Shown here piece after piece: positions 1 to 64,000 of a stretch of DNA of 64,000 bases; position 1 is the first letter of the stretch, and every line of letters begins with the position of its first letter. The notes below the pieces were generated by a model. That model searched no databases. It was given only the letters and a program-made list of their open reading frames with translations, and had not been told where the DNA came from. The translations under genes were made by a program, and so were the position numbers. The stretch is from Lachnospiraceae bacterium (GTDB lineage: Bacteria; Bacillota; Clostridia; Lachnospirales; Lachnospiraceae): assembly GCA_017618195.1 (NCBI GenBank), contig JAFZUW010000005.1, positions 31,752 to 95,751 of the forward strand, given 5' to 3'.

Positions 1-657
1 GATAATGACTTTGATCCGAAAAAGTACCGCGAAGAAGTGGAGGACCGCGTAAAGGCAGGCAAATTCGTGGCGGCTTTGGGGATCGATGTCAATGAGGAGG
101 ATTATCCCGAGGAGTTCATTACGGTAAAGAGAGTAAAACCGTATCTTTCGTCGAGACTGGCCTTATCCGTTGCAATCTCGAAGAACACGGATGATGTCGC
201 CGCGGTAGTGGATTTTCTCTGCCTTCTGTATGCGGACGGGAAATACGCCAACCTCCTTGCTTTCGGTGAGGAAGGCAAGGACTACAAACTCATTGACGGT
301 GTTGTATATCACGCAGACGGATCCGAATGGGGGGACGATGATATCTTGGTAAGGAGATTGCTGAATCTGTACATCAGTGTGTATCCCATCAGCGGCGAGG
401 CTTTCCGGACTGATCGTAAGAACCGGATCTTTGATTACTATGATAAGCTGCAGTTGTCTCCGTTTATCGGCTTCGAACCGGACACGGCGAAGTACAACAG
501 AATCGGGGACATCATGACCGAGTTCTACCGTGAAGTCGGTCAGATGAACAAACCTACGGCGGAAGTCATTGCGGCAGCGCAGCAGGAACTGAAAGCCGCA
601 GGCTATGACGAATACCTTGACAGCATCAGAAACCAGTGGGAGGAATTTCGGAAATGA
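1..657 (+). CDS. Extracellular solute-binding protein, C-terminal part (DUF3502-like), 5' end outside window
   Basis: The reading frame is open from base 1, so this is the last 218 residues of a longer protein; an internal GTG at 37 is not the true start. The visible part has the feel of a family 1 periplasmic-type solute-binding lipoprotein: residues like AVVDFLCLLYADGKYANLLAFGEEG match the segment where these proteins describe a lobe rearrangement, and the tail GFEPDTAKYNRI...LKAAGYDEYLDSIRNQWEEF resembles the DUF3502 C-terminus (long helices ending in a QxxEW-type motif). It would capture an oligosaccharide or peptide outside the cell. The stop overlaps the ATG of the next gene by 4 nt (ATGA), so the two are translationally coupled, which is odd because the partner is an exporter-type ABC ATPase. 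Family assignment is from resemblance only. Confidence 0.6.
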   Translation, partial: DNDFDPKKYREEVEDRVKAGKFVAALGIDVNEEDYPEEFITVKRVKPYLSSRLALSVAISKNTDDVAAVVDFLCLLYADGKYANLLAFGEEGKDYKLIDGVVYHADGSEWGDDDILVRRLLNLYISVYPISGEAFRTDRKNRIFDYYDKLQLSPFIGFEPDTAKYNRIGDIMTEFYREVGQMNKPTAEVIAAAQQELKAAGYDEYLDSIRNQWEEFRK

Positions 658-1517
658 CGCTTGGTTTGGAGGGTCTCACGAAGATCTATAAAGACAAAGT
701 CGCGCTTTGTGATATCACATTTTCCTTCACGCCGGGGATCTACGGTCTTTTGGGACCGAACGGCGCCGGCAAATCAACGATGATGAATCTGATCACGGAC
801 AATCTGACTCCGACCAAGGGGCGGGTTCTGTTAGACGGAAAGGGCATCGATGAACTCGGAAGGGAATACCGGAAACTGCTTGGGTATATGCCCCAGCAGC
901 AGAATATCTATCCGGAACTCAGTCTCAGACGATTTCTGTTCTTTATGGCTTCCCTGAAAGGACTCGGGAAAAGTGAGGCTGAAAACGATATCCGTCATTA
1001 CGTAAAAATGGTTAATCTGGAGGACGTCCTCGGCAAAAAGCTGGGGGCGTTCTCCGGCGGAATGAAGCAGAGAACTCTGATCGCGCAGGCATTGATCGGG
1101 AACCCCGGCATTCTGGTTTTGGACGAACCGACTGCCGGGCTTGACCCCAAGGAGAGAATCCGCGTGCGCAATCTGATCTCGGAGGCTGCCCGCGATAAGA
1201 TTGTCATCATCGCGACGCATGTTGTCACGGACGTGGAATTTATCGCAAAAGAAATCATCATGCTGAACGGCGGGAAGATTTTACGGAGCGGTTCTCCGTC
1301 CGCGCTTCTTAAGGAGTTAGAAGGAAAGGTGTGGAACATTTCCGTTAAAGACGAAGACCTGCCTTTGGTAAACGAGCGGTATAAAGTGAGCAATATTTCA
1401 AGAGATGAGGACGGCGTGATCGCGCGCATTATCGCGGACTCGTATGAGGACGTCTGGAAGAAGGAAGCGGTACGGCCGAATCTCGAGGATCTGTATCTGT
1501 ATCTTAACGGAGCTTGA
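654..1517 (+). CDS. ABC transporter ATP-binding protein (ABC-2 exporter type)
   Basis: A 287-residue nucleotide-binding subunit. Walker A is GPNGAGKS near residue 35, the ABC signature FSGGMKQR and Walker B ILVLDEPTAGLDP follow, and a switch histidine lies in IATHV. The length, and a C-terminal tail after the core with no second ATPase domain, fit DrrA/CcmA-type ATPases that drive ABC-2 membrane permeases. I chose ATG 654 because GGAGG at 639-643 sits at the right distance and the start overlaps the previous stop as ATGA; an in-frame GTG at 636 would have no ribosome site. The next gene encodes the cognate permease. The substrate cannot be told from sequence. Confidence 0.93.
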   Translation: MTLGLEGLTKIYKDKVALCDITFSFTPGIYGLLGPNGAGKSTMMNLITDNLTPTKGRVLLDGKGIDELGREYRKLLGYMPQQQNIYPELSLRRFLFFMASLKGLGKSEAENDIRHYVKMVNLEDVLGKKLGAFSGGMKQRTLIAQALIGNPGILVLDEPTAGLDPKERIRVRNLISEAARDKIVIIATHVVTDVEFIAKEIIMLNGGKILRSGSPSALLKELEGKVWNISVKDEDLPLVNERYKVSNISRDEDGVIARIIADSYEDVWKKEAVRPNLEDLYLYLNGA

Positions 1518-1519
1518 AA

Positions 1520-3628
1520 ATGGCTATCTTGAAAAACGAATTATGTAAACTGTTTACGAAGAAAACGGTGCTGATCCTGCTTCTTCTGATCGTGATCAAT
1601 CCGTTGCTTCAAATGTATACGATCAAGACTCCGGGGGAAGATTTTTATACGCTTACGGATTACAGCGCTCTGTACCGGGAAGTCAGCGGGTATGATGCGG
1701 ACAAGATTCCCGGGGTATTGGAGGAGAGGGAAGCGGACGCGGCGTCCTACGGCGAATTCAATCTCTGCAGAAGGGTTCGGGAGGAAGTTAAGGCATGTCT
1801 TTCCTACGACGAATATCTCCGTTCCGTCGATGAAAAAGCCGCTGAGATCGCCATCATGCACAGGTTTGTGGATGACGGCGGATACGCGTTGAAAAATGCC
1901 GAAAAGACGAGCGGCGTATACCGGAAGCTTCAGGGGACGGTCCCGAAAGTACAGGATCCGATGCCCCTTCTTAATATCACGGACAATGATCTTACCGACT
2001 GGCTGGCGGTGATCATGATCTTTATCATATCGCTGAATCTTGTCTTTTACGAAAAGAACGAGGATCAGCTGAGTCTTTTACGGACGGCGGCCGACGGCCG
2101 GCGCAAACTGATGGCGGCCAAAACCGCTGCCATGTTTATTTCCGTTCTTCTTGTTCTTGTGTCCCTCTATGCGGTCAATGCCGCAGTCGGCAGATGCATC
2201 TTCGGACCCATGGAGCTCGGAAGTCCGATCCAGAGTTTATATCAATATCGGACGAGCCCGTTTTCGATCAGTATCGGACAGTATCTCGGGCTTTGGTTCC
2301 CGGCGAAAGTCCTGACCTGCTTTTTACTCGGAATCTTCTTCATGCTGACGGGCGCGGTATTCGGAAGCATCATCTTCGTATTTGCCGTATCGGCGGTAAC
2401 GGTGCTGGCGGAGATCCTTCTCTTTACGAAGATCCCCGGAACGCATTTCCTCGCGCTGCTTCGGTACCTGAACATTACTTACGGGATCCGGACCGGCGGC
2501 ATGTTCTCGGATTACGTGAACCTGAATCTGTTCGGAACACCCGTCAATACGCTTGTTCTTTATTGGGGACTGTGGATTGTACTGACCGCTTTGATCTTCT
2601 GGGCAGTCGTAAACTATCTTGAAGCAACACATGAAGCAAAGGCAATGCGCGTGAGAAAACGGAGCCTGCTCGGGTTTTTGGAAAGTCATACCTCCTTGTT
2701 TTTCCATGAAGCGCATAAGTTTCTTCTGCCCGGAAAATGCCTGATCGTCCTGATCCTTTTCTGCATTTTCGCGGTGTGGTGGAATCCCGCCGAGAGGATT
2801 CGGTTCGATTCGGTAGACGAGCTCTATTACAAAGAATACATGGACCGCTTCCAAGGACCTTTGGATTCCGAACGATGGAAGATGCTCGGCGCGGAACAGG
2901 CAAAGTATGAGAAGATTACAAACGAAATCAACGCCGCTTATGAAGAAGGAAAAAGCCTGCTTTATCTAAGCGTTGTATACGGGGAGGATTTAGACCGTCA
3001 GAAAGCATTTGAAAATGTCATGACACATGCGCAATACCTTCTGAACGTAAAAGACGGAGAACTGTTTTTTGACAAAGGTTACGATATCCTTACGAATGAG
3101 CAGAACCGTGCGAACAGAGACGTCATGCAGGCATTTGTCTATGTCATCATGCTGATCGCCATGGCGTTCGGAATCTACGGACTTGATTACAGAAACTCGG
3201 AAGTGCGGATCCTGAGATCGACTTACCTCGGAAGGGGAAGGCTCAGATGCGTCAAATGCTTCCTCGGATTCCTATGCGTGCTGGCGGCATTTTCCATGAC
3301 CTATCTCTTATTTACGCGGAATATCTTAAGGGCGTACGGTACCGTCGGGATTCATGCTCCGGCGGCGAGCGTGGAGAATCTTGCGAAGGTTCCGCAGAAT
3401 CTGTCCGTACTGCAGTATCTGCTTCTTATTATGCTGATGCGGTTCATCGCGGGGCTTCTGATCACTGCGGCAGTATCGCTTCTGTTTAAGGTTCTCCGAA
3501 ACGGTATTTCCGTAATCATCGCGTGTGTTTTGATCTTTCTCATTCCGCTGCTTCTTGTGAGCCTGCATGTGCCGAACGCGCAGTACGTTTTGTTTAACCC
3601 GATGTTACTCGGAAACGTGTTCGTGTGA
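1520..3628 (+). CDS. ABC-2 type membrane permease, fused two-half form
   Basis: A 702-residue polytopic membrane protein. The N-terminus (KNELCKLFTKKTVLILLLL) is the typical amphipathic plus first membrane segment of ABC-2 permeases; a roughly 120-residue charged outside loop follows, then a block of about five hydrophobic segments (residues 160-370). The same plan repeats from about residue 395 (FLLPGKCLIVLILFCIFAVWW, outside loop, then segments to the C-terminus), so it looks like two half-permeases fused in one chain. ATG 1520 is preferred over TTG 1514 because GGAG at 1509-1512 is 7 nt upstream of it. It nearly abuts the ATPase gene and should form the transporter with it. Confidence 0.85.
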   Translation: MAILKNELCKLFTKKTVLILLLLIVINPLLQMYTIKTPGEDFYTLTDYSALYREVSGYDADKIPGVLEEREADAASYGEFNLCRRVREEVKACLSYDEYLRSVDEKAAEIAIMHRFVDDGGYALKNAEKTSGVYRKLQGTVPKVQDPMPLLNITDNDLTDWLAVIMIFIISLNLVFYEKNEDQLSLLRTAADGRRKLMAAKTAAMFISVLLVLVSLYAVNAAVGRCIFGPMELGSPIQSLYQYRTSPFSISIGQYLGLWFPAKVLTCFLLGIFFMLTGAVFGSIIFVFAVSAVTVLAEILLFTKIPGTHFLALLRYLNITYGIRTGGMFSDYVNLNLFGTPVNTLVLYWGLWIVLTALIFWAVVNYLEATHEAKAMRVRKRSLLGFLESHTSLFFHEAHKFLLPGKCLIVLILFCIFAVWWNPAERIRFDSVDELYYKEYMDRFQGPLDSERWKMLGAEQAKYEKITNEINAAYEEGKSLLYLSVVYGEDLDRQKAFENVMTHAQYLLNVKDGELFFDKGYDILTNEQNRANRDVMQAFVYVIMLIAMAFGIYGLDYRNSEVRILRSTYLGRGRLRCVKCFLGFLCVLAAFSMTYLLFTRNILRAYGTVGIHAPAASVENLAKVPQNLSVLQYLLLIMLMRFIAGLLITAAVSLLFKVLRNGISVIIACVLIFLIPLLLVSLHVPNAQYVLFNPMLLGNVFV

Positions 3629-3642
3629 CGGAAACCTCTCAA

Positions 3643-3671
3643 TTGACACTTACGCTGTGACAGGGTACAAT
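3643..3671 (+). promoter_or_regulatory. SigA-type promoter
   Basis: TTGACA (3643-3648), 17-bp spacer, TACAAT (3666-3671). It lies 60 bp before the small membrane protein gene at 3732 and starts a new transcription unit after the ABC operon. Confidence 0.85.
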
Positions 3672-3731
3672 AACAGGTAAGAACCGGAGCGGAACGCATT
3701 TCCGTCCGGAAAGGAAGAGGAGGAATTCACA

Positions 3732-4193
3732 ATGGAAGAGAAGAAACAAGGTTCCGTTATTAAAGTCATTCTGGCTGCAGTCGGTGCGGTTGCGGTGTTC
3801 ATCGGCGCGGTTACCGCAACGATGTTTGCGCTGCTCCGCAGAAACATCCGTAAGATCGGTGCGGGAGAGAATCAGAACAACCGGATTTCTTCGTATGGAC
3901 TCGGAAAGTCCAAGGCGATGATCGAGCCGGAGGTGGACAATGCATTTTACTCCTGTGTTGCGGGTGCGCTGACGATTTCCTGGGCTGAGGCGCCGAAGAA
4001 GGACGTCGTTTTGGATCTGACCGGTATCTGCAGCGCAATCACGGTAGTAATCCCGGACGGTGTAAAGGTATCGCTTGAAATGGATGTGAAGAATGCCAAC
4101 GAGAACATTGAAGAGATCGAGCTTCCGGAAGATGCTCCGACGCTTACGATCACCGGTAAGGCGGTTCTCAGCAAAGTAAACTTCTATCGTTAA
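3732..4193 (+). CDS. Small membrane-anchored protein of unknown function
   Basis: 153 residues. Residues 8-33 (IKVILAAVGAVAVFIGAVTA and on) form one membrane segment followed by an arginine-rich stop (LLRRNIRK), so the C-terminus is probably cytoplasmic or the anchor is N-in. The remaining part alternates short beta-like strands (KDVVLDLTGICSAITVVIPDGVKVSLEMDV ends around residue 120), a pattern reminiscent of the right-handed beta structure at the C-terminus of LiaF-type cell-envelope-stress proteins, but the similarity is too weak to name it. It has its own strong promoter and a GGAGG-type site at 3718-3723. I do not recognise the family. Confidence 0.75.
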   Translation: MEEKKQGSVIKVILAAVGAVAVFIGAVTATMFALLRRNIRKIGAGENQNNRISSYGLGKSKAMIEPEVDNAFYSCVAGALTISWAEAPKKDVVLDLTGICSAITVVIPDGVKVSLEMDVKNANENIEEIELPEDAPTLTITGKAVLSKVNFYR

Positions 4194-4240
4194 ATCCGCG
4201 CCGCGAGACGGCCTGAGGAAACGGACGAAGGAGCATATAT

Positions 4241-5002
4241 ATGGCATTTGAGGACGGAGTATGGATTATGCGCGGTCTTCCCCGGAATGATCCGGGGAGA
4301 GTCCGCTCTTATAAACAATTGACGGATTACGTGGAGGAGGTAGGTTTCCTACCTCTTTTTGCGAACGGCATAAAAGGGTTCTCGGCGGAGGAACACTGTT
4401 CGGCAGACTACTGGTGGACCGGCATCCGAGAGGAAGACCCATGGGAATGGAGAGAGATCATCGCTGCCGAGAAGCGTGTCGCCTACGGCAAATTCTTTGA
4501 TAAGAAGGCAGGCTTCATAAGCCTTTCGTGGCTTCCGTATTTTGTGAATTACCGGAGAGACGGATACGATTTCGATTCCCGGTGGGAGGACGGTCTTGCG
4601 GACCGCCGCGAGAAGAAAATCATGGACCTTCTGACGGAGCGGGACAAGGACGGAGACACCGTTTATTCCGATATCCGCATTCTTTCGACGGAGCTTAAGA
4701 AGACGGCAGGCTTCGGCAAAGGAAACGATAAGAATTTTCCGGGCATCATGACCGGACTGCAGATGCAGACTTACCTTGTGATCACCGGGTTCCGCTGCCG
4801 CGAGAACAAGAGAGGCGCGCAGTTCGGCATGCCGGTATCGATTCCGCAGCCGCCTGAAGCCGTATGGGGCTATGACGCGGTAACGGCCGCCTACAATGAA
4901 ACTCCGAACGAATCCAGGGCGCGTATCGTGAGCCGCGTGAAGGAACTGTTTCCGTCGGCCGACGATGCCCTGATTACGAAGCTGATTGGAAAAGAGCGAT
5001 GA
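4241..5002 (+). CDS. AlkZ-related (DNA glycosylase-like winged-helix) protein
   Basis: A 253-residue soluble protein with no signal or membrane segment. The tryptophan- and acid-rich N-terminal half (DYWWTGIREEDPWEWREII, VAYGKFFDKKAGFIS, FVNYRRDGYDFDSRWEDG) and a later KTAGFGKG...FPGIMTGLQMQTYLVITGF block are what I know from the clostridial group labelled AlkZ-related, which shares fold features with the AlkZ family of DNA glycosylases. Whether this branch is an active glycosylase is not established, and I do not see the QxQ or QxD motif described for AlkZ. Start ATG 4241 has GAAGGAG at 4227-4233. Its last codons overlap the patatin start by 4 nt (ATGA), so both are made from one message. 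Confidence 0.6.
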   Translation: MAFEDGVWIMRGLPRNDPGRVRSYKQLTDYVEEVGFLPLFANGIKGFSAEEHCSADYWWTGIREEDPWEWREIIAAEKRVAYGKFFDKKAGFISLSWLPYFVNYRRDGYDFDSRWEDGLADRREKKIMDLLTERDKDGDTVYSDIRILSTELKKTAGFGKGNDKNFPGIMTGLQMQTYLVITGFRCRENKRGAQFGMPVSIPQPPEAVWGYDAVTAAYNETPNESRARIVSRVKELFPSADDALITKLIGKER

Positions 5003-5901
5003 ATAAACAGACGTTTGAAGGTTTACATCAGATACCGAAAGGGAAGGCGGGCAGTCGCATCACGGAAGGATGTCTCGTGCTTGAAGGCGGAGCCTTCCGG
5101 GGCCTTTATACGCAGGGATTTTTAGACGCGCTGATGCTTCATGACATCAATTTCCGTTGTGTGATCGGAGTGTCCGCGGGTGCGCTTGCCGGTATGAATT
5201 ATGTGTCCGGACAGATCGGACGCTCGGCACGGATTAACATCGGATCAAGAAATGACAGCCGTTTCGTCGGCTGGAAGGCGGTTCTGCATGCCCACAGCAT
5301 ATTGGACGTCGGATTTGTCACCGAAGAGAGAGGAATCTTAGAGCCGTTTGATCATGAGACGTTTCTGAATCCCGAGAGGAGGTTCCTCGCGGTTTCTTCG
5401 AACTGCATGACGGGAGAGGCCGATTATTTCGAAAAGGGCGTGTGTGACGATATCATGCTGGCAATCCGTGCATCCTCGACGCTGCCGTTTGTTTCGCCGA
5501 CCGTGATGATCGGGGGAGCACCGCATCTCGACGGCTGCTGTACCTGTCACATTCCGTACCGGTGGGCAATCGACGAAGGATACGAAAAGATCGTCGTGAT
5601 CAAAACGAGACAGCCGGATTTTCGTGTTCCCGAGGAAGAAACAAAAGGCGCCCGGACGTTCTACCGCCGCTATCCGAAGCTGGCGGAAAGTCTGGCAAAA
5701 GCGACTTTTCAATATAACCGGCAGTATGAAGAAATCGAGGCGCTCCATAACGAAGGACGGATTCTGCGTTTCGCTCCGTCCGAACCGGTTACGGTCACGC
5801 GCCTTGAAAAGGATACGGACAAGCTTTGGAGCCTGTATGAACTGGGAAGACGGGACTGCCTGAACGGACTCGAAACGCTGAAGGCTTATCTGGATGCTTA
5901 G
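4999..5901 (+). CDS. Patatin-like phospholipase
   Basis: 300 residues, cytoplasmic. The glycine-rich oxyanion loop is EGGAFRG (residues 29-35), the nucleophile elbow is GVSAG with Ser59, and the second catalytic residue is Asp178 in PHLDGC, where family members usually read DGG or DGA. The layout and size match bacterial one-domain patatins of the YjjU/RssA kind, which hydrolyse acyl esters of lipids. It overlaps the AlkZ-related gene by 4 nt (ATGA), a coupling that suggests joint expression, although no functional link is known to me. No terminator is obvious directly after it; the next feature is a tRNA with its own promoter. Confidence 0.9.
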   Translation: MNKQTFEGLHQIPKGKAGSRITEGCLVLEGGAFRGLYTQGFLDALMLHDINFRCVIGVSAGALAGMNYVSGQIGRSARINIGSRNDSRFVGWKAVLHAHSILDVGFVTEERGILEPFDHETFLNPERRFLAVSSNCMTGEADYFEKGVCDDIMLAIRASSTLPFVSPTVMIGGAPHLDGCCTCHIPYRWAIDEGYEKIVVIKTRQPDFRVPEEETKGARTFYRRYPKLAESLAKATFQYNRQYEEIEALHNEGRILRFAPSEPVTVTRLEKDTDKLWSLYELGRRDCLNGLETLKAYLDA

Positions 5902-6003
5902 TTCGGCGGCAGACGAACCGGAAGCATCGGTACCAACCGCGCTAAGATGCGGACCGGACGCACCGACGGAACTTCTTAAGAGCGGAAGGCGCAGAGAAAA
6001 CAG

Positions 6004-6032
6004 TTGACACTTTGTAAGAAAGATGATATTAT
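6004..6032 (+). promoter_or_regulatory. SigA-type promoter of tRNA-Leu
   Basis: TTGACA (6004-6009), 17-bp spacer, TATTAT (6027-6032), about 11 bp before the first tRNA base. Confidence 0.85.
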
Positions 6033-6043
6033 AACCCTTGCTT

Positions 6044-6127
6044 GCAGTTGTGGCGGAATTGGCATACGCGCATGATTCAGGTTCATGTCCATGTACTTGG
6101 GTGTGGGTTCAAGTCCCATCAACTGCA
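6044..6127 (+). tRNA. tRNA-Leu, anticodon CAG
   Basis: A complete type II tRNA of 84 nt. Acceptor GCAGTTG (6044-6050) pairs with CAACTGC (6120-6126), discriminator A. The anticodon stem CATGA/TCATG holds loop TTCAGGT, giving anticodon CAG (reads CUG, leucine). The long variable arm before GTTCAAGTC of the T loop is typical of leucine tRNAs. The 3' CCA is not encoded, so it must be added by nucleotidyltransferase. It is a single tRNA with its own promoter and terminator. Confidence 0.95.
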
Positions 6128-6128
6128 G

Positions 6129-6163
6129 AAGAGCTGTTGCATATAATGCAGCAGCTCTTTTTT
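6129..6163 (+). terminator. Rho-independent terminator of tRNA-Leu
   Basis: Hairpin AGAGCTGTTGCAT / ATGCAGCAGCTCT with a short AA loop region, followed by six T. It ends the tRNA transcript just before the 3' end of the convergent GH5 gene. Confidence 0.9.
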
Positions 6164-6191
6164 GCGTTTTGACGAGTATTTGACATTGTGA

Positions 6192-7235
6192 TTAATCTTC
6201 GTGTTTGATCACCGCAAGCAGACGGTCTCGAACGCCGTCCATCCGTGCATCGGAGATGCCGAAATCCATTCTGCGGTAGCTCCACGCGGCGGAACCGATC
6301 GCATAGCGGCGCATCGTTTTATGGAAGGCGCGGTACCAAAGCAGAGCCTCCTCCGGATCCACACGGTCGATTACGCCGTATTCGCCGCAATAGAGCGGAA
6401 CGTTGCGCTCTTCGGCAACGGCGATGGCATCATGAAACAGCGCTTCAAAATAATTCTCGTCGGGTACGGCGTTTTGATCGAAGCGGTCGAAGGACGCGGA
6501 AAATGCGGCGCCGAGCTGCTCGACACTCTTCTTTGCGTATTCGGAGTAAGGCATCTCAAACGGGCAGCGGAACGACGGATCCATCGATGCGATCCAAGTA
6601 GCGCCCTGATGCGTAAACAAAAGCGGCTCGTAGCAATGGAAGTTGTAAATGATGTGCTCGTCCTGCGGAGCGGCAAGGTCGCGAACGGCTTCAACGCTGT
6701 TGTTGTAATATCCGCCGACAAGAACGGAAATGTCGGGAGCAATCTTTCGGATTCTCCTGATGCATGTGTCCGCGATGCGGTTCCATGCTTCGCAGTACTC
6801 CTTGGCGGTAACCTCGTTCAGAAGCTCGAACGCGAGGCAGTCCTTTTCCTTTCCGTAACGCTTCGCGAGTTCGTCCCAGATCCGGTAGAAGGTTTCCTGG
6901 CACTCCGGAAGTTCGAACAGACCGTTTTCTTTTACGCCCGGGTCAAATGAAAAACCGGGCGTCCGGTGCAGATCAAGGATCATGTTCAGTCCATTTGCCT
7001 TACACTGCGCAATTGCAAAATCGATGTATCCGAAGCCGGATTCGCGGAACGAACCGTCAGCGGAAAGAAACAGATCGTAATCCACGGGAACGCGGACGTG
7101 ATCAAGCCCCCATGCGGCAACCTGACGGAAATCGTCCGGGCCGATAAAGGTGTCATAATGCTCGGTCGTGTGGCGGCACTGAGAAAGCCATCCGCCGAAA
7201 TTAATGCCGTGCTCAAATCCTAACCAATGTCTCAT
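6192..7235 (-). CDS. Glycoside hydrolase family 5 (endoglucanase-type), cytoplasmic
   Basis: 347 residues. Starts with GFEHGINFGGWLSQ, the usual opening strand of the GH5 TIM barrel, then HVRVP (conserved Arg), DLHRTPG, and the acid/base glutamate Glu141 in FELLNEV. HCYEP carries the conserved His/Tyr and Glu285 in YCGEYGV is the nucleophile. There is no signal peptide, so it should act inside the cell on imported cello- or other beta-gluco-oligosaccharides rather than on polymer. It stands alone on the minus strand; GGATATTT-like bases precede the ATG and the upstream region to 7300 lacks a clear promoter. Substrate within GH5 cannot be fixed from sequence. Confidence 0.93.
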   Translation of the reverse strand: MRHWLGFEHGINFGGWLSQCRHTTEHYDTFIGPDDFRQVAAWGLDHVRVPVDYDLFLSADGSFRESGFGYIDFAIAQCKANGLNMILDLHRTPGFSFDPGVKENGLFELPECQETFYRIWDELAKRYGKEKDCLAFELLNEVTAKEYCEAWNRIADTCIRRIRKIAPDISVLVGGYYNNSVEAVRDLAAPQDEHIIYNFHCYEPLLFTHQGATWIASMDPSFRCPFEMPYSEYAKKSVEQLGAAFSASFDRFDQNAVPDENYFEALFHDAIAVAEERNVPLYCGEYGVIDRVDPEEALLWYRAFHKTMRRYAIGSAAWSYRRMDFGISDARMDGVRDRLLAVIKHED

Positions 7236-7377
7236 AAAAATATCCTCTCTATTACGAAATGGGGCAGCCGTTCCGGATCTTCCGAAGGCGCCCGGACGTT
7301 ACCGTATAGGAAACGCCTTATGTACAAATGTTATCAAATCCGAAGGGGGAATGCAAGCGAAACGGAAGGAATACGCG

Positions 7378-7406
7378 TTGAATTATCCGCCCCGGATTGC
7401 TATAAT
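7378..7406 (+). promoter_or_regulatory. SigA-type promoter
   Basis: TTGAAT (7378-7383), 17-bp spacer, TATAAT (7401-7406), 39 bp before the small gene at 7445. Confidence 0.85.
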
Positions 7407-7444
7407 GAAGAAAGAAACAAAATCCGATCCGGAGGGAATGAAAT

Positions 7445-7786
7445 ATGGCAACCGTAAACGTATATGAACAATATTTCGAAGCATCCTGCGAGTATAACGG
7501 AGTCCCCAGAAAAGCCGCACTTGTCATGCTGGTTTCGGACTCGTGCGACGGCATGATCCGCTACAATGCGGCGGTTACGTTCTTCCCGCACCGGGACGAG
7601 GAAGACTATGCGGTTTCTTATGACGCATATTTCGAAAAGACCGTCTATGAAGGAAAAGGACGCCGCTCCAAAAAGCGCGAGCAGGTGCTTCTTTGCGGCT
7701 TCCGCGAAGCCATTGACGAGCTTTCCCACGCGCAGAATGCGGAAGTATTTTGGGACCGCCCGCTTCGGGAGGAAAGAAGAGGATAA
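7445..7786 (+). CDS. Small conserved-looking hypothetical protein
   Basis: 113 residues, soluble, mixed alpha/beta, with no signal peptide or metal motif. The N-terminal half alternates strands (VNVYEQYFEASCEYNG, KAALVMLVSDS, YNAAVTFFPH) and the second half is basic (YEGKGRRSKKREQVLL). It has a good promoter and an AGGGAATGAAAT ribosome region (GGAGG at 7431-7435), so it is very likely translated. I do not recognise the family, and the neighbours do not suggest a role. Confidence 0.7.
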   Translation: MATVNVYEQYFEASCEYNGVPRKAALVMLVSDSCDGMIRYNAAVTFFPHRDEEDYAVSYDAYFEKTVYEGKGRRSKKREQVLLCGFREAIDELSHAQNAEVFWDRPLREERRG

Positions 7787-7809
7787 CATTTATTGAAGAA
7801 CCCATCGGC

Positions 7810-7838
7810 TTGTAAACATTGTTCAAGTTTGGTAAAAT
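7810..7838 (+). promoter_or_regulatory. Promoter of the membrane protein gene at 7885
   Basis: TTGTAA (7810-7815), 17-bp spacer, TAAAAT (7833-7838). Confidence 0.6.
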
Positions 7839-7884
7839 GACAGAAAAGCATTCTTTCAGATCCGAAAGGGGAAAGGACGTATCT

Positions 7885-8442
7885 ATGAAGGACCACGAAA
7901 AAGAACCTAAAAAAGGCAGCCCCAAGCCGCGCAGAGAAAGATATGAGAAAACCTCGGGCGGCAAATTATGCTTCATTGTGTTTATGTTCTGGCTTCTCGC
8001 TGTCGGCGCGGCATTTCTCGGCAGTCTGATCCAGTTTCAGGACCTGAAGCCCACCGGAGTGGTGAAGAGCGGGTCTCTCTTCAGCGGCGAATACTATGAT
8101 TTTGAAGGCCTCAATTATATCCTCGGCGCGGCGGTATTTCTGATCCTGTTCGGAATCCTCTGGTTCCTGATCATGAGGGGAATGTTCCGTCCCATCCGCA
8201 GGTCCTCCAAGTTTGTCCAGTTCCTGTGTGTTGTGATCTCCCTTGCCGGCGTGGTAGGAATTTTCTTCGTTACGCTTTGGGTGGATCTGCAGCATTTGGG
8301 ATTGTCGGACGGTATCAGGCATCAGGTTTTTGAGGCGTTTACCCTGTTTGGATGGAGCGTAGTCGCATTTGTCCGCGCATGTGTCGGCGGAGTGATGGGA
8401 ATCCGCGAAGAAAAACGTGCGAAATTCGGTAAGCCGCAATAA
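7885..8442 (+). CDS. Four-helix membrane protein of unknown function
   Basis: 185 residues. A very basic cytoplasmic N-terminus (KDHEKEPKKGSPKPRRERYEK) precedes four hydrophobic stretches at about residues 28-48, 75-98, 110-135 and 145-168, and the C-terminus is again basic (REEKRAKFGKPQ). I chose ATG 7885, with GGGGAAAGGA upstream; an in-frame TTG at 7819 lies within the promoter region. No family recognised. A GC-rich hairpin follows at 8480-8509. Confidence 0.75.
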   Translation: MKDHEKEPKKGSPKPRRERYEKTSGGKLCFIVFMFWLLAVGAAFLGSLIQFQDLKPTGVVKSGSLFSGEYYDFEGLNYILGAAVFLILFGILWFLIMRGMFRPIRRSSKFVQFLCVVISLAGVVGIFFVTLWVDLQHLGLSDGIRHQVFEAFTLFGWSVVAFVRACVGGVMGIREEKRAKFGKPQ

Positions 8443-8479
8443 GAGTAATGCTTGCGGTATTCGTTTATGATAGCGGTTT

Positions 8480-8509
8480 GCGGCCCTGTTGATCGTACAG
8501 GGCCGTTAC
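8480..8509 (+). terminator. Possible terminator hairpin
   Basis: CGGCCCTGT / ACAGGGCCG stem with a 7-nt loop (TGATCGT). Only two T follow directly, so termination may be weak. Confidence 0.45.
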
Positions 8510-8625
8510 TATGTTAAGCAAATGTAAAATCGTAAAAACATATGGTAAATGTCGTTTACATGTGATATACTATGCCTCACAGGTAAAAGATTGAACGGAA
8601 TTCGGAAGGAACGGAGGTGATCGGC

Positions 8626-9537
8626 ATGAAGAAGAAAGGTCAGTCGTGGGAAGATTTAAATAAATGCGATAAGGCGCAGAATTCCAACATCAGTCTGGCG
8701 TATATGGGCATGACTTTTGCGATCATGCTGATTGTTGCCGGAATGACTGAGATTATCGGGAAGGATAATAATTCGTCATATGTATGGGGACCGATTCTCC
8801 TGATTCTGTCGCTGATTGCTTTTTGCGTTTCCTGCATCGTTGTTTCGAGTTCGGCGAGAAAAAAGAAGAATCTTCTGTATAAGGAACTCGTCGCAGATGA
8901 GGCGGCGCGGAAAATGTTCGAAGAGTATGAGTTTTATCCGGACATCGGTTTTTCGGAAGCAAGCGTGATTGAAAAGGGAATACTGGATTCGCATGTGAAT
9001 TTTGTAAGCGAGGATCTGCTTAGGGGCAAATGCCGCGGAGTCGCATTTACCAGAGCGGAAGTGCGGTGCGGATTCTTTAAGGGAGAGTTTATCGTTTTCA
9101 AGACGGACGAGGATTATTCCGATAAGATTCGGATCGTGAGCAGGGACCTTACGAATGCGACAGAACGCGGAACGGAAAAGGATGATGAGCATCTTACTAA
9201 GGTGGAAACCGGAGACGCGTCGTTTGATGAAATATTCCGGTGTTTCGGCGAGGATGCGGTTTCCGTCCGTGTGATGCTGTCGAAAGAGACGAAGGAAATG
9301 CTCCTGAAGATCAGGAAGAAACTGGGGTATCCGTTTTCGATTCTGTTCGACGGAAATGAAGTGACGGTGGCAATTGAAACCGGTGAGAATCAAACGGAGA
9401 TGCCCAAACATCTTATGGACGAAAAGACGGAAACGAAAGAAGCTCGGAAAGATTTTGTGCCGATTCAGATGTTTGCGGAATTTGTGATCCGCGACCGCGC
9501 GATCATGCCGGAAATGCCCGTCCGAACAATGCGGTAA
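8626..9537 (+). CDS. DUF3137 family membrane protein (first of a tandem pair)
   Basis: 303 residues. Two membrane helices at about residues 25-45 and 55-78 are followed by a soluble domain with the DUF3137 pattern: EDLLRGKCRGVAFTRAEV then GEFIVFKTDEDYSDKIRIVSRD, and a later SKETKEMLLKIRKKLGYPFSILFDGNEVTVAI. The role of DUF3137 is unknown; many are found in membranes near LemA-type proteins, which is not the case here. ATG 8626 is preferred over GTG 8617 since GGAGG (8613-8617) is 8 nt upstream of it. It is followed after 18 bp by a paralogue, so the pair arose by duplication and is probably co-transcribed. Confidence 0.82.
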   Translation: MKKKGQSWEDLNKCDKAQNSNISLAYMGMTFAIMLIVAGMTEIIGKDNNSSYVWGPILLILSLIAFCVSCIVVSSSARKKKNLLYKELVADEAARKMFEEYEFYPDIGFSEASVIEKGILDSHVNFVSEDLLRGKCRGVAFTRAEVRCGFFKGEFIVFKTDEDYSDKIRIVSRDLTNATERGTEKDDEHLTKVETGDASFDEIFRCFGEDAVSVRVMLSKETKEMLLKIRKKLGYPFSILFDGNEVTVAIETGENQTEMPKHLMDEKTETKEARKDFVPIQMFAEFVIRDRAIMPEMPVRTMR

Positions 9538-9555
9538 CAGAAAGGAGGATACGTT

Positions 9556-10473
9556 ATGACCTGGGAAGAAATCAAACAATATAAGATAAGACTGATGATT
9601 CTGGCGGTAGTTGCGGTACTGTTTATGCTCATCGCCATGTTTTCGCCGTTCGTTATTCTTGCAACACGGACAACTTACATGAATCCGATGCTGTGGATGC
9701 TCGGCGGAATTCTCTGCGCGGGAATCACTTTCTTATTCTTCTACAAGATGTACAAGCGGTACCGCACAGCGTACAAAGACAAGGTTGTCAACCGCGCCGC
9801 GGAGACGCTTTTCGACAGCTTTTCTTATTACTCGGATTACGGATTTACACGCGATGAAATCGCGGCAACCGGAATTATGAGCATGGGCAACCGCTTCCAC
9901 AGCGAAGATATGGTGGAAGGCACGTATAAGGGCGTTCCGTTCCGCCGTGCGGATCTGTATATCGCCCAGCACACTTCGTCCGGAAAGAGCAGCCATACGA
10001 CCGTATATATTCGCGGAACGTGGATCGTGTTCCGGTACAATAAGAACTTTGAAGCAGACCTGCAGGTTTCTTCCAAAGATTTTTCATATGAGAGAAATAA
10101 TGCGAGCCGTCTCTTCGTGAGAAGTTCGGAACGCTGGAATACGATTCAGACCGAGGACATGGAATTCAACAGAATGTTCGACGCGAGATGCCAGAATGAA
10201 GTGGAAGCTTTTTATCTGCTGACGCCCCGCGTAATGCAGATGCTGAAGTTCTTAAGATCCGAGCTCGGTGCGCCGATCATGGTCGGATTTGTCCACAACA
10301 TGCTGCATGTCGCAATTTCATCCGGAAAGAATCACATGGAGCCTCCGCTTTTCGGGGAGATCAACCCCGAGCTAGACGTAATGAAGATTCGTACGGAATT
10401 GAAATCCATCTGCAACATTATCGATGCGCTGTCCATGGACCGTGAGATTTTCCGCGGTGACTCGGAGTGGTAA
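9556..10473 (+). CDS. DUF3137 family membrane protein (second of a tandem pair)
   Basis: 305 residues with the same plan as its neighbour: two membrane helices (about residues 12-35 and 42-62), then the DUF3137 core EDMVEGTYKGVPFRRADLYIAQ, GTWIVFRYNKNFEADLQVSSKD, RVMQMLKFLRSELGAPIMVGFVHNMLHVAI. Sequence identity to the first copy is modest, so the duplication is old. AAAGGAGG stands at 9539-9546. The operon ends with a strong terminator at 10501-10533. Confidence 0.85.
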   Translation: MTWEEIKQYKIRLMILAVVAVLFMLIAMFSPFVILATRTTYMNPMLWMLGGILCAGITFLFFYKMYKRYRTAYKDKVVNRAAETLFDSFSYYSDYGFTRDEIAATGIMSMGNRFHSEDMVEGTYKGVPFRRADLYIAQHTSSGKSSHTTVYIRGTWIVFRYNKNFEADLQVSSKDFSYERNNASRLFVRSSERWNTIQTEDMEFNRMFDARCQNEVEAFYLLTPRVMQMLKFLRSELGAPIMVGFVHNMLHVAISSGKNHMEPPLFGEINPELDVMKIRTELKSICNIIDALSMDREIFRGDSEW

Positions 10474-10500
10474 GCAGAAACAATCAAACAAGATATCAGA

Positions 10501-10533
10501 ACGGAACCGTTCACAAGACGGTTCCGTTTTTTA
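10501..10533 (+). terminator. Rho-independent terminator
   Basis: Perfect stem ACGGAACCGT / ACGGTTCCGT with a TCACAAG loop followed by TTTTTT. It ends the DUF3137 operon. Confidence 0.92.
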
Positions 10534-10673
10534 TGTTTCTGAATGGGAAAATGCAGTAAAATCCACACTTCGCGATGAATATATTGAAAGAATCACTCGA
10601 TTTTACTGGTACCAAAGAAGTAAAAAATGTGCAGAAAAATCAATAATTATTTATCAAAACGGAAGATCATCTG

Positions 10674-10682
10674 TGTTATAAT
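10674..10682 (+). promoter_or_regulatory. Extended -10 promoter element
   Basis: TGTTATAAT (TG-n-TATAAT) at 10674-10682; no convincing -35. The interval 10534-10673 is AT-rich and otherwise shows nothing. The element is 45 bp before the first protease gene. Confidence 0.55.
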
Positions 10683-10727
10683 ATTTGAAACCGGTTCAAT
10701 GGTTTAAAATTTTTAAGGAGGGAAGAT

Positions 10728-11549
10728 ATGTTTTCATTATGGGGAAAACAAAAAGCCGCATTATTGATCGTCTTTTCAATGATTGCAGGGCTGCTCTGTC
10801 ATTATTCGTCTTTGACGGACAGAGATGCAAAAGGCAGCAGAAGCGTAGACCTTTTGCGGAATTGGTACAAAGTGTACCAGACGGAGGGAAATCCGATTGC
10901 TGCGGATGCAGCAGGTCCCGGCGGTGAATACAGCGGGTGTGATTCATTGAATCCCGGCTCCCAGATATGGGTGATAAAGGGAGTAAAAAACCGGAGAATG
11001 GTTGCCTGCCGTGTGAGCATAGGGTACCGGGCATATAAGGTCTTCAACGGAGTTCGCGCCAATGGGTTTGTTACCGTAGGACATGGTGTCAGAGAGGCCA
11101 GAGACAGCTATGTCTATCGCACTTCGGGCGGAAGCGGTATTATCGGCAGGATTGAGGTATGCAAATACTCCAATCAAGCCGACGCGTCTTTTATATCCTT
11201 GTTAAACCAGAATACCGTGACACAGAAAACACCAAACGGAATATCAATCAGCTCAAATGTGTATAAGGTTAAAAACCATGACAGAGTTTGTATGTATGGG
11301 GGAGTGTCCGGGTACATTCCGAATGTAGAAGTATGCGGTTTTGAAGACGCTGAGTATGACGGCATTACGTTGAAGGATACAATCGTAACCGAGCTGATGT
11401 CTGTTAAAGGTGACAGCGGATCGCCGGTATTCTATAAAAGCGGGTCAACTTATCGGCTGGTCGGTATCGTGGTGGCTGATAATGATATATCGACCGCTAT
11501 TGAACCGGAATCCAGGATCAGGTCCGCCATCGGAGCCATTCCGTATTAA
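10728..11549 (+). CDS. Secreted S1 (trypsin-fold) serine protease, copy 1
   Basis: 273 residues. A signal sequence (KAALLIVFSMIAGLL, residues 9-23) is followed by a short pro-like segment (RSVDLLRNWYKVYQTEGN) and a chymotrypsin-fold domain. The triad is His119 (FVTVGHGV), Asp152 (NQADASFI) and Ser230 (VKGDSGSPVF). The region resembles streptogrisin/alpha-lytic protease-like secreted enzymes of Gram-positives. It is exported and probably acts on the surface or outside. GGAGGGAAGAT precedes the ATG. A paralogue lies 95 bp downstream, with triad residues at nearly the same positions, so this is a tandem duplication. Confidence 0.88.
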   Translation: MFSLWGKQKAALLIVFSMIAGLLCHYSSLTDRDAKGSRSVDLLRNWYKVYQTEGNPIAADAAGPGGEYSGCDSLNPGSQIWVIKGVKNRRMVACRVSIGYRAYKVFNGVRANGFVTVGHGVREARDSYVYRTSGGSGIIGRIEVCKYSNQADASFISLLNQNTVTQKTPNGISISSNVYKVKNHDRVCMYGGVSGYIPNVEVCGFEDAEYDGITLKDTIVTELMSVKGDSGSPVFYKSGSTYRLVGIVVADNDISTAIEPESRIRSAIGAIPY

Positions 11550-11644
11550 CCGGAACGGCTGCTGAACAGTCGGTCAGGTTTATGTGTAAGGTTTCCGTTC
11601 TCGGGTAAAACAATCGTCAAGTGTTGAACGAGAAAGGAGTAAAA

Positions 11645-12475
11645 ATGCAAAGAAATAACAAAAAGAGAGTTACCTCTTTAATTCTTACCTTTTCACTGGT
11701 ACTGGGGCTGCTTGGAACATTGACTGCACTTAAGGCAGGAGGAAAGAATTCCGCCGACAGTCTGAATGTTTTGCAGAAATGGTATTCGGAGTATTCCCAA
11801 ACAGGAAATACCGGAGATGATATTAATCCCGATGCGGACGGAATTGTCCGCCAGCAAAGGACATACTATTTAGGAAACACGGTATGGGTAGTTCAAGGAG
11901 TGAAGAACAAGAGACTGGTGTGCGCCCGTGTAAGTATCGGCTACCGTGCCTACAAGGTTTTCCACGGAAACCGCGCAAACGGTTTTGTAACTGTTGCGCA
12001 TGCTGTGAAGGATTCTTCAGACAATTATCTGTACAGGACTTCGGGAAGAACGGACCAAGTGGGTCGAATTGAAGCATGGAGATATGATAGTTACGCGGAT
12101 GTATCATTTATTTCCGTTAACAGTCAGAAAAACACCATATCGACCAAAACTGCCGGCGGTGTGACCATCAGCCCGACGATCAAAACGGTTAAAGCAGGCG
12201 ATAAAGTCTCGACTTGCGGAGGCGTTTCCGGAACCGTCAATAATAAGATCGTTTATGATGCCAGCAAATCCGCAACTGTGGACGGTCTTTATATGACGGA
12301 TCTCATCAGAACCGCATGCATGTCCAAGGCAGGCGACAGCGGTGCTCCGGTATACTACAAGAACGGTTCCAAATATCTGTTGGTCGGCATTATAGTAGGC
12401 GGTGATCTGCGGGATTACACATTTGTCGAGAAAGCAGCAAATCTTAAGAGCAGATTCGGTGTAACGCCTTACTGA
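11645..12475 (+). CDS. Secreted S1 (trypsin-fold) serine protease, copy 2
   Basis: 276 residues, paralogous to the gene before it. Signal sequence at residues 9-30 (VTSLILTFSLVLGLLGTLTAL), then the same DSLNVLQKWYSEYSQTGN pro-like segment. Triad: His119 (FVTVAHAV), Asp152 (YADVSFI), Ser232 (KAGDSGAPVY). The shared block VSIGYRAYKVF.G.RANGFVT is nearly identical in both copies, while substrate-pocket regions and the C-terminus differ, as expected of duplicates drifting to different targets. ATG 11645 is preceded by AAAGGAG; an in-frame TTG at 11621 is not needed. It is followed after 40 bp by a lipoprotein gene, probably in one operon. Confidence 0.88.
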   Translation: MQRNNKKRVTSLILTFSLVLGLLGTLTALKAGGKNSADSLNVLQKWYSEYSQTGNTGDDINPDADGIVRQQRTYYLGNTVWVVQGVKNKRLVCARVSIGYRAYKVFHGNRANGFVTVAHAVKDSSDNYLYRTSGRTDQVGRIEAWRYDSYADVSFISVNSQKNTISTKTAGGVTISPTIKTVKAGDKVSTCGGVSGTVNNKIVYDASKSATVDGLYMTDLIRTACMSKAGDSGAPVYYKNGSKYLLVGIIVGGDLRDYTFVEKAANLKSRFGVTPY

Positions 12476-12515
12476 TCTCACTATAAAACGGAAAAAAACG
12501 GGAATGGGAAACCTT

Positions 12516-13214
12516 ATGCGAAAGAAACTTTTAATATTATTAATTGTATCGGCGGCGCTTGCCGTAACCCTTACGGGATGCGGAAAGAAGGCACTGAAAG
12601 TATCCGGGATTATTTCCGAGATACTGAACAAGGAAGGAATCAAAAAGAGCTCCGTTGTATCGGTCGGAGATTATAAGAAGTTCAAAAGAAACTTTTCGGA
12701 AATTGTATTCCGGGAGGACGAATTTGACCGCTATATTGAAGAAAACTTCGGCAAATACGGAGAATTGTCCGATGAACTTGTAAGCGAAGAATTCGGATTT
12801 GATTCTCTTGAGGAGTTCTATGAAGCAAAGAAGGAAGAGTATCTGAATCATCTGGAAATCGAGCAGATTCTGGAGGCCCGGGATGAAACCATCAATTATC
12901 TGATTTCCATCGCGGAGTTTGAGCTCGATGATGAAGAGGTCGCGAACTATTCAAAGCAATTCGTATACAGCGAACAGAATTATTCGCTCCTATTCGGGTA
13001 CGATTCTTTTGACGAATACCTGAAAGAAGAACGCGGAATGTCGGAAGAAGCGTTCCTGCAGGAATGCATCGAAAACGGGACGCGGGAATTGAAAAAGGTG
13101 CTGATCATCGGCGCGGTTTCTTATAAAGAAAACCTTGAAGAAGGAATCGATACAAGTGATGATATGCGCTTTCAGGATCTCGAGAATAATTTCTATGATT
13201 TCTTTTTTGAGTAG
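12516..13214 (+). CDS. Lipoprotein with SurA/trigger-factor-like helical domain
   Basis: About 232 residues. RKKLLILLIVSAALAVTLTGCGKK is a lipoprotein signal with lipobox LTGC (Cys about residue 21). The rest is highly acidic and helical; the block FDSFDEYLKEERGMSEEAFLQ and following helices, together with VVSVGDYKKFKRNFSEIVF, resemble the C-terminal chaperone arms of trigger factor and SurA, but no PPIase domain is visible. Lying behind two secreted proteases it may help fold them or hold them at the membrane; this is inference. An upstream in-frame ATG at 12504 is possible, since both have weak ribosome sites. It ends at a strong hairpin. Confidence 0.72.
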   Translation: MRKKLLILLIVSAALAVTLTGCGKKALKVSGIISEILNKEGIKKSSVVSVGDYKKFKRNFSEIVFREDEFDRYIEENFGKYGELSDELVSEEFGFDSLEEFYEAKKEEYLNHLEIEQILEARDETINYLISIAEFELDDEEVANYSKQFVYSEQNYSLLFGYDSFDEYLKEERGMSEEAFLQECIENGTRELKKVLIIGAVSYKENLEEGIDTSDDMRFQDLENNFYDFFFE

Positions 13215-13225
13215 CACGGAGGAAA

Positions 13226-13264
13226 GGGGAGCATTTTCCGCGGGAAAATGCTCCCGCGCTTTTT
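13226..13264 (+). terminator. Rho-independent terminator
   Basis: Long perfect stem GGGAGCATTTTCC / GGAAAATGCTCCC with a GCG loop, followed by CGCGCTTTTT. It ends the protease-lipoprotein operon and contains the CATTTTCCG word discussed in the findings. Confidence 0.85.
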
Positions 13265-13363
13265 CTCCCGGAAGAAAAATGTTACGCATCCGGACGCTTG
13301 CGGACACGAAAGATGTCAGTCGGATAAAGTATCCGAGCGTAATATCTTACGCAAAAAATACGG

Positions 13364-13392
13364 TTGACATTCCTAATAAAAGGATTTATAAT
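13364..13392 (+). promoter_or_regulatory. Consensus SigA promoter driving the T-box leader
   Basis: TTGACA (13364-13369), 17-bp spacer, TATAAT (13387-13392): a perfect consensus. Transcription should begin near 13399, at the foot of the T-box Stem I. Confidence 0.95.
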
Positions 13393-13398
13393 GTGCCT

Positions 13399-13680
13399 AA
13401 TTTACAACTTCATATCGTTCAAAGGCTGTGACGAAGACGGTCTCGCGAATGCACTTTCAGAGAGTCGGTGGCTGGTGTGAACCGACATTGCGGAACGAAT
13501 CGACCTATCCCTTCCGAGCTGAAGGTCTGAACTTCGAAAGAAAAGTAGGAACTTCCGTATTTGCCGCGTCAAGGCATAGGATTTGTTGGAATCCGAAGAG
13601 TGGCGTACAGTGTACGCAAGTTGAGTGGTACCGCGGGTGAAAGGCTCGTCTCAAACAATCGTTTGGGACGGGCATTTTTT
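13399..13680 (+). promoter_or_regulatory. T-box leader (tRNA-sensing riboswitch) with terminator
   Basis: Visible landmarks in order: lower Stem I strands CTTCA/TGAAG and AAGG/CCTT, the apical AG-bulge motif CAGAGAG then CGGTGGCTGGTGTGAACCG (13458-13485), a K-turn-like CCGAGC at 13514-13519, an AAGTAGGAAC Stem III area, and the T-box itself AGTGGTACCGCGG at 13624-13636. A 13-bp terminator stem (13644-13656 with 13661-13673) and a T run follow. TGGT in the T-box should pair with a tRNA ending ACCA, so discriminator A; that disfavours Ser, Trp, Gly and Cys. The specifier is not certain: CTATC at 13505-13509, just above the AAGG/CCTT helix, allows ATC (Ile) or TAT (Tyr). When the matching tRNA is uncharged, the acyl-CoA synthetase gene is switched on. 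Confidence 0.93.
13644..13680 (+). terminator. Conditional terminator of the T-box leader
   Basis: GCTCGTCTCAAAC / GTTTGGGACGGGC stem (13 bp with G-U pairs), AATC loop, then ATTTTTT. It competes with the antiterminator containing the T-box at 13624-13636. Confidence 0.92.
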
Positions 13681-13773
13681 ATTGTCCGGGCGCGGACGGA
13701 CCGGAATACCGGACCGGAACCGCAGCCGATCGATTACAGCCTTTCAATAATACACCAAAGGAGTAAAAGATTT

Positions 13774-16041
13774 ATGAGCGACAACATGGACCTGAAATTG
13801 CAGGAAGTTGCATCACGTATCCGCGAGATGCGTGAGATCGCAGGATTCACCGAAGGTGAGATGGCGGAGAAGACCGATGTCAGCACGGAAGAGTACGCAA
13901 TGTACGAAGCCGGAAAAACCGATATGCCGTTCACCTTTATTCACAAGTGCGCGCTCGCATTCGGCGTTGAAATGTCCGCGCTTCTTGAAGGACATACGGC
14001 CAAACTGACGAGTTACACGGTTACGAGAAAAGGACAGGGACAGATCACTTCCGAAGAGGAAGGCATCCTGATCAAGAACCTGGCGGCTAATTTCAAGAAG
14101 AGACTGGCGGAGCCGTATTGGGTACGCTATGAGTATTCGGCAGAGCAGCAGAAGAAGCCGATTCATCTTACGAAGCACAGCGGCCAGGAATTCGATATCG
14201 TCATGAAGGGCTGCTTGAAGGTTCAGGTCGGCGAGCATGTGGAAATCCTTCATGAAGGCGACAGCATCTTCTATAACAGTTCGACGCCTCACGGCATGAT
14301 CGCGATCAACGATCAGGACTGCACGTTTATCGCAGTTGTACTGCCCGGCGAGGACGTTGCCGAGCAGGAAATCGTCGATACGCTTGTGGAAGGCCGTACC
14401 GCGAAGCGCAGCTTCGTCTGCGACAAATTCATCAAAACCGTTGAGGACGAGAAGGGCCGCCTGAAGTCCATCGATTTCGTAAACGAAGAAAAATTCAACT
14501 TCGCATACGATGTGGTTGACGCAATCGCGAAGAAGAATCCCGAGAAGCTTGCGATGGTTCATCTGGACCGCGATAAGAACGAGCGCCGTTTCACGTTCCT
14601 TGACATGAGTAAGAAGAGCGGCCAGTGCGCAAACTACTTTAAGTCCCTCGGCATTGAGCCCGGCGACCGCGTAATGCTCGTATTGAAGCGTCATTACCAG
14701 TTCTGGATATGCATGCTTGCACTGCATAAGCTCGGTGCGATCGCGATTCCCGCAACGTATCAGCTTCAGGAGCATGACTTTGAGTACCGCTTTAAGTCTG
14801 CCGGAGTAAAGGCCATCGTATGTACCGGTGACGGCGATACCGCCAACCAGGTTGACCTTGCGGCACCGCGCTGTGATACTTTGATCCACAAGATCGTAGT
14901 CGGCGCTCCGAGAGAGGGCTGGCGCAATTTCGATGAAGAGTATGTAATGTACAGCTCTCATTTCGACCGCGTCGCGAACAGCCCGTGCGGTTCGGACCGT
15001 TTCATCATGTTCTTCACTTCCGGTACGACCGGATATCCGAAGATTGCATGTCATTCCTATAAATACGCCCTCGGTCATTATGTAACCGCGAAGTACTGGC
15101 ATCAGGTTGATCCCGACGGACTGCACCTGACCATTTCCGATACCGGCTGGGGTAAGGCACTCTGGGGCAAGCTGTACGGCCAGTGGCTGTGCGAAGCACC
15201 CGTATTTGTCTACGACTTTGACCGCTTCCATGCGGAGGACATTCTGCCGCTGTTCGCGCAGTATCATATCACGACGTTCTGCGCACCGCCCACAATGTAC
15301 CGCATGCTTATTAAGGAAGATATCAGCAAATACGACCTCAGCTCGATCGTTCACGCAACGACCGCAGGCGAGGCTCTTAACCCCGAGGTTTACAACGTAT
15401 TCAAGGAGAAGACCGGACTCCGTATCCACGAAGGTTTCGGTCAGACTGAGACAACGCTTGTTATCGGTAACCTGTACGGCGAGAAGCGTAAGCTCGGCTC
15501 CATGGGTAAGCCTACGCCGCAGTATCATGTAGACATCCTCGATCCTGACGGAAAGCCCGTACCGGTCGGCGAAAACGGCGAGATCTGCATCTACACGAAT
15601 GAAAAGACGCCTTGCGGATTGTTCCGCGGCTACTATAACGATCCCGAGCGTACGAAGGAAGCATGGCACGACGGAATCTACCACACCGGCGACGTCGCAT
15701 GGAAGGATGAGGACGGCTTCTACTGGTATGTCGGTCGTATCGATGACGTTATCAAATCGTCCGGCTACCGTATCGGACCGTTCGAAATCGAAAGTGTTAT
15801 CATGGAACTTCCGTACGTTCTCGAGTGCGGTGTCAGCGCAGCTCCCGATCCGATCCGCGGACAGGTTGTTAAGGCAAGCATCGTTCTGACGAAGGGCACC
15901 CAGCCGTCCGAGGAACTCAAGAAAGAGATCCAGGACTACGTAAAGAAGCATACGGCACCTTACAAGTATCCTCGTATCGTAGTCTTCATGGACGAACTTC
16001 CGAAGACCATCAGCGGAAAGATTCAGAGAAACAAGTTGTAA
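13774..16041 (+). CDS. HTH-cupin fused to acyl-CoA synthetase (AMP-forming, ACSM type)
   Basis: 755 residues with three parts. Residues 5-65 form an XRE-like helix-turn-helix (VASRIREMREIAGFTEGEMAEKT... region), about 120-195 a cupin (SGQEFDIVMKGCLKVQVGEH, HEGDSIFYNSSTPHGM), and from about 225 an ANL-superfamily ligase: FFTSGTTGYPK near 414, GFGQTETT, YHTGDVAWKDEDG near 636, SSGYRIGPFEIE, and the adenylation lysine in TISGKIQRN near 748. It should activate a carboxylic acid to acyl-CoA with ATP; the closest flavour is the medium-chain/branched-chain ACSM group. HTH-cupin regulators are usually separate proteins, so the fusion is notable. ATG 13774 has AAAGGAG at 13757-13763. T-box control plus the oxidoreductase operon behind it point to amino acid metabolism. 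Confidence 0.92.
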   Translation: MSDNMDLKLQEVASRIREMREIAGFTEGEMAEKTDVSTEEYAMYEAGKTDMPFTFIHKCALAFGVEMSALLEGHTAKLTSYTVTRKGQGQITSEEEGILIKNLAANFKKRLAEPYWVRYEYSAEQQKKPIHLTKHSGQEFDIVMKGCLKVQVGEHVEILHEGDSIFYNSSTPHGMIAINDQDCTFIAVVLPGEDVAEQEIVDTLVEGRTAKRSFVCDKFIKTVEDEKGRLKSIDFVNEEKFNFAYDVVDAIAKKNPEKLAMVHLDRDKNERRFTFLDMSKKSGQCANYFKSLGIEPGDRVMLVLKRHYQFWICMLALHKLGAIAIPATYQLQEHDFEYRFKSAGVKAIVCTGDGDTANQVDLAAPRCDTLIHKIVVGAPREGWRNFDEEYVMYSSHFDRVANSPCGSDRFIMFFTSGTTGYPKIACHSYKYALGHYVTAKYWHQVDPDGLHLTISDTGWGKALWGKLYGQWLCEAPVFVYDFDRFHAEDILPLFAQYHITTFCAPPTMYRMLIKEDISKYDLSSIVHATTAGEALNPEVYNVFKEKTGLRIHEGFGQTETTLVIGNLYGEKRKLGSMGKPTPQYHVDILDPDGKPVPVGENGEICIYTNEKTPCGLFRGYYNDPERTKEAWHDGIYHTGDVAWKDEDGFYWYVGRIDDVIKSSGYRIGPFEIESVIMELPYVLECGVSAAPDPIRGQVVKASIVLTKGTQPSEELKKEIQDYVKKHTAPYKYPRIVVFMDELPKTISGKIQRNKL

Positions 16042-16055
16042 TTAAAGGTACACTG

Positions 16056-16212
16056 CCAAACCCGCGTTTTGTCACGATTGCCGGGAGCGCGTGAAAGCTT
16101 GCTTTCAACGCCTTCCGCAATCGTGGCAAAACAGGGCGGTGACGACAGTTACCGCCCGCCCATGAGCAAAAATGGGACCGAAGGGGAGCATTTTTGCGAA
16201 TGGCGGGTTTGG
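16056..16212 (+). other. Structured intergenic element, four-way-junction-like RNA
   Basis: Four nested helices fill this space almost without gaps. Closing stem 16056-16065 with 16203-16212 (10 bp, perfect). Arm A 16066-16081 with 16117-16132 (16 bp, one G-U), capped by a GCGTGAAAG/CTTTCAACGC hairpin. Arm B 16134-16143 with 16148-16157 (10 bp, one G-U, GACA loop). Arm C from 16158 to 16204: GCC..AT, a tandem GA/GA mismatch, then GCAAAAATG/CATTTTTGC. G-U pairs and tandem G-A mismatches suggest it works as RNA rather than DNA. It lies after the synthetase stop and before the promoter at 16369, so it would be in the 3' part of that transcript or a separate RNA. I do not recognise a known family. 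Confidence 0.6.
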
Positions 16213-16268
16213 AAGACCTAAAAGAAACAAATGTTGATACTATAGAGGACCTGTTCCGGCGGCGCGCC

Positions 16269-16317
16269 CGGGAGCAGGCACAGAGGGGCTTTCCCGCCCC
16301 GGTTGTGCCTGCTCCCG
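16269..16317 (+). other. Second long GC-rich hairpin in the same spacer
   Basis: A perfect 14-bp stem (16269-16282 with 16304-16317) holds an inner GGGGC/GCCCC hairpin with a TTTCCC loop. No T run follows, so it is not a standard intrinsic terminator. Together with the element at 16056-16212 it fills most of the 376-bp spacer 16042-16417. A 69-codon frame crossing this area (16194-16403) has no ribosome site and is set aside. Confidence 0.6.
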
Positions 16318-16368
16318 AGGCAGCCGTTGTCAGCTTGCTTCCGTATGGCTGTTCAGAGACACTTTCTC

Positions 16369-16397
16369 TTGCATTTTCCGGTAGTAAGGGTTATATT
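16369..16397 (+). promoter_or_regulatory. Promoter of the ATPase / oxidoreductase operon
   Basis: TTGCAT (16369-16374), 17-bp spacer, TATATT (16392-16397), 21 bp before the ATPase start. The -35 runs into CATTTTCCG (16372-16380). It means the oxidoreductase genes can be expressed independently of T-box read-through. Confidence 0.7.
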
Positions 16398-16417
16398 TAT
16401 TAGAATAGGGTGATACG

Positions 16418-17089
16418 ATGGATTTTAAGCGTTTGGTGCTCTTTGCGGGGCATTACGGCAGCGGTAAAACGAATATTGCGGTCAATATGGCAATCGACCT
16501 CAAAAAAGAGGGGAAGAATGTCGTCATTGCGGATCTCGATATCGTGAATCCGTACTACCGGACGAAGGACAGCGAGCAGGAACTTGAGGCGGCGGGAATT
16601 CCGCTGATCAGTTCCGAATACGCGAATTCGAACGTCGATGTGCCGGCGCTTCCGCAGGCCCTTTATTCCCTGGTCGATCAGAAGGATCGTTACGGGATCA
16701 TGGATATCGGCGGTGACGACCGCGGCGCTCTGGCGCTCGGGAGGTATGCTCCGGCAATTCTTGAGGAGAACAACTACGAAATGCTCCTCGTCATCAACAA
16801 GTATCGTCCGCTGACTCCGGATGCGGCAAGCACTCTGGAGGTCATGCGTGAGATAGAAATCGCGGGCGGGATTCCGTTCACCGGGATTGTGAACAACTCA
16901 AATCTCGGAAGGGAGACGACCGCGGAAGATGTTATCAAAACCCATGCCTACGCCATGGAAATGGCTGAGGACACGGGGCTGCCGCTTCGGATGACGACCG
17001 TCAGGGACGACATCGCGGAAGAGGTGGCCAAAGTAATTCCGAATGTCGTACCGTTACGGTTGCAGAACAAACGGCTTTGGAATGACTGA
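16418..17089 (+). CDS. MinD/CobQ-type P-loop ATPase
   Basis: 223 residues. A deviant-free Walker A GHYGSGKT (residues 11-18), DLDIVNPYYRT just after the first strand pair (the switch area of MinD/ArsA-like proteins), IMDIGGDDRGALALGRY as the Walker B-like strand, and NKYRPLT as the base-recognition-like NKxD analogue. It belongs to the SIMIBI class; members next to iron-sulfur enzymes can act in cluster or cofactor handling, but a role here is inference. It is the first gene of the operon with the ferredoxin and three core oxidoreductase subunits, 61 bp before the ferredoxin gene. Confidence 0.82.
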   Translation: MDFKRLVLFAGHYGSGKTNIAVNMAIDLKKEGKNVVIADLDIVNPYYRTKDSEQELEAAGIPLISSEYANSNVDVPALPQALYSLVDQKDRYGIMDIGGDDRGALALGRYAPAILEENNYEMLLVINKYRPLTPDAASTLEVMREIEIAGGIPFTGIVNNSNLGRETTAEDVIKTHAYAMEMAEDTGLPLRMTTVRDDIAEEVAKVIPNVVPLRLQNKRLWND

Positions 17090-17150
17090 GACGTACATGC
17101 ATGGCATTTTCCATTGCGGAAGATGTGATTTAAGTTACAGGAGGTAGGAA

Positions 17151-17360
17151 ATGAACAAAGTAACGTTCAACACGGACCTTTGTAAAGGCTGCGGCCTCTG
17201 CGTAGCAGCCTGCCCGAAGAAGATTCTTCGGATGTCGGAGACGGTCATCAATGCGAAGGGCCATCATCCGGCGGAAATGACCGACCAGTCCCAGTGTATC
17301 GCGTGTGCTTTCTGCGCCACGATGTGCCCGGATTGCGTTATTACGGTGGAAAGGGGTTAA
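17151..17360 (+). CDS. vorD: 2-oxoacid:ferredoxin oxidoreductase, delta (4Fe-4S ferredoxin) subunit
   Basis: 69 residues holding two 4Fe-4S sites: CKGCGLCVAACP (residues 11-22) and CIACAFCATMCP near 46-57. It moves electrons between the TPP-containing core and external ferredoxin. AGGAGGTAGGAA lies before the ATG. It is 4 bp upstream of the alpha subunit, so translation is closely linked. The symbol follows the VOR/KOR-type order ferredoxin-alpha-beta-gamma and could equally be korD. Confidence 0.9.
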   Translation: MNKVTFNTDLCKGCGLCVAACPKKILRMSETVINAKGHHPAEMTDQSQCIACAFCATMCPDCVITVERG

Positions 17361-17364
17361 GAGC

Positions 17365-18432
17365 ATGGCAGATAAAGTATTAATGAAGGGCAATGAAGCC
17401 ATTGCCGAAGCTGCCATTATGGCAGGCTGCCGATTCTATTTCGGCTATCCGATTACGCCCCAGACCGAAGTTGCCGCTTACATGGCAAAGCGTATGCCCA
17501 AGATCGGCGGAACCTTCCTTCAGGCGGAGAGCGAAATTGCAGCGATCAATATGTGTATCGGTGTCGCTTCGACCGGTAAGAGAGTTATGACGAGTTCCAG
17601 TAGCCCCGGAATCTCTCTTAAGGAAGAGGGCATCAGCTACATGGCAGGCTGCGATCTTCCGGCACTGATTGTTAACGTTGAGCGAGGCGGCCCGGGTCTC
17701 GGCGGTATTCAGCCGTCCCAGTCCGATTATTTCCAGGCAACCCGCGGCGGCGGACATGGTGACTATCACCTCTTCGTTGTTGCTCCGGCAAGCGTACAGG
17801 AAATGGTAAGCCTTACCGCTCACGCATTTAACGTAGCGGAGAAATACCGCGTTCCCGCAATGCTTCTTGCCGACGGTACGCTCGGTCAGATGATGGAGCC
17901 CGTTTCCATCGAAGGAATCGTTGTCGAGGATCATGACAAGTCCTGGGCACTCACCGGAACGGACTGCAAGAGAAAGCACAACATTATCAACTCCCTGTCT
18001 CTGCTTCCCGAGGAACTCGAGCAGTGGAACCTGGAGCGTTACAAGAGATACGAGAAGATCGAAGAGAACGAGCCCATGTGGGAAGAGTACATGATGGATG
18101 ACGCAGACGTCTGCGTTGTTGCATTCGGTATCGCATCCCGCGTAAGCCGTAACGCCATCAAGGCTGCACGTGCGCAGGGCATCAAGGTCGGCATGATCCG
18201 TCCGATCACCCTGTGGCCGTTCCCGAAGAAGCCTCTCGCAGCTGCTGCGGACAAGGTTAAGTCCTTCGTAACCGTTGAACTTAATATGGGCCAGATGGTT
18301 GAGGACGTTGAGCTTGCTACCCGCTGCAAGAAGCCGGTTCTTATGGCTAACCGCGTAGGCGGATGTATCCCGACTCCCGAGCAGGTACTTGCTCAGATTG
18401 TCGAAGCCAATAAGTTAGGAGGTGCACAGTAA
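17365..18432 (+). CDS. vorB: 2-oxoacid:ferredoxin oxidoreductase, alpha subunit (VorB type)
   Basis: 355 residues. MKGNEAIAEAAIMAGCRFYFGYPITPQTE is split over residues 7-35 and is the hallmark start of the VorB/KorA/PorA subunit, followed by FLQAESEIAAINM, TSSSSPGISLKEEGISY, RGGPGLGGIQPSQSDYFQATRGGGHGDY (in pieces) and a C-terminal AFGIASRVSRNA domain-II strand. Length and wording match the group called 3-methyl-2-oxobutanoate dehydrogenase subunit VorB. Substrates may be branched-chain 2-oxoacids or 2-oxoglutarate; sequence alone does not decide. ATG 17365 is chosen (GGGG at 17353-17356); the longer frame overlaps the ferredoxin gene. The stop shares one base with the beta start. Confidence 0.92.
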   Translation: MADKVLMKGNEAIAEAAIMAGCRFYFGYPITPQTEVAAYMAKRMPKIGGTFLQAESEIAAINMCIGVASTGKRVMTSSSSPGISLKEEGISYMAGCDLPALIVNVERGGPGLGGIQPSQSDYFQATRGGGHGDYHLFVVAPASVQEMVSLTAHAFNVAEKYRVPAMLLADGTLGQMMEPVSIEGIVVEDHDKSWALTGTDCKRKHNIINSLSLLPEELEQWNLERYKRYEKIEENEPMWEEYMMDDADVCVVAFGIASRVSRNAIKAARAQGIKVGMIRPITLWPFPKKPLAAAADKVKSFVTVELNMGQMVEDVELATRCKKPVLMANRVGGCIPTPEQVLAQIVEANKLGGAQ

Positions 18433-19190
18433 TGGGTGAGATCGTATTTCAGAAACCGAAGTCACTGTGTGACGTTCCGCTTCATTATTGTCCCGGCTGC
18501 ACGCACGGTATCGTGCATCGTCTCGTTGCGGAAGCAATCGACGAGCTCGGCATTGAGGGCAAGACCATCGGCGTAGCCAGCGTAGGCTGCTCCGTATTTA
18601 CCTACAACTATTTTGAGTGTGATATGGTTCAGGCCGCACACGGACGTGCTCCGGCAGTTGCTACCGGCGTAAAGAGAAGCGATCCCTCTAAGATCGTATT
18701 CACGTACCAGGGCGACGGCGACCTTGCTTCCATCGGTACCGCAGAGACCGTTCATTCGGCTGCACGTAACGAGAACATCACCATTATCTTCATCAACAAC
18801 GCGATTTACGGTATGACCGGCGGACAGATGGCGCCCACCTCCCTTCCGGGACAGGTAACCCAGACCTCTCCTTACGGCCGTGACGTTAACACCGTAGGTT
18901 ATCCGGTACGCATCTGTGAGATGCTTTCCCAGCTGGAAGGACCGACCTACCTTGAGCGTGTTGCCGTTAACAACGTAAAGAACGTTAAGGCTGCCAAGAA
19001 GGCCATCAAGAAGGCCTTCCAGAATCAGGTAGAGGGCAAGGGCTTCTCCCTGATCGAAGTTGTTTCCACCTGCCCGACCAACTGGGGTAAGACTCCCGAG
19101 AAGGCTATGGAGTGGCTTGAAGAGAACATGCTTCCTTACTATCCGCTCGGCGTTTACAAGGATAAGACTGCGGCAAAGGAGGACAAATAA
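18432..19190 (+). CDS. vorA: 2-oxoacid:ferredoxin oxidoreductase, beta (TPP-binding) subunit
   Basis: 252 residues. HYCPGCTHGIVHRL near residue 16 begins the domain; VASVGCSVF and the thiamine pyrophosphate motif QGDGDLASIGTAETVHSAARNEN...NNAIYGMTGGQM (GDG to NN spacing of about 30 residues) define a TPP-binding beta subunit. It performs decarboxylation or, in reverse, carboxylation at TPP with CoA. Start ATG 18432 overlaps the alpha stop by one base (TAATG), with AGGAGG at 18418-18423. Gamma subunit follows directly. Confidence 0.93.
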   Translation: MGEIVFQKPKSLCDVPLHYCPGCTHGIVHRLVAEAIDELGIEGKTIGVASVGCSVFTYNYFECDMVQAAHGRAPAVATGVKRSDPSKIVFTYQGDGDLASIGTAETVHSAARNENITIIFINNAIYGMTGGQMAPTSLPGQVTQTSPYGRDVNTVGYPVRICEMLSQLEGPTYLERVAVNNVKNVKAAKKAIKKAFQNQVEGKGFSLIEVVSTCPTNWGKTPEKAMEWLEENMLPYYPLGVYKDKTAAKEDK

Positions 19191-19191
19191 T

Positions 19192-19731
19192 ATGGCACAG
19201 ACCGGTATGCTTTTTGCAGGTTTCGGCGGACAGGGTATCCTCTTCTCCGGCAAATTCTGCGCTTACGACGGACTGATCTCCGATAAGCAGGTCAGCTGGC
19301 TTCCTTCCTACGGCCCCGAGATGCGCGGAGGTACCGCAAGCTGCAGCGTTGTATTCAGTGATGAGATCATCGGTTCCCCGATCGTTACGAATCCTGACAT
19401 CCTCGTTGTCATGAACCTTCCTTCTTTGGACAAATACGAATCCTCGGTAGTTCCCGGCGGAAAAATCTTCTACGATTCGACGCTGATCGGCCGCAAGGTT
19501 GAAAGAACCGACGTAACGGCTTACGCAGTTCCGGCAACGAAGCTTGCCGCGGACAACGGAATGCCTACCCTTGCCAACATGATCCTCGTAGGAAAGATGA
19601 TCAAGGAAACCGGTATCATCTCGACCGAGAACATCGACAAGATCATTGACAAGATCGTAAGCGCCCGTCATCAGGACCTCAAGGAACTGAATGCGAAAGC
19701 AATCAAGATGGGATTTGACTACGCTGAGTAA
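19192..19731 (+). CDS. vorC: 2-oxoacid:ferredoxin oxidoreductase, gamma subunit
   Basis: 179 residues. [18 protein letters not shown] (residues 5-22), [28 protein letters not shown] and NLPSLDKY are conserved in the gamma domain of pyruvate/2-oxoacid:ferredoxin oxidoreductases, which helps bind CoA. AAGGAGGACA precedes ATG 19192, one base after the beta stop. The four subunits are complete and in frame, so the enzyme should be functional. A strong terminator closes the operon at 19753-19785. Confidence 0.93.
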
Positions 19732-19752
19732 CCACGTATCATAAAGACTGAC

Positions 19753-19785
19753 ACAGACCGGAGGGAATTCCTCCGGTCTGTTTTT
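19753..19785 (+). terminator. Rho-independent terminator of the oxidoreductase operon
   Basis: ACAGACCGGAG / CTCCGGTCTGT stem with a short GGAATT loop, then TTTTT. Confidence 0.93.
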
Positions 19786-19828
19786 ATGTCTCTTTTTACG
19801 AGGAACGCCGGCGATTGAGTAAATATAA

Positions 19829-19857
19829 TTGACATTTGGCGGAAAATGTGGTACGCT
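19829..19857 (+). promoter_or_regulatory. Probable promoter of the Bax-inhibitor-like gene
   Basis: TTGACA (19829-19834), 17-bp spacer containing CGGAAAATG (19840-19848), weak -10 TACGCT (19852-19857). About 100 nt of leader precede the start codon; no structure noted in it. Confidence 0.55.
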
Positions 19858-19954
19858 TCCATTAAGCACAACGGAGCATATCGGTATGCAGTCAGTCTAT
19901 CGTCATGCGCCCCGAAGAGAGTGTGCGGATCTCATCGGGAGAAAGGATTTTGTA

Positions 19955-20653
19955 ATGTCAAGCTTTGCAAGTTCAAGAAGAGAAGAGAGACTTTTAAACA
20001 TTTTTTCACCTGAGGAATTGATTACCGGAAGAATGTACAATATGGTTCTCTGCGGAACCGTTCTCTACGGAATTGTCGTGAATTTCTTCCTGTGTGTTAC
20101 TGTCGGAGATATCGGACGGTACATGAATCCGATTGCGTTCCTGCTGCTGTATGTTGTATGCTGCATCGCGGGCATAATCATGTCCTCAAAGTCCTCCAAT
20201 CCGGTAATATCCTTTATCGGATACAATCTGATCGTAATCCCGATCGGACTGGTTATATCCACGGTTGTGGAAGCATACGCGAAGACATTCGGCGTGGGTA
20301 TCGTTATCGAGGCATTCCTGATCACGATGTGCATAACCGCGGCAATGACCGCATTTGCCTGTCTGAAGCCGGATCTCTGCGCGAAGTTCGGATACCTGCT
20401 GCTTCCGTGTCTTATCGGTCTTGTCGTTGCCGAGCTTCTGATGCTTATCCTCGGATACAGCAACAACGCTTTTGCATGGATCGGAGCGGTTCTGTTCAGC
20501 CTTTATATCGCCTATGACGTATATCGTTCGCAGCAGTTTGCATTTACCGTGGACAACGCAATAGACAGCGCGGTGGACATTTATCTTGATATCGCAAATC
20601 TGTTTTTGAGAATCCTTCAGATCCTCGGCAGAAGAGCGTCGAGAAGCAGATAA
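19955..20653 (+). CDS. Bax inhibitor-1 (UPF0005/YccA-like) membrane protein
   Basis: 232 residues with seven hydrophobic segments from about residue 30 to 190. GRMYNMVLCGTVLYGIVVNFFL near the start, TMCITAAMTAFACLKPDLC in the middle and SLYIAYDVYRSQ...DNAIDSAVDIYLDIANLFLRILQIL at the end match the BI-1/TMBIM pattern, including the conserved Asp-Tyr pair and closing DIANLFxRIL. Bacterial relatives are pH-gated calcium leak channels, but the role here is untested. ATG 19955 follows GGGAGAAAGG; the upstream in-frame codons lie in the promoter area. Confidence 0.85.
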   Translation: MSSFASSRREERLLNIFSPEELITGRMYNMVLCGTVLYGIVVNFFLCVTVGDIGRYMNPIAFLLLYVVCCIAGIIMSSKSSNPVISFIGYNLIVIPIGLVISTVVEAYAKTFGVGIVIEAFLITMCITAAMTAFACLKPDLCAKFGYLLLPCLIGLVVAELLMLILGYSNNAFAWIGAVLFSLYIAYDVYRSQQFAFTVDNAIDSAVDIYLDIANLFLRILQILGRRASRSR

Positions 20654-20762
20654 AGCGGGAACGGCGCAGCGTGAAGAACGTGTGGACACGAGAAAGGAAA
20701 AGCGTGAAGAACATGTAAGACCGGCGAGAAACCGGCAATGATAAAAACATGCAGACAATAAG

Positions 20763-20800
20763 AAAACCTCCCGGGGGTAACCCTTCGGGAGGTTTTTTCA
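20763..20800. terminator. Bidirectional terminator between convergent genes
   Basis: AAAACCTCCCG / CGGGAGGTTTT stem with A and T runs on both sides, so it can stop transcription from the Bax-inhibitor gene (plus) and ktrA (minus). Confidence 0.9.
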
Positions 20801-20803
20801 TGT

Positions 20804-21451
20804 CTATAAACGGAAGCATCTTTGGATCGACCGCTGGTCTCCGAGGACGAGCAATGTCTTGGTATCGTCAAGAACCAAATCCGGGGTGACCGTCAGATTC
20901 ATCTGTCCGTTCTCCTTGATCGCCATAATGTTGATGCCGTATTTCTTACGGATGTCGAGGTGGCCGATGCTCTTGCCTTCCCAGTCCTTCGGAACCGGAA
21001 CTTCGAAAATCGCATGGTCATCGTCGAGCTTGATATAGTCGAGAATGTGATTGGAAGCGTAGCGGATGGCTGCCCATTCGGCGATCTGTTTCTCGGGGTT
21101 GATGACTTCGTCGGCACCGTTACGGAGAAGGAATTTGGCCTGCACTTCGCGGTCCGCGCGGGACACGACCAATTTGGCTCCGAGTTCCTTTAGAAGAGAA
21201 GTCGTTTCAAGAGAACTCTGGAAATCTCCGCCGATCGTTACGATGCACACGTCGTAGTTGCTGACGCCGAGAGAGCGGAGGAAAGTTTCGTTCGTGCTGT
21301 CGCCGATCTGCGCGCCGGTGACGAGCGGCAGAATGCTGTTAATGCGGTCCTCGCTCCGGTCGACCGCCATGACCTGGTGACCGAGATCGTGAAGCTGCTG
21401 CGCAAGGAGCGAACCGAAACGGTTCAAACCGATCAATAAAATGGTTTTCAT
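20804..21451 (-). CDS. ktrA: Potassium uptake regulatory subunit KtrA/TrkA
   Basis: 215 residues. The N-terminal RCK Rossmann domain opens with KTILLIGLNRFGSLLAQQL; the third glycine of GxGxxG is in a GLNRFG form. VMAVDRSEDRINSI holds the acidic residue that binds the adenine nucleotide ribose, and the end of the domain reads VSRADREVQAKFLLRNGADEVINPEKQIA. An RCK_C domain follows from about residue 140. It gates KtrB in response to ATP/ADP or NAD(H). It sits 15 bp after ktrB on the same strand, a standard ktrBA operon. Confidence 0.93.
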   Translation of the reverse strand: MKTILLIGLNRFGSLLAQQLHDLGHQVMAVDRSEDRINSILPLVTGAQIGDSTNETFLRSLGVSNYDVCIVTIGGDFQSSLETTSLLKELGAKLVVSRADREVQAKFLLRNGADEVINPEKQIAEWAAIRYASNHILDYIKLDDDHAIFEVPVPKDWEGKSIGHLDIRKKYGINIMAIKENGQMNLTVTPDLVLDDTKTLLVLGDQRSIQRCFRL

Positions 21452-21466
21452 AAGCTGTTCCTTTCT

Positions 21467-22801
21467 TTAACCGACGTTGATCTTCTCAACCGGGTATTGG
21501 GATACTTCAACGCCCTTCGTACTGATCGCGGCGAAAAGAATGGTCAGTCCGCCGACTCGTCCGAAGAACATCATGAGCATCAGAATAATATGCGACACCA
21601 ATCCGAGCGAAGGCGTCATGCCGAGCGAAAGTCCTACGGTACCTACCGCAGAGGTTGTCTCAAACAGACACGTGGTGACCGGAGCGCCTTCCAAAAGACT
21701 TATCACGCCGGCGCCTCCGATCGCAAGGAAAAGGTACATCATAAGCAGCGCGCCCGCAGTACGTACGGCACCGTCTTCGATACGGCGGCCGAACATCTCG
21801 GCGCTTTTCTTTTTGCGAACAACGGAAGTCATATTGGCAAATAAAACGGCAACGGTTGTCGTCTTCAGACCGCCGGCCGTCGAACCGGGCGAACCGCCGA
21901 TCAGCATCAACACAATGATCACGGTTCTTGCCGTTCCGGTCATCGTCATGAAATCGGTTGTGTTAAAACCCGCGGTGCGGGGTGTAACCGCCTGAAACAG
22001 GGCGAGGCAGAGCCGTTCCTTCATCGGATAGGAAGTAAAATCATTAAAGAAGAACAGAATCGCCGGAAGGACGATCAGAACCGCACTCGTTACAAGAATC
22101 GCCTTGCTCTGCATCTTGTAGCGCTTCAGCCGGAAGCCGTGAAGCTTCATATCTTCCCAGGTCAGAAATCCGATGCCGCCGAAAACGATCAGAAAGCAGA
22201 TCGGAATGATGATTCCCGGATGCGCCGCAAAATGTGAGAGAGAGGAAAACTGTCCCGATCTCGACCCCATCAGATCAAAGCCCGCGTTACAGAATGCGGA
22301 GATGGAGTGGAAGAACGCCATCCAGATTCCCGATGCACCGAATTCCTTACAGAACCACGGGAGCATAACAAGCGCTCCGGCAAGCTCGGTCAGGAAAGCA
22401 ACTTTAAATACGAAGGAGGTCATGTGTACGATACCGCCGATCTGATGCGCGGAAATACTGTCCTGAAGCATGCTGCGCTGCAGAAGGGAAATCTTCCGGC
22501 CGGACACGTTGGCGATGAAGACCGTTACGGAAATAACGCCGAGGCCTCCGATCTGGATCAGCAGAAGAATGACCGCCTGTCCGAAATAAGACCAGTAGGT
22601 TGCGGTATCTTTCACGATCAGGCCGGTAACACAGACGGCCGACGTGGATGTAAACAGTGTATGTTCAAAAGAAGTCCATTGACCGCTTTGGGACGAAATC
22701 GGAAGCATCAGAAGAAAGCTTCCGACCAATATCACGCCTAAGAAGCCGCAGATGATGATCCGGAAAGATGACATTTTCTCCCCCTTGTGTCGTTCTTTCA
22801 T
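21467..22801 (-). CDS. ktrB: Potassium uptake transmembrane subunit KtrB/TrkH
   Basis: 444 residues, polytopic. It begins SSFRIIICGFLGVILVGSFLLMLPIS and has the four TM-pore-TM repeats of the SKT superfamily; selectivity-filter strands are seen at TSAVCVTGL, SAFCNAGFD, TPRTAGFN and TSAVGTVGLS, each with the key glycine. It imports potassium (with sodium or proton coupling). I keep ATG 22801, which has GGAGG 6 nt upstream; an alternative ATG at 22774 is also preceded by a purine run. Together with ktrA it gives a full Ktr system. Confidence 0.93.
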   Translation of the reverse strand: MKERHKGEKMSSFRIIICGFLGVILVGSFLLMLPISSQSGQWTSFEHTLFTSTSAVCVTGLIVKDTATYWSYFGQAVILLLIQIGGLGVISVTVFIANVSGRKISLLQRSMLQDSISAHQIGGIVHMTSFVFKVAFLTELAGALVMLPWFCKEFGASGIWMAFFHSISAFCNAGFDLMGSRSGQFSSLSHFAAHPGIIIPICFLIVFGGIGFLTWEDMKLHGFRLKRYKMQSKAILVTSAVLIVLPAILFFFNDFTSYPMKERLCLALFQAVTPRTAGFNTTDFMTMTGTARTVIIVLMLIGGSPGSTAGGLKTTTVAVLFANMTSVVRKKKSAEMFGRRIEDGAVRTAGALLMMYLFLAIGGAGVISLLEGAPVTTCLFETTSAVGTVGLSLGMTPSLGLVSHIILMLMMFFGRVGGLTILFAAISTKGVEVSQYPVEKINVG

Positions 22802-22828
22802 GTGGAACCTCCGTAAATTGCTTTAACT

Positions 22829-22837
22829 ATTATACCA
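22829..22837 (-). promoter_or_regulatory. Extended -10 promoter of ktrBA
   Basis: On the minus strand TGGTATAAT (TG-n-TATAAT, covering plus 22829-22837), 28 bp before the ktrB start. No clear -35. Confidence 0.6.
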
Positions 22838-22931
22838 CAAAATCCGCGAAAAGGAAATATCAGTTTACAAGGATGCAAAAACCGCTGCCGACGGGCAACG
22901 GTTCCTTGCGTAGAGAAAGATGTAATAAAAC

Positions 22932-24536
22932 TTATGCGAAGTAAGCAAATACAAGTGCCGTGATGGAGTTCCAATAAATCGCGATCTCGTTGGTGGAGAA
23001 GGATTCCACTTCATCAAGGTGGCACAGAAGCGGCGGCGTTCCTTCGGGAATCGCAGCCTTGGCCGGAGGATCGTAGACGCGAGCGCTCGGTCCGCCGGAA
23101 ACAAGTCCCGGGAACGGTTCGTCCACGCCGTCGCTGGCGGTCGGACGATTGTGCGGGTTCCGGAACGGATGGGAACCGTGTCCGGTAATGTAGCTCCGGT
23201 TCAGCGGGTTGCGACCGAGCAGATAGTGCACATTTTCCTCAGCCGCCGACGCATATGCGGGGTTGCCGGTAAGGAAGGAGGCAACAAGCAGCGCCGCGGA
23301 GCAGTCCATGACAACCATGTTGCTTCCCCATACAAAGCCGTCAAGAGGCATTGCAAGACGGTAGCCGTTCTCCGAGGTAAGAGCCATTAAGGAATCAGCG
23401 CGCTTGCGGAATGCATCCGAGAAAGCAATAAAGAGTTCGTCCGGGAACGTATCGGAGGGGGCAAATAACACGCTCAGACCGGCAAAGCCGCCGACCTGCC
23501 CCCAGCCGAGAGTCGTCTTGTCGATATCGGTCGCGGCAAGTTTCGTGAGTTCCGCCAGATCACGCACGTCACCGTTCAGACGGTAGAGCTCTGCGTACAT
23601 CCACATGCGTTCGTCACGGTCGTCTCTGTCCCAGTAACCGCCGGTGTAATTTCCGGGAGGATTGCGGAAATCAATCAGGTCCGGATGAGCATATAAAAAT
23701 TCTCTCGCGGAAAGTGCCGCAGCGCGCAGTCTGGCGGCAAATGCGGAATCGTAACGCCGGAAAATCCGAGATGCGAGTGCCGTTACAGCGGCAAAGTCGG
23801 CCGTCGCCATGGAGGAGATCGGATAGAGGATCATCTGGTCCTTGTCCTCCTCGGGCATAACGAACCCGGCGAATCGTTCGGTAGTAAGTTTGTGATAGAC
23901 GCTTCCGTCGGAAGCCTGCATCTTAAGGAGCCACTCGAGTTCGTAGCGGCATTCGTTTAATATATCGGGAACGCCGTTGCCGCTCTCGGGAATGAGGAGC
24001 GTGGGGCATTTGACCGAGAATAATTCATAAGTATAAAGAAGGTGACCGAGGGTAACGGCGCCCGGAGTCGTATAGCGGCCGTAGTCGCCGGCATCGTGCC
24101 AGCCGCCCGTCATCGGCGGGAGCATCGCCTGATCGTCATAGCGGAGTGTCTTTCCGGCGTGGCAGCAGCGGTGATGATAAGGACCCGCATACTTCTCGGG
24201 AAGCTCGCAGCCGCAGCGCATGAAATAAAACATGTGGACCAGATCTTCGAAAACTTTACGGTAAACGGTCGGAGAAATAAGGAAGGAATCCGAACGGCTA
24301 CAATCGTAGTATTCGATAAAATATAGGCCTTCCTCGGAAACCTTGCTGAAATCGGCCGAATAGAGCGTCTCACCGGAGTAAGAATCCTTACCAAACGCGG
24401 AAACAGACAGTTCTACTCTTGTAGAATCGGATTCTTTCACAAGATAAACGGGGCCGTTGACGGGTTCGTCGCCGGCCAGAATTGCAACTTTGACGTCATC
24501 GGGGCGATACCCGAGCTGATCGACATGAATCTTCAT
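22932..24536 (-). CDS. Glycoside hydrolase family 9 (cellulase-type) with N-terminal Ig-like domain, cytoplasmic
   Basis: 534 residues. Residues 1-95 (KIHVDQLGYRPDDVKVAIL start) are the CelD_N immunoglobulin-like domain found before GH9 modules. The catalytic (alpha/alpha)6 barrel has GGWHDAGDYGRY near 143-154, with the two base aspartates in DAGD, HPFRNPHNRP near the substrate histidine/arginine motif, and the acid Glu517 in FSTNEIAIYWNS. No signal peptide, carbohydrate-binding module or dockerin is present. It should cleave imported beta-glucans or cello-oligosaccharides inside the cell, like the GH5 at 6192. GGAGG precedes the ATG (AAAGGAGGTTACG). Confidence 0.94.
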   Translation of the reverse strand: MKIHVDQLGYRPDDVKVAILAGDEPVNGPVYLVKESDSTRVELSVSAFGKDSYSGETLYSADFSKVSEEGLYFIEYYDCSRSDSFLISPTVYRKVFEDLVHMFYFMRCGCELPEKYAGPYHHRCCHAGKTLRYDDQAMLPPMTGGWHDAGDYGRYTTPGAVTLGHLLYTYELFSVKCPTLLIPESGNGVPDILNECRYELEWLLKMQASDGSVYHKLTTERFAGFVMPEEDKDQMILYPISSMATADFAAVTALASRIFRRYDSAFAARLRAAALSAREFLYAHPDLIDFRNPPGNYTGGYWDRDDRDERMWMYAELYRLNGDVRDLAELTKLAATDIDKTTLGWGQVGGFAGLSVLFAPSDTFPDELFIAFSDAFRKRADSLMALTSENGYRLAMPLDGFVWGSNMVVMDCSAALLVASFLTGNPAYASAAEENVHYLLGRNPLNRSYITGHGSHPFRNPHNRPTASDGVDEPFPGLVSGGPSARVYDPPAKAAIPEGTPPLLCHLDEVESFSTNEIAIYWNSITALVFAYFA

Positions 24537-24638
24537 TGCAAACGTAACCTCCTTTAAGAGTCATTTAGAGTATATCAGACAATTCCGTGATGCGACATAG
24601 ATTTTCTTATCATTTTCCGGAAAGAAGTATTCTTTTCT

Positions 24639-24666
24639 TGTCCTCAAGGAGCGGATGTGATATGAT
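24639..24666 (+). promoter_or_regulatory. Possible promoter of the giant repeat protein gene
   Basis: TTGTCC (24639-24644), 16-bp spacer, TATGAT (24661-24666). CATTTTCCGG lies 20 bp upstream at 24611-24620. Confidence 0.45.
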
Positions 24667-24717
24667 ACTTATAATAGTATTACTATATCTATGTATATCT
24701 GTGCGGAGGAATGGATT

Positions 24718-27700
24718 ATGATCAAGTCCAAACTTCAAATACGACAGGAATCCCTGATACCGTATGTCGCCGGGCTTTTCGCCATGGTGGCGGCATTTAT
24801 GATGTTTGCGGATTGCACCGTTGCGGCAGGCGGGGCCTCAAAAATGGCAATGGACAGTTCTCTTCAGGGAGAATCCCTGGAGAAATTCGGATGGATCCTG
24901 CAGGTCTTCGGAGCCATCTCCATGATTGTGATCCTGTTCGCCATGGTTAAGAAATCGCTGATGCAGCTGGCCATTCCGATCGGACTCAGTGCACTCGGAC
25001 TTTTGTTCCGGACGCTGGCGGACGGAAAGTACTGGGTGGCACTCGGAATCGTCATTCTGACCGGCTGGTGCTTTGTAATGTCAATCGATGCGGGACAATC
25101 GGCGTTCAAAACGATTACGATTGTGCTTTGTGTCGCATCCCTTGTCCTGACAATCCTTTTGTGTATGCCGGGGGCCAATGAAACAATCACCGGTATCAGT
25201 TCAAGATACCGCGCGCTGTTCTGCTACCGCACGGAGGCAGCCGGGGAAGGCGCCGCGGCAGTTTGGAACTGGAACATTTCTTATATCGTATATATCATTT
25301 CGTATTTGTCCGTAATGCTCTTAATCCTGTTCGCATCGACGACGCAGTTTGTTGCGGAGACCGGCGAAGAGAAGGAAGAGAAGAAAGAGAAGAACGAGAA
25401 GAGCGGTGATGCTGCCAAGTCCGGCGATCCGTTCGAGGCAATGAAGAATCTTTATAAGCTTAACAGCGGAGCGGAGGGCCAAGTGAAGAAGGACAAGGAA
25501 CAGAAGGCACCCGAGAAGATTGTGGTTGAAAAAACCGAACCCGTTACGCCCGAGTCGGAAGTGGTTTCGGGAAAGACGGCGGCACAGACGGTGGAAACCG
25601 AGCCTGTGTATACCGTTCCGGTAAGCGGTTCGAGACTGCAGAAGTCCCTGAAGGAAGAAATCGTTTACGACCGCGATCAGAAGCTGGAGCACAGAAACGT
25701 CGTGAGGTCATTTTCCGTAATCGGAATGATCGTCAGCTTCCTGATGCTGGTTGCAGGCGTGCTGTTCTTTACGAACGTGATTGAAATCCAGTACGCACAG
25801 CCGAGCGGCATTCTTATGATCGTGTTCGGCATCGGATTGTTCTGTGTATTCGGAAACAATCTTACTTATAAAGAGTACTACATGAAGACGATTGTAACCG
25901 AGCGTAAGGTTGTTCATGAAGAGAGCAACTGGGAAGAGGTTCTTGCAAATCGTCTTGAGGAAGATGAGAGAAGCATCGCGAGCCTGACCGAGACATATGC
26001 CCGCATGACGGACATGTACGCGAAACTGCTTGCATCCACCGCGGAACTATCCAACAGCGTCAAGGCGCTCGGAATGCGTACGACGCAGGAACTGCCCGGC
26101 GGCGACAGCGAGACGCGTACGGCGGATGTTGAGAGTGCTTCCGTTACTCCGGATGTCGATACGGATGAGGAAACGAAGCGTATTGAGGAAGAACTGAGAG
26201 CGATCGAAGAAGAGGCCGAGAGACAGCGTGCCGAGGCCGAGCGGATCGCCCGTGAACAGGCGGAACGCAGAAGAGCCGAAGAAGAACGCATTGCAAAAGA
26301 AGCAGCTGAGAGACTCGCAAGAGAGAACGAAGAGCGGATCGCAAGAGAAGCAGAAGAAAGACTCGCCAGAGAAGAACAGGAAAGGCTGGCAAGAGAAGAG
26401 CAGGAAAGACTGGCTAAGGAAGCCGAAGAGAGACTTGCAAGAGAGGCCGAAGAGCGGATCGCTAAAGAAGCCGAAGAAAGACTTGCCAAAGAAGCGCGGG
26501 AAAGACTTGCAAAGGAAGCCGAGGAACGGCTTGCAAGAGAAGCTGAGGACGATGCGAGAAAGCATCTGGCGGAAGCATTCGGAGACGAGTTCGGTGCCGA
26601 TGAAGTGGCTAAGGCTTATGAGGCTGCAATGGCTGAAGGACTTTCTTCTAAAGAAATCGCAGACAGTTTCCGTAAGGAATCCGCGGCATATAAGCAGGCG
26701 GAAGCGGCACCGGTTATCGAAGTACCGGCTGAGCCTGTAGAGGAAAAGGTTGAAGAGATTGCCGAAGCAATCGAAGAGCCTGTAACGGAAGTCGTTGAAG
26801 AAGTAACCGAGGCAGCGGAAGAGATTCCTGCAGCGCTTGAAGAAACAGTTGAGGAAGCGACCGAAGCGGTTGAAGAGATCCCTGAAGCTGTAGAAGAAAA
26901 GATCGAAGAGGTTGCGGAATCAATCGAAGAGCCTGCAGCGGAAGTTATTGAAGAAGTAACCGAAGCAGCGGAAGAAATTCCCGCAGCATTTGAAGAAAAG
27001 GCAGAAGAGATTGCAGAAACAATCGAAGAGCCTGCAGCGGAAATTGTTGAAGAAGTAACCGAAGCGGCGGAAGAAGTTCCCGCAGCATTGGAAGAAAAGG
27101 CAGAAGAGATTGCAGAAACAATCGAAGAGCCTGCAGCGGAAATTGTTGAAGAAGTAACCGAAGCAGTTGAAGAGATTCCCGCAGCGGTTGAGGCCGCAGC
27201 TGAGAAGGCCGAGGAAGAGATTGATGACGGTGTTCCGGAACTTCAGCCGGTTGCCGATAACGCAGCAATCCTTGACCAGATCGGAGCAGGACTTTACAAG
27301 CCCGCATATGAAGAAGCACCTGCGTCGAATCAGGATTGGTTCATGGGCAGCCGGGCGGACGATTCGTCCGACCGTGACAGCAGCCCCGCATTCAGCTTCT
27401 TCGGCGGATTGGGACTTCGTGAAGACGATTCGGAGAAATCTTCCGAATCCGCTTTCGGATTGAACGATGAAGAGCCTGCTGATGAGAATCCGGTTGTTGA
27501 AGGTGCATATCCGTATTTCGGAAACAGCATCTTCGGAGCGGATAATCAGGAAGAGACTTCCGCAGATCAGGAAGCTCCCGTTGAAGACAATCCTTACGGG
27601 CAGGAGCCGGTAAGTACGGAGCGCGAGATTATTGAAGATTTTGTTCTTCCGACATTCCACGGATCGGGATTTGAATCGGCCGAGGACAGCGATGAAGCCC

Positions 27701-28164
27701 AGAATCTTGAAGATGATTTCTATAAGCCCGGATATAAGATAAAATCCTTCACCAAGAAGAATACTTCCTGGCTCGAAGATGAGGAAGACGATTTCGGCAC
27801 ACCGGTAGGACCGGGCGGAATCAGCGCACCGGAAACGGCGCTTCCGATGGATGAAGAGCCGGGCGTTCCGATGGATGATGAACCGGAGCTTCCGATGGAT
27901 GAAGAGCCGGAGCTTCCGATGGACGAGGAACCGGAGCTTCCGATGGATGAAGAACCCGACATTCCGATGGATGAGGAACCCGAGCTTCCTGCCGAGGAAG
28001 AAGCGGAAAAGTCTGAGGAAGAAAAGCCCGCAGAAGAAGCCGTAGAAGAGAAGAAGGAAGATACCGACCGCATCAGCCGTCTGCAGCAGAAACTCGCGGA
28101 AATCCGCAAGCGTAACGGCGAGAAGTACGGCGGAGACATCTTCATCGGAGATGACGATTTCTAA
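24718..28164 (+). CDS. Large acidic repeat membrane protein of unknown function
   Basis: 1148 residues. The N-terminus has about six hydrophobic segments (residues 8-30, 55-75, 80-95, 105-120, 130-150, 185-205), then a charged linker and two further helices near 335-385. From about residue 480 a long Arg/Glu/Ala helix of eight-residue units (EERLAREA, EERIAKEA) runs over 120 residues, probably a single alpha helix or coiled coil. Then come four imperfect units of about 30 residues (EEPAAEIVEEVTEAAEEIPAA), and near the end five to six copies of PMDEEPEL. The lower half is extremely acidic and likely disordered, and faces the cytoplasm if the membrane part is N-in. ATG 24718 has GGAGG 8 nt upstream. 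No family recognised; a scaffold or envelope-linked organiser is possible. Confidence 0.85.
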   Translation: MIKSKLQIRQESLIPYVAGLFAMVAAFMMFADCTVAAGGASKMAMDSSLQGESLEKFGWILQVFGAISMIVILFAMVKKSLMQLAIPIGLSALGLLFRTLADGKYWVALGIVILTGWCFVMSIDAGQSAFKTITIVLCVASLVLTILLCMPGANETITGISSRYRALFCYRTEAAGEGAAAVWNWNISYIVYIISYLSVMLLILFASTTQFVAETGEEKEEKKEKNEKSGDAAKSGDPFEAMKNLYKLNSGAEGQVKKDKEQKAPEKIVVEKTEPVTPESEVVSGKTAAQTVETEPVYTVPVSGSRLQKSLKEEIVYDRDQKLEHRNVVRSFSVIGMIVSFLMLVAGVLFFTNVIEIQYAQPSGILMIVFGIGLFCVFGNNLTYKEYYMKTIVTERKVVHEESNWEEVLANRLEEDERSIASLTETYARMTDMYAKLLASTAELSNSVKALGMRTTQELPGGDSETRTADVESASVTPDVDTDEETKRIEEELRAIEEEAERQRAEAERIAREQAERRRAEEERIAKEAAERLARENEERIAREAEERLAREEQERLAREEQERLAKEAEERLAREAEERIAKEAEERLAKEARERLAKEAEERLAREAEDDARKHLAEAFGDEFGADEVAKAYEAAMAEGLSSKEIADSFRKESAAYKQAEAAPVIEVPAEPVEEKVEEIAEAIEEPVTEVVEEVTEAAEEIPAALEETVEEATEAVEEIPEAVEEKIEEVAESIEEPAAEVIEEVTEAAEEIPAAFEEKAEEIAETIEEPAAEIVEEVTEAAEEVPAALEEKAEEIAETIEEPAAEIVEEVTEAVEEIPAAVEAAAEKAEEEIDDGVPELQPVADNAAILDQIGAGLYKPAYEEAPASNQDWFMGSRADDSSDRDSSPAFSFFGGLGLREDDSEKSSESAFGLNDEEPADENPVVEGAYPYFGNSIFGADNQEETSADQEAPVEDNPYGQEPVSTEREIIEDFVLPTFHGSGFESAEDSDEAQNLEDDFYKPGYKIKSFTKKNTSWLEDEEDDFGTPVGPGGISAPETALPMDEEPGVPMDDEPELPMDEEPELPMDEEPELPMDEEPDIPMDEEPELPAEEEAEKSEEEKPAEEAVEEKKEDTDRISRLQQKLAEIRKRNGEKYGGDIFIGDDDF
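26200..26560 (+). repeat. DNA repeats encoding EERLAREA-type heptad/octad units
   Basis: Within the giant gene, 24-bp units such as GAAGAAAGACTTGCCA recur with small changes, encoding alternating EER-LA/IA-RE/KE-A steps. The unit is a multiple of three, so copy-number changes keep the frame. Confidence 0.75.
26740..27200 (+). repeat. DNA repeats encoding about 32-residue acidic units
   Basis: Four near-copies of about 96 bp in the giant gene, each reading AIEEP-EV-EEVTEA-EEIPAALEE-EEIAE. Adjacent copies at about 26990-27080 and 27085-27175 are nearly identical at DNA level, pointing to recent duplication. Confidence 0.75.
27845..27990 (+). repeat. 24-bp repeats encoding PMDEEPEL
   Basis: Five to six tandem 24-bp units (CTTCCGATGGATGAAGAGCC and variants) near the 3' end of the giant gene. 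Confidence 0.8.
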
Positions 28165-28182
28165 GACTTAATGATACAAATT

Positions 28183-28218
28183 AAAGAACCGACAGGAAAT
28201 TCCTGCCGGTTCTTTTTT
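28183..28218. terminator. Bidirectional terminator
   Basis: AAAGAACCG.CAGGAA / TTCCTG.CGGTTCTTT stem with A and T runs on the two sides, between the giant gene and the convergent small gene at 28229. Confidence 0.9.
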
Positions 28219-28228
28219 ATGGTGCGTA

Positions 28229-28579
28229 TCAGTTGAAATCGGTATAAATCGTATCCAGATCGCCGTCGCCGGTTGTGTCGGTAAGAACGGTATCAACTTC
28301 GCCGTCGCCGGTCGTGTCGAGAAGCACCGTGTCAATCTTGCCGTCGCCGGTCGTGTCGAGCATGAACGTATCAACGTTGCCGTCCCCGGAGCGGTCAGAC
28401 ACATAAACGGGAGTCTCGGAATCAATGTCGGTCTCTTCCTCGAAAAGGTCCTCATTGTCTTTGTCGTCCTCTTCAAAAACCTGCTCCTTGAAACGCTTCC
28501 GATTGATGAGACGGATTACCGCGAACAATCCGACAATCACTGCAACAGCGCCGCAAACATAGCCGATAAATTTCTTCAT
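28229..28579 (-). CDS. Membrane-anchored protein with EF-hand-like DxTGDGxxD repeats
   Basis: 116 residues. KKFIGYVCGAVAVIVGLFAVIRLI (residues 2-25) is a membrane anchor, followed by a basic stop NRKRFK and an acidic linker. From residue 60 five repeats follow: DRSGDGNVDTFML, DTTGDGKIDTVLL, DTTGDGEVDTVLT, DTTGDGDLDTIYT, each with Asp/Asn/Thr at the positions used by calcium-binding loops of the dockerin, thrombospondin-3 or EF-hand type. I infer calcium or other metal binding. GGAGG precedes the ATG (AGAAGGAGGGTTTTC). No family name known to me. Confidence 0.8.
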   Translation of the reverse strand: MKKFIGYVCGAVAVIVGLFAVIRLINRKRFKEQVFEEDDKDNEDLFEEETDIDSETPVYVSDRSGDGNVDTFMLDTTGDGKIDTVLLDTTGDGEVDTVLTDTTGDGDLDTIYTDFN

Positions 28580-28620
28580 GAAAACCCTCCTTCTGCATTT
28601 ATCACGCTTGTAATAGAGAA

Positions 28621-28649
28621 ATTATACCAAAGGAAGAAGGAAAATGCAA
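28621..28649 (-). promoter_or_regulatory. Promoter of the EF-hand-like repeat gene
   Basis: Minus strand TTGCAT, 17-bp spacer TTTCCTTCTTCCTTTGG, TATAAT, also an extended -10 (TGGTATAAT). Confidence 0.85.
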
Positions 28650-28689
28650 TGAATTTCCCTTCCGCAAATGAAAACGGTATCATTTTTCC

Positions 28690-28718
28690 TTGCGAAAACT
28701 TCCCGGCGCGGATATAAT
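28690..28718 (+). promoter_or_regulatory. SigA-type promoter
   Basis: TTGCGA (28690-28695), 17-bp spacer, TATAAT (28713-28718), 53 bp before the membrane protein gene at 28772. Confidence 0.85.
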
Positions 28719-28771
28719 GAACTCTGTAGTGATTTTATATTTTGCGCATAAATTTGAATTCGGAGGATTGT

Positions 28772-29662
28772 ATGAGAAATAAGAATGCATGGACCGGAGT
28801 TATTTTGTTCACGCTGATCGGCGCCATAATGCTGTTCATGGGTCTGAAGGACTATATCGGACTGAAAAATGCCAAGGATATCACGAAGATGAAAGTCGAG
28901 GATATCAAACCCGGCGCATCGCTTCGCGGTAAGACCGGCATCGTTTTGGATTACTACTGTTATGAGACTAATGACGGTAACGAGACGTACCGCTGGTATC
29001 TCGTTCCCGCAGGCGACGATCTTACGCTAAAATATATCGGAGTTAAGGTAAATGCAAAACTGTTCCCTTCCTATGAAGCCGTATGCCAGAGCACATGGGA
29101 CTATATGGAGCAGAAGAGCGATCACCTGACGAAGACAATTTCCTACCAGGGAACCGTTTCAAAGGCAAAGGATGAAGTTAAGAAAAACCTTGATGAGTGG
29201 GCAAGAAAGTCCGGCATCAAGAATCAGGACGAAGTACTTCTTCCTTATGTTATTGAGCTCAAGACAACCAAGGCATCCATCAGCAGTTCCATTGTCGGTG
29301 CGGTATGCCTTCTGATCGCGATTTTGATCTTCGTATTTGCAATACGCAGAGAGAAGACAGACAAGAAGACGGAAGAGGCGGCATTTGCCCAGATCAAGGT
29401 CAATCCCTGGATGACCGGCTACAAGCTTGACAGCAATGAACTGGACAGCCTTGCATCCGGTAATGTCGGCGGAGCTGCGGAAAAGCCGAAGCAGGAGAAA
29501 GTTCCGGATGAGCTGTTCGCGGCAGCGGACAATCTGAGCGATTCTTTCAAGTCGGCCGAAACCGAAGTGAAGGACGCAGCGGAGACGGTTCAGAGCGAGG
29601 TTTCCGACGCCGTTGAGAGCGTTAAGGATGAAATTGTAGCGGACAAGATCGACGTGCTGTAA
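28772..29662 (+). CDS. Two-helix membrane protein with outside domain and charged tail
   Basis: 296 residues. Helix 1 (residues 7-28, WTGVILFTLIGAIMLFMGL), a 140-residue domain that should lie outside the cell (starts KVEDIKPGASLRGKTGIVLDYYCYETND), helix 2 (about 172-195, SSIVGAVCLLIAILIFVFAI), then a cytoplasmic tail that ends in phasin-like amphipathic repeats (ETEVKDAAETVQSEVSDAVESV). ATG 28772 has CGGAGGA upstream; a longer frame from TTG 28742 is not needed. Family not recognised. NfnA follows after 74 bp, with no clear terminator between. Confidence 0.75.
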   Translation: MRNKNAWTGVILFTLIGAIMLFMGLKDYIGLKNAKDITKMKVEDIKPGASLRGKTGIVLDYYCYETNDGNETYRWYLVPAGDDLTLKYIGVKVNAKLFPSYEAVCQSTWDYMEQKSDHLTKTISYQGTVSKAKDEVKKNLDEWARKSGIKNQDEVLLPYVIELKTTKASISSSIVGAVCLLIAILIFVFAIRREKTDKKTEEAAFAQIKVNPWMTGYKLDSNELDSLASGNVGGAAEKPKQEKVPDELFAAADNLSDSFKSAETEVKDAAETVQSEVSDAVESVKDEIVADKIDVL

Positions 29663-29736
29663 AGCATACAAGGTTTTGTAAGATATCATGTCCTGCCGGA
29701 GTGTGTCCGGTTTGTGACAGTTTCAGGAGAAGGAAA

Positions 29737-30624
29737 ATGTATCGTATTATTTCGAAAGAAGAGCCCGCAGCCAACATCTTCACGATGGTTGTGGAAGCGC
29801 CCCGTGTGGCGAAGAACTGCCTTCCGGGACAGTTCATTATCCTGCGTGTCGATGAGGAAGGCGAGCGTATTCCGCTTACCATTTGCGACTATGACCGCGA
29901 AGCCGGAACCATCACGATCGTATTTCAGATTGTCGGAGCGACGAGCCTTCGTCTTTCCGAGCTGAACGAGGGTGATGAGCTGGCGGATTTCGTAGGACCT
30001 CTCGGCAAGCCGTCCGAGTTCTGCGAGACCCCGATTGAAGAACTGAAGAAGAAAAGCATTCTCTTCGTGGCAGGAGGCGTCGGAACCGCTCCCGTATATC
30101 CGCAGGTCAAATGGCTGAAGGAGCAGGGGGTTCCGTCGGAAGTCATCATCGGAGCGAAGAATAAGAGCTTCGTCATTCTCGAGGAAGAGATGAAGAAGGT
30201 TGCTGCCGAAGTTTACGTAACGACCGATGACGGATCGTACGGCCGGAGCGGCATGGTTACGAAGTGCATCGAGGATCTGATTGCCGAAGGAAAGCATTAT
30301 GATGTGTGTGTTGCGATCGGACCGATGATCATGATGAAATTCTGCGCGCTGACGACCAAGAAGTACGGGATCAAGACGGTAGTGTCGATGAACCCGATCA
30401 TGGTCGACGGAACGGGCATGTGCGGCGGATGCCGGCTGATGGTCGGCGGCGAGGTGAAATTTGCCTGCGTGGACGGACCGGAGTTCGACGGACATCTCGT
30501 GGACTTTGACCAGGCCATGAAGCGTTCCGCACAGTACAAGACTGCGGAAGGCCGCGCATATCTGAAGGAACAGGAAGGCAATACGCACCACGGCGGCTGC
30601 GGAAACTGCGGAGGTGACAAGTGA
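29737..30624 (+). CDS. nfnA: NADH/ferredoxin-NADP reductase subunit NfnA (FAD/NAD-binding)
   Basis: 295 residues. A ferredoxin-reductase fold: PGQFIILRVDEEGERIPLTICD (in the FAD-binding barrel, RxPL-T motif), FVAGGVGTAPVYPQVKWLKE for NAD(H), and a C-terminal GTGMCGGCRLMVGGEVKFACVDGPEFDGH that binds a 2Fe-2S cluster (C..C..C and a final CGNC region). Annotation pipelines often call it sulfide/dihydroorotate dehydrogenase-like. With NfnB it forms the flavin-bifurcating transhydrogenase that couples NADH and reduced ferredoxin to NADPH. AGGAGAAGGAAA before ATG 29737. Its TGA overlaps the NfnB start. Confidence 0.92.
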   Translation: MYRIISKEEPAANIFTMVVEAPRVAKNCLPGQFIILRVDEEGERIPLTICDYDREAGTITIVFQIVGATSLRLSELNEGDELADFVGPLGKPSEFCETPIEELKKKSILFVAGGVGTAPVYPQVKWLKEQGVPSEVIIGAKNKSFVILEEEMKKVAAEVYVTTDDGSYGRSGMVTKCIEDLIAEGKHYDVCVAIGPMIMMKFCALTTKKYGIKTVVSMNPIMVDGTGMCGGCRLMVGGEVKFACVDGPEFDGHLVDFDQAMKRSAQYKTAEGRAYLKEQEGNTHHGGCGNCGGDK

Positions 30625-32015
30625 TGGGTGATCCGATGAAGAAGGTTCCGGTTCGGGAACAGGACGCGAAAGAGCGTGCGAAGAATTTCCGCGAGGTTTG
30701 TCTCGGATATAACGCCGAAGAAGCCGTCAATGAAGCACAGCGATGCCTCACCTGTAAGAAGCCTCTCTGCGTGGAAGGCTGTCCGGTTAACATCAACATC
30801 CCCGGTTTCATTTCCTACGTAAAGACCGGTGAGTTTGATAAGGCATATGCCGTGATCAGTCAGTCGAGTTCGCTGCCGTCGGTATGCGGCCGAGTATGTC
30901 CGCAGGAGCGTCAGTGCGAAGGCAAATGTATCCGCGGCATCAAAGGCGAGTCGATTGCCATCGGTAAGCTCGAGCGGTTCGTCGGGGATACCGCAAGAGC
31001 GGAAGGTTGGACGCCTTCTACAGAAGTAGAACCAAATGGACACAAGGTTGCCGTGATCGGCTCCGGACCTGCCGGACTGACCTGCGCGGGCGATCTTGCG
31101 AAGCTCGGATACAGCGTGACGATATTCGAAGCGCTCCATAAACCGGGCGGAGTACTCGTATACGGTATCCCGGAATTCCGTCTTCCGAAGGATGACGTCG
31201 TTATTCCGGAGATTGAAAATATCAAGAAGCTCGGCGTGAAGATCGAGACCAATGTCATCGTCGGAAAGTCCGTAACCATCGACCAGCTCATCAATGACGA
31301 AGGCTTCGAAGCCGTATTTGTCGGCTCGGGTGCCGGACTTCCGAAGTTCATGGGCATTCCGGGAGAGCAGGCGAACGGCGTATTTTCCGCCAATGAGTAC
31401 TTGACGAGAAGCAACCTGATGAAGGCATATCAGGATGATTCCGATACGCCGATCATGCGCGCTAAATGTGTTGCCGTAATCGGCGGCGGAAACGTGGCGA
31501 TGGATGCCGCGAGAACCGCGCTTCGTCTCGGTGCCGAGACACACATCGTTTACAGAAGAAGCGAAGCCGAACTTCCCGCACGTGCCGAAGAAGTGCACCA
31601 CGCGAAAGAGGAAGGCATCATCTTCGATCTGCTGTGCAATCCCGAGGAGATTCTTGTGGATGAGACCGGCTGGGTAAGCGGAATCCGCTGCGTACGGATG
31701 GAACTCGGCGAGCCCGACGCGTCCGGCCGCCGCAGACCGGTTGAGATTCCCGGCTCCCAGTTCGTAATCGACGTCGACATGGTGATTATGGCGCTCGGAA
31801 CGAGCCCGAACCCGCTTCTTGTAAGCACGACCAAGGGCATGGATGTGAACCGCCACGGCGGACTCATCATCAACGAGGAGTCGTGCATGACGACGAGAGA
31901 CGGCGTATTTGCCGGCGGCGATGCCGTTACCGGCGCAGCAACCGTAATCCTCGCGATGGGCGCGGGCAAAGCCGCCGCGAAGGGCATCGACGAGTACCTG
32001 AAGGCGAAGGCGTGA
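30624..32015 (+). CDS. nfnB: NADPH-dependent glutamate synthase-like subunit NfnB (GltA)
   Basis: 463 residues. N-terminal 4Fe-4S cysteines CLTCKKPLCVEGCPVNINIPGF and CGRVCPQERQCEGKC, FAD site VAVIGSGPAGLTCAGDLAKLGY, and NADPH site VAVIGGGNVAMDAARTALRLG. FAGGDAVTGAATVILAMGAGK near the end contacts FAD. It is the large subunit of NfnAB and supplies NADPH from NADH plus reduced ferredoxin. GGAGG at 30610-30614 serves ATG 30624 (GTG at 30621 is an alternative); overlap with nfnA shows tight coupling. A terminator follows at 32082. Confidence 0.93.
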   Translation: MGDPMKKVPVREQDAKERAKNFREVCLGYNAEEAVNEAQRCLTCKKPLCVEGCPVNINIPGFISYVKTGEFDKAYAVISQSSSLPSVCGRVCPQERQCEGKCIRGIKGESIAIGKLERFVGDTARAEGWTPSTEVEPNGHKVAVIGSGPAGLTCAGDLAKLGYSVTIFEALHKPGGVLVYGIPEFRLPKDDVVIPEIENIKKLGVKIETNVIVGKSVTIDQLINDEGFEAVFVGSGAGLPKFMGIPGEQANGVFSANEYLTRSNLMKAYQDDSDTPIMRAKCVAVIGGGNVAMDAARTALRLGAETHIVYRRSEAELPARAEEVHHAKEEGIIFDLLCNPEEILVDETGWVSGIRCVRMELGEPDASGRRRPVEIPGSQFVIDVDMVIMALGTSPNPLLVSTTKGMDVNRHGGLIINEESCMTTRDGVFAGGDAVTGAATVILAMGAGKAAAKGIDEYLKAKA

Positions 32016-32081
32016 GGGGTTTGAAAAGACTTCTTTTTTGAAAAATAAATGTGAGCCATGTTAATCTCTGCACGAATAAGT

Positions 32082-32118
32082 GCCCTCTTTACCGGTCAGC
32101 CGGTAAGGAGGGCTTTTT
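32082..32118 (+). terminator. Rho-independent terminator of nfnAB
   Basis: GCCCTCTTTACCGG / CCGGTAAGGAGGGC stem with TCAG loop, then TTTTTATT. Confidence 0.93.
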
Positions 32119-32227
32119 ATTATTTCAGAATAATGCGATTGTCTGATTTTTGATTGAATAATCCATGTTCAATCCCGCTCCCTTCCGTTACAATGAACTT
32201 ATCTTGAAGGAAAATGGGGTGACAGCA

Positions 32228-32499
32228 ATGAAGAAAGAAGCTCTTTTCATCGGCGGGACCGGAATATGATTTTTACGGGCAGCCTGATCGGCGACAAAGC
32301 CCAGTCCGTTGTTTTCGATAACACGAAGCTGAAGCGCGCGGTACCGGAGTTCCGCCCGCAGATTCATTTCGAGGAAGGCATCCGCCGGACCGTTTCGTGT
32401 GTGATGAGCCATCCGGAACTGCAGGTCGAGGATCCCGAGTTCGACGCCTGGACGGACCGTGTGATCGCGGCGCTTGAGACAGCGAAGAGGGAAATCTGA
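32228..32499 (+). pseudogene. Remnant of an NAD-dependent epimerase/dehydratase with internal deletion
   Basis: ATG 32228 begins KKEALFIGGTGI, the first strand and GGxGx-x motif of an SDR epimerase, then hits a stop (TGA 32267). One base out of frame, the sequence resumes as FTGSLIGDKAQSVVFDN.KLKRAVPEFRPQIHFEEGIRRTV up to 32499, which is the C-terminal end of the same family (GDKxxSVVFDN and GIRRT are typical). About 230-250 residues between them are missing, so an internal deletion joined the ends with a frameshift. A GGGGTGACAGC site still stands before the ATG. The product should be non-functional. Confidence 0.82.
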
Positions 32500-32630
32500 T
32501 TGCAGACTGCGGCATGCCCGATGAAGTAATCGGACCCGGGCGGAATGTCCCTTACGGTGACAGATTAGATTGAATCTTTTAGTCCGGCAGGGATGGCCGG
32601 GCGGAAATATATTATGAAAGGAAGATATAT

Positions 32631-33809
32631 ATGAATAATTTCAGTTTTTACGCACCGACTTATTTTGCATTCGGAAGAGGCGCGGAGAACCGCGCAGGGG
32701 AACTTGTTAAGAAATTCGGCGGAACGAAGGTTCTGCTTCATTACGGCGGCGGATCGGTAATCCGCTCCGGTCTTCTCGACCGCGTGAAGGATTCGCTGAA
32801 GGCGGAGGGCATCGCATACGCAGAACTCGGCGGAGTAAAGCCCAATCCGAGAAGCGGACTGGTGTACGAGGGTATTGAACTTTGCCGCAAGGAGGGCGTG
32901 GACTTCATCCTTGCAGTCGGCGGCGGAAGCACGATTGACTCCTCGAAGGCTATCGCGGCCGGAACCGTTTACGACGGCGACTTCTGGGATTTCTATGAAG
33001 GAAAGCCGGTTACGAAGGCTCTTCCGGTAGGAACGGTTCTGACGATTGCGGCAGCCGGTTCCGAAGGATCTCCGGACTCCGTTATCACGAAGGAAGAGGG
33101 CATGTTCAAGCGCGGCGCGAGCGGTCCGGCTTACCGCCCGAAGTTCTCTATCCTGAATCCCGAGCTTACGTGCACGCTTCCCGCATACCAGACCGCGTGC
33201 GGCGCGACCGACATCATCGCGCACCTTTACGAGCGTTACCTGACCAACACGAAGAACGTGCAGACGACCGACCGCATGATCGAAGCTCTGATCATGGCAA
33301 TGGTTGAGGAGACCCCGAAGGTTATCGCCGATCCGAACAACTACGATGCGCGGGCAAATATCATGTGGGCCGGAATGATGGCACACAACAACTCCTGCGG
33401 CGTCGGCCGTTCCCAGGACTGGACGAGCCATCAGATCGAGCACGAGCTGTCCGCTCTGTATGACTGTGCGCACGGTGCAGGCCTTGCGGTTACGATGCCG
33501 GCAGTGTTCCGTTATAATATGAAGCACGATCCCGCCCGTTTCGCACAGATCGCGTCGCGTGTATGGGGCGTTCCGATGAACGAGAACGATCTCGAGGGAA
33601 CCGCGCTCGCCGGTATCGATGCGCTGCAGAAATTCCTCTGCTCGATTGGTATGCCGAAGAACTTCGCGGAGCTCGGCGCCAAGGAAGAGGACATCGAGTA
33701 CCTTGCCAATACATGCTGCTACGGAGACGGAAGCGGCAACGGTAAAATCTACGGTTTTACCGTTCTGGATAAGGAAGACGTGCGTAACATTTTTCGCATG
33801 ATGGTATAA
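32631..33809 (+). CDS. Iron-containing alcohol dehydrogenase (butanol dehydrogenase-like)
   Basis: 392 residues. NFSFYAPTYFAFGRGAE opens the dinucleotide-binding domain; AVGGGSTIDSSKAIA binds NAD(P). Metal ligands are visible in CGATDIIAHLYERY (Asp, His), SHQIEHELSALYDCAHGAGLA (two His). It reduces aldehydes to alcohols (butanol, ethanol or a glycol) and recycles NAD(P)H in fermentation. AAAGGAAGATATAT precedes the ATG. The 130-bp gap between it and the pseudogene contains only a CCGGCAGGGATGGCCGG hairpin of unclear function. Confidence 0.93.
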   Translation: MNNFSFYAPTYFAFGRGAENRAGELVKKFGGTKVLLHYGGGSVIRSGLLDRVKDSLKAEGIAYAELGGVKPNPRSGLVYEGIELCRKEGVDFILAVGGGSTIDSSKAIAAGTVYDGDFWDFYEGKPVTKALPVGTVLTIAAAGSEGSPDSVITKEEGMFKRGASGPAYRPKFSILNPELTCTLPAYQTACGATDIIAHLYERYLTNTKNVQTTDRMIEALIMAMVEETPKVIADPNNYDARANIMWAGMMAHNNSCGVGRSQDWTSHQIEHELSALYDCAHGAGLAVTMPAVFRYNMKHDPARFAQIASRVWGVPMNENDLEGTALAGIDALQKFLCSIGMPKNFAELGAKEEDIEYLANTCCYGDGSGNGKIYGFTVLDKEDVRNIFRMMV

Positions 33810-33850
33810 GAAAAAGGCTGATGAGAGCTTGATTTGTAAATTTTGTATTA

Positions 33851-33860
33851 TTGTATACAA
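33851..33860 (+). promoter_or_regulatory. Palindrome upstream of gdhA, possible operator
   Basis: Perfect palindrome TTGTATACAA 8 bp before the gdhA -35 region. Position suits a transcription factor, but no partner can be named. Confidence 0.35.
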
Positions 33861-33867
33861 AAAAGTA

Positions 33868-33896
33868 TTGCAATCGAAAAAAGCATGATATATAAT
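33868..33896 (+). promoter_or_regulatory. Promoter of gdhA
   Basis: TTGCAA (33868-33873), 17-bp spacer, TATAAT (33891-33896). The leader of about 90 nt begins with a hairpin (TCCGTG / CACGGA, 33901-33926) that carries CATTTTCCG in its loop. Confidence 0.85.
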
Positions 33897-33964
33897 TCTG
33901 TCCGTGTGGTGCATTTTCCGCACGGACAGATTGCTTTACGGAGAATGTTCCGCGACAATCCTGA

Positions 33965-35341
<1,377 letters not shown>

Positions 35342-35360
35342 TTGAATTGATTTTGAAATG

Positions 35361-35392
35361 ACTGCCGCACCGCTTGGTGCGGCAGTTTTTTT
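35361..35392 (+). terminator. Rho-independent terminator of gdhA
   Basis: ACTGCCGCACC / GGTGCGGCAGT stem with GCTT loop, followed by seven T. Confidence 0.95.
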
Positions 35393-35405
35393 GCGGGGGA
35401 TTAGA

Positions 35406-35527
35406 GTGTAAAAACAAGTATTGCTGTGTAAAAACAGGATTTGCGGTGCAAAACCAAACACTGCTGTGTAAAAAACAGGATTGCGGTGCAAAACCAGGCA
35501 TTACGGTACAAAAAAACAAGCATTGCG
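35406..35527 (+). repeat. Six tandem 20-bp repeats
   Basis: Units start at 35406, 35426, 35446, 35466, 35486 and 35506 (last one 22 bp), with the pattern GTGYAAAAMCARRHATTGCK. Odd and even units alternate slightly: two end CTGCT or TTGCT and the others end GCG. Twenty bp is two helical turns and not a multiple of three, so this is more likely protein-binding DNA or a slippage product than coding sequence. Confidence 0.85.
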
Positions 35528-35529
35528 GG

Positions 35530-35877
35530 ATTTTTACTGCGGAATCAAGCAAGAATGGGGTGAACTGTAGTAAGAGAGTGTGTCCGGATGCGCTTGACCT
35601 ATCATGATTTCTGCTGTTTTGCTACGGAATTCAATAAAAGAATGAAAGCCTGTAGTAAGAATTCTTGCGCTTATCTGCCATGGGGTATATTGCTTTCCGG
35701 AAATTACTACGGTTCTATTTGAATTGTTTTAAAACAGTAGTAATAATTCTTAACGGAAGGTTTGGGGACCGAAAATTGAGACAAAACGAACCGAAATATA
35801 CTACGGTTGGAAGGATTAAAGAAGAATTCCGTAGTAAAAAACCGTCGGTTGAAGAAAACAAGCATGCAATTGCGGTT
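35530..35877. other. Non-coding spacer with dispersed GTAGTAA / TTACTACGG motifs
   Basis: No gene is supported here; short frames such as 35665-35910 lack a ribosome site. At least seven times a GTAGTAA or TACTACGG core appears on either strand (near 35567, 35620, 35652, 35705, 35739, 35801, 35831), often next to AATTC. The stretch is more AT-rich than its surroundings. It may be a decayed gene or element. Confidence 0.5.
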
Positions 35878-35920
35878 GAAAAAAATACGGTGGCAATCAA
35901 GGAAGAATGATTACCACCGT
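35878..35920 (-). terminator. Rho-independent terminator of the ABC exporter gene (minus)
   Basis: Minus strand ACGGTGGTAATC / GATTGCCACCGT (one G-U), followed by ATTTTTTTC. Confidence 0.88.
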
Positions 35921-35986
35921 AATTCTTTATTCAGGAACAAAAGGTATGCTTCAAACCAACAGATTATTCTTTATCAGGTCCCGGGT

Positions 35987-37732
35987 TCAGCTCTCCACCA
36001 GCACTCCGACTTCCTGAGCCTTCTGCATGTCGTAATAGAAGCCCTTGTGCGCCATGAGTTCGGGGTGGGTGCCGCGCTCGACAATCTCACCCTCGTGGAA
36101 CACAAGGATCAGGTCGGCGTTCTGAATGGTCGAGAGACGGTGCGCGATTGCAATGATCGTACGCTGTCCCGCGAGGCGGTTGATGGCGGCCTGGATCTGC
36201 CGCTCGGTCTGCACGTCAACGGAAGCGGTAGCCTCGTCTAGGATGATGATCGGCGAGTTCCGAAGTATTGCTCTTGCAATCGCCACACGCTGTTTCTGAC
36301 CGCCGGAAAGGCGGAGTCCGCGCTCACCGACCTGGGTTTCATACCCGCCAGGCATCGCAAGAATGTCTTCGTGAATGAAAGCGGCTTTAGCGGCAGCTTC
36401 AATCTCTTCGCGTGTGGCTGTCGGTCTGGCGTAGCCGATGTTCTCGGCAATCGAACCGTTAAAGAGGAACGTGTCCTGAAGCACCGGCGAAATGTTGTGC
36501 CGGAGACTCGAAAGAGTCACTTCACGGATGTCATTTCCGTCAACAAGAATGCGCCCTTCCACAGGGTCATAGAACCGTGGGATCATCTGTGTCGCGGTCG
36601 TCTTTCCGACGCCGGTCGGACCGACCAGAGCAACCATCATGCCGGGCTTACAGGAGAACGAAATGTCTTTTAAGACAGGAATATTGTTGCCGTAATCGAA
36701 GCTCACGTGGTCGAATTCGACAGCGCCCTTCACCTCGGCGAGATCCTTCGCATTGTCCGCGTCCGTAATCGCGGAAGGCGTGTCGAGAATGACGGTAACA
36801 CGCTCCGCACCGGCAAGCGACTGCTGTAAGCTTTCCAGCAGGTTTGCAAGACCCGACACAGGCGCGTAGAAGAGTCCGAGATAGAGGACAAATGCAACGA
36901 TGTCCGCAACACTCAGCTGCCCCTTATAAGCAAGCCAGCCGCCGAAAAATACGACCAGCACCGTTCCGAGCGCCGACAGCAGTTCCACACACGGATGGAA
37001 GATCGCGCTCGCCCTAAGCGCGCGGAGCATCGCAGTCACCTGCTCAAAGCTCTTGCGGCGCACGCGTTCGCCCTCGTACTGCTCCTGACCGAACGCCTGA
37101 ATCTCATGAAGCCCCGACAGGCTGTCCTGCAGCTGCGCGTTGAGCTCGCCCATTGTCTTCTGGGAAGCGCGGAAGAAAGGCCGCACCACTTTTGCAAAGA
37201 CAATGCCCGATAGCAGAATGAGCGGGATGGGGCAGCAGGTGATGAGCGCCAGCTTCCAGTTGATGGTTAAAAGAATGATCAGTACGCCGGCAAATGTCAC
37301 GAAGTTCGTTATAATATCCGGAATCATATGTGCATACAGAAGCTCGAAATCGCGTGTGTCATTTACAACGCGGCTCATCAGATCACCGGTCTGCTTGTCG
37401 TGGAAGAACGAGAGGTCGAGACTCTGTAATTTGTCGTAAAGACGGCTTCTCAGATCGCCCACGAGATACCACGCGGCGCGGTGGGCGAGATAGTTGCTTA
37501 AGAAGCGGAACAGAACCCGCAGAAGATAGAGCCCGAGCAGGATCAGTGCGAGCCCGCGGATGGTCTTTAAGGACGCGTCATCCACGCCTTTCTCGACGAT
37601 GCCGGTCATGCGGGAGAGCACCTTCGGCGCCGAAAGATTGATGACCGTGAGCGAAAATGTGGAAAGGATTGCGATAAAATACAGTCCTTTGTACCGCGCG
37701 GCTTCGCGGGTCAGTTTCAGAAGTGTCTTCAT
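35987..37732 (-). CDS. ABC exporter, fused membrane and ATPase domains
   Basis: 581 residues. Residues 10-310 carry six membrane helices of type IV (ABC_membrane) transporters; the coupling region DTRDFELLYAHMIPD is typical. The ATPase domain has Walker A VGPTGVGKTT near 372, Q-loop, signature LSGGQKQRVAIARAI and Walker B PIIILDEATASVD. Such half-transporters dimerise and export lipids, peptides or drugs. It is not accompanied by a second half gene, so a homodimer is likely. AAGGAGGCAC precedes the ATG. Upstream it has 44-bp repeats in its probable leader. Confidence 0.92.
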   Translation of the reverse strand: MKTLLKLTREAARYKGLYFIAILSTFSLTVINLSAPKVLSRMTGIVEKGVDDASLKTIRGLALILLGLYLLRVLFRFLSNYLAHRAAWYLVGDLRSRLYDKLQSLDLSFFHDKQTGDLMSRVVNDTRDFELLYAHMIPDIITNFVTFAGVLIILLTINWKLALITCCPIPLILLSGIVFAKVVRPFFRASQKTMGELNAQLQDSLSGLHEIQAFGQEQYEGERVRRKSFEQVTAMLRALRASAIFHPCVELLSALGTVLVVFFGGWLAYKGQLSVADIVAFVLYLGLFYAPVSGLANLLESLQQSLAGAERVTVILDTPSAITDADNAKDLAEVKGAVEFDHVSFDYGNNIPVLKDISFSCKPGMMVALVGPTGVGKTTATQMIPRFYDPVEGRILVDGNDIREVTLSSLRHNISPVLQDTFLFNGSIAENIGYARPTATREEIEAAAKAAFIHEDILAMPGGYETQVGERGLRLSGGQKQRVAIARAILRNSPIIILDEATASVDVQTERQIQAAINRLAGQRTIIAIAHRLSTIQNADLILVFHEGEIVERGTHPELMAHKGFYYDMQKAQEVGVLVES

Positions 37733-37775
37733 GTGCCTCCTTCCGGCTGCCGGACCGCCGCTTTACGGCGGAGAG

Positions 37776-37890
37776 CAACCCTCAAACGATAGGCTTGCCG
37801 GCCGCTGCAGCAGGGCGGGCAACCCTTAAACGATAGGTTCGCCGGCCGCTGCAACAGGGCAGGCAAGCTTCAAACGATAGGCTGCCGCCG
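37776..37890. repeat. 44-bp tandem repeats upstream of the ABC exporter
   Basis: Unit 1 37776-37819, unit 2 37820-37863 (about five differences), partial unit 3 from 37864 to about 37890. Each contains AAACGATAGG, GCCGGCCGCTGCA and AGGGC. On the minus strand they fall between the likely promoter near 37945-37975 and the start at 37732, thus in a roughly 200-nt untranslated leader. No protein frame is maintained. Confidence 0.85.
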
Positions 37891-37944
37891 TCATGCGGTG
37901 ATGCACAGCCTTCAAATAATTCCATCTTATTCATCAGCAACTTC

Positions 37945-37973
37945 ATTATAGTATAGGTTCCGCCTGCGGAAAA
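37945..37973 (-). promoter_or_regulatory. Possible promoter of the ABC exporter
   Basis: Minus strand TATAAT (plus 37945-37950) with 17 bp to a poor -35 TTTTCC; the -35 lies inside CATTTTCCG. The rest of 37733-38200 holds the repeats, this promoter and the divergent one at 38066; nothing else was seen. Confidence 0.5.
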
Positions 37974-38065
37974 TGGACTATGTTTGCCAAAGAGGCAAGT
38001 AGTATTCTGACGGGCGGCTGCCGGCGTGCCCCGTAAACCTCTATCATTGTTGAGCCTTGCGCGTA

Positions 38066-38093
38066 TTAACATCCGAAGATTCTATGCTATACT
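38066..38093 (+). promoter_or_regulatory. Possible promoter of the CmpB-like gene
   Basis: TTAACA (38066-38071), 16-bp spacer, TATACT (38088-38093). It leaves a leader of about 100 nt. Confidence 0.45.
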
Positions 38094-38200
38094 GTAAGAA
38101 AGCAGATGCAGTCCTGTCCGCAGCAAGACAGGGGCAGCAGAACGCAGCGCGGGCTTCTGCGGGCATAACCGGGTTCTGTCGGTGTGCGGGAGGTGATACG

Positions 38201-39169
38201 GTGATATTTCAGGAGATTTTGTTTTATGTGACAATCTATTCCTTCCTCGGCTGGTGCGTGGAAGTGGTTTATCACACGGTCAATTACGGCGAATTCTCGA
38301 ACCGGGGCTTTGTCGGCGGACCGGTGTGCACGATCTACGGCGTCGGATTTACCGGCATCGTTTATCTGCTGAAACCGTTCCGGGAAAACCCAGCGGTGCT
38401 TTTTGCCGTTTCGGTGGTGCTGACAACGGTTCTCGAGTTCTTAACCGGTTGGGTTTTGGAGAAGGTTTTTCACGAAAAATGGTGGGATTACTCGAAGGAA
38501 CCGTTTAACGTCAAAGGGTACATCTGCCTTCGGTTTTCGCTGATCTGGGGACTGGCGTGCACCGGTACGATGATGATCATTCATCCGCTCGCGGAGAAGC
38601 TGTATCACTGGATCCCGGGCAAGGTCTGCACGGTATTTTTATGTGTCGCATTTGCCGTCTATGTTGTGGACTGGAGCGTTACCGTGATTGAAATCCGCAA
38701 GCTGAAGGTACGCCTTAAGATCATCAAAAAGATTGCGGACACGATGGATGATATTTCGGATTATCTCGGCACCAATCTGCACGAGAGTACGCTTGACGTG
38801 ATGGAGCGCAGCGAAGCTGGTATGGAGCGGCTTGAGGATACGAAGCAGGCGCTTGTTGAGAAGAGGGAAGCGTTGGCGCTTACGATGGCGGAGAACCGCG
38901 AGATCTTCCTCGGGCGTATGGAGTATGAGATTGAGCGATTGAAGAAGAACATGGACAATGCCCGTGAAGAATTCACGAAGAGCAGCAGAGAGCGTATGGA
39001 AAGTCTGATGAACACGCTGAACTCCATACGCGGCAAATACGAAAAGACTTCGTTCAAAGTATCCCGCACCGAGAACCGTCTGGCGGGAGCATTCCCGGCA
39101 CTTGATCTTCGGAAGAAAAATCCCAAGCGCGGCAGCGAAAAGAAGGATGAGGAAGGTTACGAATCATAA
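38201..39169 (+). CDS. Putative membrane transporter, CmpB family (PF06541-like)
   Basis: 322 residues. Starts IFQEILFYVTIYSFLGWCVEVVYHTVNYGEFSNRGFVGGPVCTIYGVG (in pieces), the strongly conserved opening of the family often labelled putative ABC transporter permease, with five to six helices to about residue 175. It is followed by a long charged coiled coil (residues 180-300) and a basic end. I chose GTG 38201, with GGGAGGTG 7 nt upstream, because the frame upstream (from 38057) is not hydrophobic and reads through promoter DNA. Transport substrate unknown; no ATPase partner nearby except the divergent exporter. Confidence 0.82.
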   Translation: MIFQEILFYVTIYSFLGWCVEVVYHTVNYGEFSNRGFVGGPVCTIYGVGFTGIVYLLKPFRENPAVLFAVSVVLTTVLEFLTGWVLEKVFHEKWWDYSKEPFNVKGYICLRFSLIWGLACTGTMMIIHPLAEKLYHWIPGKVCTVFLCVAFAVYVVDWSVTVIEIRKLKVRLKIIKKIADTMDDISDYLGTNLHESTLDVMERSEAGMERLEDTKQALVEKREALALTMAENREIFLGRMEYEIERLKKNMDNAREEFTKSSRERMESLMNTLNSIRGKYEKTSFKVSRTENRLAGAFPALDLRKKNPKRGSEKKDEEGYES

Positions 39170-39189
39170 AGTAGAACATGGAAAAAGAA

Positions 39190-39255
39190 AAGGCTCCGGA
39201 TCTGAAGAGGCTGCGCGAAAGGCAGTGCGAAGGAATAGATCCGAAGCCTTTTTCA
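39190..39255 (+). terminator. Likely terminator after the CmpB-like gene
   Basis: AGGCT.CGGATCT / AGATCCG.AGCCT stem around an internal GCTGCGCGAAAGGCAGTGC hairpin, followed by TTTTTC. A 92-codon frame across it is set aside. Confidence 0.6.
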
Positions 39256-39371
39256 CAAAGGAAAGCGATGAACCGAAACGGTTCCGATATTATTCAGGTA
39301 ATCATGCAGGCTGACGGACACGATGTGTTCTGTGCCTGCCGCGGACGGCCGGACTCCGAAATCACATGTCT

Positions 39372-40610
39372 CTACCGAATCCGGATATACGTTCCGTTTA
39401 CCGTAATCCCGACAATGTCACCGGCAGGGAGAAACGAACCGAATCCGCCGCGATAGAACCCATTATAGCTTTCGATGAGACTGTAGTTCTGCCGGGCATG
39501 CTTCTTCCCGTCCTGAGTCGTGTATCCGAAAGAGTCCGCAACACTGCCGTCGGAATAGATCGGTTCGTTATCCGCTCCGGAGTAGAATTTGACTGCCTTT
39601 CCGCCTTCAATGACGGAGCCGTCCCTCAGGGTAACGGAATCAAGGAAGAATTCTTCGGTACCTTCCATCTTTATGATCAGTTCGGAAGGATGGATTTCAA
39701 CATGTGTAACAGTGCCGTTATCGGTCTTTACCTTCATGTCCTTATAAAAGATGTGACTTGCATAATTATTTTCCCAATTGATGTAAGTCATCAGCGAAGA
39801 TTTATAATCCGGATCGGAAGGACAGACCAGTTTCGCCCGGAGATATACAAGGGATTCATTGATCCCTTTTACATCTAATATCACCTTATACCAAAGGAAA
39901 CCGTTTTCGTTGAACATTTCCGTCGAAAGACCGAAGTTCGGATGGAAGAAGTCGTCGAAGACGATACCTCCGCCGTATTCAACGTTTTCGGCCTCTTCCT
40001 CGGTCCAGCCGGTTCGGAGGACGTCCCAATCAAACTCGAGCATTTCTCCGGGATACATTCCATGATCAAATATAAGATATCCGTTTTCGTCATATACAGC
40101 GGGAATGTCTGTTTCAATCACAACCCACTGATGAAGAGAGTCGCCGATGGCTTCCCGGATTGTGATGGTGTACGGGCCGATACTTCTTGCGATATTTAAC
40201 GGCACGACTCCGTCCGCCAGATCCTCGGTAGCGTTGTGTATTCCGAAACGCTCCAAAAGCTCCGAGGTGAAAATATACTTTGCGGTCGCGCCGAGACTTC
40301 CTAACAGAAGGACACTGATGCAAGCGGCAACCAGAATAATACGCAGCCGGCGGCGCGTCTTCGAAGCATGTGCAGCCGCGGATCCGGAAACATTGTTCCT
40401 GCATACGTCCGAAGGCGCCCAAGCGTTATGTTCCGCATCCGCGCGGCTCTGATCCGTTCCGTGCATGCGTCCTTTCACGATAGAGACGAGATCCTCCTCG
40501 TCATAAGCATCTTCCGGAAGGTCGGCCAGCAGCTCCGTAAGGCAATCCGCTTCCGAAGCGGAAAGCAGACCGGTTAACGGAAACGTATCGGCAGTTTGTT
40601 CTTTACTCAT
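39372..40610 (-). CDS. Probable anti-sigma factor with outside sensor domain
   Basis: 412 residues. A cytoplasmic N-terminus of about 95 residues (start SKEQTADTFPLTGLLSASEADCLTELLADLP) precedes one membrane helix (RRLRIILVAACISVLLLGSLGATA, about 97-118) and a 290-residue extracytoplasmic domain rich in aromatic beta-strand patterns. It overlaps the ECF sigma gene by 8 nt (ATGAGTAA), the classic sigma/anti-sigma arrangement. ATG 40610 has AAAGGAG upstream; the longer frame to 40673 lies within the sigma gene. The outside fold resembles DUF4179-type sensors, but I am not sure. Confidence 0.75.
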   Translation of the reverse strand: MSKEQTADTFPLTGLLSASEADCLTELLADLPEDAYDEEDLVSIVKGRMHGTDQSRADAEHNAWAPSDVCRNNVSGSAAAHASKTRRRLRIILVAACISVLLLGSLGATAKYIFTSELLERFGIHNATEDLADGVVPLNIARSIGPYTITIREAIGDSLHQWVVIETDIPAVYDENGYLIFDHGMYPGEMLEFDWDVLRTGWTEEEAENVEYGGGIVFDDFFHPNFGLSTEMFNENGFLWYKVILDVKGINESLVYLRAKLVCPSDPDYKSSLMTYINWENNYASHIFYKDMKVKTDNGTVTHVEIHPSELIIKMEGTEEFFLDSVTLRDGSVIEGGKAVKFYSGADNEPIYSDGSVADSFGYTTQDGKKHARQNYSLIESYNGFYRGGFGSFLPAGDIVGITVNGTYIRIR

Positions 40611-41169
40611 ACGATGTAACTCCTTTCCTCGCGAGAATGCTCCGCAGGCGCTTCTTACCGCGGCAGAGGACATTCTCCACTTTCTTTTCGGGAAGATTCA
40701 GATGAGCTGCTATTGCCTTTACACTGCGCCCGAGAAAATATCGTTCGAGGAATATGCTCCGGTCCGGTTCCCCGAGTTCGTCAACGGAGGCGTGCACCTG
40801 ATCCGCGAGCCAGCGGCGCAGGAAATCCCGCTCCGTATCTTCGTCGGATTCCGGTTCAAAACCGTCTTCACACGCCTGCTCCAACGAAAGGACGTCCGGT
40901 TCTTTTCGAAGCCGGTCTCTTGCCGTGTTACGGGCTACGGTATAGACATAACTTTTCAGCGGATGGGTTTCATCCGGGCGAATCTTGTCCCGATAACGCC
41001 AAAGCCTGACAAAAGTATCTGCCGCTGCTTCTTCCGTTATTTCCCTCCCCCTCCCGGAAAGAACGGAAGAACAGATCTTATGGACGGCCTTCCCGTAGGT
41101 ACGGATCAACGCTTCCGTACCCGTTTCGGGATCGTCCCGCAACAGTTGAAGCAGTTCACGGTCGTCCAT
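40603..41169 (-). CDS. ECF-type RNA polymerase sigma factor
   Basis: 188 residues. Region 2 runs from about residue 20 to 90 (EALIRTYGKAVHKICSSVL, ADTFVRLWRYRDKI, LKSYVYTVARNTARDRLRK) and region 4 from about 125 to 180 (LGEPDRSIFLERYFLGRSVKAIAAHLNLPEKKVENVLCRGKKRL in pieces). There is no region 1 or 3, as usual for group 4 sigma. It should be held by the membrane protein encoded next and released upon an envelope signal. Promoter at 41243-41271. Confidence 0.93.
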   Translation of the reverse strand: MDDRELLQLLRDDPETGTEALIRTYGKAVHKICSSVLSGRGREITEEAAADTFVRLWRYRDKIRPDETHPLKSYVYTVARNTARDRLRKEPDVLSLEQACEDGFEPESDEDTERDFLRRWLADQVHASVDELGEPDRSIFLERYFLGRSVKAIAAHLNLPEKKVENVLCRGKKRLRSILARKGVTSYE

Positions 41170-41242
41170 CGGCAGCCCCCCTTCGCTGAAAGAATTCCTT
41201 CATAAATACTACACCGGCCCGCGGGTCGGAATCACTCACTCC

Positions 41243-41271
41243 ATTATAGATTTTTTGCAGGTAAATGGCAA
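41243..41271 (-). promoter_or_regulatory. Promoter of the ECF sigma operon
   Basis: Minus strand TTGCCA, 17-bp spacer, TATAAT (plus 41243-41248). Upstream on the same strand is TTGACATTTTCCG (41283-41295), part of the recurrent word. Confidence 0.8.
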
Positions 41272-41319
41272 TGAATTTCATGCGGAAAATGTCAACCCGC
41301 TTTACTTGAAACCACATCC

Positions 41320-41334
41320 TGTTGTACTACAACA
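41320..41334. promoter_or_regulatory. Perfect palindrome between divergent genes, possible operator
   Basis: TGTTGTA-C-TACAACA, 15 bp, in the 337-bp spacer 41170-41506 between the sigma operon and the uracil permease. Size and symmetry suit a dimeric repressor. Confidence 0.45.
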
Positions 41335-41386
41335 ATAGAATAACACAATATATGGTAGATTTTTTGATTTTTTTGGCCCGCACGTA

Positions 41387-41415
41387 TTTACAAATGAAAA
41401 GGCGAGTGATATTAT
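41387..41415 (+). promoter_or_regulatory. Promoter of the uracil/xanthine permease with possible attenuator
   Basis: TTTACA (41387-41392), 17-bp spacer, TATTAT (41410-41415). The leader shows ATAAGG/CCTTAT (41424-41439 region) and an AAATCC/GGATTT pairing that ends in nine T at about 41457-41465. This could terminate transcription ahead of the gene, as in pyrimidine-regulated attenuators, but the stems are weak. Confidence 0.45.
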
Positions 41416-41506
41416 CGAAAATAAGGGGAAATCCTTATCGCGGATGCGGTTTTCGGATTTTTTTTTGCCCTGCCGAACAACATCATATTCATTCGAGGAG
41501 GTAGGT

Positions 41507-42970
41507 ATGAAACTTATTTATCAGGTTGAAGACAAGCCCAAATTCGGGCAGCTGGTTGTCTTCGCACTGCAGCAGCTGCTTGCCATCATGACGGCGACTC
41601 TGGTTGTACCGGTTATCATTAACGGCGGTGTTGACCAGGCAATCGCAGACGGCAAGATCGCGTGGGAGTTTACGGAGCGGATGAGCCCTGCCGCAGCACT
41701 TTTCGGAGCAGGTGTCGGCACACTGATTTATCTGTTGTGCACGAAGAGAAAGAGCCCGGTATTCCTCGGTTCGTCCTTCGCATTTTTGGGGTCGATGGCT
41801 TCCGCATTTTCCGGAGCTGCTACTATGGCACTCGGCTACATGGGATTGATTTTCGGTGCCGTGATCGCCGGTTTGGTTTACGTTGTAATCGCGGTTATCG
41901 TTAAGTTCTGCGGTTCCGACTGGGTTTCCAAGCTGATGCCCGCAGTCGTTATCGGACCGACGGTTGCCATTATCGGACTTTCCCTTGCAGGAAATGCGGT
42001 CGGTGATCTTACTTCCGGTCCCGAGCCGAAATACGCACTTCTCTGCGGACTCGTTACCTTGATCGTAACGATGCTTTCTTCGGTATACGGAAAGAAGATC
42101 GGAAAGCTGATCCCGTTCATCTTCGGTATCCTTGCCGGTTACGTTTTTGCTCTGATCCTTACCTGGAACGGATATTTCTTCGGACTCGATGAATTAAAGC
42201 TTGTTGACCTCGACGGCATCGTTGAAGGCCTTATAGGTCCTGACAAACAGTTTACGATCAAGACGATCTTTGCGGATCCCGATTTCACATTCCTTTCCGC
42301 GAAGGGCGCATTTGAATCCATGGATTTCGCATATTTCATGACGGTTCTGGTGGCTTACATGCCGGTAGCATTCGTTGTATTTGCCGAGCATATTGCGGAC
42401 CATATGAACATCTCCTCCATCATTGAGAGAGATCTTCTGAAGGATCCCGGCCTCCACAGAACGCTTCTCGGCGACGGTGTCGGCTCCATGGTCGGCGCGG
42501 TATTCGGCGGCTGCCCGAACACCACATACGGTGAGTCCATCGGATGTGTTGCCATTACGAAGAACGCTTCGGTTGTTTCCATCATTGCGGCTGCAATCGG
42601 TGCGATCATCATTTCCTTCCTGACTCCCTTCATCGTATTCGTTAACTCGATCCCGAGCTGCGTAATGGGCGGTGTCTGCATGGCTCTGTACGGATTCATC
42701 GCAGTATCCGGTTTGAAGATGATTCAGAAGGTTGACCTGAATAAGAATAAGAACCTCTTCGTTGTATCGGTTATCCTGATCGCGGGTGTCGGCGGACTCT
42801 CTGTTTCCTTCGGCAAAGTTACGATCACGGAAGTAGCCTGTGCACTGATCCTCGGCATCATCACGAACCTTCTTCTGAAGAACGCGAAGGAAGACGATGA
42901 GGAGCCCGGCAATAAGATCCCCGAGCTTGAGCCCGTTGAGGAAGTACAGGTCGTTAAAGAAGAGCAGTAG
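41507..42970 (+). CDS. uraA: Uracil/xanthine permease (NCS2 family)
   Basis: 487 residues, polytopic. LIYQVEDKPKFGQLVVFALQQLLAIMTATLVVPVII opens in the UraA manner; the family signature appears near TTYGESIGCVAITKNASVVSI (the conserved Glu of substrate binding in TTYGE), and an earlier FAEHIADHMN holds the second glutamate. It has 14 predicted segments and an acidic C-terminal tail (EEPGNKIPELEPVEE). It takes up uracil or purines with protons. ATG 41507 has GGAGGTAGGT; the frame upstream to 41444 is leader DNA. Specificity between uracil and xanthine is open. Confidence 0.9.
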   Translation: MKLIYQVEDKPKFGQLVVFALQQLLAIMTATLVVPVIINGGVDQAIADGKIAWEFTERMSPAAALFGAGVGTLIYLLCTKRKSPVFLGSSFAFLGSMASAFSGAATMALGYMGLIFGAVIAGLVYVVIAVIVKFCGSDWVSKLMPAVVIGPTVAIIGLSLAGNAVGDLTSGPEPKYALLCGLVTLIVTMLSSVYGKKIGKLIPFIFGILAGYVFALILTWNGYFFGLDELKLVDLDGIVEGLIGPDKQFTIKTIFADPDFTFLSAKGAFESMDFAYFMTVLVAYMPVAFVVFAEHIADHMNISSIIERDLLKDPGLHRTLLGDGVGSMVGAVFGGCPNTTYGESIGCVAITKNASVVSIIAAAIGAIIISFLTPFIVFVNSIPSCVMGGVCMALYGFIAVSGLKMIQKVDLNKNKNLFVVSVILIAGVGGLSVSFGKVTITEVACALILGIITNLLLKNAKEDDEEPGNKIPELEPVEEVQVVKEEQ

Positions 42971-43021
42971 AATATAATACGATAGATATAAGGAGCCTTC
43001 GTAAGGCTCACGGAATCACAC

Positions 43022-43057
43022 AAAAAGGCTGTTTCCCCTTGCGGTGACAGCCTTTTT
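43022..43057 (+). terminator. Rho-independent terminator of uraA
   Basis: AAAAAGGCTGT / ACAGCCTTTTT stem with 14-nt loop; T run within the 3' strand. It ends 16 bp before the anion permease start. Confidence 0.85.
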
Positions 43058-43072
43058 ACACGGAGTAAGATT

Positions 43073-44365
43073 ATGATAGCAACAGGGATAATCTGCGGAC
43101 TGACATGCCTGTGCATGATCGTGTTCATCCTTTGGAAACCCCAGATCAAATACCGCGGGGTAGGTTACGATACCTATCCGGCGATTGCGCTGCTGGGGTG
43201 CCTGGTGCTGCTTATTACGGGGCAGCTGCCGGTGCGCGAGTATTTGGCCGGACTGACCGCGGATACGTCCGTTAACCCGATCAAGATCCTGCTGCTGTTC
43301 TTCTCGATGACGTTCCTGTCCGTTTATCTCGATGAGGCGGGCATGTTCCGGTTCCTTGCGGGCGTCACGTTGAGGCGTGCGGGCGGAAGCCAGAAGAAGC
43401 TGCTGCTTTACCTGTATCTGACCGTTTCCTTCCTGACCGTGTTTACGTCCAATGACATCGTCGTTTTAACGTTCACGCCGTTCATCTGTTATTTCGCCAA
43501 ATCCGCCAAGATCGATCCGATCCCGTATCTCGTGACCGAATTTGTCGCGGCCAATACGTTCAGCATGGTATTTATCATCGGCAATCCGACCAATATCTAT
43601 CTTGCGACAAGTGCCGGGATCGGGTTCCTTCCGTACGCGAAGATCATGATTGCACCGACTCTGGCAGCAGGCGTGACAGTCTGGTTCATCCTTCGATTCT
43701 TATTCCGGAAAATGTTAAGAAATGATGTTTCTACAAGTGTAGAACAAGCAAGTCTGAAGAACAAAACCGCTGTCATTCTCGGCGGAACCCACCTCGGCGT
43801 CTGCACCGTCTTACTGGTTCTTTCTTCGTACGTGAACATGCCGATGTGGCTGATCGCTCTCGGGGCGGCATCGTGCCTGATCATTACGACGCTGATTGCA
43901 GCGAAGATCGGCGGATGGCGTCCGAAGATGATCGGACGAAGCATCGCAAGACTTCCGTGGCCGCTTGTTCCGTTCGTTCTTTCCATGTTCGCGCTTGTGC
44001 TTGCGCTGAACCGTTCGGGCATCTCGGAACTGATCTCATCCAAAATGACGTCCGGCAATTCCATCGCGGTTTACGGTATTTCATCGGTTATCGCGGCCAA
44101 CCTCATCAATAATATTCCGATGAGCGTGCTGTTCTCCACGCTGATCCCGGAGGGCGGAAGCCTCGGACCGGTATTTGCCTCGATCATCGGATCGAACCTC
44201 GGAGCGTACCTGACGCCTCTCGGGGCACTGGCGGGAATCATGTGGATGTCAATCCTCAAAACGACCGGCGTACATTACAGTTTCGGACGCTTTACGAAGT
44301 ACGGATTCTGTGTTGTGATACCGGCCTGCGCGGCAGCGCTTTTTGTGCTCGGAATCGTGCTTTGA
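43073..44365 (+). CDS. SLC13/ArsB-type anion permease
   Basis: 430 residues with about 11 helices. NDIVVLTFTPFICYFAKSAKIDPIPYLVTEFVAANTFSMVFIIGNPTNIYLA (in pieces) in the first half and NLINNIPMSVLFSTLIPEGGSLGPVFASIIGSNLGAYLTPLGALAGIMW in the second half are the two inverted-repeat signatures (SNxT/GNPTN and NNIP, GSNLG.LTPxG) of the ion transporter superfamily that includes ArsB, NhaD and CitM. Substrate could be arsenite, a dicarboxylate or sodium/proton exchange; no arsenic genes are nearby. No strong ribosome site; the start lies just after the uraA terminator. Confidence 0.85.
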   Translation: MIATGIICGLTCLCMIVFILWKPQIKYRGVGYDTYPAIALLGCLVLLITGQLPVREYLAGLTADTSVNPIKILLLFFSMTFLSVYLDEAGMFRFLAGVTLRRAGGSQKKLLLYLYLTVSFLTVFTSNDIVVLTFTPFICYFAKSAKIDPIPYLVTEFVAANTFSMVFIIGNPTNIYLATSAGIGFLPYAKIMIAPTLAAGVTVWFILRFLFRKMLRNDVSTSVEQASLKNKTAVILGGTHLGVCTVLLVLSSYVNMPMWLIALGAASCLIITTLIAAKIGGWRPKMIGRSIARLPWPLVPFVLSMFALVLALNRSGISELISSKMTSGNSIAVYGISSVIAANLINNIPMSVLFSTLIPEGGSLGPVFASIIGSNLGAYLTPLGALAGIMWMSILKTTGVHYSFGRFTKYGFCVVIPACAAALFVLGIVL

Positions 44366-44371
44366 TACGGC

Positions 44372-44400
44372 AGGGGGCTTCGTCGGAAGCCCCCTATTTT
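44372..44400 (+). terminator. Rho-independent terminator
   Basis: AGGGGGCTT / AAGCCCCCT stem with a CGTCGG loop, then ATTTT. Confidence 0.88.
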
Positions 44401-44401
44401 C

Positions 44402-44430
44402 TTGACATTAAAGTGCTTTTTCGATAAGAT
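44402..44430 (+). promoter_or_regulatory. SigA-type promoter
   Basis: TTGACA (44402-44407), 17-bp spacer, TAAGAT (44425-44430), 30 bp before the glycosyltransferase start. Confidence 0.85.
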
Positions 44431-44460
44431 GAAGAAAACAAGCGAATTCGGAGGAATCAC

Positions 44461-45420
44461 ATGGGTGAGAAGATCCTTTCCATTGTAGTTCCGTGCTATA
44501 ACGAAGAGGCGGTCCTTACCGCTTTTTATGAAGAAATCCGTAAAACCGCGGAGGTGATTTCGGACCGCGTGTCATGCGAGCTGTTGTTTATCGACGACGG
44601 TTCCGGGGACGCCACGCTTTCGATCATCCGGAGTCTCGCGGAATCGGATGAACGGATAAAATATGTGTCATTTTCCCGCAATTTCGGGAAGGAAGCGGCG
44701 ATTTATGCCGGGCTTCAGCATGCAACCGGTGATTACGTCGTATTGATGGATGCCGATCTGCAGCATCCGCCGGAATTCCTGCCGCAGATGCTTGACGGAA
44801 TTTTACTGGGGTCGTACGACAGCGTTGCGATGCGAAGAGTCGACCGTAAAGGTGAGAAGAGGGTCCGTTCCTGGTTCTCGAGACGGTTCTACCGGATCAA
44901 TCAGAAAATCTCCGGTGTGGATATCCCGGAGGGGGCAACCGATTACCGCATGATGACGCGGCAAATGGCAGACGCGGTGCTCTCGATGCCCGAGGTTAAC
45001 CGTTTTACAAAGGGTATCTTTACATGGGTCGGATTCCGGACACTCTGGATCCCTTACCACAATGTGGAGCGTTCCGCGGGATCGTCCAAATGGACGTTCT
45101 GGGGACTTGTGAAGTATTCGATGAACGGAATCGTCGCATTTTCCACGATGCCTTTGGCAATCGCCTCGATCCTCGGGGCTCTGTGCTGCGCGGTTTCCGT
45201 TTTGATGGCGGTCTGGTTTGTGCTAAAGACATTGATCTGGGGAGATCCGGTACCGGGCTTCCCGACATTGATAACGGTGATCCTGTTCCTCGGAGGCGTG
45301 CAGCTTCTGATGATCGGAATATTGGGGCAGTATTTTTCGAAGATGTATCTCGAGATCAAACACAGGCCGATGTATATCGCAAAAGAGCAGAACACGGCGG
45401 AGCGGAAAGAAAAGAACTGA
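44461..45420 (+). CDS. Family 2 glycosyltransferase with two C-terminal membrane helices (GtrB/DPM1-like)
   Basis: 319 residues. The GT-A domain starts LSIVVPCYNEEAVL, has FIDDGSGDATLSII, the metal-binding DADLQHPPE (near residue 97-105) and VSFSRNFGKEAAIYAG. Two helices follow at about 232-255 and 266-292 (TLITVILFLGGVQLLMIGILGQY), the layout of polyprenyl-phosphate glycosyltransferases such as GtrB or ArnC. It should load a sugar onto undecaprenyl phosphate for cell-wall or glycan decoration. GGAGG at 44450-44454 is well placed. A lipid kinase gene follows after 172 bp. Confidence 0.92.
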   Translation: MGEKILSIVVPCYNEEAVLTAFYEEIRKTAEVISDRVSCELLFIDDGSGDATLSIIRSLAESDERIKYVSFSRNFGKEAAIYAGLQHATGDYVVLMDADLQHPPEFLPQMLDGILLGSYDSVAMRRVDRKGEKRVRSWFSRRFYRINQKISGVDIPEGATDYRMMTRQMADAVLSMPEVNRFTKGIFTWVGFRTLWIPYHNVERSAGSSKWTFWGLVKYSMNGIVAFSTMPLAIASILGALCCAVSVLMAVWFVLKTLIWGDPVPGFPTLITVILFLGGVQLLMIGILGQYFSKMYLEIKHRPMYIAKEQNTAERKEKN

Positions 45421-45592
45421 CCGCAGTATGCGTTAAGAAGAGAACTGACGCATTGCGGACGGCGGGCGGAAAGAAAAGAATCGGCTGCAGCGTGAACAGC
45501 GGAGCGGACAATAAAAAAACTCCGGCTCGGCCGCAGTTCGTAAGCAATTGTCCGGTTGGGCCCGGGCAGCGTGAGTATTCGGGGGTGGCAGT

Positions 45593-46510
45593 ATGATACA
45601 TGTGATTGTGAACGCGGGAGCGAGAGTGGGACGCAAGGCCAAAGCTTCCGACGTGATTGAAAAAGCGCTCAAAGCGCATGGGAAAACGTACCGGATCTAT
45701 CCGGTAAAGGAACCCGGCGAGACGAAGCTTCTGTGTGAGCAGATCTGTTCAGAGCCCGGACCGCAGACGATCTGGGTTGCGGGCGGTGACGGAACGGCAT
45801 ACGAGGCAATCAACGGGATCAAGCCCCGCGATGACCTTAGGGTGGCGTATCTGCCTGCCGGTTCCGGAAACGATCTCGCAAGAGGACTCGGAATTCCGAG
45901 CGACTTAAATAAGGCGCTTGGGAAGCTCCTCAGTGCAAAAGGTCATAAAGACTTCGACTACGGCGAGATGGACCTGATCCCGGGCGGAAAGACGTGCTTT
46001 GCCGGCAGTTCGGGCATCGGTTACGACGCCAAAGTGTGCGTGGAAGTAAACGAATCGAAGCTGAAGAAGAGACTGAACCGCTTCGGTCTCGGAAAGCTGG
46101 CATATTTCCTGGTTGCGATCAAGCAGGTATTTGTCAATCCGAGGTTCAACATGACGCTGATCGCGGACGGGGGAATGTCCCGTTCCTACAGCGACGTGAT
46201 ATTTGTCTGCATGATGAATCATCCGTACGAAGGCGGCGGGCTTAAAATGGCACCGAAGGCCGATCCGTGTGACGGAAAGATCACGGTTACATTTGCCTAC
46301 AACATCAGTCCGCTCAAGGTGCTGTTCGTTCTGCCGCGGCTCATGCGCGGCACACACCTGAAATTAAAGAATGTGGTGACCTTTGACTGTACCGAACTCG
46401 AACTCATTACGGACCGGAAACAATACGTCCACAATGACGGCGAGGTGGTCGGCATGGTGCGTCACCTGAAAGTACGCTGCGGGGAGGGCAAGCTTCACAT
46501 GCCCATGTAG
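45593..46510 (+). CDS. Diacylglycerol kinase family lipid kinase (YegS/DgkB-like)
   Basis: 305 residues. VWVAGGDGTAYEAINGI-type motif (GGDGT near residue 64), LPAGSGNDLARGLGIP, and a C-terminal beta domain with GGLKMAPKADPCDGKITV (the conserved APxADP-DG) define the family. Its substrate is a lipid such as diacylglycerol, likely tied to envelope lipid recycling next to the polyprenyl-phosphate glycosyltransferase. Start ATG 45593 has GGGGGTGG upstream. The 172-bp gap before it has a CCGCA-TATGCGT/ACGCATTGCGG hairpin and nothing else notable. Confidence 0.9.
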   Translation: MIHVIVNAGARVGRKAKASDVIEKALKAHGKTYRIYPVKEPGETKLLCEQICSEPGPQTIWVAGGDGTAYEAINGIKPRDDLRVAYLPAGSGNDLARGLGIPSDLNKALGKLLSAKGHKDFDYGEMDLIPGGKTCFAGSSGIGYDAKVCVEVNESKLKKRLNRFGLGKLAYFLVAIKQVFVNPRFNMTLIADGGMSRSYSDVIFVCMMNHPYEGGGLKMAPKADPCDGKITVTFAYNISPLKVLFVLPRLMRGTHLKLKNVVTFDCTELELITDRKQYVHNDGEVVGMVRHLKVRCGEGKLHMPM

Positions 46511-46564
46511 GAGCGGACCCGTCTTCGAAGCCGGCTGAGGGGTAGCCGGCAATCGGACCGGTTA

Positions 46565-46759
46565 TCAGTCGAAGTAGCTCGGCTCGGGGCTCATCAGCAG
46601 TGCTGCGATAATATAGATCCAAACGCTCATTCCGGCAAATGCCACAAGCAGCACGGCAGCGAGACGAACGATAAAGGAATCGATTCCAAGGTACTCGGCG
46701 ATGCCTCCGCATACTCCGAAGATTTTTCTGTCGCTTCTGGATTTGTAAAGTTTACGCAT
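46565..46759 (-). CDS. PspC domain membrane protein
   Basis: 64 residues. LYKSRSDRKIFGVCGGIAEYLGIDSFIVRLAAVLL is the PspC opening (RKIxGVCGGIAxYxxxD), followed by one helix AFAGMSVWIYIIAALLMSP. Such small proteins take part in envelope stress responses in Firmicutes. ATG 46759 has AAAGGAG upstream; the longer frame is not needed. It is convergent with the lipid kinase. Confidence 0.92.
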   Translation of the reverse strand: MRKLYKSRSDRKIFGVCGGIAEYLGIDSFIVRLAAVLLVAFAGMSVWIYIIAALLMSPEPSYFD

Positions 46760-46892
46760 GGTTATTTCTCCTTTTTGAGTTGTATTTCTCTGTCCCTCGG
46801 GACATTTTGAGAATAACATGTCAAGATGAAGGAGAATTTGAGCAAAGATTAAAAATACATTAAAGTTTCGGAAGTGTATTTCCGCAAATAAA

Positions 46893-46928
46893 TACGAGTC
46901 GGGCGAAGAAATTCGATCCGACTCGTTT
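46893..46928 (-). terminator. Terminator between the XRE regulator and pspC
   Basis: ACGAGTCGG / CCGACTCGT stem with 17-nt loop and TTTTC on the plus side, TATTT on the minus side. It immediately follows the XRE gene. Confidence 0.7.
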
Positions 46929-46929
46929 T

Positions 46930-47235
46930 CTATGACATGATCTTTACTAAAGCAATCAGGTGTTCTAAACTTTCCCGTCGTAAATGTCTCGCTGCAATCA
47001 GCAGTTCCTTCGTCTTATCCGGCGCATGGTCGTCAGTCGAAAAGAATTCTTCCGGTGATACCTGCAGGTAATCGCATATCTCGAAGAACGAAGACATCGA
47101 AGGCAGGCTGACCGAGTTTTCAATATTATTGATGTAGCCGGGACTCTGACCGAGAGAGAGGCTCATTTCTCGTGCCGAGACGCCTTTATTCAGCCGAAGC
47201 TCTGCAAGGCGTAAGGCAAACATTTTGCTGTCCAT
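46930..47235 (-). CDS. XRE-family transcriptional regulator
   Basis: 101 residues. MFALRLAELRLNKGVSAREMSLSLGQSPGYINNIENSVSLPSMSSFFEICDYLQVSPEEFF (in pieces) is a full XRE helix-turn-helix (residues 6-64) followed by a short helical tail for dimerisation. Targets are unknown. GTATAAC-AGA-GTTTATAC at 47248-47265 just upstream of its start may be its own operator. It stands alone. Confidence 0.9.
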   Translation of the reverse strand: MDSKMFALRLAELRLNKGVSAREMSLSLGQSPGYINNIENSVSLPSMSSFFEICDYLQVSPEEFFSTDDHAPDKTKELLIAARHLRRESLEHLIALVKIMS

Positions 47236-47247
47236 GGGAAAGCTCCT

Positions 47248-47276
47248 TGTATAACAGAGTTTATACTCAAATTATA
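47248..47276 (-). promoter_or_regulatory. XRE promoter and inverted repeat
   Basis: Minus strand TATAAT (plus 47271-47276), then an inverted repeat GTATAAC/GTTTATAC covering 47248-47265, directly over the transcription start, as expected for an autorepressor site. Confidence 0.45.
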
Positions 47277-47374
47277 CATCGTATTTGCCGTTACAGCGTC
47301 TTGCGGAACTGGTTATTTATCGGAAAATGACTGATTGTAATAGATGCGCGCTCGGGCACGCGACCGCTTCCGCT

Positions 47375-49906
47375 TTAATGAGATTCCCAGAACCGTGCCA
47401 GAACATCGGGCATGTCTTCCCTCGTAACGCGGCGGGAGTTGCCCCATTCGCGCGGGAACAGGCTCTGGTAAGAGGACTGCAGGAACCGGTCATCGAGCAG
47501 CAGGATCGCGCCGACGTCCTCGGTCGTCCGGATTACGCGGCCGGCGGCCTGAAGCACCTTGTTCATGCCCGGATACTGGTAAGCGTACTCGAAGCCGGCG
47601 TCGCACCGGTCCGCGTAGTAAACGCGGAACAGTTCCCGTTCGTTGCATACCATCGGAAGTCCGGGACCGACAATGATCGCGCCGATCAGCCGGTCGGCGG
47701 TCAGGTCGATGCCTTCGGAGAAGATGCCTCCGAGCACACACAGCCCGAGAAGCGTTCCTTCGTTATCTTCGGCAAATGCGGACAGAAACTCTTCGCGCTC
47801 CGGCTCGGTCATCGCATTCTGCTGGATCAGAAGGCGGATGTCCTGCCGCCCTTCAAGAAGCACCGCAATCTCCGTCAGATATCGGTAGGAAGGGAAGAAC
47901 GCCATATAGTTTCCGGGCTTGGCAGCGCAGAAATCCGAAATATAATCGGCAATCTTTTGGAATTCGTCCGCGGTTCTTCTTTTATAGCGGGTGCTCACGT
48001 CGTCCGCGATCAGAACGAGACGGTTATCGGGGTCGAACGGCGATTCCGCATAGACGGCGTAGTCTTCGGGACCGCCCGAAAGCTGGTCCTTATAATACCG
48101 GATCGGCAGCAGTGTCGCGGAGAAAAGAACCGAACTGCGGCATAAGGAAAGCCGTTCGTCAAGCGGTCTGGACGGATCCATACACTGCAGCCGCAGCAGG
48201 AACCGGTTGTCGTCCAGATAATCACAATAACACTGATAATGGTCATCCGCCTGTTCAAACATGGCCAGAAAATGCCGCGCCGTAAAATACAGATCGGTTG
48301 TGAATTCGGGGACGCTCGCCGGCCGTTCGGAAACCAATTCGTCAATTGCGGAGCAGAAGCGCATCAGATTCATCGGAACGGTGTCCGGAAGTTCCAAAAC
48401 GGAGAAGCGCTCATGTGTCTGCTTGATCGTAAGAAGCGCGCGGTTGCACGCATTGAGCGCCTTGACGGCGGGAGGGTAGAAGGACATTTCCGCTTTGGCC
48501 GTAAGGAAGTCTTCCTTTATCAGCGAAGCGGAATACATCTCCCTCGCGCGTTCCACAAGGTTGTGCGCCTCGTCAATCAGCATCGTATAGTTGCGGCGGA
48601 CTTCACCGCCGAAGAATCGGCGGAAATATACCTCCGGGTCAAATGCATAGTTATAGTCGCAGATAACCGCATCCGCAAAAAGCGCAAGATCGAGGCTCAT
48701 CTCGTAAGGACACACCTGATAGCGCTCGGCATATTCAAGGATCATGTCCCGCGAGAAGAGAAGGCCCTTTCGAAGGGCGGTGCTTTCCTCGTCCTCATCC
48801 GGCACGGAATCGCCCTCAGCAAGTGATATGGAAGCATTTCTTTCTACAAGAGTAGAAAGCATAGCATACAAAGCTTCGTTAATCCTGTCGAAATGTCCTT
48901 TGGCGCGCGGGCAGTTCTCAGGATTGCACTCGGGTTTCGGAAGAACGCACATCTTCTCTTTGGCCGTAATGGTGATCGGAAGAAACACAAGACCGCGTTC
49001 CGTAAGCAGCGTGAACGTTTCCTCCGCGACGGTTCTCGTAATCGTCTTCGCGGTCAGATAGAAGATTTTCTCGGTCAGTCCTTCCCCCATGGATTTGACG
49101 GCAGGAAATACGGTGGAGATCGTTTTTCCGACGCCGGTCGGCGCCTCTAAAAACAGCTTCCGTTCCCGAAGGATCGTGCGGTACACGTTCTTTACGAGCG
49201 TGTCCTGACCGGGACGGTATTCAAACGGGAACGTCAGCGAGCGGATCGAGGCGTTCCGCGCGTTGAGGTGCTCAAGACGCCACTCCTCAAAACGCGCATA
49301 TTCGCGGCAGAGCGCATAATACCACTCCGACAGTTCATCCTTTGTATAGACTCCGATAAAATAGTTTCTGCGCGAATTTCCGAGCGTCACGTAGGTCATA
49401 CGCACGGCAATCTCCGGCAGTTCCTCTTTCATGCAGTAAAAGTACGCGTAGCATTTGGCCTGTGCAAGGTGCTCAGGCACCGGAGCAGTAAGCTTTCCGA
49501 CGTCGCGGAGCATCGTTTTGATCTCGTCGATGACAATCGTGTCCCTGCGGAACGGAAGTGCGGTTTGGTCTTCGGTAACCAACGTGACCGCTTCTAACGC
49601 AGGCACTCCGTAATCCCCTTCGGACGCCGACAGTATTCCGTCGGCCCTTCCTTCCACGGTCAGGGAAAATGTGAACCTTCCGTAAGTAACGAGACACGTA
49701 TGGCTTAACGGAACTTCGGCAGCATAAGAACCGCCCTGCTCCTTTTGGATGCGGCGGTGCATTTCGGCGCCTTCCCTCATCGTATCGGGATCTTTGCGCG
49801 CGGATCGGCTGTCGATATCGCCGTTTCGAAGGAGAAACTCCACGAAATCACGAACGGAACAACGTACCGGAACGGTGTCCAGGTCGTCGAAAAGAACCTG
49901 TGCCAT
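47375..49906 (-). CDS. PD-(D/E)XK nuclease fused to iron-sulfur XPD/DinG-type DNA helicase
   Basis: 843 residues. The first 165 form a RecB/Cas4-like nuclease: His50 (GAEMHRRI), Asp89 (EGRADGI), Glu128-x-Lys130 (VIDEIKT) and Gln149...Tyr153 (LAQAKCYAYFY), so all five active-site elements are present. A superfamily 2 helicase follows: Walker A LEAPTGVGKT near 254-262, DEAH box LIDEAHNL near 444-450, and a C-terminal motor with GIFSEGIDLTADRL and QAAGRVIRTTED. Four cysteines at 320, 327, 332 and 399 are spaced as in the 4Fe-4S domain of XPD/DinG. It is a 5'-3' helicase with its own nuclease, probably for repair or defence. Minus strand, with AAAGGAGACGCC before the ATG. Confidence 0.92.
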   Translation of the reverse strand: MAQVLFDDLDTVPVRCSVRDFVEFLLRNGDIDSRSARKDPDTMREGAEMHRRIQKEQGGSYAAEVPLSHTCLVTYGRFTFSLTVEGRADGILSASEGDYGVPALEAVTLVTEDQTALPFRRDTIVIDEIKTMLRDVGKLTAPVPEHLAQAKCYAYFYCMKEELPEIAVRMTYVTLGNSRRNYFIGVYTKDELSEWYYALCREYARFEEWRLEHLNARNASIRSLTFPFEYRPGQDTLVKNVYRTILRERKLFLEAPTGVGKTISTVFPAVKSMGEGLTEKIFYLTAKTITRTVAEETFTLLTERGLVFLPITITAKEKMCVLPKPECNPENCPRAKGHFDRINEALYAMLSTLVERNASISLAEGDSVPDEDEESTALRKGLLFSRDMILEYAERYQVCPYEMSLDLALFADAVICDYNYAFDPEVYFRRFFGGEVRRNYTMLIDEAHNLVERAREMYSASLIKEDFLTAKAEMSFYPPAVKALNACNRALLTIKQTHERFSVLELPDTVPMNLMRFCSAIDELVSERPASVPEFTTDLYFTARHFLAMFEQADDHYQCYCDYLDDNRFLLRLQCMDPSRPLDERLSLCRSSVLFSATLLPIRYYKDQLSGGPEDYAVYAESPFDPDNRLVLIADDVSTRYKRRTADEFQKIADYISDFCAAKPGNYMAFFPSYRYLTEIAVLLEGRQDIRLLIQQNAMTEPEREEFLSAFAEDNEGTLLGLCVLGGIFSEGIDLTADRLIGAIIVGPGLPMVCNERELFRVYYADRCDAGFEYAYQYPGMNKVLQAAGRVIRTTEDVGAILLLDDRFLQSSYQSLFPREWGNSRRVTREDMPDVLARFWESH

Positions 49907-50043
49907 GGCGTCTCCTTTCTTTCATTCGGTCTCGGGGCTTCGGAAGCGGAATTACGCATACGATAAGCCGATTCTATTCTACTTTCTTTTGCGGTTTATT
50001 TCAACAATTGTGATTGTATTTTCCGTAACGGAAGCAGGCGTCA

Positions 50044-50072
50044 TTGCGTTTCCGTCCGCTTTATGGTAACAT
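50044..50072 (+). promoter_or_regulatory. Promoter of the surface protein gene
   Basis: TTGCGT (50044-50049), 17-bp spacer, TAACAT (50067-50072). Confidence 0.55.
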
Positions 50073-50120
50073 GAACGGAACGGGGACGGTTACCCGCACA
50101 CGATTGATAAACGGGGTGAG

Positions 50121-51998
50121 ATGATGAAATCGATTTGGATGAAGAGAGTGATCGGACTGCTCCTTCTTGCCGGGTTGATTCTGCCGCAGGCCGTAAGCCC
50201 ATCGCGCGCAGCGGAAGAGGAAGAGAACGGGAAGATTGCGTTTACCGTTGATTTCGGTACAAAGGGGTACTGGGAACACGGGGATCCGGTATATGTCGGC
50301 TCGCTGCTTCGCTCTTATTATGAGGGGTATACGGAGGGAGACCTTGACAGTGATTCTTCCGGTTCCATGCTGAAGTTCGATATCGACCGGGACGGCACCT
50401 ATGATGTCGCGTCTGTCACCAGATGGATTACCGAGTACGGTATACCGAAGGAGTATATTGTCCCTTTGCCCGGGAACAGTCTTCGTAAGGAAGTTACGAT
50501 CACCGGAACGGACGACGACTGGTTTGCAACCGTTACTTTTAAACCGGTCACGGAAAATGTGAAGAAGGAATATACGATCACCGTGATCGGCGGCAAGGCA
50601 TACACGGGTAATGATTGGGACGCAGCTTCGAAAAAGGAATACCATGTCAAGGCCGCACCCGGGACGTTACTTTCGATAGAGTGTGAAATACCGAAAGGAA
50701 AGTATGTGAAGCAGTTTCAGACGTCGGATGTCCCGATGTACGAAGATTATTATTTCAGACGATTCCTCAGAAGCTTTGTTATGCCTGCGCATGACGTGAC
50801 GATCAAGGTGGTGACGGCACCTCAGGAGACCGGTATTATTGATGTCGGACAGGATGTCTTTGTTGAACCCGAGATTTGGGACGCATACTGCAGGGCGAGC
50901 GGGACAGAGTCGTATGACTGCGGATACAAAGATCTGGACGGAGACGGGACCTACGATATATCCATCGGCGGTATGGGAAGCGCCCGGGGCATCAGTGCGC
51001 TGCCTTATCGAAGCATCACGGAAGACTATGCCGTTAAGGGCGAGAACTCCGGACTCCGGTATAACCGTATCGTGCTTCATTTTTCGGATGGATACGGGGC
51101 ATATGAACTGAATCTGGATCATACGATTGATAACTTTTGTGAAAACATAAACGGTGAAAATGTTTCGTTTTCGGAGTTCCTGAAAGCGTTTAATACGGCG
51201 GACCGTCCCGGATTCTACGATTTTGATAAGGACGGGAATCCGGATGCGGCTTACGATACGTCTGACGGTTATTGTCTGATGAGCGTTCTTCCGACATACA
51301 GTCTCGGCGAGCGTTATACAATCCCGGCGGAACAGCTGGGAGAGTGGGGACACCCGGTCACTTTGGTCCTTAAGGAGAAGCCGCAGTATCATACCGTTAC
51401 GGTGGAGGCAGGACAGGGCGGAACGGCCGAACTGTTCATGCAGCCGGAATTGCCGTACACGTCTTACAATTACGAATACTACTGGCTGACCGGAATCAGT
51501 GCCGACGGGCAGACAGCCAATCTGAGACTGCCGGATCGGAACGCTGCGTTTCAGAAGTATGAAGAAAACAGGTTCTTCGGAAAGGTGGCGGTCTTTGTTT
51601 CGGTGACTCCGGAGGAAGGTTATGAATTATTTAGCGTAACCGCGGATGAGAATGCGGTACGCGCGGCGGACTGCATTTTTCAGATAGACGGCGCGGACGC
51701 CGTGATTTCGGTCACATTCCGTAAGCTCCCCGAACCGACGCCGGCCTTGACACCGACACCCGTGCCGACCGCGGAGCCGACTCCGACCGGGGCGGAGCAG
51801 CCGGAAACCGTTTCTCCCGAACCGTCTCCCGAACAGAAGGAAAAGGATACGCATTCGCCGGATGAGAAAGGCTATGTTCTGCGGGTGTTTGCAGGCATCA
51901 TAGGCGCCGCATTCCTATTAGCAGGCGGAATCACCGTGATCCTTCTTCGAAGAAGGAAGAAGCGGACCGAACCGGAGACTCAGAAGGACAATGAATAA
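50121..51998 (+). CDS. Surface-anchored secreted protein of unknown function
   Basis: 625 residues. Signal peptide at residues 8-30 (KRVIGLLLLAGLILPQAVSPSRA), a 490-residue extracellular part, a threonine/proline stalk (PTPALTPTPVPTAEPTPTG near 535-555), and a C-terminal membrane helix (RVFAGIIGAAFLLAGGITVILL) with RRRKKR stop, so it is held in the membrane with the bulk outside. DLDSDSS and FDIDRDGTYDV, DLDGDGTYDI and DFDKDGNPDA are calcium-type D-x-D-x-D-G loops, like those of dockerin or EF-hands. YHTVTVEAGQGGTAELF looks like a bacterial repeat domain. No family name. Starts ATG 50121 or 50124. Confidence 0.85.
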   Translation: MMKSIWMKRVIGLLLLAGLILPQAVSPSRAAEEEENGKIAFTVDFGTKGYWEHGDPVYVGSLLRSYYEGYTEGDLDSDSSGSMLKFDIDRDGTYDVASVTRWITEYGIPKEYIVPLPGNSLRKEVTITGTDDDWFATVTFKPVTENVKKEYTITVIGGKAYTGNDWDAASKKEYHVKAAPGTLLSIECEIPKGKYVKQFQTSDVPMYEDYYFRRFLRSFVMPAHDVTIKVVTAPQETGIIDVGQDVFVEPEIWDAYCRASGTESYDCGYKDLDGDGTYDISIGGMGSARGISALPYRSITEDYAVKGENSGLRYNRIVLHFSDGYGAYELNLDHTIDNFCENINGENVSFSEFLKAFNTADRPGFYDFDKDGNPDAAYDTSDGYCLMSVLPTYSLGERYTIPAEQLGEWGHPVTLVLKEKPQYHTVTVEAGQGGTAELFMQPELPYTSYNYEYYWLTGISADGQTANLRLPDRNAAFQKYEENRFFGKVAVFVSVTPEEGYELFSVTADENAVRAADCIFQIDGADAVISVTFRKLPEPTPALTPTPVPTAEPTPTGAEQPETVSPEPSPEQKEKDTHSPDEKGYVLRVFAGIIGAAFLLAGGITVILLRRRKKRTEPETQKDNE

Positions 51999-52013
51999 AA
52001 CCGATAGCCGGTG

Positions 52014-52042
52014 TTGTCAAAACCGGCTGGAATTGATACAAT
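52014..52042 (+). promoter_or_regulatory. SigA-type promoter
   Basis: TTGTCA (52014-52019), 17-bp spacer, TACAAT (52037-52042). An AGCCGGT/ACCGGCT hairpin (52006-52027) overlaps its -35 and may end the upstream transcript. Confidence 0.8.
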
Positions 52043-52116
52043 AGGCTAAAGGATGCGTCCGGCCGGAACGGGAGGCCGGGTTTCCTTCGGCATACAACAT
52101 TAAAAGGAGAATGAAA

Positions 52117-52428
52117 ATGGCAGATTATTCAGAGAATCTTGATCATGATACCGTGACTTTGTATTTGGACAATGACGAGGAAGTGGAATGCGACGTGATC
52201 GCGATCTTCCCCGCAAGAGACGGAGAGTACATTGCGCTTGCTCCGCAGAACAATGAAGAGGGGCAGGTTTATCTGTACCGCTTCAGCGAGACCGAGGACG
52301 AGTCCAGCCCGAAGCTCGACAACATCGAAGACGATGAAGAGTTTGAAGAGGTTTCCGAGGCGTTCTACGAGTACATGGACGAGAACGATTACGAAGACCT
52401 TGACGAAGGCGTTACGGACGAGGAGTAG
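52117..52428 (+). CDS. DUF1292 family protein
   Basis: 103 residues, very acidic. DTVTLYLDNDEEVECDVIAIFPARDGEYIALAPQNNEEGQVYLYRFSE (in pieces) is the DUF1292 pattern seen in many Firmicutes; function unknown. ATG 52117 follows AAAGGAG at 8 nt; ATG 52111 is too close. Its final 17 bases overlap the 3' end of the convergent helicase gene. Confidence 0.9.
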   Translation: MADYSENLDHDTVTLYLDNDEEVECDVIAIFPARDGEYIALAPQNNEEGQVYLYRFSETEDESSPKLDNIEDDEEFEEVSEAFYEYMDENDYEDLDEGVTDEE

Positions 52429-54439
52429 CATACTGCTCCGAAATCAGTGTTCCGTTGTCCCTGCTTAAGGGAAGGGGCAGAGTTTTCGAAAGAATACTTC
52501 CGTCAAATCGGACGCGGACTTCCTTCTCCCCTGCGGAGAGGACGGTTCCCGATCCGAAGCGCTCGTGAAATACGCGCGCACCCGGCAGGAGAGCATCGGC
52601 AGGCAGCCGGATCTCTCCGAGAAATCTTGACGGCATCATTTCATGACTGAGGCGTTTCTTTGCATAGCATAACGTAAGCGAAACGGAAGCCCTTGTCATG
52701 GCAACATAGAAAAGACGGCGTTCCTCCGCGATCTGTTCGGGGAGGAGCGCTTTTTTATGCGGTGTCACGAGCTCGTTACAGTCGCACAGTATCACGTGGC
52801 GGTACTCAAGCCCCTTTGAGCGGTGAAACGTCTGAACCGTTACGGCATCGGTACGTTCCTCGGAAAACCGTGCCGCATTTTTGCGGATCCGTTCGTGCTC
52901 CTCTTCCGCATAAGAGAGAAATTCCGTGATCGTACGGAAGTCTTTCGCGGATTCCGTCATTTCATCCAAAAGATCCATCGCGCCGCCCGGATCGGGGAGC
53001 GTATCCGTTAGAAAACGGTTGTATCCGATGATGTGCCGGATATAGTGAATTGCCGCATACGGGTTCATCGCCCCGATCCTTTTCAGATCGGATTCGAGCT
53101 TCATAAGACGCTCCCGGACGTAGTCGCGGCCGTCTTTGTGAAGAAGCGTATACACTTCGGAAAGGTTTACGTTTTTGGACGGAAAAGCAGACCGCGGGAC
53201 GTAACGGAACGGGCGGTTCATGACCGCAAGCCAGTCGCTCCTGGCATTTACCCCGGCAGCAAGCCTAAGATACGAAATAACCGGACTTACGTACGGATTC
53301 GAATAAAGCGAAGACGGGAGAGTATGGCACCGGAACGGAATTCCTTTCTTTTCAAGACACCTGAGCAGCATCCGCATATCAAGATTGGTGCGGAACAAAA
53401 CGGCAATCTCTTCGGGGGACACACCTTTTCGGAGGAGCTCCGCGATATGGGCGGTTACCGCGTTATATTGCGCGGACGTGTCATCATGGCATTCGAAGCG
53501 GACCGGAACCGTAGGCCCCCGGTCGGATCGGAGATGTTTCGCAAAGCGTTCGCGGTTAAATGCGATCAGGGACGAGGCGGCCTGCAAGATCTCCTCACCG
53601 CATCGGTAGTTCACGGACAGCGTAACCGTCTTCGCATCCGGATAATCCTTCGGAAACCGGAGCATGATCCCGGGCGCGCTTCCGCGAAAGCCGTAAATGG
53701 ACTGGTCGTCATCGCCTACGGCGAAAAGGTTCGCATTATCCCCGGCAAGAAGGCGGACCGTCGCATATTGAAGCGGATTGATGTCCTGGAATTCGTCCAC
53801 AAGGATATAGCGGTACCGTTCCTGCCAGAAAGCAAGATGATCGGGATGCTTTTGAAACAATTCGTAAGTGAGGGAAAGCATGTCTTCGAAGTCGACAAGA
53901 TTTCGATTCCGTGTGACGGAAAGATAACGGTCTAAGACCGGATAGAAGATATCGCGCCGGCACGAAAGCGGCTCGTAAGAATGATCGGAAGGATCGGTGC
54001 CCGGAAGGAGGGAACCTTTGTATTTCTGGATTTCTTCGCGGATACCCGCAATCATTTCGGGCTCGTCCGCCAGCTCGGGACGGAGATCGGTCAGAATTTC
54101 CCGCAGGATGTTCCGTGCCTGTTCCTCGCGTAGAATGTGCGAAGAATCGATCCGGTATGCGATTTGCAGTATGTGAAAAAAGCAGGCGTGAAAAGTGCCG
54201 AATGTGACTCCGGGATAAGAAGTCCCGGGAGAATCAAGAAACCGCTGCCGCATCTCGTCCGCAGCGGCTTTGGAAAATGTGATAACAAGAATATTATCGG
54301 GGCGGACATTCAGTTGTTCGATCAGATACCGCACCCGGCGGGTAATGACGTAAGTCTTACCCGAACCGGGGCCGGCAAGAACAAGCATCGGTCCCTCCCC
54401 GTGGCGGATTGCCTCCGCCTGGGCGGGATTGCTGTTCAA
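52412..54439 (-). CDS. UvrD/PcrA-type superfamily 1 DNA helicase
   Basis: 675 residues. Walker A LAGPGSGKT (residues 21-29), motif Ia TFSKAAADEM, motif II LVDEFQDINPLQ near 216, motif III GDDDQSIYGFRG, motif IV VNYRCGEEI, motif V TFHRSKGLEYRHV and motif VI FYVAMTRA are all present. The tail GARVFHERFGSGTVLSAGEKEVRVRFDG resembles the Tudor-like end of PcrA. It is somewhat shorter than PcrA (about 720-740), so it may be a second, Rep-like copy. It unwinds DNA 3'-5' in repair and replication restart. Its end overlaps DUF1292 by 17 bp on the opposite strand. Confidence 0.92.
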   Translation of the reverse strand: MNSNPAQAEAIRHGEGPMLVLAGPGSGKTYVITRRVRYLIEQLNVRPDNILVITFSKAAADEMRQRFLDSPGTSYPGVTFGTFHACFFHILQIAYRIDSSHILREEQARNILREILTDLRPELADEPEMIAGIREEIQKYKGSLLPGTDPSDHSYEPLSCRRDIFYPVLDRYLSVTRNRNLVDFEDMLSLTYELFQKHPDHLAFWQERYRYILVDEFQDINPLQYATVRLLAGDNANLFAVGDDDQSIYGFRGSAPGIMLRFPKDYPDAKTVTLSVNYRCGEEILQAASSLIAFNRERFAKHLRSDRGPTVPVRFECHDDTSAQYNAVTAHIAELLRKGVSPEEIAVLFRTNLDMRMLLRCLEKKGIPFRCHTLPSSLYSNPYVSPVISYLRLAAGVNARSDWLAVMNRPFRYVPRSAFPSKNVNLSEVYTLLHKDGRDYVRERLMKLESDLKRIGAMNPYAAIHYIRHIIGYNRFLTDTLPDPGGAMDLLDEMTESAKDFRTITEFLSYAEEEHERIRKNAARFSEERTDAVTVQTFHRSKGLEYRHVILCDCNELVTPHKKALLPEQIAEERRLFYVAMTRASVSLTLCYAKKRLSHEMMPSRFLGEIRLPADALLPGARVFHERFGSGTVLSAGEKEVRVRFDGSILSKTLPLPLSRDNGTLISEQYATPRP

Positions 54440-54477
54440 TAAGTACTCCTTTGCGCCGCAGGGTTAGCGGCTGTTTG

Positions 54478-55941
54478 TTACTGCAGTGCTGCGGAAAGCT
54501 TTTCGATTCCTTTCCGGATACGGTTAAGGCTTTCCTCTTTGCCTAAGATTTCCATGATCTCGTAGGCACCGCCGGGCGTCATCTGCTTACCGGACACAGC
54601 CGTACGAAGAGGCCACAGGCATACGCCGTTTTTAATCTCTTTCTCGGCAACGTAGTCCATGCATACCTTCTCGATTCCGGCAATCGAATAATCCGCAAGC
54701 GCCTCGAAGCGGGGCAGCATGTCCTTCAGTACCGCGAGGGAAATCTCGGAGTTGGTCTTCATTTTCTTGTGGGTGTACATCTCAACATCATACTCGGGAA
54801 GCTCGTCGAAGAAGTCGATCTTCTCGGCAATGTCGGTGAATGTCTCGATACGGGTCTTCACGAGACCTGCAATCTTCTTAAGATCGTAATCCTTCTTAAC
54901 AACCTCTTTGATGTACGGAAGAGCATACTCGAAATAGCGCTCGTCGTCCATCTTCTTGATGTACTCGCCGTTCATCCAGCGAAGCTTCGTCATATCGAAT
55001 ACGGCGGGAGACTTGCTGATGTGATTGTAATCGAACTGCTCGATCAGCTCCTGAAGGGAGAAGATCTCCTCGTTGCCGACGGGGCTCCATCCGAGAAGGG
55101 CGATGAAGTTGACAATCGCCTCGGGAACAAATCCCTGCTCCAAAAGATCCTCGAAGGAAGAGTGACCGCAGCGCTTGCTGAGCTTCTGGTGGTTCTCATC
55201 GGTGATCAGAGGACAGTGGATGTAGATGGGCTCCTCCCAGCCGAAGGCGTGGTAGAGACGGGTATACTTCGGAGTCGAGGAAATGTACTCGTTGCCTCGT
55301 ACAACATGCGTGATCTGCATCAGGTGGTCATCGATAACGTTCGCGAAGTTGTAGGTCGGGAAGCCGTCGCTCTTAATAAGAACCATGTCGTCGAGCTCTT
55401 CGTTCTTAACCGTGATCTCACCGTACAGTGCGTCGGTAAAGGTCGTGGTTCCGGTGGTCGGAATGTTCTGACGGATTACGTAGGGCATTCCCGCAGCAAG
55501 ATTGGCCTCAATCTCCTCTTTGGAAAGAGAGAGACAGTGCTTGTCGTATTTGCTGATCTCATTACCCTGCGAGTCCTTCACACCCGGAAGATTCTCAAGT
55601 CTTTCCTTCGTGCAGAAGCAGTAGTAAGCCTCGCCCTTTTCGATGAGTTCCTTTGCGTATTTCATGTAAATGCCGGTCTTGAGACGCTCGCTCTGAACAT
55701 AGGGACCGAAGCCCTTGTCCTTGTCGGGACCTTCGTCATGAACAAGTCCGGTCTCGGCGAGAGTACGGTAAATGATATCCACGGCGCCCTCTACGTAGCG
55801 CTGCTGATCCGTATCCTCAATCCGGAGTATAAAGTCGCCGCCTTCATGCTTTGCGGTCAGAAACTCATAAAGAGCCGTTCTCAGGTTTCCGACATGCATG
55901 CGTCCGGTCGGGCTGGGGGCAAATCTGGTTCGGATTTTCAA
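54478..55941 (-). CDS. gltX: Glutamyl-tRNA synthetase
   Basis: 487 residues. Class I motif [18 protein letters not shown] (HIGH in the form HVGN) at residues 8-20, [12 protein letters not shown], and the KMSKS loop as [15 protein letters not shown] near 243. The C-terminal anticodon-binding domain is complete. It charges tRNA-Glu, and in many Firmicutes also tRNA-Gln. It is translated from its own promoter (TTGACA-N17-TATTAT, minus). Confidence 0.96.
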
Positions 55942-55982
55942 TGGAAAAACCTTCTTTCTTTTTAATAAGTTATATGGCAGTA

Positions 55983-56011
55983 ATAATATTGCAAACGGTA
56001 TTTTTTGTCAA
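55983..56011 (-). promoter_or_regulatory. Promoter of gltX
   Basis: Minus strand TTGACA (plus 56006-56011), 17-bp spacer, TATTAT (plus 55983-55988). Confidence 0.92.
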
Positions 56012-56033
56012 TATACCGGTGCTGTAATCCGGA

Positions 56034-58679
56034 TTACTTCTGAACTGCCGTGAAGAACATATCGGAATTGCATGCCGCCAGTTCCGCCATGCCCGTGCTG
56101 TCTACGAGATCATAATAATCGTATTCCCCTGTTGTTCCGTTGGTTCCTACCCACTTTTTGCCTTCCCCGGGATCGGGAACCGCGGTGGAAGAACCTAACG
56201 GTACGGTGGCAGTGCTGACGTTTCCGAATACGATGGTTACTTCATTCGCGGAAGTTTGTGCGTAGAATGTCTTATCGCCGAAGTCCTTGGAGTTCAGGGA
56301 AGTGACTACATTTTCATAATCGCCGGGAGTATACCAGGTATAACCCTCTTTCAGATCGTAGTCTTCTCCGAAGGTGTATGTCTCCGAAGGCAGTTGTCTG
56401 CCGCCGGAATAGTAGTTAATGGTAAATTTCTTGGGTGTCCATACGGGGTATAATTCCACATCTCCGACTATTTCAGAGTGAATACGATCTCTTACGTCGG
56501 CGGTTGCGGAAAAAGCCCAACCGAGGAATTCTTCAAAATCCGTGTTGTCTAACGGCGGGAAGTCATCGTAATCTTTGCCTACTCCGGCAACATAGCTCAT
56601 GTATTTATCATCGAAAGTACGGGGCTGACCGTTGACAATATAGGTAATCGAGTATGTCCGTGCCGTTATATCGGCATAGAGAGAAATGTCACCGGTCATG
56701 GATCCGCTGATACTCTTATAGATATTACCGCGGCTGTCTTTCCAACCGTTAAAGACGATGTAGGGATCATCTTCCCGAAAACCGAGTTTATCATAGGTCG
56801 GGAAATAAACGGAATCCAAACCGATACCGTAAGTATACTCGTGAGAATCGATTTCTTCCTCGTCATTGTAGAAGAAAACGTTGTATGTTCTGGGCGTCCA
56901 CTGTGCGTACAGATCGATATCGCCGGTTTCGTCTTCGGAGATACTCTCAACAGGTTTCCCGTTTGCGTTGAGCCAGCAGTCGAAATAGTGCGTATCGGTG
57001 TCATTCAGGGAGGCAAATTCCGGTACGCCTTCGCCGGCCTCATAGGAACCGGTATCCGTAACATCCTCGGATGGATCCGGGGTCAGATAGTGGAATGTGA
57101 TGGTGTAAGTAACCGGATCGTCATCGCCGGTATCATCGCCGGTGTCGTCACCGGTAGGAGTAATAATAATCGGCTGATCGGTCTTGCCGTTTTCTCCGGT
57201 ATTGATCGGAGTAACCCCTTCGTTTCCGCCCTCGGTGTTTTCGGAACCGCCGTTATCACCCGTCTGCGTACCGTTGTTGTCTCCGGTCTGACCTTCGGAA
57301 CCGTTATTTTCACCGGTCTGCGTGCCGGTGCTATCACCCGTCTGCGTACCGCTGTTGTCCCCGGTCTGGCCTTCGGAACCGTTGTTATCGCCGGTTTGTG
57401 TGCCGGTATTGTTGTTTCCGGTGTCGCCGGAAGACTGGTTATTATTGCCCTGCTGGGTATTTCCGCTCTGATTATTATTGACCGGTTTATTGTTCTGATT
57501 ATTATTTCCCTGGTTGTTGTTGCCCTGGTTATTATTTCCCTGACCGTTCGGATCATCGTTTCCGTTCGGATTGTCGGGGCCGTCCGGGTCATCGGGGCCG
57601 TCCGGGTCATCGGGACCGTCCGGATCGTCGGGACCGTCCGGATCGTCGGGGCCGTTCGGATCATCGGGACCGTCCGGATCGTCGGGGCCGTTCGGATCAT
57701 CGGGACCGTCCGGATTGTCAGGAGTATTCGGATCCTTCTTACCGCCTGAATTCCGGAATTCTATAACTGCCAGTGTGTAGGTCTGATTCATCGGACCCTC
57801 TGTACCTTTTACCGTATTCGGATCCAGATCGTTCGGGAACAGGAAGACTGCATAGCTGCCCGCGATCGGGAAGATTCCCTTCGAGGTATCGGTTGTCCGT
57901 TCGCGAACCTTACCCGTACCGGTATCCGGACGCTTGTCGCGTTTGCCCCAGAATACCTGCACCTTCGATACCTGGAACTTGCGCACGTAGGAATTGCCGG
58001 CGGTCAAGGTTACCGGAGTGATTACGTGTACACCGTTTCCGGAGCGGAGCACGCGGTTCAGATATACGATGTCGGCACCGTCCACATTATATACGGTAAG
58101 AGTGGTCTGTCCTTCGATGACATAGTTGTCGGTAATCCAGCACAGCACGTCGTTGGGGCTTGCGGAATCCGACGTTGCCATATCAGCCGTGTATTCCGTG
58201 ATCTGCTGTTCGGGATTTGCATAACCCTGCTTTACGGAGGTCAGCGTAATCGTTCCGCGGATCGCCATTGTCGTATTCGGCGTAACGATGTCGTAGGAAG
58301 AGTCCGAAGACAGCTTCTTTTGAATCTCGGTCAGCATCGTGCCCTGATCCACGTAAACGATGGTCCTGCTCTTGGCTGCGGTGCCTGCCGCCTCGAGAGA
58401 GATAACCGTGTTCTCCTCCAGGAAGACGTATTTGTCATCATCCAGCTTCAGACGCGCATAGCCGCCGGCCGGAACGGTCATTCCGTCACCGGAACGAAGT
58501 TTCATCTGCGGATATGCTTCAATTGTCTGACCGTCTCTGGTCACACTTACATTTCCGTTGATCTCAATGACAAGGATGGAGCGGTAGCCCTTTTCCTTAG
58601 TCAGTAAGAAAATCAGAATTACGGCGATTACAACTACTGCAGCGCCGATACCTCCGAAGAGGAATGCTTTTTTCTTCAT
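56034..58679 (-). CDS. Membrane-anchored FecR-domain surface protein with repeat regions
   Basis: 881 residues. An N-terminal helix (residues 6-28, AFLFGGIGAAVVVIAVILIFLL) without cleavage site anchors it with the rest outside. A FecR domain follows (about 33-145: INGNVSVTRDGQTIEAYPQ, LRSGDGMTVPAGGYARLKL, NTVISLEAAG). Near 320-370 come DPDGPDDP repeats, then an NNQ/TGTQTGDN-rich low-complexity stalk to about 510, then four InlB-type/Listeria-Bacteroides beta repeats of about 70 residues (YTITFHYLT, GDIDLYAQWTPRTYNVFFYN, GDISLYADITARTY, GDVELYPVWTPKKF). ATG 58679 has AGGAGG upstream. It lies next to a CHASE2 cyclase. Confidence 0.88.
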   Translation of the reverse strand: MKKKAFLFGGIGAAVVVIAVILIFLLTKEKGYRSILVIEINGNVSVTRDGQTIEAYPQMKLRSGDGMTVPAGGYARLKLDDDKYVFLEENTVISLEAAGTAAKSRTIVYVDQGTMLTEIQKKLSSDSSYDIVTPNTTMAIRGTITLTSVKQGYANPEQQITEYTADMATSDSASPNDVLCWITDNYVIEGQTTLTVYNVDGADIVYLNRVLRSGNGVHVITPVTLTAGNSYVRKFQVSKVQVFWGKRDKRPDTGTGKVRERTTDTSKGIFPIAGSYAVFLFPNDLDPNTVKGTEGPMNQTYTLAVIEFRNSGGKKDPNTPDNPDGPDDPNGPDDPDGPDDPNGPDDPDGPDDPDGPDDPDGPDDPDGPDNPNGNDDPNGQGNNNQGNNNQGNNNQNNKPVNNNQSGNTQQGNNNQSSGDTGNNNTGTQTGDNNGSEGQTGDNSGTQTGDSTGTQTGENNGSEGQTGDNNGTQTGDNGGSENTEGGNEGVTPINTGENGKTDQPIIITPTGDDTGDDTGDDDPVTYTITFHYLTPDPSEDVTDTGSYEAGEGVPEFASLNDTDTHYFDCWLNANGKPVESISEDETGDIDLYAQWTPRTYNVFFYNDEEEIDSHEYTYGIGLDSVYFPTYDKLGFREDDPYIVFNGWKDSRGNIYKSISGSMTGDISLYADITARTYSITYIVNGQPRTFDDKYMSYVAGVGKDYDDFPPLDNTDFEEFLGWAFSATADVRDRIHSEIVGDVELYPVWTPKKFTINYYSGGRQLPSETYTFGEDYDLKEGYTWYTPGDYENVVTSLNSKDFGDKTFYAQTSANEVTIVFGNVSTATVPLGSSTAVPDPGEGKKWVGTNGTTGEYDYYDLVDSTGMAELAACNSDMFFTAVQK
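57560..57725 (-). repeat. 18-bp repeats encoding PDDPDG
   Basis: Nine tandem 18-bp units in the FecR protein gene (plus-strand GGACCGTCCGGATCGTCG with variants), alternating DPDG and DPNG. Confidence 0.85.
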
Positions 58680-58789
58680 GGAAACCTCCTGATGAAGTGT
58701 TTTATTTCGGAACGATGACATCTGTTGCCACCGAAGGGAACGTGAATAAAGGTTATCCCGGACTCCTTTCGTCACCGACGAAAACATGA

Positions 58790-59563
58790 TTAACGGAGAA
58801 AGCCGGACTTCTTCAAAAACTTAAGGGAAGACTCCAGCCGGTCCTTTCCGGATACTTCGATCAAAACGGACGGATCCTTCCGGAACAGCCGCTCATCCTT
58901 CAAAACGGACCAGTCGATGCTGCCGCTTCCGACCGCGAGATGCAGGTCCTCGCGCCCGTCGTTATCGTTGATATGGATGTGCCTCACGTGATCCGCAAGC
59001 GTCTCCGTCCAGTCCGCAACCGGAACGTCCGAAAGAAACGCATGCGCGATGTCCAGACACACGCCGAAATTCGGAACGTCCTTCAGGTTTGAAGCGACCT
59101 TCCCGAGCAGTTCCGGAGATTCATCAAACATATTCTCGAGGAAGATACACACCGATCCGTGCGCGGCACAGATATCGCCCCAGTACCGTGTGTTGGATTC
59201 CGCCCATCCTTCGCGGTAGGAGGAAGACCGGAAATCCGAAAGGTAATTCGTGTGAAATACGACGCCGCGCGCACCGAGCCGCTCCGCGATCTCAATGCTT
59301 TGCTTCACGCGGTAATCGGAAGCGTTCCGGATCAGAGGGTCGCTGCTTGCGACCGTGATGTCGAAAAATGCGCCGTGCACCGTGTCATCGGACGTGTCGC
59401 GCCCGAGACCTTTATACAGCCGGATCAGCCCGTCGATCGCGGCGGGGTCCTCAAGTACGGCCGGACGGAAGAACTCGTTATACTCAAAACGGAGTCCGTA
59501 CGTTTCCGACAGTTTCACCCAGGTTTCGATATCCCTTGAATCGGGAATGCATTCCAATATCAT
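58790..59563 (-). CDS. TIM-barrel sugar phosphate isomerase/epimerase (AP endonuclease 2 family)
   Basis: 257 residues. A xylose-isomerase-like TIM barrel: VFHTNYLS, IFLENMFDE (metal Glu), VCLDIAHAF (metal Asp/His), HIHINDNDGREDLHLAVGSGSIDW (metal His) and LIEVSG (Glu). The full set of metal ligands is present, so it should be active on a sugar or act as an endonuclease IV-like enzyme. The gene overlaps the cyclase stop region by 4 nt (59560-59563), so translation is coupled. Substrate unknown. Confidence 0.85.
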   Translation of the reverse strand: MILECIPDSRDIETWVKLSETYGLRFEYNEFFRPAVLEDPAAIDGLIRLYKGLGRDTSDDTVHGAFFDITVASSDPLIRNASDYRVKQSIEIAERLGARGVVFHTNYLSDFRSSSYREGWAESNTRYWGDICAAHGSVCIFLENMFDESPELLGKVASNLKDVPNFGVCLDIAHAFLSDVPVADWTETLADHVRHIHINDNDGREDLHLAVGSGSIDWSVLKDERLFRKDPSVLIEVSGKDRLESSLKFLKKSGFLR

Positions 59564-61416
59564 AATTTCACCCTGTACACAAAGATTTTATGGGATTTGC
59601 CCTTAAGCGGAATCTCGCCGACGTCTTCGGTTTCAATCCGTCCTTCGAGCCGTTTCTTAACTTCTTCGCTGATGAGGATTTCACCGGCTTTGGCGTTGCT
59701 TTCAAGACGCGCGGCGGTGTTGACCGTATCGCCGATTGCCGTGTAATCCATACGGAAGCTGCTGCCGATGTTGCCGATGGTCGCTTCGCCGCAGTTCACG
59801 CCGATACCGTAGCTGACCTTCTTTCCGAACCGCTCCATGAGCTTTTCGCCGAGCGCGTCGGATGCTTTCGCGATATCGCAGGCGGTCATGACCGCGCGGT
59901 ATACGTAATCGTCAAGGTCGAACGGCGAGTTGAAAACCGCCATCGCGGCATCGCCGATGAATTTGTCCAATGTACCTTTATTCTTAAAAATCGCGTCGGT
60001 AATGACGCCGAAATACTCGTTCAGAATGTCCACGACCTCTTCGGGAGCGAGATTCTCGGACATCGTCGTAAAGCCGCGGATGTCGACGAAGAGAACGGCG
60101 ATATCCTTGTGCCGTCCGCCGAGCTGCAGCTCGTAAGTTCCGGAGCCGGCAACCTCGTCAACGATTTCGGGCGCCACATACATGCGGAACGCCTTGTTGA
60201 TCTTCTGACGCTCGGCCCGCGCCGCCGTATAGTGATACACGACGGTTCCGATCATCAGCATGACGCCGGCAAATGTCATATATAATAGCATCACGTAAAT
60301 GCCGTGACGGTAGAGGACAATCGAGGAGATGATGTGTGCGGCCGTAACGCCGAGGCAGAGGAGCAGGCCTTTCACGATGCCCAGATAGAAGAGAGCAAAG
60401 CAGACAAGTCCGCTGACCGCGCCGTAGATTACGGCAAGAAGTACCCGGGGCGCATCGGTCTGGAACAGGTCTCCGAATACGGCTTCCATAATGTTTGCGT
60501 GAATTTCGACACCGTACATCTTCGAAGAACCGACCTTGGATTCAAACGTAATCCGGAAATCGTCCTGAAGCCCGGGCGCGTATGCGCCGACCACGAGGAT
60601 GCGGTTCGCAAAAGAGGAAGCATCCCTGCTCCCGTTAAGAATATCCTTTAAGGATACGCTGTCGAAATCCCCGGGAGCGCAGGTATAAGAGAAACGCCTG
60701 CGGTTTATGTTCGTTCCGGAATAATCCGGAACCTTAAACGAAGCGTATTCCGGATGATACGCCGCATATTCCGGATGCTCGTCGAGATAGGTACGGAATT
60801 TCTTCAAAACCGCAACCGCGAAGCAGTCGTTCCACTGACCGTCGTGGGAAAGACCGGTCACCGCGGTCGTGACGAAATCGTACTGGTCCGTAACACAGTC
60901 GACAATACCGACCGTAACGGCATCGTTTAATTCTTTATAAGGAAACGAAACGGAATCGACATGAACAAGATCCGACATGCTCCGAACACGCTCGCGGCCG
61001 TTGCCGTGTTCGGAAAAGGAAGCGGAGCTTCCGGCAACCACGTTTCCGTAACGGGCGGCGGCTTCCGCAAACGCGGTATCGCCGGCTTCGTCCTTATAGC
61101 CTGAGAACATGATATCAAAAGCAATGACGGCGGGGCGTTTCTCACCGGAGTTCAGAGTGTTGATCAGATCCGCATAGACGCTCCGGCTCCATTGCGACGG
61201 CTGGCCGTATTCGGCAATGGTTGCTTCGTCGATTCTTACAATGGTGATCGGGAGTACGCTTACGGACGGAGATTGATAGACGCGGTCGCTGAACGGAAGG
61301 TCCCAAACGGAGAAAACCCGGTAGAATGTCAGCAGAAAAACACATATTGCGACCGCCAGTGAAATACCGATTCTGACTTTTAAATCCGGCAGCGCGCGCC
61401 GGCTCTTGCCTGCCAT
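59560..61416 (-). CDS. CHASE2-domain adenylate (class III) cyclase
   Basis: 618 residues. A helix near 16-36, an extracytoplasmic CHASE2 sensor (about 40-310; note FSDRVYQ, TIVRIDEATIAEYGQPSQWSR, PAVIAFDIMFSG), three helices at about 318-395 and a class III catalytic domain (about 425-600). Metal aspartates are in VLFVDIRGFTTMSE and KFIGDAAMAVFNSP; the purine-binding DYTAIGDTVNTAARLES suits adenylate rather than guanylate cyclase. ATG 61416 follows AAGGAGG. It is upstream of the isomerase and FecR protein in one probable operon. Confidence 0.9.
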   Translation of the reverse strand: MAGKSRRALPDLKVRIGISLAVAICVFLLTFYRVFSVWDLPFSDRVYQSPSVSVLPITIVRIDEATIAEYGQPSQWSRSVYADLINTLNSGEKRPAVIAFDIMFSGYKDEAGDTAFAEAAARYGNVVAGSSASFSEHGNGRERVRSMSDLVHVDSVSFPYKELNDAVTVGIVDCVTDQYDFVTTAVTGLSHDGQWNDCFAVAVLKKFRTYLDEHPEYAAYHPEYASFKVPDYSGTNINRRRFSYTCAPGDFDSVSLKDILNGSRDASSFANRILVVGAYAPGLQDDFRITFESKVGSSKMYGVEIHANIMEAVFGDLFQTDAPRVLLAVIYGAVSGLVCFALFYLGIVKGLLLCLGVTAAHIISSIVLYRHGIYVMLLYMTFAGVMLMIGTVVYHYTAARAERQKINKAFRMYVAPEIVDEVAGSGTYELQLGGRHKDIAVLFVDIRGFTTMSENLAPEEVVDILNEYFGVITDAIFKNKGTLDKFIGDAAMAVFNSPFDLDDYVYRAVMTACDIAKASDALGEKLMERFGKKVSYGIGVNCGEATIGNIGSSFRMDYTAIGDTVNTAARLESNAKAGEILISEEVKKRLEGRIETEDVGEIPLKGKSHKIFVYRVKL

Positions 61417-61581
61417 GTTTCCTCCTTCCCGTACACCGGTCGGTACGGCGGGTGCGGAGCCCGGACATCCGGCATGTGAATCGGTACATAAATGCATAAG
61501 AATCTATATACCAATATAGCACAGTAAATAACAGAAAAACAACCTTAATCTGAATGTGTTTGTATTTTCCGAAAAAACGGG

Positions 61582-61611
61582 TTGACTTTGCTTTCCGGAA
61601 AATGCTATAAT
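61582..61611 (+). promoter_or_regulatory. Promoter of sigA
   Basis: TTGACT (61582-61587), 18-bp spacer, TATAAT (61606-61611). The spacer contains CGGAAAATG (61596-61604). Confidence 0.85.
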
Positions 61612-61657
61612 CCTTGCTTGTATGCGCCCAGGCGCGAGAAAGAGGACGGACAGATAT

Positions 61658-62767
61658 ATGGCAGTGTCGGAATTTGAAGCAAAATTGCAGGAACTTGTAA
61701 AGCTCGGAAATAAGAATAAGGGAATTTTGGAAAGCAGCCAGATCGCGGACATCATGAAGGATGTCTGCCCGGAAAGCAAGACCGATAAAGTATACGACTA
61801 TCTTGAGGCAAAGGGAATCCTTGTCGTTACGAAGGCGGACGACGGTCTTGATCCCGACGATGTGGAACTGATGGAGATGGATGACGATATGCTTCCGCCT
61901 CCCAGCGAAGACGATCTGAACGAAATCACGGAAGCACTTTCGGATGACCCGGTTAAGCAGTACTTAAGAGAAATCGGTTCCTACGCGCTTCTTACCGCGG
62001 AAGAGGAAGTTGAGCTTGCGCAGAGGGTTGAAAACGGTGACCCCGCGGCAAAGCGCCGTCTGACCGAAGCAAACCTCCGTCTCGTTGTCAGCATCGCAAA
62101 GCGCTATGTGGGCAGAGGCCTTTCGTTCCTTGACCTGATCCAGGAAGGAAACCTCGGACTCATCAAGGCCGTAGACAAATTCGACCACGAAAAAGGATAT
62201 AAGTTCAGCACCTATGCAACCTGGTGGATCCGTCAGGCGATCACGCGTTCCATCGCGGACCAGTCGAGAACGATCCGTATCCCGGTGCATATGTCCGAAG
62301 TGATCAATAAGACGTACCGCGTAAGCCGCAACCTGACGCAGGAACTCGGAAGAGAACCTACGGAGCAGGAGCTTGCCGACGCGATGGATATGCCGATCGA
62401 GAAGGTCCGTGAGGTATTGAAGGTCAGTGCCGACCCGATCTCGCTTGATACGCCGATCGGTGAGGAAGACGACAGCCACCTCGGCGACTTCATCAAAGAT
62501 GAGAACATGATGGGCCCGGAAGAGGCTACCTCTTACCGGATGCTCCAGGAGCAGATCGAGAAGCTTCTCGATACGCTTACCGACCGCGAACGCCGCGTAC
62601 TGAAGCTGCGTTTCGGTCTCGTTGACGGACGCTGCCAGACGCTCGAGGAGGTCGGAGCGGAGTTCGGCGTAACGCGTGAGCGTATCCGTCAGATCGAAGC
62701 GAAGGCGCTCCGCAAGCTTCGTCACCCGAACAAGGTAAAACTGCTTCGCGGGTATGAGCCCGACTAG
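61658..62767 (+). CDS. sigA: Principal RNA polymerase sigma factor SigA/RpoD
   Basis: 369 residues. Region 1.1-like N-terminus ([21 protein letters not shown]), region 1.2 [25 protein letters not shown], region 2 [38 protein letters not shown] (in pieces), [17 protein letters not shown], region 3 and region 4.2 [22 protein letters not shown]. It is the housekeeping sigma. ATG 61658 is used (AGAGGACGGAC upstream); an in-frame ATG at 61622 overlaps the promoter region. dnaG, its usual neighbour, is not present; rpsL-rpsG follows. Confidence 0.97.
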
Positions 62768-62849
62768 TATATAATAGGAAAAAGTACACATTTTCCGTAA
62801 AAGGAGCGAAAATGCCCCGCGGAAGCCCGTATTTTTCCGAATTTACCAC

Positions 62850-62879
62850 TTGACAATAGGGAATATATTTTTGTATACT
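62850..62879 (+). promoter_or_regulatory. Promoter and inverted repeat of the rpsL operon
   Basis: TTGACA (62850-62855), 18-bp spacer, TATACT (62874-62879). TACTGTATTT (62876-62885) is repeated inverted at about 62926-62936 (AAATACAGTA), over the -10 and leader; GCGC.CTC/GAG..GCG extends it, and TTTTTT follows at 62935-62940. It could be an attenuator or operator for ribosomal protein genes. Confidence 0.55.
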
Positions 62880-63001
62880 GTATTTTGCGCGCTCTGGCGT
62901 TACTTTTGGTGCCGTGAGCAAGCGAAATACAGTATTTTTTCTGTATCCTGCAACCACAGAGAGGGACTACGGTCCCGAGAAATCTGATAGGAGGTAAAAG
63001 A

Positions 63002-63424
63002 ATGCCTACATTTAACCAGTTGGTAAGAAAAGGTCGCGAGACGTTCGCGAAGAAGTCTACCGCTCCTGCTTTGCAGAAGGGCTTCAACTCTCTCAGAAAG
63101 AAGTCAACGGATGCATCTTCTCCGCAAAAGAGAGGCGTTTGTACCGCAGTTCGTACAACGACCCCGAAGAAGCCTAACTCCGCTCTTCGTAAAATCGCGA
63201 GAGTACGTCTTAGTAACGGTCTTGAGGTAACAAGCTACATCCCCGGCGAAGGTCACAACCTTCAGGAGCATAGCGTTGTACTCATCCGAGGCGGTCGTGT
63301 AAAGGACCTTCCCGGTACCCGTTACCACATCATCCGCGGAACCTTGGATACCGCCGGCGTAGCTAAGAGACGTCAGGCTCGTTCCAAGTACGGCGCTAAG
63401 AGACCGAAAGACGCTAAGAAGTAA
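63002..63424 (+). CDS. rpsL: 30S ribosomal protein S12
   Basis: 140 residues. Contains [21 protein letters not shown] and [30 protein letters not shown] (in pieces), the S12 streptomycin-loop sequences, with PKKPNS and GGRVKDLPG. Wild-type lysines ([17 protein letters not shown]) suggest streptomycin sensitivity as in the usual alleles. AGGAGGTAAAAG before the ATG. It begins the str operon; S7 follows after a 206-bp spacer. Confidence 0.97.
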
Positions 63425-63630
63425 TTCGGCCCGTTTCTAGTAACACACAGGAAATTTTCATTACTAAATAATGCAAGGCATTTTCGCTGACCGAAAGGTC
63501 CGGACGCAGAGCTTCGTGGTTGCAGATGCGACTGACATAGAATTTTCCGAGCATGAACACAGTAATGTGAGTACCTAAGAATTAATCAAACCGGAACAAT
63601 ATTCCGGCAATTATTAAGGAGGGAAGTACC
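63425..63630 (+). other. Structured rpsL-rpsG intercistronic region
   Basis: CATTACT (63459-63465) pairs with AGTAATG (63562-63568), enclosing about 96 nt with hairpins: AATGC/GCATT, GACC-GAAA-GGTC (63488-63500) and GGACGCAGAGC (63502-63512). In E. coli the rpsL-rpsG spacer is the S7 target that represses the str operon; this could be the equivalent. GACC-GAAA-GGTC then GGACGCA, followed by GACTGAC (63531-63537), also resembles the core of a c-di-GMP-I (GEMM) riboswitch, but the second hairpin is not convincing. Confidence 0.4.
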
Positions 63631-64000
63631 GTGCCACGTAAAGGACATATTCAGAAAAGAGACGTTCTGGCAGATCCTATGTACAACAGCAAAGTTGTTA
63701 CCAAGTTGATCAACAACATCATGCTTGACGGTAAGAAGGGAACTGCACAGAAGATCGTTTACGGCGCATTCGGCCAGGTTGCTGACAAGACCGGCAAGGA
63801 AGCCATGGAAGTTTTCGAGACTGCCATGAACAACCTTATGCCTGTTTTGGAGGTTAAGGCTCGCCGTATCGGTGGTGCTACATATCAGGTACCTGTAGAG
63901 GTTAGACCTGAGAGAAGACAGGCTCTCGCTCTTCGTTGGATCACAACATATTCACGTAAGAGAGGCGAGAAGACTCAGGAAGAGAGACTCGCTGCTGAGA
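63631..64000 (+). CDS. rpsG: 30S ribosomal protein S7, 5' part (window ends)
   Basis: GTG start at 63631 with AAGGAGGGAAG upstream. The 123 codons seen read [45 protein letters not shown] and so on to [27 protein letters not shown] (in pieces), clearly S7, including RRQALALRW that binds the 16S 3' domain. About 33 residues are cut off by the window end. It follows rpsL in the standard str operon order. Confidence 0.96.

Follow-up and report, generated by a model that had tools for sequence, protein, structure and literature searches.

T-box riboswitches switch genes on when an amino acid is missing. VorABCD enzymes are reversible, ferredoxin-dependent 2-oxoacid oxidoreductases, familiar chiefly in the oxidative direction. 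Published surveys of T-boxes, in the portions available to us, name tRNA ligases and genes for amino acid synthesis and transport as their targets. Rumen microbes are known from their physiology to make branched amino acids out of branched short-chain acids (PMC7356843), and the synthesis of isoleucine from 2-methylbutyrate by reductive carboxylation has been described for the rumen, for Methanobrevibacter ruminantium and for mixed cultures (PMC2812497, PMC7356843), in both cases as far as the accessible text of these papers goes. The Macs enzyme of Methanosarcina acetivorans (MacsMa) uses 2-methylbutyrate and also has propionyl-adenylate synthetase activity, while purified MbcS of Staphylococcus aureus activates both 2-methylbutyrate and isobutyrate for lipid synthesis, according to the available parts of the respective reports.

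The window, which is the whole 64,000-nucleotide stretch of Lachnospiraceae DNA that was analyzed, harbors a locus in which relatives of these components are found together. Its best reading, and one that we regard as highly probable from sequence and comparison, is a starvation-induced synthesis of isoleucine from 2-methylbutyrate by reductive carboxylation. The earlier reports of this process share the proposed chemistry and the habitat but, in their accessible text, name neither its regulation nor a matched set of ligases. Among the literature matches listed for T-boxes together with these acids, acyl-CoA synthetase or the ligases, with supplements, TBDB and other database contents outside the scope, none describes this system. 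The features of the locus are as follows.

13364..13392, + strand: sigma-70-type promoter, TTGACA-17-TATAAT, with 12/12 consensus letters (by consensus match alone)
13419..13656, + strand: T-box leader, stem I to antiterminator (RF00230, 101.2 bits, E 3.7e-21)
13507..13509, + strand: specifier codon AUC (Ile), followed by one spacer base and the lower stem-I helix CUUC
13624..13636, + strand: T-box core AGUGGUACCGCGG with UGGU bulge (RF00230 match and letters)
13644..13680, + strand: intrinsic terminator of the leader, 13 pairs and then a T-run
13774..16041, + strand: HTH-cupin-AMP-binding acyl-CoA synthetase (ACS), 755 aa, proposed 2-methylbutyrate--CoA ligase (Pfam HTH_19, Cupin_2, AMP-binding)
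16418..17089, + strand: P-loop ATPase of CbiA/ParA type, heading the oxidoreductase genes (Pfam)
17151..17360, + strand: two-[4Fe-4S] ferredoxin-like subunit, VorD type (ORF, cysteine motifs)
17362..18432, + strand: 2-oxoacid:ferredoxin oxidoreductase alpha, VorB type (NCBIfam NF005507, 536 bits, cut-off 399)
18432..19190, + strand: 2-oxoacid:ferredoxin oxidoreductase beta, TPP (PF02775; TIGR02177 126 bits, under its cut-off of 262)
19192..19731, + strand: 2-oxoacid:ferredoxin oxidoreductase gamma (PF01558, 118 bits)
19753..19781, + strand: terminator-like hairpin 3' of the gamma gene, 13 pairs and a T-run

The promoter lies upstream of the T-box, and the leader in turn lies upstream of the ACS gene on the same strand. 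The leader resembles described T-boxes in its stem I, specifier, core UGGU bulge and terminator, and its score exceeds the RF00230 gathering score of 93 bits. It differs from the usual T-box in having a short specifier loop without the AGUA element, the base 3' of the specifier being C, and in governing an acyl-CoA synthetase rather than one of the targets named in the surveys. The original prediction had placed a T-box directly before the ACS gene, and its particulars are borne out by the letters: the core AGTGGTACCGCGG is found at 13624-13636 and ATC at 13507-13509. The terminator follows where it had been proposed, with its stem at 13644-13673; a folding energy of -21 kcal/mol (z -5.3) was obtained for the segment 13642-13690, and 0/200 shuffles were equally good. 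The leader is thus classed as a T-box with an Ile specifier, which is predicted to respond to uncharged tRNA-Ile.

The codon was read by a rule of three bases, one spacer and then the helix. When applied to the tRNA-synthetase T-boxes of the host genome, this rule gives the correct amino acid in 6/7 cases (proS CCC, valS GUA, tyrS UAC, pheS UUC, metG AUG and ileS AUC); the exception is thrS, where ACC requires two spacer bases. In the relatives, 75 of 76 T-boxes have ATC at the specifier while the bases on either side vary, that before ATC being C in 48, T in 26 and A in 2. The suggestion that ATC here might specify isoleucine, which fits the proposed pathway, thus gains strong comparative support. 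The T-box of locus L007 reads ACC (Thr) by the helix rule and has a UGGA bulge, as in thrS. With two spacers the leader of the window would instead read UAU (Tyr). This reading was rejected because ATC is almost constant across the 76 T-boxes and the preceding base is not, and it is the comparison with relatives only that excludes it.

Pfam assigns HTH_19, Cupin_2 and AMP-binding domains to the protein behind the leader, as had been foreseen. A reading frame of 826 aa over the same region is merely a longer open frame, and the gene is 13774-16041. The closest solved relative of the ACS by sequence is 3ETC, the Macs of M. acetivorans, at 649 bits, with the next PDB match at 350; the alignment spans only residues 233-753, and the HTH-cupin part has no counterpart there. 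The pocket residues of MacsMa include Trp237, Lys256, Cys298 and Gly351. Trp259 was adopted from the available part of the MacsMa paper, and we included the Trp preceding residue 460 as a neighboring position. Trp259 and its neighboring residues are found in the window ACS, and the six mapped pocket positions are identical in this protein and in 82/82 Ile copies. Residue 460 is Gly in the window ACS, as at the matching position of 3ETC. It is Gly in all 82 Ile copies and Ala in all 35 Val copies, and is the sole fixed Ile/Val difference in the catalytic domain, where it adjoins acyl-pocket residues. A nearly independent class-wide sample, in which the specifiers of L137 and L208 come from a stem-anchored reading and that of L157 (GTA) was read by hand, agrees in 67/67 cases (Gly in 49/49 Ile, Ala in 18/18 Val). 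The lead towards 2-methylbutyrate, drawn in the original prediction from an archaeal ACSM-type enzyme, thus gains strong comparative support, and we propose that the ACS is a 2-methylbutyrate--CoA ligase. The best NCBIfam match is MbcS (NF047394), but at 443 bits it is far under the cut-off of 850, so that the ACS is not assigned to MbcS, although the two may function similarly.

The oxidoreductase lies 376 bases behind the ACS in the window. All four subunits of a VorABCD enzyme are present together and VorB exceeds its cut-off, so that the proposed ferredoxin-alpha-beta-gamma enzyme is complete; the beta and gamma subunits fall below the cut-off of the NCBIfam models and above that of Pfam. 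The genes differ from described VorABCD sets in the P-loop ATPase at their head, which is present in 64/80 relatives' loci, many of the remaining loci being cut short. The ATPase gene (16418-17089) is absent from the original prediction. A separate promoter for these genes, proposed at 16369, was not recovered in the consensus scan, which also found no terminator between the ACS and the P-loop ATPase. The genes gdhA (33965-35341) and nfnAB (29701-32015), described as nearby, are indeed present in the window but lie 10-14 kb beyond the oxidoreductase.

T-boxes in relatives were located by core-sequence search. Rfam at its gathering score recovers 7 of the 21 T-boxes that this search leads one to expect in nine loci, and at E 1e-5 it recovers 8/8 expected T-boxes in four loci, at 74.5-88.6 bits and hence under the gathering score. 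Besides the conserved Ile codon, many relatives have a second T-box on a paralogous ACS, which specifies Val in 34/35. A Leu T-box is found on a LeuA-like gene of the cluster in 16/16, of which three (L049, L052 and L060) were read by hand; for L037, L087 and L091 an additional match, unrelated to the specifier, was disregarded. In the ACS tree, built without L031 (which has a T-box and was dropped by a filter) and without the short second ORF of L088, a branch with an SH-aLRT of 100 divides the enzymes exactly by specifier, with the 82 Ile rows to one side of it and 35 Val rows and 1 Leu row to the other. A VorB-type oxidoreductase follows downstream on the same strand in 40/41 loci having at least 6.8 kb of DNA. 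A Phe T-box before paaK in the host genome (L004) was considered as a further conserved branch and rejected, no core with a readable specifier being found at the other 29 family loci examined for this ligase, two of which have fewer than 400 bases upstream; it seems to be local to the host.

Searches of the host genome gave no match to ilvC (KARI) or ilvD (DHAD), with 14/14 control genomes positive for each, whereas IlvE is present (IlvE_II over cut-off). The host thus has the ligase, oxidoreductase and transaminase expected for reductive carboxylation, with KARI and DHAD not found. Within the family, ilvC is missing from 7/7 genomes with this ACS versus 3/143 others (p 4e-10). Class-wide, 44/53 genomes with a T-boxed ACS are without ilvC, compared with 124/340 others. 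A strict link between T-box and ilvC loss, true in the family, fails here: since 9/53 keep KARI and 124/340 others are without ilvC, it is a tendency and not a rule.

In the proposed mechanism, uncharged tRNA-Ile accumulating in isoleucine shortage would pair with the leader at its AUC specifier and its UGGU bulge, allowing the antiterminator to form and the ACS gene to be transcribed, probably together with the oxidoreductase genes downstream. The ACS would convert 2-methylbutyrate of the gut or rumen into 2-methylbutyryl-CoA, which the ferredoxin-dependent oxidoreductase would reductively carboxylate to 3-methyl-2-oxopentanoate, and transamination by IlvE would then give isoleucine. This route would replace the AHAS-KARI-DHAD pathway in the host bacterium. 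The biosynthetic use of the oxidoreductase is suggested by the T-box, and the sister Val and Leu T-boxes, the lack of a match to ilvC and ilvD and the presence of IlvE lend strong comparative support to the earlier view that these genes build rather than degrade an amino acid. Against the proposed mechanism count the short specifier loop without AGUA and the C behind the specifier, the failure of the one-spacer rule for thrS, the 376-base gap between the ACS and the oxidoreductase, the further oxidoreductase genes of the host and the class-wide exceptions to the ilvC link.

The likeliest of the alternatives, although itself unlikely, keeps the ACS and its Ile T-box as proposed and assigns the carboxylation to another host oxidoreductase. 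The host genome has six gamma genes, one other of which (C74) sits beside a VorB-like sequence, and in five out of six family relatives the DNA read around the ACS shows no such oxidoreductase, although one of these five, L120, has just 1.6 kb behind the ACS. Against this stand the VorB-type genes downstream in 40/41 wider relatives and the close spacing in L017, L022, L034, L059, L075 and L077, where the ACS match and the ATPase match are only about 10-70 bases apart. It is improbable that the ACS supplies branched-chain primers for membrane lipids (2-methylbutyryl-CoA, and isobutyryl-CoA from the Val copy), with the T-box sensing Ile shortage as the keto-acid precursors of these primers run out. 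MbcS, the best NCBIfam match and a single enzyme for both acids, does serve membrane lipids, but the ACS scores far below its cut-off; moreover, a ferredoxin oxidoreductase is the conserved neighbor (40/41), the gene under the cluster's Leu T-box is a LeuA-like amino acid gene, and no KARI or DHAD match was obtained in the host.

Degradation of isoleucine to 2-methylbutyrate with a gain of energy would suit the familiar oxidative use of the reversible VorABCD enzymes, but we consider it very improbable: a T-box switches genes on under amino acid lack, the Val and Leu T-boxes point the same way, and genomes with the system tend to be without KARI. Least probable of all is activation of propionate, followed by carboxylation to 2-oxobutyrate and entry into the normal Ile pathway. 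The Ile specifier and the propionyl-adenylate synthetase activity of MacsMa, known from the available part of its report, would agree with it. However, with no KARI or DHAD match in the host, 2-oxobutyrate could hardly be processed further, and a Val-specified sister with one pocket-residue difference better suits 2-methylbutyrate versus isobutyrate.

Beyond the isoleucine route itself, we lean slightly towards a broader view, in which many gut Clostridia have exchanged the classical ilv pathway for a codon-addressed system that turns acids into amino acids. Duplicated HTH-cupin ACS enzymes (Ile T-box with 2-methylbutyrate, Val T-box with isobutyrate), separated by a single Gly/Ala pocket difference, would feed one shared carboxylating oxidoreductase; the leader codon would tell the substrate, and a second control that senses the acid or acyl compound may reside in the HTH-cupin part. 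The reversibility of the oxidoreductases and the difficulty of annotating acyl-CoA synthetases make it hard to assign the genes, direction and substrate of such routes. The T-box codon would supply both the direction, in that the amino acid is made when lacking, and the product for each paralogue. The question thereby becomes testable gene by gene, with a one-residue switch of specificity predicted, and the system would correct genome-based calls of branched-chain amino acid auxotrophy in gut Clostridia.

The leader upstream of the acyl-CoA synthetase is a genuine T-box, as the original prediction held: it matches the Rfam T-box model, has a promoter upstream and is closed by a strong terminator. 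The synthetase (ACS) follows directly, and downstream of it are a P-loop ATPase and the predicted 2-oxoacid oxidoreductase, with genes for its ferredoxin, alpha, beta and gamma subunits; this ATPase also stands first among the oxidoreductase genes at 64 of 80 relatives' loci (the best 80 of 331). The features of the locus are:

13364-13392, promoter TTGACA-17-TATAAT, a perfect consensus match, upstream of the T-box
13419-13656, match to RF00230 (101.2 bits, Rfam model search of the window)
13774-16041, ACS, 755 aa, HTH-cupin-AMP-binding, directly downstream of the T-box leader
16418-17089, small CbiA/ParA-type P-loop ATPase, first of the oxidoreductase genes
downstream of ACS, after the ATPase, VorB-type 2-oxoacid:ferredoxin oxidoreductase (ferredoxin, alpha, beta and gamma genes)

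The gdhA and nfnAB genes are present as described, 10-14 kb beyond the oxidoreductase; the separate oxidoreductase promoter proposed at 16369 is absent from the consensus promoter scan. Elsewhere in the window, GH5 and GH9 cellulase genes (6192-7235 and 22932-24536) are fitting for a fibre-degrading gut bacterium, and two similar-looking proteins are encoded in tandem at 10728-12475, with a trypsin-like Pfam domain in the second only, just below the cut-off.

The specifier codon was read as three bases followed by one spacer and then the lower stem-I helix. Thirteen T-boxes were found in the host genome, an assembly of 2.75 Mb in 82 contigs with a completeness of 98.77, and this rule is correct for six of the seven associated with tRNA synthetases: proS, valS, tyrS, pheS, metG and ileS, the last with a gene assignment below the cut-off in an incomplete stretch. 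It gives UGG at both tryptophan genes and AUC, for isoleucine, at the window leader. The rule fails at thrS, where the script located no helix and ACC requires two spacer bases, and this slightly reduces our confidence. Among the best 80 of 331 relatives, a T-box core lies upstream of ACS in 76 loci, with ATC as the specifier in 75 and GTA in one; the preceding base is C in 48, T in 26 and A in 2, and the following base C in 42, A in 33 and G in 1. Because ATC is nearly fixed while its flanking bases vary, the tyrosine register (UAU) is excluded, and the suggested isoleucine specifier is upheld. Beyond these 76, L081 has a variant core with an ATC specifier, and loci L039, L082 and L083 have no T-box core within 600 bases upstream of ACS, which lies close behind another ligase gene.

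Comparison of T-boxes upstream of acyl-CoA ligases, as had been proposed, reveals isoleucine, valine and leucine specifiers on sister genes. A second HTH-cupin-ACS in the same 80 loci has its own T-box in 35 instances (GTA 29, GTC 5, CTC 1). Around 4-5.5 kb upstream, T-boxes before a LeuA-like gene, a family assignment checked in one locus (L044), carry leucine specifiers in 16/16 cases (11 CTC and 5 CTG, three of the latter assigned by hand). A TIM-barrel-ligase fusion occurs in 23 of the 80 loci, on the opposite strand in L025; its host homologue (L095:658-3476, contig C28 of host genome G000), an 840-aa xylose-isomerase-like TIM barrel joined to an acyl-CoA ligase, is directly under a leucine (CUC) T-box and perhaps serves isovalerate. 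Downstream DNA of 6.8 kb or more is available for 41 loci, and 40 of these have a VorB-type gene behind ACS in the same orientation; L084 is the sole exception. Rfam recovered 7 of 21 expected T-boxes at gathering across nine loci, and 8/8 in four loci, every one below gathering.

Two further host T-boxes were observed. One, with a phenylalanine (UUC) specifier, precedes genes for a phenylacetate-CoA ligase and for a protein with an ACT domain (L094:2704-4825, contig C6); none of the 29 other loci examined for this ligase in the family shows a T-box core whose specifier can be read. The second (L098:3399-5500, contig C49, minus strand) reads ACC (Thr), shares its UGGA bulge with the thrS T-box, and precedes genes for a 2'-5' RNA ligase-like/GNAT protein and for a methyltransferase, which are unexpected targets.

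Specifier codon and enzyme lineage agree. 

A tree was built by a quick method from 119 ACS proteins, of which 118 have a specifier. A branch with SH-aLRT 100 separates 82 isoleucine-specified copies from 35 valine-specified copies and one leucine-specified copy; given the quick method and the long branches near the outgroup, the position of the root, and which set came first, are uncertain. The specifier changes twice on this tree, the minimum possible, where shuffles average 31. The lone leucine-specified copy (L054:9570-11557) is a valine-clade ACS under a CTC T-box, the specifier of which has perhaps changed recently.

Eight of 755 positions are conserved within the sets (>85% and >80%) and differ between isoleucine- and valine-specified ACS. 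Seven fall in the HTH-cupin part (window 13927-14103), a concentration that hints at a sensing or autoregulatory role. The only one within the catalytic domain is residue 460, which is Gly in 82/82 isoleucine copies and Ala in 35/35 valine copies, and also Ala in L054 and in the T-box-free host paralogue on contig C22. It adjoins Lys461, which maps to a pocket lysine of MacsMa, the Macs enzyme of Methanosarcina acetivorans, and is four positions ahead of Trp464, the counterpart of Trp259 in that enzyme. Trp259 is reported to be critical in MacsMa, which uses 2-methylbutyrate (PMC10455477). The bulkier residue would suit isobutyrate and the smaller one 2-methylbutyrate. A second, class-wide sample covered 393 genomes and gave 85 ACS places outside the host, of which 84 were retrieved (T-box core upstream in 67, none in 15, two incomplete). 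All 67 are concordant at residue 460: ATC goes with Gly in 49 and GTA with Ala in 18 (one of these GTA specifiers assigned by hand), and 66 of the 67 are less than 95% identical to the first set.

No KARI (ilvC) or DHAD (ilvD) was found in the host genome by searches that were each positive in 14/14 control genomes, and IlvE_II and a LeuA-type synthase are present. Formation of isoleucine from propionate via 2-oxobutyrate is unlikely because neither KARI nor DHAD was found in the host, and with IlvE_II present the simple route would run from 2-methylbutyrate through 3-methyl-2-oxopentanoate to isoleucine. Within the family, KARI was not found in 10 of 150 genomes, the host included: in none of the 7 with a full-length HTH-cupin-ACS, all of which have an ATC T-box, was it detected, as against absence in 3/143 others (Fisher 4e-10, kinship ignored; these are draft genomes, where genes may be missed). 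The link is weaker class-wide, KARI being absent in 44/53 genomes with a T-boxed ACS versus 124/340 others (p 1.4e-10, kinship ignored). Among 67 non-host ACS genomes with a readable leader, it is absent in 43/52 with a T-box and 4/15 without (p 9e-5, kinship ignored; here too a draft genome may miss genes). Both states are represented in genus g205. Full-length HTH-cupin-ACS genes without an upstream T-box core occur in genus g174 (L176, L178, L179, L182, L183, L185, L186, L187 and L189), with KARI present in all nine genomes, and in genus g293 (L192, L193 and L198), with KARI absent in all three.

In Staphylococcus aureus, the activation of 2-methylbutyrate and isobutyrate by MbcS serves lipid synthesis (PMC10026030). 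In rumen cultures these two acids are precursors of isoleucine and valine (PMC7356843), and Methanobrevibacter ruminantium probably makes isoleucine via reductive carboxylation (PMC2812497). Four T-box surveys name no target of this kind in the text covered: "CoA" is absent from the main text of three (PMC2494555, PMC3766115 and PMC7778990), and "acyl-CoA" and "CoA ligase" from the searched text of a fourth (PMC7583486). The parts are ordinary, and their combination is new and well supported. Acid-activating enzymes addressed by T-boxes probably feed reductive carboxylation, which in the host would replace the classical pathway.
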